In this document: in pieces, positions 1 to 20,084 of the stretch
Layout: the number at the start of each line of letters is the position of its first letter
Position numbering within the stretch: the stretch's first letter is position 1
Virus record (IMG/VR): IMGVR_UViG_3300021963_010579
Coordinates: 1 to 20,084 of that record
Reading direction: 5' to 3' (one strand)
From: a virus
Length of the DNA stretch: 20,084 nucleotides
Notes under the pieces: generated by a model
What the model was told of the DNA's origin: nothing
Seen by the model: only the letters and a program-made list of their open reading frames with translations
Databases searched by the model: none
Position numbers and translations under genes: made by a program

Positions 1-302
1 ATGCCGCGCACGATGGCGCTCGCCTGCGTAGTCCGGCGCCGTCAATGGCGCGTCGACAGAGTTCATCAACTTCCGCCGAGCGCAGGTGCAGTCGAGCACG
101 GCCCGGTTGAGCTCGTTCTCCGCGAACGTGTCGCGTTCTGCATGTTTCGGTACTTGTCCGGTGGCTGGCCCGATCAGCCAATCTTGGCCGCTATCGTCAA
201 GATCGACGCCGTGTGCACCAGTTGCTGCGTCTCGCCCTCCCGCAGCATCCGCACCGCCGGCTCGCCAATCTCGGATGAAAGCTTGTTGCGCGTCTGGCGA
301 AC
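1..302 (-). pseudogene. Degenerate IS3-type transposase OrfA-like remnant
   Basis: No intact gene is seen in the first 460 bases. On the minus strand, reading down from about 302, one frame carries a stretch with KLSSEIGEPAVRML followed by LTIAAKIG, which then hits a stop at 174-176. This resembles the start of IS3-family OrfA proteins (F/LSxEvRerAVRM ... SIAAKIGC), the helix-turn-helix that binds the element ends. The similarity seems to continue in another frame (KHAERDT, comparable to the usual KWVxxAERDT), so at least one frameshift is needed. The part below about 150 is not recognisable as IS3. I infer an inactive, rearranged fragment; the alternative is chance similarity in GC-rich DNA. 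The plus-strand frame starting at base 1 has no protein-like character. Confidence 0.4.
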
Positions 303-462
303 CTAGTGAAGTTGACCCTCCCTCAGAGCCCGCTTCAGAATGGAGATGGAGCAGCCTAGAAGGGTAAAAAGTAGATCTTCGCCCTGATGCGAGAGCAAGA
401 AACGGATGGTTTCAGTCATGTTCCCCTGCTAGCGAAATATTCTAGGGCATCGAGGGGCAGTC

Positions 463-1419
463 ATGGCAGGAAACAGCAACGAAGTGTGCGCGGTAACGCC
501 GGTGATGGGCGGGCGCGAATGGGTGATGCTACTCGCACTGTCAGTGCTTTGGGGCGGGTCGTTCTTCTTCAACGGCGTTGCTGTGCGCGAACTGCCATCG
601 CTCACCATCGTCCTCGCCCGCGTCGGCATCGCCGCCGTCGTGTTGTGGGCCGTCCTGGCGGTCGTTCGCGTTCGGATGCCGCGCGTCCCGGGTCTTTGGG
701 CCTCCTTCCTCGGCATGGGGCTACTGAACAACGCCATCCCCTTCGCACTTTTCGTATGGGGTCAGCACCACATTGCCAGCGGGTTGGCTGCCATCCTAAA
801 CGCCACTACGCCGCTCTTCACGGTCGTGGTCGCGCACCTGCTCACACGCGACGAGCGGCTCACGGCGAGGAAGGCGGCGGGCGTAGTGGTGGGCCTCGCG
901 GGCGTCGCCGTGATGTTGGGCGCGGACCTGCTGGGGGGCCTCGGCACTGAGCTTGCCGCACAACTCGCCTGCCTCGCAGCCGCGCTGTCATATGCATTTG
1001 CGGGCGTGTTTGGCCGCCGTTTCAAACGCATGAGCGTGCCGCCGCTCGCCACTGCGACGGGGCAAGTGACAGCATCCACGCTCGTCCTCCTGCCGCTCGC
1101 GCTGCTAGTCGAGCAGCCCTGGACGCTGCCAGCGCCGAGCCTCGCGGGCTGGAGCGCGCTGCTCGGCATCGGCGTGCTCTCGACCGCACTGGCTTACGTC
1201 CTCTACTTCCGCATCCTCGCTGCCGCAGGCGCGACCAATCTCCTGCTCGTAACCTTCCTAATCCCGGTGAGCGCCATCCTGCTCGGCGCGCTGGTGCTGG
1301 GCGAGCGGCTGGAGCCCAAGCACTTCGCTGGCATGGCCATGATCGGCGCGGGCCTCGCGCTGATAGATGGGCGGCTGCCGCGCCGGCTCCTCGCGGGAAA
1401 GGCGCGCGAGGCCGCGTGA
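463..1419 (+). CDS. EamA/DMT-superfamily inner-membrane transporter
   Basis: This 318-residue protein is very hydrophobic and has about ten predicted membrane helices arranged as two EamA repeats (roughly residues 18-150 and 165-300). Family hallmarks are the first helix LSVLWGGSFFFNGVAVRELP and the motif AAILNATTPLFTVVVAHLL in repeat 1. Repeat 2 has the equivalent LLVTFLIPVSAILLGALVLGE. EamA proteins are drug/metabolite transporters that mostly export small metabolites or amino acids; the substrate here cannot be inferred. The length is normal and no frameshift is seen. The start at 463 is supported by a GAGGGG Shine-Dalgarno at about 449-454. The gene stands alone, transcribed away from the integration block, between degraded DNA on both sides. 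It is probably host DNA or cargo, not a phage gene. Confidence 0.9.
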   Translation: MAGNSNEVCAVTPVMGGREWVMLLALSVLWGGSFFFNGVAVRELPSLTIVLARVGIAAVVLWAVLAVVRVRMPRVPGLWASFLGMGLLNNAIPFALFVWGQHHIASGLAAILNATTPLFTVVVAHLLTRDERLTARKAAGVVVGLAGVAVMLGADLLGGLGTELAAQLACLAAALSYAFAGVFGRRFKRMSVPPLATATGQVTASTLVLLPLALLVEQPWTLPAPSLAGWSALLGIGVLSTALAYVLYFRILAAAGATNLLLVTFLIPVSAILLGALVLGERLEPKHFAGMAMIGAGLALIDGRLPRRLLAGKAREAA

Positions 1420-1655
1420 CGGGCCGGCCCCGCCTCGGTCTTTGAGTGGCGGCGTGCAGAACGAGCCTACCGCCCCGATGAATCTCGGGAGCACTGCTTC
1501 GCTTGGCGCCTTGCACCGCCAGTGGCAGATCGCCCAGTCCGCTGCGTAGCCCGCATCGTTAATGGCGCGTCGGTCTTGCCGTGCCGGCGTAGCTCATCAA
1601 CTGTCGCCGAACTCGGGTGCCGAGAAGACACTTTCCTTCAATTTCGCGGACCTGC
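1420..1655. other. Non-coding stretch with a diverged copy of the 1-100 sequence
   Basis: No gene is supported here. Bases about 1543-1635 align with about 22-100: both contain GCGTAG, CCG, AATGGCGCGTCG, then TTCATCAACT or CTCATCAACT and CGCCGA in the same order, with one insertion of about 14-17 bases in the second copy. Read on the minus strand, both copies encode pieces resembling VDEL(C/R)R and RRAI(D/N)xAG, broken by frameshifts. They therefore look like two decayed copies of the same unidentified coding sequence. The end of the minus-strand integration block lies just to the right. Confidence 0.4.
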
Positions 1656-2035
1656 TTACCCGAACACCTTCTGCGGCTGTCGATCCCATGGCAATTCCGC
1701 GACCGCCATCAGGTCATTGATCGGTATCGCCAGAGGGCGCCGGGCAATGACCAGCGCCTCCAGGACGCTCGGGGCCAGGTAAGCCAACCGGATCATCCGC
1801 CCTACGAATCGGTCCGATACGTTCTCCGCCACGGCGATGTCCTGAATGGTGGGTACGGTGCCGCTTTCCAGCTGCCGCCGCCACTTCCACGCCCGCGCGA
1901 CGGCACGAAGCACATGCGGGTCCTGCGTCCGGCTCTCGCGCGCGCAGTGGTCCTCGGGCGGCAGGATCTTCGGCCGCCCGTTGCGCTTGCGGATGCTCAG
2001 CGGGATGACGACCCGGATTGTGTTCGACGAACCGC

Positions 2036-2039
<4 letters not shown>
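1656..2039 (-). CDS. Small HTH-like helper protein downstream of the serine recombinase
   Basis: This 127-residue protein has a basic N-terminus with IPLSIRKRNGRPKILPP. A central segment follows (about residues 60-90: TIQDIAVAENVSDRFVGRMI) that fits a helix-turn-helix in which the second helix reads VSDRFVGRMIRLAYLAP. The C-terminus ends PWDRQPQKVFG. From memory of the family, proteins with this N-terminal IRKRNGRP motif and C-terminal W..QP..VFG ending are common partners of recombinase genes in alphaproteobacteria. Its start codon overlaps the recombinase stop by four bases (TCAT at 2036-2039 on the plus strand), so the two are probably translationally coupled. I infer a DNA-binding accessory factor, perhaps a directionality factor or a regulator of recombination; no function has been shown that I know of. 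Confidence 0.8.
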
Positions 2040-3369
<1,330 letters not shown>

Positions 3370-3373
<4 letters not shown>

Positions 3374-3882
3374 CGCGGATCCCTCCCGACCTCACGAAGC
3401 CCGAAGAAACGGTAGCCGTTCCATTGCGTGCCAGTGATTGCCCGCGCGACCGCCGACAGCGATTTGAACCTACGCCCCTGCCAGTCAAAGCCATCGCGCA
3501 GCACAGTGACGGTATGCTCGACGCCATTCCATTCACGCACCAGCCGCGTGCCTGCGACGGGGTTGCGACCGTCTTCAATGATGGCTTTTCGACCCAGCTT
3601 CCCGTCGATTTCATCGGCGAGAAGATCGAGCATTCGCCGTGTCTCGCGCGACAGGCCGCCGAGCATCAGTTCCTGGATCCGGTAGCCGAGCCGCAGTTCG
3701 AGGTAGCTGCGGCTGTTGTTTGGCGCCGGCGAGCGAAAAAGGCTCTCCCACTTTGCCTTCAATTCCCCGACCGACATCTGCTTCAGCGCTGCAAGCTGCG
3801 CCACCGCGCTCGCGTCTGAGGCGGCGCTTTCACGCGGCCGCATCGGCGCATCGTCCATCTTCTTCCTGGCAACTGCCATCAT
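3370..3882 (-). CDS. DUF2924 family protein
   Basis: The protein has about 170 residues and the typical DUF2924 layout. A variable N-terminus is followed by LAALKQMSVGELKAKWESLF, then NNSRSYLELRLGYRIQELMLGGLS. The C-terminal half reads GTRLVREWNGVEHTVTVL, then a WQGRRFKSLSAVARAITGTQ segment typical of a small DNA-associated beta-alpha fold. DUF2924 genes commonly sit directly upstream of serine recombinases in alphaproteobacterial mobile elements, as here, and their role is not established. Three start codons lie in a row (GTG 3885, ATG 3882, ATG 3879). A GGAGG on the minus strand just upstream favours one of the ATGs; I give 3882. The gene is coupled to the recombinase by a four-base overlap. 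Confidence 0.88.
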
Positions 3883-4103
3883 CACCCTCCAACTCGGTTG
3901 TTCGGTTTGCGACGACCAACACGGCGTTTGAGGGCGAGAATGTCGAATGAACTCTCTCCGCCTGGCGCAGATAAAGAACTCGACTGTTCCGAGAGAATAC
4001 GCCTCAGGCCAACAGCCAGAATGCGCGCGACTTCATTGAGCCGGGCATCCGCCGGAAGGCGTTCCGCAGCGATGGGGTTTGGGCCGGAGAGCGCTGTGTG
4101 CAT
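3882..4103 (-). CDS. Small conserved protein at the head of the integration operon
   Basis: A short frame of about 73 residues, starting MHTALSGPNPIAAERLPADARLNEVARILAVGLRRI..., ends by touching the DUF2924 start. The core AxARLNEVARILAVGLRRI followed by a serine-rich SSLSAPGGESSFDI tail resembles the small unnamed proteins often found directly before DUF2924 in this type of operon (recollection of context, not a database match). The frame is open further up to a TTG at 4118, but ATG 4103 is the first good start. It has no membrane helix or catalytic motif. An AT-rich stretch at about 4130-4190 upstream is the most likely place for the promoter of the whole leftward operon. Confidence 0.6.
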   Translation of the reverse strand: MHTALSGPNPIAAERLPADARLNEVARILAVGLRRILSEQSSSLSAPGGESSFDILALKRRVGRRKPNNRVGG

Positions 4104-4279
4104 GGAGACCGTTCGCAATCAAATTCGCCAAGCAAACGCTTAGTCACGAACGGAAAATACGCAATATAAATCAGCAGCTTATCAGGTTTCTGCGGAGTCA
4201 TTAGAAGCGGTGCGCAGGTTCTTGCTCCGGCCGGCAACTCAGAGCGGACGGCGCCCGCGGATGATGGAATCGCTCACTC

Positions 4280-4945
4280 TCATATCTCTCTGCCAAACCA
4301 ACGGATACGGCCGATGATTTTGATCTCGTCAGCGGTGCGCTCATAGGGCGTATAGAAAGTGTTATCCGAGATCACTCGCACGCGGGGCGGGTCGGAGTTG
4401 GGAATGTGCTCCAGCCGTTTGGCGACGAGGCCCATCCCATCGAAGAGCACGAAAATGCCCGGCGGTGTCGGAAGAGAGCGCGCAAGATCGACAAGAACAA
4501 CGTCTCCATCCTGAAGGGTCGGCATCATGCTGTCGCCTTCGACATGCATGATCCTCAGGTTTGCTGGATCGGCGCGCAGGCGACGAGTGATCCATGAGTT
4601 CTTGAAGTGGTAGGGCTCGCCGTCTTCGATCTCATCGGAGACGATCTGACCTCCCCCCATGGATGCGGTGATCTCGACGGAGGGGATGGCAACGAAAGCG
4701 TCAACTTCTGCCATCTCGGGCTCGTCACCCTCGACCTTTCCCTTGCCTTTCAGCAGCCATTCACGGTCGACCTTAATGGCCCGAGCCACCTTATCGAGCT
4801 TCTCTAGGTTGGGGTGCTCGGAACGCCCGCGCATGATGTCATAGACGAACGACCTGTTGACGCGTGCTTGCTCCGCTACCTCCCTCGCGTTCATGCCGAG
4901 TTGCCGTGCGCGGGCTCTGAGCCTTTCGGCCAATGTGGTGTCCAT
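4280..4945 (-). CDS. Phage-type repressor: XRE HTH plus S24 peptidase-like domain
   Basis: This 221-residue protein has an N-terminal XRE helix-turn-helix (about 5-65: LGMNAREVAEQARVNRSFVYDI, then NLEKLDKVARAIKV). Its C-terminal domain is of the S24 LexA/CI type (about 130-218). The catalytic serine is in EGDSMMPTLQDGDVVLVD (Ser139) and the lysine in LVAKRLEH (Lys176). It binds operators as a dimer and keeps early genes off; S24 proteins can self-cleave in response to RecA filaments. The usual Ala-Gly cleavage site is not seen: the linker has ITASMGGGQ at about 92-100 (see findings). It is transcribed away from the rightward early genes, in the usual lysogeny-switch arrangement, with a GGACGGAG ribosome binding sequence just before ATG 4945. 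Confidence 0.9.
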   Translation of the reverse strand: MDTTLAERLRARARQLGMNAREVAEQARVNRSFVYDIMRGRSEHPNLEKLDKVARAIKVDREWLLKGKGKVEGDEPEMAEVDAFVAIPSVEITASMGGGQIVSDEIEDGEPYHFKNSWITRRLRADPANLRIMHVEGDSMMPTLQDGDVVLVDLARSLPTPPGIFVLFDGMGLVAKRLEHIPNSDPPRVRVISDNTFYTPYERTADEIKIIGRIRWFGREI

Positions 4946-5057
4946 ATGCTCCGTCCGATATGTGGACTGTGTGGATATTGTGGATAAGAGAGGATTGCGC
5001 CGTCCGCGTCAAGGGGCTAGAACATAAAGTGAACTTCAAACGGGCGAGCGTGCGGAA
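4946..5057. promoter_or_regulatory. Divergent switch region with three tandem DnaA-box-like 9-mers
   Basis: The 112-base gap separates the repressor from the first rightward gene and must hold both promoters and the repressor operators. At 4961-4969, 4970-4978 and 4979-4987 there are three contiguous head-to-tail 9-mers: TGTGGACTG, TGTGGATAT and TGTGGATAA. The last is exactly the reverse complement of the DnaA box TTATCCACA. They could be repressor operators, DnaA sites or both. A weak rightward promoter (TTGCGC ... TAGAAC) can be drawn in about 4994-5025, but I put little weight on it. Confidence 0.55.
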
Positions 5058-5747
5058 ATGGCCACAATCGAGAAGGATTACTTCACGCTGGATGAGCTTG
5101 AGGACCGCTGGGGCGTCCCCCACCGCGACCTCGTCTATCTCGCGGAAAACGGGCTCCTGAAGGTATCCGTTCGCCTTTTCGCCGTTCGCCTAGAGCAAGG
5201 TTGCTACGAGGAGGTGGACGATGGCCAATGGTTCAGCATCCCCGAAGAACAAGGCCTCTTTCACGGGCTGCAGGACCTCCGCCCGCAGGATGCCTATCGG
5301 CTCTTCCACGAGGGCGCAGCACGGATCGAGCGTTTTGAGGCGCCGGAGCACCGCTACTGCGTCGTGCTGCGACCCAAGAATGGGATCCTGATCAAAGCGG
5401 ACGAACTCGTCGTTCGACGGGTTGAGCGCGATCGCGCGGAAAGCCGTCATGGGCTTGGCGGAACACAGCGCACAGTTCAGACCGTGTTCGAGCAAAGGCA
5501 CGATTTCAGCGAGGTAATCCTCGGCGACCGGACCTATTTCCTCGGATCCATCCAGGCCCGCGTAGTTCGTATCCTCCATGAGGCTGCAGCCACCGGCAGA
5601 CCGTGGCAGCACGGCAAAGCAGTGCTTGCGAAAGCCGGTTCGTCCTGTACGCGGCTATCCGATCTCTTCAAGACGCAGCCGGACTGGCGCAAGCTCATCC
5701 AGTCCGATCGACGCGGGCGTTACCGGCTGAACATGAAGTTCTCCTGA
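5058..5747 (+). CDS. Uncharacterised early protein with MerR-like N-terminal helix-turn-helix
   Basis: This 229-residue protein is not recognised as a named family. The N-terminal 45 residues (YFTLDELEDRWGVPHRDLVY followed by LAENGLLKVS) look like a MerR/HTH_17-type DNA-binding helix pair. The middle is acidic and aromatic (DDGQWFSIPEEQGLFHGLQDL) and the C-terminal quarter is basic (SSCTRLSDLFKTQPDWRKLIQSDRRGRYRLNMKF). That basic tail has a winged-helix feel: LSDLF as helix, GRYRLN as strand. It is the first gene rightward from the repressor, so it is likely expressed at once when repression is lifted, perhaps as an early regulator. The start at 5058 follows a weak GCGGAA ribosome binding sequence. 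No membrane segment or signal peptide is present. Confidence 0.75.
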   Translation: MATIEKDYFTLDELEDRWGVPHRDLVYLAENGLLKVSVRLFAVRLEQGCYEEVDDGQWFSIPEEQGLFHGLQDLRPQDAYRLFHEGAARIERFEAPEHRYCVVLRPKNGILIKADELVVRRVERDRAESRHGLGGTQRTVQTVFEQRHDFSEVILGDRTYFLGSIQARVVRILHEAAATGRPWQHGKAVLAKAGSSCTRLSDLFKTQPDWRKLIQSDRRGRYRLNMKFS

Positions 5748-5953
5748 TCCCCCTGCGCATGGTCCTGTCATCCCGAGCTTTAATCGGTCGGGGGTTGGTG
5801 CGCATCCCCCAGGCATCCCCCTCCCTATCCCCTCGTCACAGCGAAATTCGCTCGATTTCATCCCCTTCTGATCCACTTCTCATCCCGACGACGCCATACT
5901 GATCCTTCGTCATCCTCTCCGCAGGTTTTCGTCAGAGACCCAAGGAGACTCAG
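5748..5953. promoter_or_regulatory. Intergenic region with repeated (T/G)(C/G)ATCC motifs
   Basis: This 206-base pyrimidine-rich gap contains many short copies of a CATCCC-like motif on the plus strand. They start at 5768, 5802, 5813, 5826 (TATCCCC), 5858, 5869 (TGATCC), 5880, 5900 (TGATCC) and 5910. Several are spaced by 10, 11 or 20 bases, so they lie on one face of the helix. It is followed by an excisionase-like HTH gene with a strong AAGGAG ribosome binding site at about 5941-5946. A role as a binding array for that protein or another regulator is inference. Confidence 0.4.
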
Positions 5954-6175
5954 ATGGCTACGAAACATCTCAACCAGATTGACCTGGCTGCGCGGTGGAA
6001 CATCAGCCACCGCACGCTGGAGCGGTGGCGGTGGACGGGTGAAGGCCCGCGCTTCGTCAAGCTCGGTGGTCGCGTCGTGTACCGCCTCGAAGATGTTGAG
6101 GATTACGAGCGGGAGCAGATCCGCGCGAGCACCACGGACAATGCGGAACGCGCCGCTGCGTCGGGGGCGCGCTGA
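5954..6175 (+). CDS. Excisionase/AlpA-like helix-turn-helix protein
   Basis: This 73-residue protein is a single HTH_17/MerR-type DNA-binding domain. LNQIDLAARWNISHRTLERW provides the helix-turn-helix, and the wing reads GEGPRFVKLGGRVVYRLEDVEDYERE. This wing pattern (GPRFVKLGGRVVYRLEDVE) is classic for excisionase-family and AlpA-like proteins of prophages. Such proteins bend DNA at att sites to promote excision or activate early promoters. Which of these applies here is open, because the integrase is a serine recombinase, for which excision factors are usually unrelated. An AAGGAG Shine-Dalgarno eight bases before the ATG makes the start secure. It is followed after two bases by the next gene, so it heads the main early operon. 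Confidence 0.85.
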   Translation: MATKHLNQIDLAARWNISHRTLERWRWTGEGPRFVKLGGRVVYRLEDVEDYEREQIRASTTDNAERAAASGAR

Positions 6176-6177
6176 TC

Positions 6178-6648
6178 ATGATCCCCAACGCCCCCACCCT
6201 CGACCAGCTGCGCACGATGCCGATCGGCGACATCGTCACGATGCCATCCGAAGTGCTGGCTGTCCTCCAAGAGGACGCTGACGCCGCGCTGAAGAGCGCG
6301 AAGTCGATGAAGGACTGGCTCGACGGCGCCATCGCCCAGAAGTTCGCTGATCGTGCACGTGAAGCCCGTGCCGCCATCGCCAAGGACACGGGCATCGTCC
6401 GCTTTACCGATGGCGCAATCACTATCGTCGCCGACCTGCCGAAGAAGGTGGACTGGGACCAGGCCAAGCTCGCTGCGCTCGTCGAGACCATTCGCGGCTC
6501 TGGCGAAGACCCCGGCCAATACATCGAGATCAGCTTTTCGGTCTCGGAGCGCGCCTACGGCGCGTGGCCCGACGCGATCCGCCGCGCATTTGAACCGGCT
6601 CGGACGCTCAGGACCGGCAAACCGACCTTCCGCCTCCTGCGCGACTGA
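6178..6648 (+). CDS. Conserved phage-type protein of unknown function
   Basis: This 156-residue soluble protein has no motif I can name. The first half is helical and charged (VLAVLQEDADAALKSAKSMK, then WLDGAIAQKFADRAREARAA), which suggests a coiled-coil or helical bundle. The second half looks like a small beta-rich domain (GIVRFTDGAITIVADLPKKV, then YIEISFSVSERAYGAWPDAI). It starts two bases after the excisionase-like gene and lies upstream of the recombination genes, so it is likely co-expressed with them. I infer an accessory role in early DNA metabolism only from position. Confidence 0.75.
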   Translation: MIPNAPTLDQLRTMPIGDIVTMPSEVLAVLQEDADAALKSAKSMKDWLDGAIAQKFADRAREARAAIAKDTGIVRFTDGAITIVADLPKKVDWDQAKLAALVETIRGSGEDPGQYIEISFSVSERAYGAWPDAIRRAFEPARTLRTGKPTFRLLRD

Positions 6649-6658
6649 GAGGAAACCC

Positions 6659-6982
6659 ATGTTCACGTTTGGCAAATCCAAGCCCGATGCCTCGCTGTCT
6701 GCGCTCGAAGCGCTGCGCAAGGCTCATTACAGCCTGTCCTCGCTTCCTGATGCGATCCGGATCCCGGCCATGCCTGGGCACGACGAAATCGCAGCCAAGC
6801 CCATCTCCGAGGCGACGATCGATGATCTCGCCTTCGCGATGCGGGGCTTGGAAGCCGAGTTCAACGACGTCGCCGACAAGATGCAGGCGCTGCGCAAGCT
6901 CAGCCAGATCGCTCGCGATGCCGGTGGTCTCGGTGCTGATCGGGCCGTCGACCTCGCCGCTCGCATCCAGTCGGAGCGCTGA
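6659..6982 (+). CDS. Small helical protein of unknown function in the early operon
   Basis: A 107-residue protein with a helical second half (ISEATIDDLAFAMRGLEAEF, then NDVADKMQALRKLSQIARDA) that could form a coiled coil or oligomerise. No catalytic motif is seen. The frame is open upstream to 6353, but ATG 6659 has a clear GAGAGGAAA ribosome binding sequence just ahead and follows the previous stop by ten bases, so it is the real start. The stop is two bases before the ATPase start. The tight spacing suggests it works with, or is needed in step with, the downstream AAA ATPase and ssDNA-binding candidate. Confidence 0.75.
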   Translation: MFTFGKSKPDASLSALEALRKAHYSLSSLPDAIRIPAMPGHDEIAAKPISEATIDDLAFAMRGLEAEFNDVADKMQALRKLSQIARDAGGLGADRAVDLAARIQSER

Positions 6983-6984
6983 TC

Positions 6985-7875
6985 ATGGCGCTCCCCATCA
7001 TCTCAGCCGATCAGCGCATGGCCGAAGTGCGTGGCGTCAAAGGCTGCATCTTCGGTAAGTCCGGCATCGGCAAGACGAGCTTGCTTTGGACGCTTGATCC
7101 CAAGGTCACGCTCTTCATCGACCTGGAAGCCGGCGATCTCGCTATCGAAGGCTGGCCCGGCGACAGCGTGCGTCCCCGCACATGGCCCGAATGCCGCGAC
7201 CTTGCGGTCTTCATCGGCGGCCCCAATCCGGCGCTGCGCGATGACCAGGTCTACAGCGAAGCCCACTACGCCGCCGTGTGCGAACGCTTCGGCGATCCAG
7301 CTTCGCTTGATCGCTATCAGACCGTCTTCATCGACTCGATCACGGTTGCTGGGCGTCTGTGTTTCCAGTGGTGCAAGGGCCAGCCGGAAGCCTTCTCCGA
7401 CAAGACAGGCAAGCCGGATATTCGCGGCGCCTATGGATTGCACGGCCGCGAGATGATCGCGTGGCTTACGCAACTGCAGCACACGCGGGCGAAGAACGTC
7501 TGGTTCGTCGGGATCCTCGACGAGAAGCTGGACGACTTCAACAGGCGGATCTTCCAGCCGCAGATCGATGGTTCCAAGACCGGCCTGGAGTTGCCCGGCA
7601 TCGTCGATGAAGTGCTGACGATGGCGGAGATCAAGGACGACGCCGGTGCGCCGTTCCGCGCCTTCGTCTGCCAGACGATCAACACCTGGAACTACCCCGC
7701 GAAGGACCGTTCCGGTCGGCTGGATCCGATCGAGGAGCCTCACCTCGGTCGCCTCATGGCGAAGATCCGCAGCCCTGCAAAACCCGCGTCAGAGCGCCTG
7801 GCCTATCGCAGCCCGCCTGCCGCTGCGCCGCCTGCAGCGCCTGCCGCTGCCCCCATCCATCCCGAAAACGACTGA
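6985..7875 (+). CDS. Phage AAA_24 RecA-fold ATPase, Sak4-like single-strand annealing protein candidate
   Basis: This 296-residue protein has a Walker A motif GKSGIGKTS (residues 24-32) close to the N-terminus and a Walker B-like strand YQTVFIDSI at about 112-120. The sensor-like region includes KNVWFVGILDEKLDD. The C-terminus is a low-complexity Ala/Pro tail (about 270-292), probably a flexible linker. Phage proteins of this AAA_24 layout include the Sak4 group of single-strand annealing recombinases, which are RecA-core proteins that pair complementary single strands. The next gene is a candidate ssDNA-binding protein, a typical partner for Sak4. Other AAA_24 proteins have unclear roles, so Sak4-like is likely but not certain. 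The start ATG is two bases after the previous stop. Confidence 0.82.
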   Translation: MALPIISADQRMAEVRGVKGCIFGKSGIGKTSLLWTLDPKVTLFIDLEAGDLAIEGWPGDSVRPRTWPECRDLAVFIGGPNPALRDDQVYSEAHYAAVCERFGDPASLDRYQTVFIDSITVAGRLCFQWCKGQPEAFSDKTGKPDIRGAYGLHGREMIAWLTQLQHTRAKNVWFVGILDEKLDDFNRRIFQPQIDGSKTGLELPGIVDEVLTMAEIKDDAGAPFRAFVCQTINTWNYPAKDRSGRLDPIEEPHLGRLMAKIRSPAKPASERLAYRSPPAAAPPAAPAAAPIHPEND

Positions 7876-7891
7876 CAAGGAGACCCCAGCC

Positions 7892-8479
7892 ATGACTGGT
7901 TCCTGGAACGACTTCAACGACGCCAAGCAGAACAGCAACATCATCCCCAAGGGCACGCTCGCCAAGGTGCGCCTGACGATCCGCCCCGGCGGCTATGACG
8001 ATCCGGCGCAGGGCTGGACCGGCGGCTACGCCACGCGTGGCGCCACCGGCTCGGTCTACCTCTCGGGCGAGTTCACGGTGCTTGAGGGACCCTACGCCCG
8101 CAGGAAGATCTTCACGTTGATCGGGCTTTACAGCCCCAAGGGCCCGGACTGGACGAACATGGGCCGCAGCCTCATCCGCGGCATGCTGAACTCTGCGCGC
8201 GGCATTTCGGACAAGGACAATTCGGCACAGGCGCAAGCGGCGCGGCGGATCTCGGGCTTCACCGATCTCGATGGGCTGGAGTTCATCGCCAAGATCGACG
8301 TCGGCACCGACACCAACGGGGAAGAGAAGAACGAGATCCGCACGGCGGTGACGCCGGATCACAAGGAGTACGCGGCGCTCATGGGGATGGCCGGCGCGGC
8401 GGCGCAAGCCACCGCTCAGCCCCGCGCTTCCCAGCCCTCCATGCCGAAGCCGGGCGTTCGCCCGTCCTGGGCACAATAA
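7892..8479 (+). CDS. DUF669-like phage ssDNA-binding protein candidate
   Basis: This 195-residue protein begins SWNDFNDAKQNSNIIPKGTL and continues with alternating beta strands: AKVRLTIRPGG, GSVYLSGEFTVLEGPYARRK, IFTLIGLYSP, GLEFIAKIDVGTDTNG and EKNEIRTAVTP. This strand order, with the pattern 'P-G-x-A-x-V ... F-x-V-x-x-G-x-x-x-x-R-x-x-F', fits DUF669-type OB-fold proteins used as phage single-strand binding proteins. The C-terminal 30 residues are rich in Ala, Pro and Gln, like the disordered tails of SSBs, although the usual acidic tip is absent. It follows the Sak4-like ATPase by 16 bases with AAGGAG before the start ATG 7892. Function is inferred from fold pattern and context. Confidence 0.7.
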   Translation: MTGSWNDFNDAKQNSNIIPKGTLAKVRLTIRPGGYDDPAQGWTGGYATRGATGSVYLSGEFTVLEGPYARRKIFTLIGLYSPKGPDWTNMGRSLIRGMLNSARGISDKDNSAQAQAARRISGFTDLDGLEFIAKIDVGTDTNGEEKNEIRTAVTPDHKEYAALMGMAGAAAQATAQPRASQPSMPKPGVRPSWAQ

Positions 8480-8489
8480 GGAGGGCGCC

Positions 8490-10193
8490 ATGCTTTTGCG
8501 TCCCCGCCAGAAGCAGTTCGTGGAGCGCAGCATCCATGCGCTCGACGAACACGGAAACACCCTTGCGGTCGCCCCGACAGGTGCAGGCAAAACGATCATG
8601 CTCTCGGCCGTCACCGGACGCATGATCGGCGAGCCTGCAAAGGGCACGGGCGGCAAGGCGTGTGTCCTTGCCCATCGCGATGAGCTGACCGGTCAGAACC
8701 TCAACAAGTTCGGCCGGGTCAATCCCCAGCTCACTACGTCGATCGTTGACGCCAAGGAGAAATCCTGGCGCGGACAGGTGACCTTCGCGATGGTCCCGAC
8801 ACTCGCGCGCAAAGACAATCTCGATCAGATGCCGGCCATCGACCTTCTGGTGATCGATGAAGCACATCACGCCGCAGCCGACAGCTATCGCCGGATCATC
8901 GACACCGCGCTTCACCGCAATCCAATGTGCCGGATCTACGGTGTCACGGCGACGCCGAACCGGGCCGACAAGCGCGGGCTTCGGCCTGTCTTCTCTAACG
9001 TCGCAGACCAGATCCGCATCGGTGAGCTGATCGCATCCGGCCACCTCGTTCCCCCACGCACTTTCGTCATCGATGTCGGCGTGCAGGATGAACTCAACAA
9101 GGTGCGTCGCACCGCCGACGACTTCGACATGGCGGAGGTGGATGCCATCATGAACCGCTCTCCGGTCACGGAAGCGGTGATCCGTCACTGGCGCGAAAAA
9201 GCCGGCGAGCGTCAGACCGTGGTGTTTTGCTCCACGATCAGTCACGCGCGCAATGTCACGGACGCATTCAATGCGGCTGGCGTCGCGGCAGGCTTCATCC
9301 ATGGCGAAATGGCTGATGCGGATCGCAAGGCGACGCTGGCGGCCTACGCCAGCGGCAAGCTGCGGGTCATCGTCAATGTTGCGGTGCTGACCGAGGGCTG
9401 GGATCACCCGCCGACAAGCTGCGTCGTGTTGCTGCGGCCCAGCTCCTACAAGTCGACCATGATCCAGATGGTGGGCCGGGGCTTGCGCACCATCTCGCCC
9501 GAAGAGCATCCGGGCGTCATCAAGACCGATTGCATCGTGCTTGATTTCGGTACCTCGACCTTGCTGCACGGATCGCTGGAACAGGACGTCGATCTGAACG
9601 GTCGTGAGCCGGGCGATGAAGCCCCGACAAAGGACTGCCCTGAGTGCGGCGCCGTCGTCCCGCTCGCGACCACCGAATGTCCGCTGTGTGGGCATGTCTG
9701 GGACCGCGCCGATGCCGGCGAGATCGCTCCGCTCGGCGACTTCATCATGTCCGAGATCGACCTTCTCAAGCGATCGAGTTTCCGCTGGTGCGATCTCTTC
9801 GGTGATGATGCGGCGCTGATCGCGAATGGCTTTAACGCCTGGGGTGGCGTGTTCTTCCTGAACGGTCGCTGGTACGGCATCGGCGGGCTGCAGAAGCAGC
9901 GGCCGCATCTCCTGGCCATTGGCGAACGCACCATCTGCTTAGCGGCAGCCAACGACTGGCTCAACGAGCACGAAAGCGATGAGACGGCGCACAAGACCCG
10001 CCGCTGGCTGAACCAGCCGCCGACCGACCGGCAGCTCGCTTTCCTGCCCACCGAGTATCGCCAGGATTTCGGGCTGACCCGCTATCAGGCCTCCGCGTTG
10101 CTCGCCTTCCGTTTCAACCGGGACGCCATTCGCTCCCTGGTCTTCGGGGCAGCCGACGCCACTCCCGAGACCATCGTCGGGAGGGCGGCATGA
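8490..10193 (+). CDS. DEAD/DEAH-box superfamily 2 helicase with C-terminal zinc ribbon
   Basis: This 567-residue protein carries SF2 helicase motifs in order. These are the Q-like N-terminus RPRQKQFVERS, motif I PTGAGKT (29-35), motif II DEAH (123-126) and motif III GVTATPNR. The second RecA domain has TVVFCSTISHARN, motif V NVAVLTEGWDHPPTS and motif VI QMVGRGLRT. After the helicase core a four-cysteine zinc ribbon (CPECG ... CPLCG, about 382-402) is followed by a domain of about 160 residues ending near the stop. It is expected to unwind or translocate on duplex DNA during phage replication or recombination. The start is supported by AAGGAGG at 8478-8484, which overlaps the previous stop. 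Similar helicases occur in many phages; no restriction partner is nearby, so I do not call it a type I or III R subunit. Confidence 0.92.
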   Translation: MLLRPRQKQFVERSIHALDEHGNTLAVAPTGAGKTIMLSAVTGRMIGEPAKGTGGKACVLAHRDELTGQNLNKFGRVNPQLTTSIVDAKEKSWRGQVTFAMVPTLARKDNLDQMPAIDLLVIDEAHHAAADSYRRIIDTALHRNPMCRIYGVTATPNRADKRGLRPVFSNVADQIRIGELIASGHLVPPRTFVIDVGVQDELNKVRRTADDFDMAEVDAIMNRSPVTEAVIRHWREKAGERQTVVFCSTISHARNVTDAFNAAGVAAGFIHGEMADADRKATLAAYASGKLRVIVNVAVLTEGWDHPPTSCVVLLRPSSYKSTMIQMVGRGLRTISPEEHPGVIKTDCIVLDFGTSTLLHGSLEQDVDLNGREPGDEAPTKDCPECGAVVPLATTECPLCGHVWDRADAGEIAPLGDFIMSEIDLLKRSSFRWCDLFGDDAALIANGFNAWGGVFFLNGRWYGIGGLQKQRPHLLAIGERTICLAAANDWLNEHESDETAHKTRRWLNQPPTDRQLAFLPTEYRQDFGLTRYQASALLAFRFNRDAIRSLVFGAADATPETIVGRAA

Positions 10194-10199
10194 CGAGGC

Positions 10200-10604
10200 A
10201 TGTCCGTGACCACCTCATCTTCCGAGCGTCTGCGGCTCTGGCATCCGCGTGGCGAACTCTGCGCAGTCTGCCGGCGACCGACACGTGGCTTTGGCTGGTT
10301 CGACCCGGTGCGGTCGAAGCAGCCGCGCCCGTCTGCGTGGTTCTGTTCGATGGCCTGCCAAGGCTTTTGGTCGCGATCAGCCCGGGGGTCATCGGCCGTG
10401 GTTGACCTCACCGAACAGGAACAGGCTGCCATCCGTGCCGCCATGAAACCGGTGGCCGAGATCATGGAAGAGATCGGCTGGGAGGTGCGCCTGATCGATC
10501 TGTCCGAGGCGCAGGTCTGCACGCTCATCGAGGTCGCCGTGGGCGGCTTTCAGGACGCCATGCGCGCGACGGCGCAAAGCGCAGATGCGGAGGTTCCGCT
10601 GTGA
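10200..10604 (+). CDS. Zinc-finger protein resembling DUF6511
   Basis: This 134-residue protein has an N-terminal treble-clef-like zinc finger: CAVCRRPTRGFGWFDP, then AWFCSMACQGFW. The helical C-terminal half reads LTEQEQAAIRAAMKPVAEIM and ends in a helix reaching VGGFQDAMRAT. The CAVC...RGFGWFDP...FCSxxCQ pattern matches small phage or prophage proteins that I recall under DUF6511; their function is unknown. It starts six bases after the helicase stop and overlaps the HNH-like gene by GTGA, so it is in the same operon. It may be a small DNA- or protein-binding accessory factor of the replication set, which is inference. Confidence 0.75.
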   Translation: MSVTTSSSERLRLWHPRGELCAVCRRPTRGFGWFDPVRSKQPRPSAWFCSMACQGFWSRSARGSSAVVDLTEQEQAAIRAAMKPVAEIMEEIGWEVRLIDLSEAQVCTLIEVAVGGFQDAMRATAQSADAEVPL

Positions 10605-11002
10605 TCAAATCTTGCATCAGGTGCAAAGAGGAAAAGCCCGCGATGGAATTTGGCGCGCGGCAGCGCAGCCTGGATGGCCTGCAGGCGTGGTGCCTCGATT
10701 GTTGCCGTGAATATCAACGCGAGTATGCGCGACTGAATCGCGACCCCGCTCGTCATCGTGAAAGTCAAAGCCGCTATCGTGCCAGGCATCGCGAAAAGCT
10801 GCATGCGCATGAATTACTGCGCAGCGTAGTGCGGTCAGGTCGGATGGTAGTTCCAATTTGGTGTCAACGCTGCGGCTGCGTCACCAAGCTTGAAGCGCAC
10901 CACAGTGACTACAGCAAACCACTCGCAGTCGATTGGCTGTGCTCGATTTGCCATGGGCTTGCGCACCGCTCTGGAAATGGAAAAAAGCATGTTAGACTAT
11001 AA
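10601..11002 (+). CDS. HNH-like zinc-binding protein (possible small endonuclease)
   Basis: This 133-residue protein has an N-terminal CIRCKEEKP...WCLDCCREYQ zinc-binding pair and a basic linker rich in Arg (REYQREYARLNRDPARHRES). A C-terminal HNH/recombination-endonuclease-type core follows: CQRCGCVTKLEAHHSDYSKP, then LAVDWLCSICHGLAHR. The HH dipeptide and the two CxxC pairs fit the beta-beta-alpha metal nuclease fold found in free-standing phage HNH proteins. It starts with GTG overlapping the previous stop and preceded by GGAGG. Its tail runs into the start of the nuclease gene. The sequence is visibly less GC-rich than its neighbours, which suggests recent entry. Catalysis is likely but not certain; it could be a structural zinc ribbon. 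Confidence 0.78.
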   Translation: MIKSCIRCKEEKPAMEFGARQRSLDGLQAWCLDCCREYQREYARLNRDPARHRESQSRYRARHREKLHAHELLRSVVRSGRMVVPIWCQRCGCVTKLEAHHSDYSKPLAVDWLCSICHGLAHRSGNGKKHVRL

Positions 11003-11756
11003 TCGACGCGCCACATGCGCCGACCAGATCAACGCGCTCATCGATGCCGCTATCGAGACCGAGCGCGGCGCCGCGTCTGCGCGAACCTATCTCGGCGGCT
11101 CACGTCTTGGCGTGGCTTGCGAACGCGCGCTGCAATTCGAGTTCACGGGCGCGCCGAAAGACGAGGGCTCTCACTTCAAGGGCCAGACGTTGCGCATCTT
11201 CGAGATCGGTCACGCGCTTGAAGACCTCGCAATCCGCTGGCTGCGCGCCGCAGACATTGATCTCTATACCCGCAAGGGCAATCGCCCCGATGGCGAGCAA
11301 TTCGGCTTCGCCGTCGCCGGCGGGCGTATCCGTGGACATGTCGATGGCATCATCGCCTCAACACCAGGTGCGATCGGACTTGCCGTCCCCGCACTCTGGG
11401 AATGCAAGACGATGAACGCGAAGAACTGGCGCGAGACGGTTGCCCGGGGCGTGGTCGTAGCAAAGCCCGTCTACGCCGCGCAGATCGCGCTCTACCAAGC
11501 CTACATGGAAGCGCAGGTGCCGGGCATCTCGCAGAGCCCCGCGCTGTTCACGGCCATCAACAAGGACACCGCGGAGCTGCACCATGAGCTCGTGCCGTTC
11601 GACGCAGCACTGGCGCAGCGGATGAGCGATCGCGGTGTGCGCATCCTGCAGGCGACCGACGCGGGCGAATTGCTGCCGCGCATCGCCACGAGCCGCGACT
11701 TCCATGAATGCCGGATGTGCGCATGGGCAGATCGGTGCTGGGGGCTGCCCACATGA
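10989..11756 (+). CDS. PD-(D/E)XK nuclease, RecB/phage-exonuclease-like
   Basis: The protein has about 255 residues from ATG 10989 (MLDYNRRATCADQI...). The nuclease core is seen as LRIFEIGHALEDLAIRWL (conserved Glu of motif I), then GRIRGHVDGII (motif II Asp) and ALWECKTM (motif III E-x-K). Downstream is YAAQIALYQAYM, the QxxxY motif typical of RecB-family nucleases. The C-terminus has CRMCAWADRCW, a cysteine cluster like those in Cas4/AddB-type iron-sulphur nucleases; the fourth cysteine could be the one in GVACERAL near residue 43. The frame is open upstream to 10890, but 10989 has GGAAAA eight bases before it and begins the family-like part. With a Sak4-like annealase nearby, it may provide 5' resection for recombination (inference). 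Confidence 0.85.
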   Translation: MLDYNRRATCADQINALIDAAIETERGAASARTYLGGSRLGVACERALQFEFTGAPKDEGSHFKGQTLRIFEIGHALEDLAIRWLRAADIDLYTRKGNRPDGEQFGFAVAGGRIRGHVDGIIASTPGAIGLAVPALWECKTMNAKNWRETVARGVVVAKPVYAAQIALYQAYMEAQVPGISQSPALFTAINKDTAELHHELVPFDAALAQRMSDRGVRILQATDAGELLPRIATSRDFHECRMCAWADRCWGLPT

Positions 11757-14041
11757 GCGAGAGCAACATCGTCTCCCTAGATGCGTGGCGCGATTTCAAC
11801 GACGCGGCTCCGCTAAGCGACCCGTTCAACATCGAGCCGGATCCCGAGCAGATCGCGATCTTTCTCGACGTTGTCTTCGGCTACTGCGAAGGCTGGGCTC
11901 CCCTGCGCGGGTTCGTCGACAAGGGCCAGGGGATTGCAGGCCGTCCGCACAATGTATGGGTCGAAGTCGATGGCAGCCTTCTTGAGAAAGCCATCTCCTT
12001 CGCCGGCTGGGCTGCGCGCGAAGGCGCAGCGTTCTACGTGGTGCCGGGCACGGTCGTTGATGCCGGCAAGGCGAAGGCCGCCGATGTCCGCCAAATGCAG
12101 ACCGTGCTGGTCGATCTCGATGCGGGCGACATCCCCGCAAAGCTGGACCACCTCATACTGCATCTTGGCGAGCCGACGCTGATCGTCGAGAGCGGCGGTC
12201 GCACCCCCGATGGCATCGACAAGCTGCATGTCTGGTGGCGGCTGAGTGAGCCTGCGGAGGCGGAGGATATTGCGTTGCTCTGTCGGCTGCGCGGCGACAT
12301 CGCCGTGAAGGTCGGAGGCGACACGCATTTTCGCTCAGCGCACCAGCCGATCCGACTGGCGGGCTCCGTCTATCACAAGGGCGGATTTACACGCCTCGTC
12401 ACCATTCGTCGCCACAGCCCACAGGCCGAAGTCCACCTGCGTGAGTTTGCAGAGCTGGTGGACGCCATGCCGCCGTTGGCCGGCGTCGGGTGTGAGCCTG
12501 GTCCCGCGTCCGAGAAACCCTCGATCAAAGACATCCTGACCACGCCGGTCCGTGAAGGCGGCGAGGATGACTGGACACGTTTCCAGGGGGCAAGCGCCGC
12601 GATCGGTCATTACGTGCGCATGGCCCACGAGGGCCGCATGAGCCGTGACGAAGCCTGGGAGGCCATCTGCCAGTACAATGCCGCCCAGCTTCGCCCGTGT
12701 TGGCCCCTGGAGCGCCTTGCGAGCGAAGCCCAACGGCTCTGGCGGCTACACGAGGAACGCCACGGCCCGGCCCTGGAGCGGCTCTCCGCTCCGCCCATGT
12801 CAGCCTTGCCGACATTCACGCTCGGCGCCCTGCTCGACGACACCAGCCCCATGCCGGACGACATCATCGCTCCACGCGTGCTGACGCCGGGCGGGATGCT
12901 TGTACTGGGCGGCGCGCCCAAGGTCGGCAAGAGCGACTTTCTGATCAGCCTGCTCGTGCACATGGCGGCGGGCGTGCCGTTCCTGGCCTTCGCGCCAAGT
13001 CGGCCGCTTCGGATCTTCTATCTGCAGGCGGAGATCCAGTACCACTATTTGCGCGAGCGCCTTCAAGCCATCCGCATCGATCCCGCGCTCATAGCGGCAG
13101 CACGTGACAACCTCGTCGCAACGCCCAAGGTCCGCATGCTGCTTGATGCGGGCGGCGTTGCGCTGACCACAGCCGCCGTCCGCGCGCATTACGGTCACAG
13201 CGCGCCGGATATCCTCTGCATCGATCCGATCCGCAACCTCTTCGATGGTGGAGCGGAGGGAGGCGGTGAGAACGACAACACCGCGATGCTCTTCTTCCTG
13301 CAGGCCCGGATCGAAGCGCTGCGCGACGCGGTTGCGCCCGATGCCGGCCTGATCCTGTGCCACCACACTCGCAAGATTACGAAGAAGCAGCTCATCGAGG
13401 ATCCGTTCATGGCGCTTTCTGGCGCAGGATCGCTCCGCAGCTTCTACACATCCGGCATCATCATGCATCGGCCCGACGAAGACCGACCGGAGCGGATGCT
13501 GCATTTCGAGCTGCGCAACGGGCCGGGCATCGAGCCGATCGTCATCGACAAGGCGAATGGGCGCTGGATCGAGATCGATCGGTCCAGCGAGCGTCTCGTG
13601 CGCAAGGCCATGGGCGACAAGCTCGATGCAGAGCGCGTGCGCAAGCACGACGTCATTCTCGGCGTGTTGCTGGATGAGGCGCTGGAAGGACGGCTCTACA
13701 CCATCAATCAGTTCGCGGAAGCCTTCGAGAACCGCGGCGGCCTTGGCGGCAAGGACACGATCCGCGAGCGACTGAACGTCCTTGCCACGAAGGGCTTCGT
13801 GAAGTTCCTGCGCGACGGCACGCCCTACGGACTCGGCCCGTCGCGTTCCCGGTTCGGCTTTCTGTGCGTCGAAGGGATGGCCGCGCCGACGGGCGCGGAG
13901 GCCGTCGATCCCGATACCGGCGAGGTCGTTCCGGCGACCATCGCCGTGCTGCCGACCCACTACAAATCGCCCCAGACGGGCGTGCTGCTCGAGGTCGAAA
14001 ACCCGCAGGTGTGGGTCTACCCGGAAGGCGAAGAGCCATGA
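11753..14041 (+). CDS. Primase-helicase: AEP-like primase domain fused to AAA_25/RepA-type ATPase
   Basis: This 762-residue protein starts with ATGA overlapping the nuclease stop. The N-terminal part (about 40-240) resembles archaeo-eukaryotic-type primases of plasmids and phages, with the metal-binding pair in VLVDLDAGD (Asp121, Asp123) and a later His in KLHVWWRL (His159). The central part is a RecA-like AAA_25/RepA hexameric helicase with Walker A GGAPKVGKS (about 386-394), Walker B DILCID (about 486-491) and the sensor-like LILCHHTRK. The C-terminal part (about 640-760) has a winged-helix-like segment (YTINQFAEAFENRGGLGGKD). It is expected to prime and unwind replication of the element. 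Because it lies immediately before a repeat-rich gap, it may act on an origin there. Confidence 0.88.
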   Translation: MSESNIVSLDAWRDFNDAAPLSDPFNIEPDPEQIAIFLDVVFGYCEGWAPLRGFVDKGQGIAGRPHNVWVEVDGSLLEKAISFAGWAAREGAAFYVVPGTVVDAGKAKAADVRQMQTVLVDLDAGDIPAKLDHLILHLGEPTLIVESGGRTPDGIDKLHVWWRLSEPAEAEDIALLCRLRGDIAVKVGGDTHFRSAHQPIRLAGSVYHKGGFTRLVTIRRHSPQAEVHLREFAELVDAMPPLAGVGCEPGPASEKPSIKDILTTPVREGGEDDWTRFQGASAAIGHYVRMAHEGRMSRDEAWEAICQYNAAQLRPCWPLERLASEAQRLWRLHEERHGPALERLSAPPMSALPTFTLGALLDDTSPMPDDIIAPRVLTPGGMLVLGGAPKVGKSDFLISLLVHMAAGVPFLAFAPSRPLRIFYLQAEIQYHYLRERLQAIRIDPALIAAARDNLVATPKVRMLLDAGGVALTTAAVRAHYGHSAPDILCIDPIRNLFDGGAEGGGENDNTAMLFFLQARIEALRDAVAPDAGLILCHHTRKITKKQLIEDPFMALSGAGSLRSFYTSGIIMHRPDEDRPERMLHFELRNGPGIEPIVIDKANGRWIEIDRSSERLVRKAMGDKLDAERVRKHDVILGVLLDEALEGRLYTINQFAEAFENRGGLGGKDTIRERLNVLATKGFVKFLRDGTPYGLGPSRSRFGFLCVEGMAAPTGAEAVDPDTGEVVPATIAVLPTHYKSPQTGVLLEVENPQVWVYPEGEEP

Positions 14042-14454
14042 TCGCGGGCCTCACGCACATCCCGCAGAACTGCGCTCTGCCCAGTTTAAACCAGATGGGG
14101 CGCAGCGCCGAAACTGCTCCGACACGGCTGCTCGCCGCTTCGCTCTGGTCCGCCGTGATCAGATTGGGCGGGTTTCCGAAACTACCCCGTCAGAATTGCG
14201 CCCTGACTAGTTTGGCTTCGCTCCAACCAGATTGGGTCGATGTGCCATTCCGAAACTGCCGAAACTGGAAAAACATCAATCCAATCAATGCACTATTGGT
14301 CAGTTCAAGTTTAGGGGGTGAAAGCCACCCCCTTCGGGGGTGGGGAGACCGCCGCAGGCGGGGTCTCCCATTCCCACCCCCAGGGGCTTCGCGCGCGCGT
14401 GGCCTGCATCTCAACCCCTCGACCATCCGCCACCTCCCCCAGGGATCGACTTCC
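14042..14454. other. 413-base non-coding region with repeats and strong hairpins
   Basis: The stretch between primase-helicase and RuvC-like genes holds a repeat area and a hairpin area. In 14065-14268 there are two 23-mers (14065-14087 and 14191-14213, 19 of 23 identical), three CAGAT(T/G)GGG(C/T)-type units (14092, 14160, 14228) and several GAAACT(G/A)C or reversed (C)AGTTT words. GAAACTGC is at 14110-14117 and 14252-14259, and GAAACTGG at 14261-14268. An inverted CCAAT...ATTGG lies at about 14281-14298. GC-rich hairpins follow at 14314-14384. This is the best origin-of-replication or regulatory RNA candidate in the window. The frame of the next gene is open across it, but the peptide looks random. 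Confidence 0.5.
14314..14384 (+). ncRNA. Mutually exclusive hairpin set (attenuator or RNA switch candidate)
   Basis: The segment CCACCCCC (14325-14332) can pair with GGGGGTGG (14336-14343) over a TTC loop, or with GGGGGTG (14314-14320) upstream. GGGGGTGG can instead pair with CCACCCCC at 14374-14381. That pairing encloses a second hairpin, GGAGACC (14344-14350) with GGTCTCC (14362-14368), around GCC-GCA-GGC. The two sets of pairings cannot form together, which is the hallmark of switch-like leaders. It lies 70-140 bases before the RuvC-like start. Alternatively it is a palindromic repeat element or terminator; no U-run follows. Confidence 0.35.
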
Positions 14455-14985
14455 ATGAGCACACACCCTGCACCCGTGACCATGCCCGGCCTCCGGTCGA
14501 CGCCGCCCGTCATCCCAGCGGCCCGGACCATCCTGGCCCTTGATCTCGGCACCACGACCGGTTGGGCAGGTCTGGTCCAGGGGGTCGTGCATAGCGGCAC
14601 CATGACGTTCCACACAGGGCGCTACGACGGCGGCGGCATGCGCTACCTGCGTTTCCAGACATGGCTTGAGGGGCTCGCCGAAGACACAGGCGGCGTGGCG
14701 GCGATCTACTTCGAAGAGGTCCGCCGTCACATCGGCACCGATGCAGCGCACATCTACGGAGGCTTCCTGGCGACGCTGAGCGCGTGGTGCGAGCGCAAGG
14801 GCGTGGCCTACCAGGGCGTCCCCGTCGGTACGGTGAAGCGCTTCGCTACGGGCAAGGGCAACGCCGACAAGCAGGCTGTGCTGGCAGCGATGCGCAGTCG
14901 TGGGTTCAACCCTGCCGACGACAACGAGGCCGATGCGCTCGCGATCCTGCTCTGGGCGATGGAGACACGAGGAGGCGTGCTGTGA
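14455..14985 (+). CDS. RuvC-like Holliday junction resolvase
   Basis: This 176-residue protein has the RNase H-like fold of phage RuvC resolvases. The first acidic residue is in ILALDLGTTTGWA (Asp30), the second in AIYFEEVRRH (Glu87/Glu88), and the C-terminal acidic pair is in DDNEADALAILLWA (Glu158, Asp160). RuvC-type enzymes cut four-way junctions symmetrically to resolve recombination or replication intermediates. The N-terminus is about 25 residues longer than the catalytic core needs and is Pro-rich, so a later start is possible. ATG 14455 has only a weak AGGGA ribosome binding sequence. The frame stays open upstream to the ATG at 14038 that overlaps the primase stop (see findings). The next gene overlaps by GTGA. 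Confidence 0.85.
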   Translation: MSTHPAPVTMPGLRSTPPVIPAARTILALDLGTTTGWAGLVQGVVHSGTMTFHTGRYDGGGMRYLRFQTWLEGLAEDTGGVAAIYFEEVRRHIGTDAAHIYGGFLATLSAWCERKGVAYQGVPVGTVKRFATGKGNADKQAVLAAMRSRGFNPADDNEADALAILLWAMETRGGVL

Positions 14986-15179
14986 AGTGGGCGCCCCCCG
15001 GTTATGGCGGCAATCGCCGCACACCCGACGAGATCAAGCGCGATGGCTGGCGCGAGCAGCGCGTACTGGCGGTCTCGCTCGACGATGCCCGGCTGACCTG
15101 GCCGGAGCGTGAACTGATCCGACAACTCGGCGAGAAGCTCTACGGCGATCGCACCAAACGCAAGGAGGCGCAGCAATGA
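14982..15179 (+). CDS. Small conserved phage protein of unknown function
   Basis: This 65-residue protein starts with GTG, which overlaps the RuvC-like stop. A GGAGG nine bases upstream fits that start. It reads MKWAPPGYGGNRRTPDEIKR in the first part and then LTWPERELIRQLGEKLYGDR. It is basic and helical, without a recognisable domain. I recall similar tiny proteins beside RuvC-like and DUF6362 genes in alphaproteobacterial prophages, but no function is known to me. Its end overlaps the next gene's start by four bases (ATGA), so it is translationally coupled on both sides. Confidence 0.75.
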   Translation: MKWAPPGYGGNRRTPDEIKRDGWREQRVLAVSLDDARLTWPERELIRQLGEKLYGDRTKRKEAQQ

Positions 15180-15616
15180 CCGAATGGACGCCGAGCCTCG
15201 TCGAGGAACGTCTTTCCGAAGCGGCCTTTGTGCTGAAGCGTCTGCCGGCAGACCGCCGGCGCGGCTACTTCAACGTCTGGCCGCAGATCGTGCACGACTT
15301 TGCCGACAAGGTCGGACAGGAGGCAAAGCCGATGCGCGTGCTGCCTTCGCCCGCCGCCATCAGCCGCATGGAGGAAACGCTAAGCTGGACGGTCGGCCTC
15401 GACGCGATCGACGGCAAGATCGTCTGGATGCGTGCACATGGCGAACGGTGGAAGGCGATCTGCTGGGCGGTCGGCATGCAGCGCTCTGCGGCGCATGAGC
15501 ACTGGCTCTACGCGCTCTGCGTAATTGCTTGGCAACTCAACGGGCGGCGAGTCCCTGGCAAGCGTTCGAGGCGATATATCATTGAGCTGGTGCGCCCACC
15601 GGGGCCGCAACCCTAG
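15176..15616 (+). CDS. DUF6362-like phage protein
   Basis: This 146-residue helical protein contains WTPSLVEERLSEAAFVLKRL, a central LPSPAAISRMEETLSWTVGL and KIVWMRAHGERWKAICWAVG, which reads like a helix-turn-helix (RWKAICWAVGMQRSAAHEHW). The C-terminus is basic (VPGKRSRRYIIELV). The layout fits small phage proteins I know as DUF6362, whose function is not established; the W-x-x-I-x-x-x-x-G helix pair suggests DNA binding, perhaps as a late regulator. The start ATG overlaps the previous stop. It is the last gene of the rightward early operon before the toxin-antitoxin block. Confidence 0.78.
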   Translation: MTEWTPSLVEERLSEAAFVLKRLPADRRRGYFNVWPQIVHDFADKVGQEAKPMRVLPSPAAISRMEETLSWTVGLDAIDGKIVWMRAHGERWKAICWAVGMQRSAAHEHWLYALCVIAWQLNGRRVPGKRSRRYIIELVRPPGPQP

Positions 15617-15668
15617 CAGAAGGCACGATCAGTGGATTTGGCCGGCGCATCGTTTGTCGGGGAGCATG

Positions 15669-15992
15669 TCACGTGCCCCGACGTTTTGCGGCCTCGACGA
15701 CGGCATCAATGTCGATCGGTACGACGCTATCGACACTCGGCGTGGCTGCGTCGACGCATGCCTCTAGCGCTAGCTTCAAGTCGAGCGCCGCGAGGGTGCG
15801 TAGGACGAGGCCCAATTCCGCCCGCGCTTTGCCTTGCTCGACGGCCACTATCCATTGGCGGCTAACGCCGACGCGGCGAGCAAGATCTGCTTGGTTGAGC
15901 GCGAGCTGCCTTCTCCGATGACGGATGACCAGCCCGAAGTCCAAAGGCGTTCGATTGTGCACAGCGCCTCGTTCAATTGTCGTCGTTCGCAT
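15669..15992 (-). CDS. HipB/y4mF-like XRE antitoxin or regulator, apparently without a HipA partner
   Basis: This 107-residue protein has an XRE helix-turn-helix: TPLDFGLVIRHRRRQLALNQ, then ADLARRVGVSRQWIVAVEQG and KARAELGLVLRTL. This is the pattern of the y4mF/HipB-type antitoxins of alphaproteobacteria. HipB proteins repress their own operon and neutralise the kinase toxin HipA, normally encoded immediately downstream. Here the downstream minus-strand DNA has only a 12-codon frame (15632-15667) and then the end of the DUF6362-like gene, so the toxin is missing. The start ATG at 15990-15992 gives the family length. A first operator-like site (15979-15994) overlaps the start, which suggests autoregulation. 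The C-terminal tail is acidic, as expected for an antitoxin. Confidence 0.78.
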   Translation of the reverse strand: MRTTTIERGAVHNRTPLDFGLVIRHRRRQLALNQADLARRVGVSRQWIVAVEQGKARAELGLVLRTLAALDLKLALEACVDAATPSVDSVVPIDIDAVVEAAKRRGT

Positions 15993-16074
15993 ACAATACA
16001 GCATTGTCGCCGTTCGGCGACAAGCGAAAAAGTCATCGAACGGTGACAGCGTACGATGTCGTCGTTCGATGATA
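15977..16074. promoter_or_regulatory. Four operator-like 16-bp sites at 26-27 bp pitch
   Basis: Four related partial palindromes lie at 15979-15994 (GTCGTCGTTCGCATAC), 16006-16021 (GTCGCCGTTCGGCGAC), 16032-16047 (GTCATCGAACGGTGAC) and 16058-16073 (GTCGTCGTTCGATGAT). The second is a perfect inverted repeat that extends to 16004-16023. Starts are 27, 26 and 26 bases apart. They share the core GTC-N-(C/T)CG-(T/A)(T/A)-CG-N-(C/T)GA. They sit between the divergent HipB-like and ParDE genes, so they are likely operators for one of these antitoxins, most simply the XRE protein (inference). Confidence 0.65.
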
Positions 16075-16115
16075 ATTCTGCCTGAGATAAACAGATGGAT
16101 CGGCCTATCCAAATG

Positions 16116-16130
16116 TACCAAAAAATGGTA
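16116..16130. promoter_or_regulatory. ParDE promoter-proximal inverted repeat
   Basis: TACCA and TGGTA flank an A5 spacer and form a perfect inverted repeat 30 bases before the antitoxin start. A TATGCT-like -10 candidate follows directly at about 16131-16136. Type II antitoxins of the ParD type bind such repeats in their own promoters, so autoregulation is likely. No clear -35 hexamer is seen. Confidence 0.45.
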
Positions 16131-16159
16131 TATGCTGCCCACGTCCAAGGAGGCGTGGC

Positions 16160-16405
16160 ATGGCGCGCAATACATCCGTTTCCCTAGGCGACCATTTCGC
16201 CGCATTCATTGATGGGCAGGTTCAAACCGGCCGCTACGGCTCGGCCAGCGATGTCGTGCGGGCGGGTTTGCGGCTTCTGGAAGAGCATGAGGCCAAGGTG
16301 AAGGCTCTCCAGGACGCGCTGATCGTCGGAGAGCAATCCGGTCAGCCGGCGCCGCTCGACAGTGACGCGTTCCTGAAGCGCATGCGAACCAAGCATGCCG
16401 GGTAA
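16160..16405 (+). CDS. parD: ParD-family antitoxin (ribbon-helix-helix)
   Basis: This 81-residue protein opens with MARNTSVSLGDHFAAFIDGQ and continues VQTGRYGSASDVVRAGLRLL, the ribbon-helix-helix N-terminus of ParD/CopG antitoxins. The C-terminal tail (about 50-81) is charged and would wrap around the toxin. ParD dimers repress the operon and neutralise ParE. AAGGAGG at 16147-16153 lies six bases before the start codon. The gene overlaps the toxin gene by 11 bases, so the pair is co-translated in the usual antitoxin-first order. It has full length and no defect is seen. Confidence 0.88.
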   Translation: MARNTSVSLGDHFAAFIDGQVQTGRYGSASDVVRAGLRLLEEHEAKVKALQDALIVGEQSGQPAPLDSDAFLKRMRTKHAG

Positions 16406-16694
16406 AAGCCGGGCCTGTCTGCTTTCACCCCGGGCAGAAGCCGACCTCGAAGAAATCTGGCTTTACACCTTCAAGACCTGGTCGCTTGCGCAGGCTGACA
16501 GCTACCACGCCGCCATCGTCGAGGCGTTTGACGATCTGGCGAATGGTAGGAAGATCGGGCGTCTCGTCGATATCCGAGATGGCTACTTAACACATTCGGT
16601 CGGTTCTCATCTTGTATTCTACCGCCTCACCGAATCGGACCTTGTCGTTGTTCGCGTGCTGCATCAGCGCATGGATGTCGCACGGCACCTGTAG
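16395..16694 (+). CDS. parE: ParE/RelE-superfamily toxin
   Basis: This 99-residue protein has the ParE/RelE fold signature. It begins LSPRAEADLEEIWLYTFKTW, continues ADSYHAAIVEAFDDLANGRK, and ends with IRDGYLTHSVGSHLVFYRLT and VRVLHQRMDVARHL. ParE toxins block DNA gyrase; RelE members cleave mRNA on ribosomes. The L-x-x-R-A-x-x-D-L-x-x-I-W start and the R-V-L-H-x-R-M-D ending are typical of ParE. It has normal length, with no missing region. The gene directly follows and overlaps parD, and the pair is most likely functional. Its role in the prophage could be to stabilise the element or to interfere with other phages. Confidence 0.88.
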   Translation: MPGKSRACLLSPRAEADLEEIWLYTFKTWSLAQADSYHAAIVEAFDDLANGRKIGRLVDIRDGYLTHSVGSHLVFYRLTESDLVVVRVLHQRMDVARHL

Positions 16695-17028
16695 CTTTCA
16701 CCCAACGCGAGATTGCTTTGGCTGATACTGAAGTTGTTGCCCGGCTCAGCTTGTCGCAGGTGCAGGCCGAGAAGAGCATCCTTGACTGACGTCAGGTGCC
16801 AGGCCGTCCACGAGCATTCTTTTGGGGAGTTGTCGCAACGCGGAGTGATGCAAAGTAAAGCGTCCGCCGGACACTTTTCGAAGGGACAGAAACGCCGGAT
16901 TGGGCTAGATTTTCTGCCATCCTCACGAGACGAGCGCGCTGGCGCCAACGCGACATTTGGTCTCGCGCGAGGCCGTGCTCCCGATCATTGCTCCCCATCG
17001 GGCTCGGCAAGCGTGGCCACGGAAATTT
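16695..17028. other. Gene-free stretch between ParDE and the decayed HigBA
   Basis: I see no gene here. Both strands are broken or lack protein-like features; a minus-strand frame at 16664-16948 is cysteine-rich but has no start signal and no recognisable family. A perfect ten-base palindrome CTGACGTCAG lies at 16786-16795 and a short one, GTCCG-C-CGGAC, at 16862-16872. The region is likely debris between inserted modules. Confidence 0.4.
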
Positions 17029-17400
17029 TCAAGCCGCGTGATCCTGCCCGCTCTTGATCAGCGACTCCGCCGGGATGCCGAGCCCGTCATGCAGCTGCCA
17101 GATCATTTTGAGCGTGAGCGGGCGCTTGCGGTTGAGGACCTCATAGACCCGGTTGCGGCTGCCGATGAACGGGATGAGATCCCGAGGCTCCAGTCCACCC
17201 TGGTCCATGTGGTACTTGATGGCCTTGACGGGATCAGGACGGTCGAGCGGGTAGTGCTTGGCTTCCCAAGCGTCGATCAACGTCACCAGAACATCCAGCC
17301 GATCGCCTTCGGGCGTGCCGCGCTTTGCGGTCATCAGGCCCGCGACTTACTTGTGGGCGCGGCGGTAATCGCGCTGGGTCTTGATTGGCGTGATATCCAC
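17029..17400 (-). pseudogene. higA: HigA-family antitoxin gene with an internal stop codon
   Basis: The minus-strand frame starting at the GTG at 17398-17400 reads VDITPIKTQRDYRRAHK, then TAA at 17347-17349, then VAGLMTAKRGTPEGDRLDVL and on to the end. HigA proteins commonly have the combination R-D-Y-x-x-A-L-K-E-V...GTPEGDRLDVL, so the stop replaces what was probably a GAA glutamate codon. The rest is intact: EAKHYPLDRPDPVKAIKYHM, the XRE helix-turn-helix LEPRDLIPFIGSRNRVYEVL, and NRKRPLTLKMIWQLHDGLGI. Restart at ATG 17334 would give a 101-residue protein that keeps the DNA-binding domain. The toxin gene before it is almost gone. It may still act as a regulator. Confidence 0.75.
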
Positions 17401-17412
17401 GGCGGTGACCCT

Positions 17413-17463
17413 CTAAACGGTTTCCGCGTCGATGGCATTACCCATACCCGAATGCACACCCGA
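17413..17463 (-). pseudogene. higB: C-terminal remnant of a HigB-type toxin
   Basis: The minus-strand segment SGVHSGMGNAIDAETV followed by TAG lies 12 bases before the higA start, where the higB end is expected. HigB toxins often finish with (V/I)GTHAEYDxIDAETV or similar, so the IDAETV ending plus position supports a remnant. A stop codon lies directly before it and VapC ends at 17502, so no complete toxin is left. Confidence 0.55.
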
Positions 17464-17501
17464 TTACGCCCATTCCGGAACCGGCCCGTCGGTCGATCCG
17501 A

Positions 17502-17915
17502 TTATACCTTGAACGGGTTGAGGACGCGCACGCCAAGGCCGGCAACATCGGCGTCGTTGCGTGTCACCAGCGTAAGGTCATGAACTTTGGCGGTCGCCGC
17601 GAGCAACCCGTCGATGACGGGAATGGGACGCATGGCGCTCATGCGACCCCACGCGTCACTGACGAAACGATCGACAGGGATCACGCGATCGGCGAAAGCC
17701 TCAACGACAGCGTCGAGCCACCCTTGCAAGGCCTCGGCCTTTGCCGGGTCGCGCGGGCGAGCAAGCTCGATGCCTTTGCGGATCTCGCCGAGGATCAGCG
17801 CGCTGAGATAAAGATCGGAATCCTTGATCGAGGAATACCACGCCGCAACGTTTGGATCGCACCGCGTCCCTTTGCGGACCTCGGATATGACGTTCGTGTC
17901 GATCAGGAAACTCAC
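17502..17915 (-). CDS. vapC: VapC-type PIN-domain toxin
   Basis: This 137-residue protein is a PIN-domain ribonuclease. The four acidic active-site residues are visible: Asp6 in FLIDTNVISEVRKG, Glu44 in LILGEIRKGIEL, Asp102 in PIPVIDGLLAATA and Asp121 in LTLVTRNDADVAG. VapC toxins cut tRNA or rRNA and stop translation until neutralised. It uses a GTG start that overlaps the antitoxin stop (GTGA at 17912-17915), the normal antitoxin-first arrangement. Length is normal for the family and the catalytic set is complete, so it is likely active. It ends about 100 bases before the decayed higBA block on the same strand. Confidence 0.92.
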   Translation of the reverse strand: MSFLIDTNVISEVRKGTRCDPNVAAWYSSIKDSDLYLSALILGEIRKGIELARPRDPAKAEALQGWLDAVVEAFADRVIPVDRFVSDAWGRMSAMRPIPVIDGLLAATAKVHDLTLVTRNDADVAGLGVRVLNPFKV

Positions 17916-18196
17916 AGGTCGACCGGCCGGCCAAGGTCACGCGAGCGTTCGAGTTCGATCCCATCCAGGGGAGCGGACGCCAGCAACGCCTTGAGCCCAA
18001 CAGGGCGTGGAGCAATGAAGCGGGCTTTCAGCAGGCTGCGTGTCTCCGCTTCGCGTGCCGGATCGCCAAGCGCCTGGGCGACGCCGCGCAGCAGGACGGC
18101 GTCTTCCTTGCGCACCTGAACTTCGACACGCACGATGCCCTCGCGCTTCTGGCGCTTGCGGAACGATTCGAGCGGGGTCTTGCGAGCGTTGGCCAC
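17912..18196 (-). CDS. vapB: VapB-type antitoxin
   Basis: This 94-residue protein has a strand-helix DNA-binding segment (VRVEVQVRKEDAVLLRGVAQ) and a toxin-binding tail (GLKALLASAPLDGIELERSR, then DLGRPVDL) typical of VapB partners in alphaproteobacteria. It starts with GTG at 18194-18196 (plus-strand CAC). An AGGAGG on the minus strand at 18207-18202 ends five bases before this start, which supports it well. It is expected to bind the palindrome upstream together with VapC and control the operon. The C-terminal DLGRPVDL is the usual ending that inserts into the toxin active site. Confidence 0.82.
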   Translation of the reverse strand: MANARKTPLESFRKRQKREGIVRVEVQVRKEDAVLLRGVAQALGDPAREAETRSLLKARFIAPRPVGLKALLASAPLDGIELERSRDLGRPVDL

Positions 18197-18211
18197 GGCC
18201 GCCTCCTAGTT

Positions 18212-18236
18212 GATTTCCGGAAATGTACCGGAAATC
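18212..18236. promoter_or_regulatory. Perfect inverted repeat in the VapBC promoter
   Basis: GATTTCCGG (18212-18220) and CCGGAAATC (18228-18236) are exact inverted repeats with a seven-base spacer (AAATGTA). They lie 16-40 bases before the vapB start, where the -10 region of a leftward promoter would be. This is a typical operator for VapBC autoregulation. Confidence 0.7.
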
Positions 18237-18264
18237 TACTCGGAGAGCAATGCGATTTAACCCA

Positions 18265-18330
18265 TTGATATCGCGGGTCCTTCCTGCCCTCCTGGTAATG
18301 CGGGAGGGCAAGGCGCGAAACGTCGCTAGC
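18265..18330 (+). other. Candidate phage cos (DNA packaging end) site
   Basis: The segment GCGGGTCCTTCC (18273-18284) matches lambda cosQ (GGGTCCTTT) in all but its last base. About 26 bases later comes a GC-rich GCGGGAGGGCAAGGCGCG (18300-18317), in the position of lambda cosN (GGGGCGGCGACCTCGCG). Between them TGCCCTCC (18285-18292) and GGAGGGCA (18303-18310) form a perfect inverted repeat. The genes to the right (methyltransferase, DUF7220-like) are those that usually precede terminase. The comparison is from memory and is not proof; the palindrome could also be a terminator stem. Confidence 0.4.
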
Positions 18331-18427
18331 GTCAGGGTCGGTTTTTGGGAAGCCAGGCCTACCAATACCAACGCACTGACCTGACGCAGGCCCTGAAGAA
18401 CCAGACTTTTTCGCGCGTGCCTCGTTG

Positions 18428-18455
18428 CTCCTGGACCCCACCTGGAGTCCAGGAG
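18428..18455 (+). repeat. Perfect nine-base-pair stem-loop upstream of the methyltransferase gene
   Basis: CTCCTGGAC (18428-18436) and GTCCAGGAG (18447-18455) are exact inverted repeats with a ten-base loop. They end 43 bases before the methyltransferase start. No U-run follows, so a simple terminator is less likely than a protein-binding site or an mRNA leader structure. Confidence 0.5.
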
Positions 18456-18498
18456 CCGGACCCCGCGCGGCATCCACAAACCGGGATACACGCCCTTT

Positions 18499-19821
18499 AT
18501 GACGCTGAGCTTCGCCCCTGAGCGGATCGAGACCTGGCCGCTGGCCAAGCTGCAGCCCTATGCCGCCAACCCCAAAGCCCATGACGATGATCAGGTGGCG
18601 AAGCTCGCCGCCAGCATGGCGGCGTTTGGCTGGACCGTGCCGTGCCTCGTCGCGAAGGATGGTGAACTGATCGCTGGACACGGCCGTGTCCTGGCCGCCA
18701 CCCGGCTCGGCCTTACTGAGGCTCCGGTAATAGTCCTCGACCATCTGAGTGAGGCTCAGCGCCGAGCCTACAGGATCGCCGACAACAAGCTGACGGAACT
18801 CGGCGGTTGGGATCAGGCCCTTCTATCCGTGGAACTTCAGAGCCTGCTGGCCGATGATTTCGACCTGTCCCTGGTCGGCTTCTCCGACGGTGAACTCGAC
18901 AAGCTGCTCACCTTCGAGCCGGAAACAGCTGAGGGAAGTTCTGAGAGCAAGGGATCGCCGCCGCCGCTGACCATCCCTGAGCCGCCCCGCAATCCGGCGT
19001 CGCGCACGGGCGATCTTTGGATCCTGGGTGACCACCGGCTTCTTTGCGGCGACAGCACCAGCCACGCCAATGTGCGCCGCCTGATGAATGGCGAGCGTGC
19101 CGTCTTGTTCGCGACCGATCCACCATATCTCGTAGATTACGATGGCTCGAACCATCCGAAGCGTAAAAAAGATCCAGCAGAGAGCGAGAGTGTGACATGG
19201 GACGACAGCTCCCAGGGCGCTGAACTCTATGACAACTTCATCGCAGCGGCCGTTGCCGAAGCTATTACCGATGATGCGGCCTGGTACTGTTGGCATGCGT
19301 CTCGCCGACAGGCCATGCTGGAAGCTTGCTGGGAGAAGGCCGGCGCCTTCGTCCATCAGCAGATCATCTGGGTGAAGGAACGCGGTGTGCTCACCCGGTC
19401 TCATTATCTCTGGAAACATGAGCCTTGCTTCATGGGCTGGCGTCGCCCAAACCGACCACCGAAAGTAGCCGAGGAAACGCTGTCCTCGACCTGGCAACTA
19501 CCGAGCTTCGCGAGGGAAGAACGCCCTGATCATCCAACGCCGAAGCCGCTCGATGCCTTCGGAATTCCGATGCGCCAGCACGTGGCGCGGGGTGGGCTCT
19601 GCTACGAACCATTCTCCGGATCTGGCTCGCAGATTATGGCAGGCGAAGCCAATGGTCGCCGTGTCTTCGCGATGGAGATAAGCCCTGCATATGTCGATGT
19701 GGCGGTGGAGCGCTGGCAAGCGCAGACGTGCAGCGTCGCAATCCTGGAAGGTGACGGCCGAAGCTTTGACGTCATCAAAGCCGAGCGGCTTGGAGCGAAC
19801 CCTACGACGGAGGCGGCATGA
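18499..19821 (+). CDS. ParB-like N-domain fused to beta-class DNA N6-adenine/N4-cytosine methyltransferase
   Basis: This 440-residue protein combines two parts. The first (about 8-110) is a ParB/Srx-like domain with LAKLQPYAANPKAHDDDQVA and the GHGR signature (60-63). The second is a methyltransferase with the catalytic DPPY motif IV (207-210) before the AdoMet-binding motif I EPFSGSGS (370-377). That order defines the beta class; the closing block is NGRRVFAMEISPAYVDVAVE. Such ParB-methyltransferase fusions are common in prophages and usually have no matching restriction enzyme. They probably protect phage DNA or alter gene expression. The recognition sequence cannot be read from the protein. 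The gene overlaps the next one by ATGA. Confidence 0.92.
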   Translation: MTLSFAPERIETWPLAKLQPYAANPKAHDDDQVAKLAASMAAFGWTVPCLVAKDGELIAGHGRVLAATRLGLTEAPVIVLDHLSEAQRRAYRIADNKLTELGGWDQALLSVELQSLLADDFDLSLVGFSDGELDKLLTFEPETAEGSSESKGSPPPLTIPEPPRNPASRTGDLWILGDHRLLCGDSTSHANVRRLMNGERAVLFATDPPYLVDYDGSNHPKRKKDPAESESVTWDDSSQGAELYDNFIAAAVAEAITDDAAWYCWHASRRQAMLEACWEKAGAFVHQQIIWVKERGVLTRSHYLWKHEPCFMGWRRPNRPPKVAEETLSSTWQLPSFAREERPDHPTPKPLDAFGIPMRQHVARGGLCYEPFSGSGSQIMAGEANGRRVFAMEISPAYVDVAVERWQAQTCSVAILEGDGRSFDVIKAERLGANPTTEAA

Positions 19822-20084
19822 AGCAGTCACGACGTATGTCGTTGGTGGAATCGCTTGCCAATGTCGCGATCGGCTACGGCGTCGCCGTGCTCAGCCAGCA
19901 GCTCGTGTTTCCCCTGTTCGCGCTGCACACGACGCTGGTGGAGAACCTAATGATCGGCGCGATCTTCACAGTAGTGAGCATCTCACGGTCATTTGCTCTG
20001 CGACGGCTGTTTGAAGCGATCAGGGTTGCCAATCACTGCGGCGACCATGCCGGACATGAAGAACCTGCACCATTCCGTCGATGA
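19818..20084 (+). CDS. Small membrane protein resembling DUF7220
   Basis: This 88-residue protein has two hydrophobic segments: SLVESLANVAIGYGVAVLSQ with QLVFPLFAL (about 8-36), and LVENLMIGAIFTVVSISRSF (about 40-60). The second leads into the basic segment ALRRLFEAIR. The pattern fits small phage membrane proteins I recall as DUF7220; their role is unknown, and a holin-like function has not been shown. The start ATG overlaps the methyltransferase stop, so the two are coupled. The reading frame ends with TGA at the last three bases of the window, so the gene is complete but its downstream context is not visible. Confidence 0.78.
   Translation: MKQSRRMSLVESLANVAIGYGVAVLSQQLVFPLFALHTTLVENLMIGAIFTVVSISRSFALRRLFEAIRVANHCGDHAGHEEPAPFRR

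Follow-up and report, generated by a model that had tools for sequence, protein, structure and literature searches.

A candidate replication origin whose repeats co-vary with the C-terminal domain of the neighbouring primase-helicase in temperate alphaproteobacterial phages

The spacer between the primase-helicase and RuvC-like genes

In this study we analysed a window of 20,084 nt, which comprises positions 1-20,084 of the IMG/VR record IMGVR_UViG_3300021963_010579. A primase-helicase gene (11708-14041) and a RuvC-like gene (14455-14985) flank a 413-base spacer, in which a first-pass annotation of the window had proposed a replication origin at 14042-14313. The features of the spacer and its flanks are the following.

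11708-14041, forward strand: primase-helicase gene (Pfam AAA_25, 1.1e-18; phrog_239 DNA primase/helicase; matches to the RepB'/PrimPol fold; winged-helix model)
13628-14038, forward strand: C-terminal part of the primase-helicase, residues 641-777, to which partial correlation and regression assign the iteron specificity
14038-14985, forward strand: frame that is open in the window from an ATGA overlapping the primase stop, through the candidate origin and into the RuvC-like gene
14082-14118, forward strand: dyad 1, with forward CAGTTTAAAC (14082), forward CCAGATGGGG (14091) and reverse CCGAAACTGCT (14108)
14159-14186, forward strand: dyad 2, with TCAGATTGGG (14159) and CCGAAACTACC (14176)
14209-14269, forward strand: dyad 3, with AGTTTGG (14209), CCAGATTGGG (14227), CCGAAACTGCC (14250) and CCGAAACTGGA (14259)
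14283-14295, forward strand: IHF-like TCARNGNNTTR motif, here AATCAATGCACTA, one mismatch from WATCARNNNNTTR, within the AT-richer segment
14306-14318, forward strand: last ('foot') half-site CAAGTTTAGGGGG, in forward orientation and adjoining the hairpins, which switches in step with the array type
14325-14343, forward strand: hairpin 1, CCACCCCC - TTC - GGGGGTGG, found in 130/130 spacers
14344-14368, forward strand: hairpin 2, GGAGACCGCC - GCAG - GCGGGGTCTCC
14373-14381, forward strand: third strand CCCACCCCC, a potential alternative partner of the 3' arm of hairpin 1 that could replace its 5' arm
14455-14985, forward strand: RuvC-like resolvase gene, domain part (phrog_159, 7.8e-30)

The repeat words on which the origin proposal was built are all present in the window and exceed chance. 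They comprise a pair of 23-mers at 14065 and 14191 (19/23 identical), three CAGAT(T/G)GGG words at 14092, 14160 and 14228, GAAACT four times (14110, 14178, 14252, 14261) and AGTTT three times (14083, 14209, 14308). The three CAGAT(T/G)GGG words are exactly 68 bp apart, and in each dyad the forward word (CAGATTGGG or CAGATGGGG) is followed by the reverse word CCGAAACT, 16, 16 and 22 bases on, with an extra AGTTT at 14083 and at 14209 and an extra CCGAAACT at 14259. For positions 14042-14313 we count 32 pairs of 7-mers, compared with a mean of 6.7 in dinucleotide shuffles (p about 0.001, 2000 shuffles). The window array contains four exact copies of the 8-mer CCGAAACT, a number reached by 0 of 200 shuffles, and other word sizes and mismatch limits give p values from 0 to 0.025. 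The repeat excess of the window taken alone is significant, not overwhelming; in the relatives it is clear.

The AT-richer segment that had been suggested as an unwinding element is also found, with a GC content of 0.40 and 0.37 in the 30-base bins from 14252 and 14282, compared with 0.53-0.70 before and 0.65-0.80 after them, and it is a plausible candidate for this role. The element extends further than first proposed, as the hairpin block at 14325-14381 belongs to it too. This block, the fixed 68-bp spacing and the role of the last half-site at 14306-14318 are additions to the earlier description.

The primase-helicase consists of a RepB'-fold primase (residues ~43-254), an AAA_25 helicase (368-556) and a C-terminal winged helix (~641-777). 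According to its structural model (pLDDT 75.7), the N-terminal domain has the fold of the RSF1010 RepB' primase: the model matches the S-2L PrimPol (6zp9) with Z 20.8, RepB' (3h20) with Z 16.9 and RepB' with initiator DNA (3h25) with Z 16.8, and all other rows are at 11.6 or below. Foldseek gives 1.6e-8 for 3h20 and 1.8e-7 for 3h25. The Pfam family RepB_primase is matched by 12 of 38 family members (best 0.0011), and the window protein is not among these. The helicase domain belongs to AAA_25, a family that presumably includes RSF1010 RepA. For the C-terminal part we have moderate confidence in a winged-helix fold, since many winged-helix proteins are among the rows with Z 5-6.1 for its AF2 model (pLDDT 80.5), none of them standing out, and LexA_DNA_bind is matched by 10 of 38 members (best 0.0041) and Penicillinase_R by 3 of 38 (best 0.00086). 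Foldseek found nothing at E <=0.001 for the C-terminal model, and the whole protein matched nothing in the PDB by sequence at E <=1. In profile searches the N-terminal part gave only unrelated enzymes (best FabG, 0.0042) and the C-terminal part nothing. A hypothetical protein of the Wolbachia phage WO, described as 'AAA25 phage related' (L163), is 51% identical to the helicase part (residues 367-627).

Other genes of the window include a serine recombinase (2036-3373, reverse strand) followed by a DUF2924 gene (3370-3885, reverse strand), likely an integration module. A ParD-ParE toxin-antitoxin pair (16160-16405 and 16395-16694) adjoins the phage early region, and a PIN-domain protein, likely the toxin of a toxin-antitoxin system, is encoded at 17502-17915 on the reverse strand. 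A DNA methyltransferase with a ParB-like N-terminal domain lies at 18499-19821; such a gene is also found downstream in two relatives (L083, L034) and, by eye, in the Shinella locus described below.

Conservation and exchange of the array among relatives

Relatives were retrieved with the primase-helicase, taking the top 80 loci from genomes and the top 80 from viral contigs, so the adjacency of the array to this gene is by construction. The spacer could be measured in 145 of 161 loci (window included), which yielded 130 distinct spacers. The first RuvC match mostly lies 380-520 bp after the primase stop. The array is 274-307 bases long in 101 of the 130 loci and 105-200 bases in the remaining 29, in which the three-dyad layout is missing, as judged from two examples. 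Repetitiveness at p<0.01 was detected in 52 of 58 non-redundant arrays, but in only 2 of 58 pieces of the primase gene and 0 of 57 pieces of the RuvC gene of equal length.

The words themselves come in several types. The window combines CAGATTGGG with CCGAAACT; other loci carry AGTTGGGA with TCCCAACT, or AGTTGTGA with TCACAACT, and further types pair GTTAGG with CCTAAC, or GAGGAC with GAGGAG words. Although the words differ, the dyad positions are kept in the long arrays, with intervals between successive AACTRCY words of 68 bp (51 cases), 78 bp (23) and 74 bp (8), and the half-site at the foot of the hairpins changes together with the array words. In 8/8 related viral records the iteron words form one cluster each, at the primase/RuvC spacer. 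Every word match is at the spacer in the B-type records (n=4). In three of the four A-type records there are isolated one-mismatch matches elsewhere, at the level of a reversed-pattern control, and in the A-type records it is the clustering alone, not the total word count, that exceeds this control. The labels by majority word that we used for the tree mislabel some H-type loci as B when inspected by eye, and the tree's 21 type changes are therefore an over-count; the later comparisons use the spectrum of repeated words.

A DNA similarity search in phage records returned only short pieces with E >= 2. In plasmids there was one strong match (9e-22), in Shinella, which is a second copy of the same module: the record (L162, NZ_CP069303.1) is 4.6 Mb long, is listed as a plasmid and carries two copies of the primase-origin module about 70 kb apart. 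Three strains have two modules each (L019/L029, L043/L045, L044/L073), and as two of these three pairs share the iteron type, integrated copies are not mutually exclusive. In a betaproteobacterial plasmid of Eleftheria terrae (L164, 4276-4588) the layout looks similar by eye: there are CAGTTGGC and GCCAACT words as well as a hairpin with a TAC loop. Loci of the Rhodobacter type (L034, L035, L063 and similar ones) possess an extra conserved inverted repeat, GACGACGGCGG ... CCGCCGTCGTC, between the hairpin block and RuvC, which by eye is not seen in the window.

In 103 of 122 loci the best match (<=2 mismatches) to WATCARNNNNTTR, which we take to be the IHF consensus, lies 41-42 nt ahead of hairpin 1. 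A match with at most one mismatch occurs in 79 of 122 loci, compared with 1.0% of random and 2.9% of shuffled pieces. IHF is only a candidate for the protein acting here, because only 26 of 111 loci retain the consensus A at the second position, a non-consensus G is retained in 90 of 111, and exact consensus matches are found elsewhere in the window, at 4169 and 18258.

Hairpin 1 is present in all 130 spacers, with a TAC or TTC loop in 113. A third strand scoring at least 6, which would allow alternative pairing, was detected in 126 of the 130; since the search favours good stems and penalised G-T pairs, these counts are descriptive. Compared with mononucleotide shuffles, 25 representatives fold with z scores from -2.1 to -5.3. 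The window and nine further loci reach the gathering score of no Rfam family, and the weak matches to mir-1234 and the like (best E 0.57) were taken as chance matches to a GC-rich inverted repeat. The hairpin type has a partial correlation of 0.57-0.59 with the C-terminal part of the primase-helicase and of 0.01-0.10 with the primase domain, which leaves a sequence-specific reading of the hairpins by the RepB'-like domain unsupported.

The array co-varies with the primase-helicase. For 129 loci we compared the similarity of the repeated words with protein identity, after adjustment for identity across primase residues 1-600. Up to residue 640 the partial correlation, taken in windows of 40 residues, stays between -0.14 and 0.24; it then rises to 0.52 (641-680), 0.63 (681-720) and 0.70 (721-760). 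For residues 661-777 it is 0.73, a value reached by 0 of 2000 permutations (largest 0.08). RuvC, on the far side of the spacer, gives 0.10. Given the primase body alone, the upstream exonuclease reaches 0.27 and DUF6362 0.37, but both lose all weight once the C-terminal part enters a joint model: in the regression on the 100 loci with all proteins its beta is 0.86, compared with -0.08 to 0.03 for the others, and without it R2 falls from 0.61 to 0.29. None of the 3274 pairs with C-terminal identity below 65% reaches an iteron similarity above 0.5. At C-terminal identities of at least 85%, 221 of 973 pairs nonetheless have an iteron similarity below 0.25; the 25 of these that were inspected are apparently same-type pairs, and the similarity measure is weak where few words repeat. 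From the co-variation we infer that the C-terminal winged helix recognises the half-sites.

The same pattern is seen in closely related loci which differ in array type. In L109/L112 the primase (residues 41-600) is 95% identical and residues 661-777 are 67% identical, with an iteron similarity of 0, a hairpin block of 99% and a RuvC of 89% identity. The corresponding values for L047/L141 are 89%, 65%, 0, 89% and 82%, and L114/L124 has 95% for the primase, 66% for the C-terminal part, 0 for the iterons, 61% for the hairpin block and 91% for RuvC. As these sister pairs keep both flanks, we argue that the exchanged unit is the winged helix with its sites and not merely a neighbouring stretch of DNA. 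There are also two chimeras, L138 and L159, whose N-terminal part comes from one lineage (92-93% identical to L063) while the C-terminal part, like the array, belongs to another (99% and 90% identity of the C-terminal part to L007). Their RuvC goes with the C-terminal part (88% and 80% to L007, compared with 72% and 73% to L063), so linkage alone would explain these two. With the specificity placed in one terminal domain beside its own binding sites, domain and array can be exchanged together by recombination, which would give rise to phages with the same replication enzyme and different origin types. Phages may thus switch origin specificity in one recombination event.

A stop-free frame across the array and hairpins

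The most surprising feature of the locus is a frame without stop codons. In 123 of 130 loci it stays open from the ATGA at the primase stop until the hairpin block ends; the other two frames do so in 10 and 6 loci. Among 58 non-redundant loci, stops make up 0.25% of its codons in the array and 0.11% in the foot and hairpins, whereas the other forward frames have 1.2-2.8% and 3.2% is expected from the array composition. Within the final 300 bases of the primase gene, this frame contains 71 stops among 5800 codons (1.2%; 0.0-4.0% per bin), followed by 0.2-0.5% per bin from the primase stop to +300. Between the hairpin start and +75, 0 of 1450 codons are stops (58 loci), and beyond this point stops return, with a rate of 1.1% in each of the three frames as far as RuvC. 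The exceptions to openness are 6 of the 58 loci, all with short arrays of 154-200 bp. In the Eleftheria plasmid, by eye, the frame meets a stop inside the array.

Stops gained or lost between close relatives tell the same story. In the ATGA frame the array has 2 such changes against an expectation of 62, and the foot and hairpins have 0 against 15, while the other two frames have 99 vs 75 and 70 vs 70 over the array. In the last 60 bases before RuvC the ATGA frame has 0 where 5.6 are expected, and the others 4 vs 4.7 and 2 vs 5.2; the numbers are small, and stop avoidance may reach RuvC. In 27 of 58 loci the frame continues into RuvC, and in several others it ends near the RuvC start. At the overlap, 37 of 58 loci have ATG and 7 have GTG, and in 11 of the 14 loci with neither, an ATG, GTG or TTG appears in this frame by the seventh codon.

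Tests by codon position rule out that the frame is a gene. Array substitutions fall evenly on its three codon positions (953/930/959, 97 pairs), the array dN/dS is 0.85 in this frame and 0.83 and 0.80 in the others, compared with 0.18 for the primase and 0.21 for RuvC, and GC content is flat across codon positions. We did not use the array length modulo 3 as a coding argument, because the 68-bp spacing largely fixes this length.

How can a frame be kept open while its amino acids are free to change? We consider it about an even chance that the candidate origin is obligatorily translated, the act of translation being selected and the peptide being left to drift. Overlaps of the ATGA kind couple translation through termination and restart (PMC6728339). 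Ribosomes finishing the primase-helicase would restart at the ATGA and run in frame across the iterons and hairpins. The simplest cause would be to shield the downstream RuvC message from polarity; other possible causes are that hairpins are kept open in the mRNA, or that synthesis of the initiator is coupled to the state of the origin. If true, translation would link the synthesis of the initiator to RuvC operon transcription and to the condition of the origin, for example by keeping Rho off the untranslated origin or the hairpins in the mRNA open. Among the papers listed by our literature searches on such frames, origins and primases we found no description of a stop-free, amino-acid-unconstrained frame over an origin. 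The frame makes the need for translating operon-internal origins directly testable.

The candidate origin and its comparison with known systems

On the comparative sequence evidence, we consider it very probable that 14042-14381 serves a temperate alphaproteobacterial phage as its replication origin. The candidate first proposed from the window's repeats has gained from the comparison: the array persists in the relatives, its words track the C-terminal part of the primase-helicase, and no other part of the proteins compared keeps weight in the joint model. The repeats, their spacing, the hairpins, the co-variation and the chimeras are computed results; the binding, unwinding, priming and origin activity that we infer would proceed as follows. 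The C-terminal winged helix would bind the half-sites of the three 68-bp-spaced dyads and the half-site at the hairpin foot, and IHF or a similar bending protein may act at the TCARNGNNTTR motif, a weaker suggestion. Once bound, the protein would load its RepA-like helicase where the DNA is AT-richer, and priming on the opened strands would fall to the RepB'-like domain. By analogy with ssiA and ssiB of RSF1010, the hairpin block is perhaps a single-strand initiation structure.

A different role is conceivable for the hairpin block, as an RNA attenuator or leader for RuvC in which strand 2 pairs with strand 1 or strand 3, the choice being made by ribosomes crossing the block. The alternative pairing possible in 126 of 130 loci, the folding z scores of the 25 representatives and the open frame that crosses the block with no stop in 1450 codons would fit such a device. 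We nevertheless regard it as unlikely. The foot half-site switches with the DNA-binding domain, no Rfam family is matched at gathering score, and by eye no T run follows the block in the window. Only 4 of 1010 hairpin-1 pairs are G-T, though the stems differ between loci; this is a weak argument, as G-T pairs were penalised in the search.

What the co-variation demonstrates is that array and C-terminal part travel together; an operator would produce this signal just as an origin would. The winged helix, or a repressor, could bind the array to control the RuvC operon, with the true origin elsewhere. Dyads and a specific DNA-binding domain would suit either an operator or an origin, and the array does sit between co-directed genes. 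However, three dyads over ~280 bp at a fixed 68-bp spacing, together with an AT-rich segment and hairpins, exceed the needs of an operator, and neither the window nor the 8 related records contain a second cluster of the words. The region also looks translated, which makes it an unlikely promoter region. We think that an operator is quite improbable.

A packaging site (cos or pac) bound by terminase is more improbable still. The cosB site of lambda has the same make-up of repeats and an IHF site, but the genes neighbouring our array are replication genes, the array co-varies with the primase-helicase, and none of the 9 ORFs scanned in the 5 kb downstream (4 in L083 and 5 in L034, for each of which 21 ORFs of >=100 aa were listed) matched a terminase family. 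That the repeats simply reflect a conserved coding region, an account which the first-pass annotation had set against its own proposal, is hardly credible, because the ATGA frame is indeed open in 123 of 130 loci but its amino acids are unconserved, its substitutions, dN/dS and GC content show no codon structure, and the repeats fall in different frames, 68 not being a multiple of 3.

Reading the locus as an origin, we see in this family a natural experiment on the recognition of origins by initiators, with several word types, a 68-bp scaffold and natural exchanges of domain plus array. These exchanges name residues 667, 710-711 and 750-762 as candidates for specificity.

A similar arrangement is known from the Rep-ori of the Staphylococcus aureus pathogenicity islands (SaPI) and of Cch2 in SCCmec, where the C-terminal domain of an initiator helicase reads adjacent downstream iterons; in SaPI Rep helicases these lie directly downstream of the protein's own gene (PMC7581432). 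In contrast, the window protein joins an AAA_25 helicase to a RepB'-like primase, and its locus has the 68-bp-spaced dyads, the IHF-like motif, the conserved hairpin block and the stop-free frame across the origin.

The oriV of RSF1010 (IncQ) shares with the window a RepB'-fold primase, a helicase, an iteron-binding protein, and iterons and hairpins in the origin. In RSF1010 these jobs are done by the separate proteins RepA, RepB' and RepC, with RepB' reading the hairpins ssiA and ssiB (PMC4234260, PMC4434180), whereas in the window the activities are in one protein and the iteron binder would be the fused winged helix.

Fused proteins of this kind are described as well. In the crenarchaeal plasmid pRN1 and the phage BIP-1, primase, helicase and winged helix are likewise combined in one protein, and a stem-loop follows its gene closely on the 3' side; this stem-loop was shown to be needed in pRN1 and is proposed in BIP-1 (PMC4234260). 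The pRN1 helicase belongs to SF3 and pRN1 lacks iterons, while the window combines an AAA_25 helicase with iterons. The alpha protein of phage P4 is likewise a multifunctional primase-helicase with a winged helix that binds origin repeats (PMC4234260); its primase is of the Toprim (bacterial) type, unlike the RepB' fold of the window. The PrimQH-type primase fusions of integrated elements comprise a primase, ATPases including the RepA type and a C-terminal winged helix, which has been suggested to recognise origins (PMC5862659); the account used here gives no origin for them.

By analogy, the window origin would work like those of SaPI, P4 and RSF1010. With the parallels in SaPI, pRN1, P4 and the winged-helix fusions, this kind of origin is already known; the present family, its scaffold and its history of exchange are additions to it.
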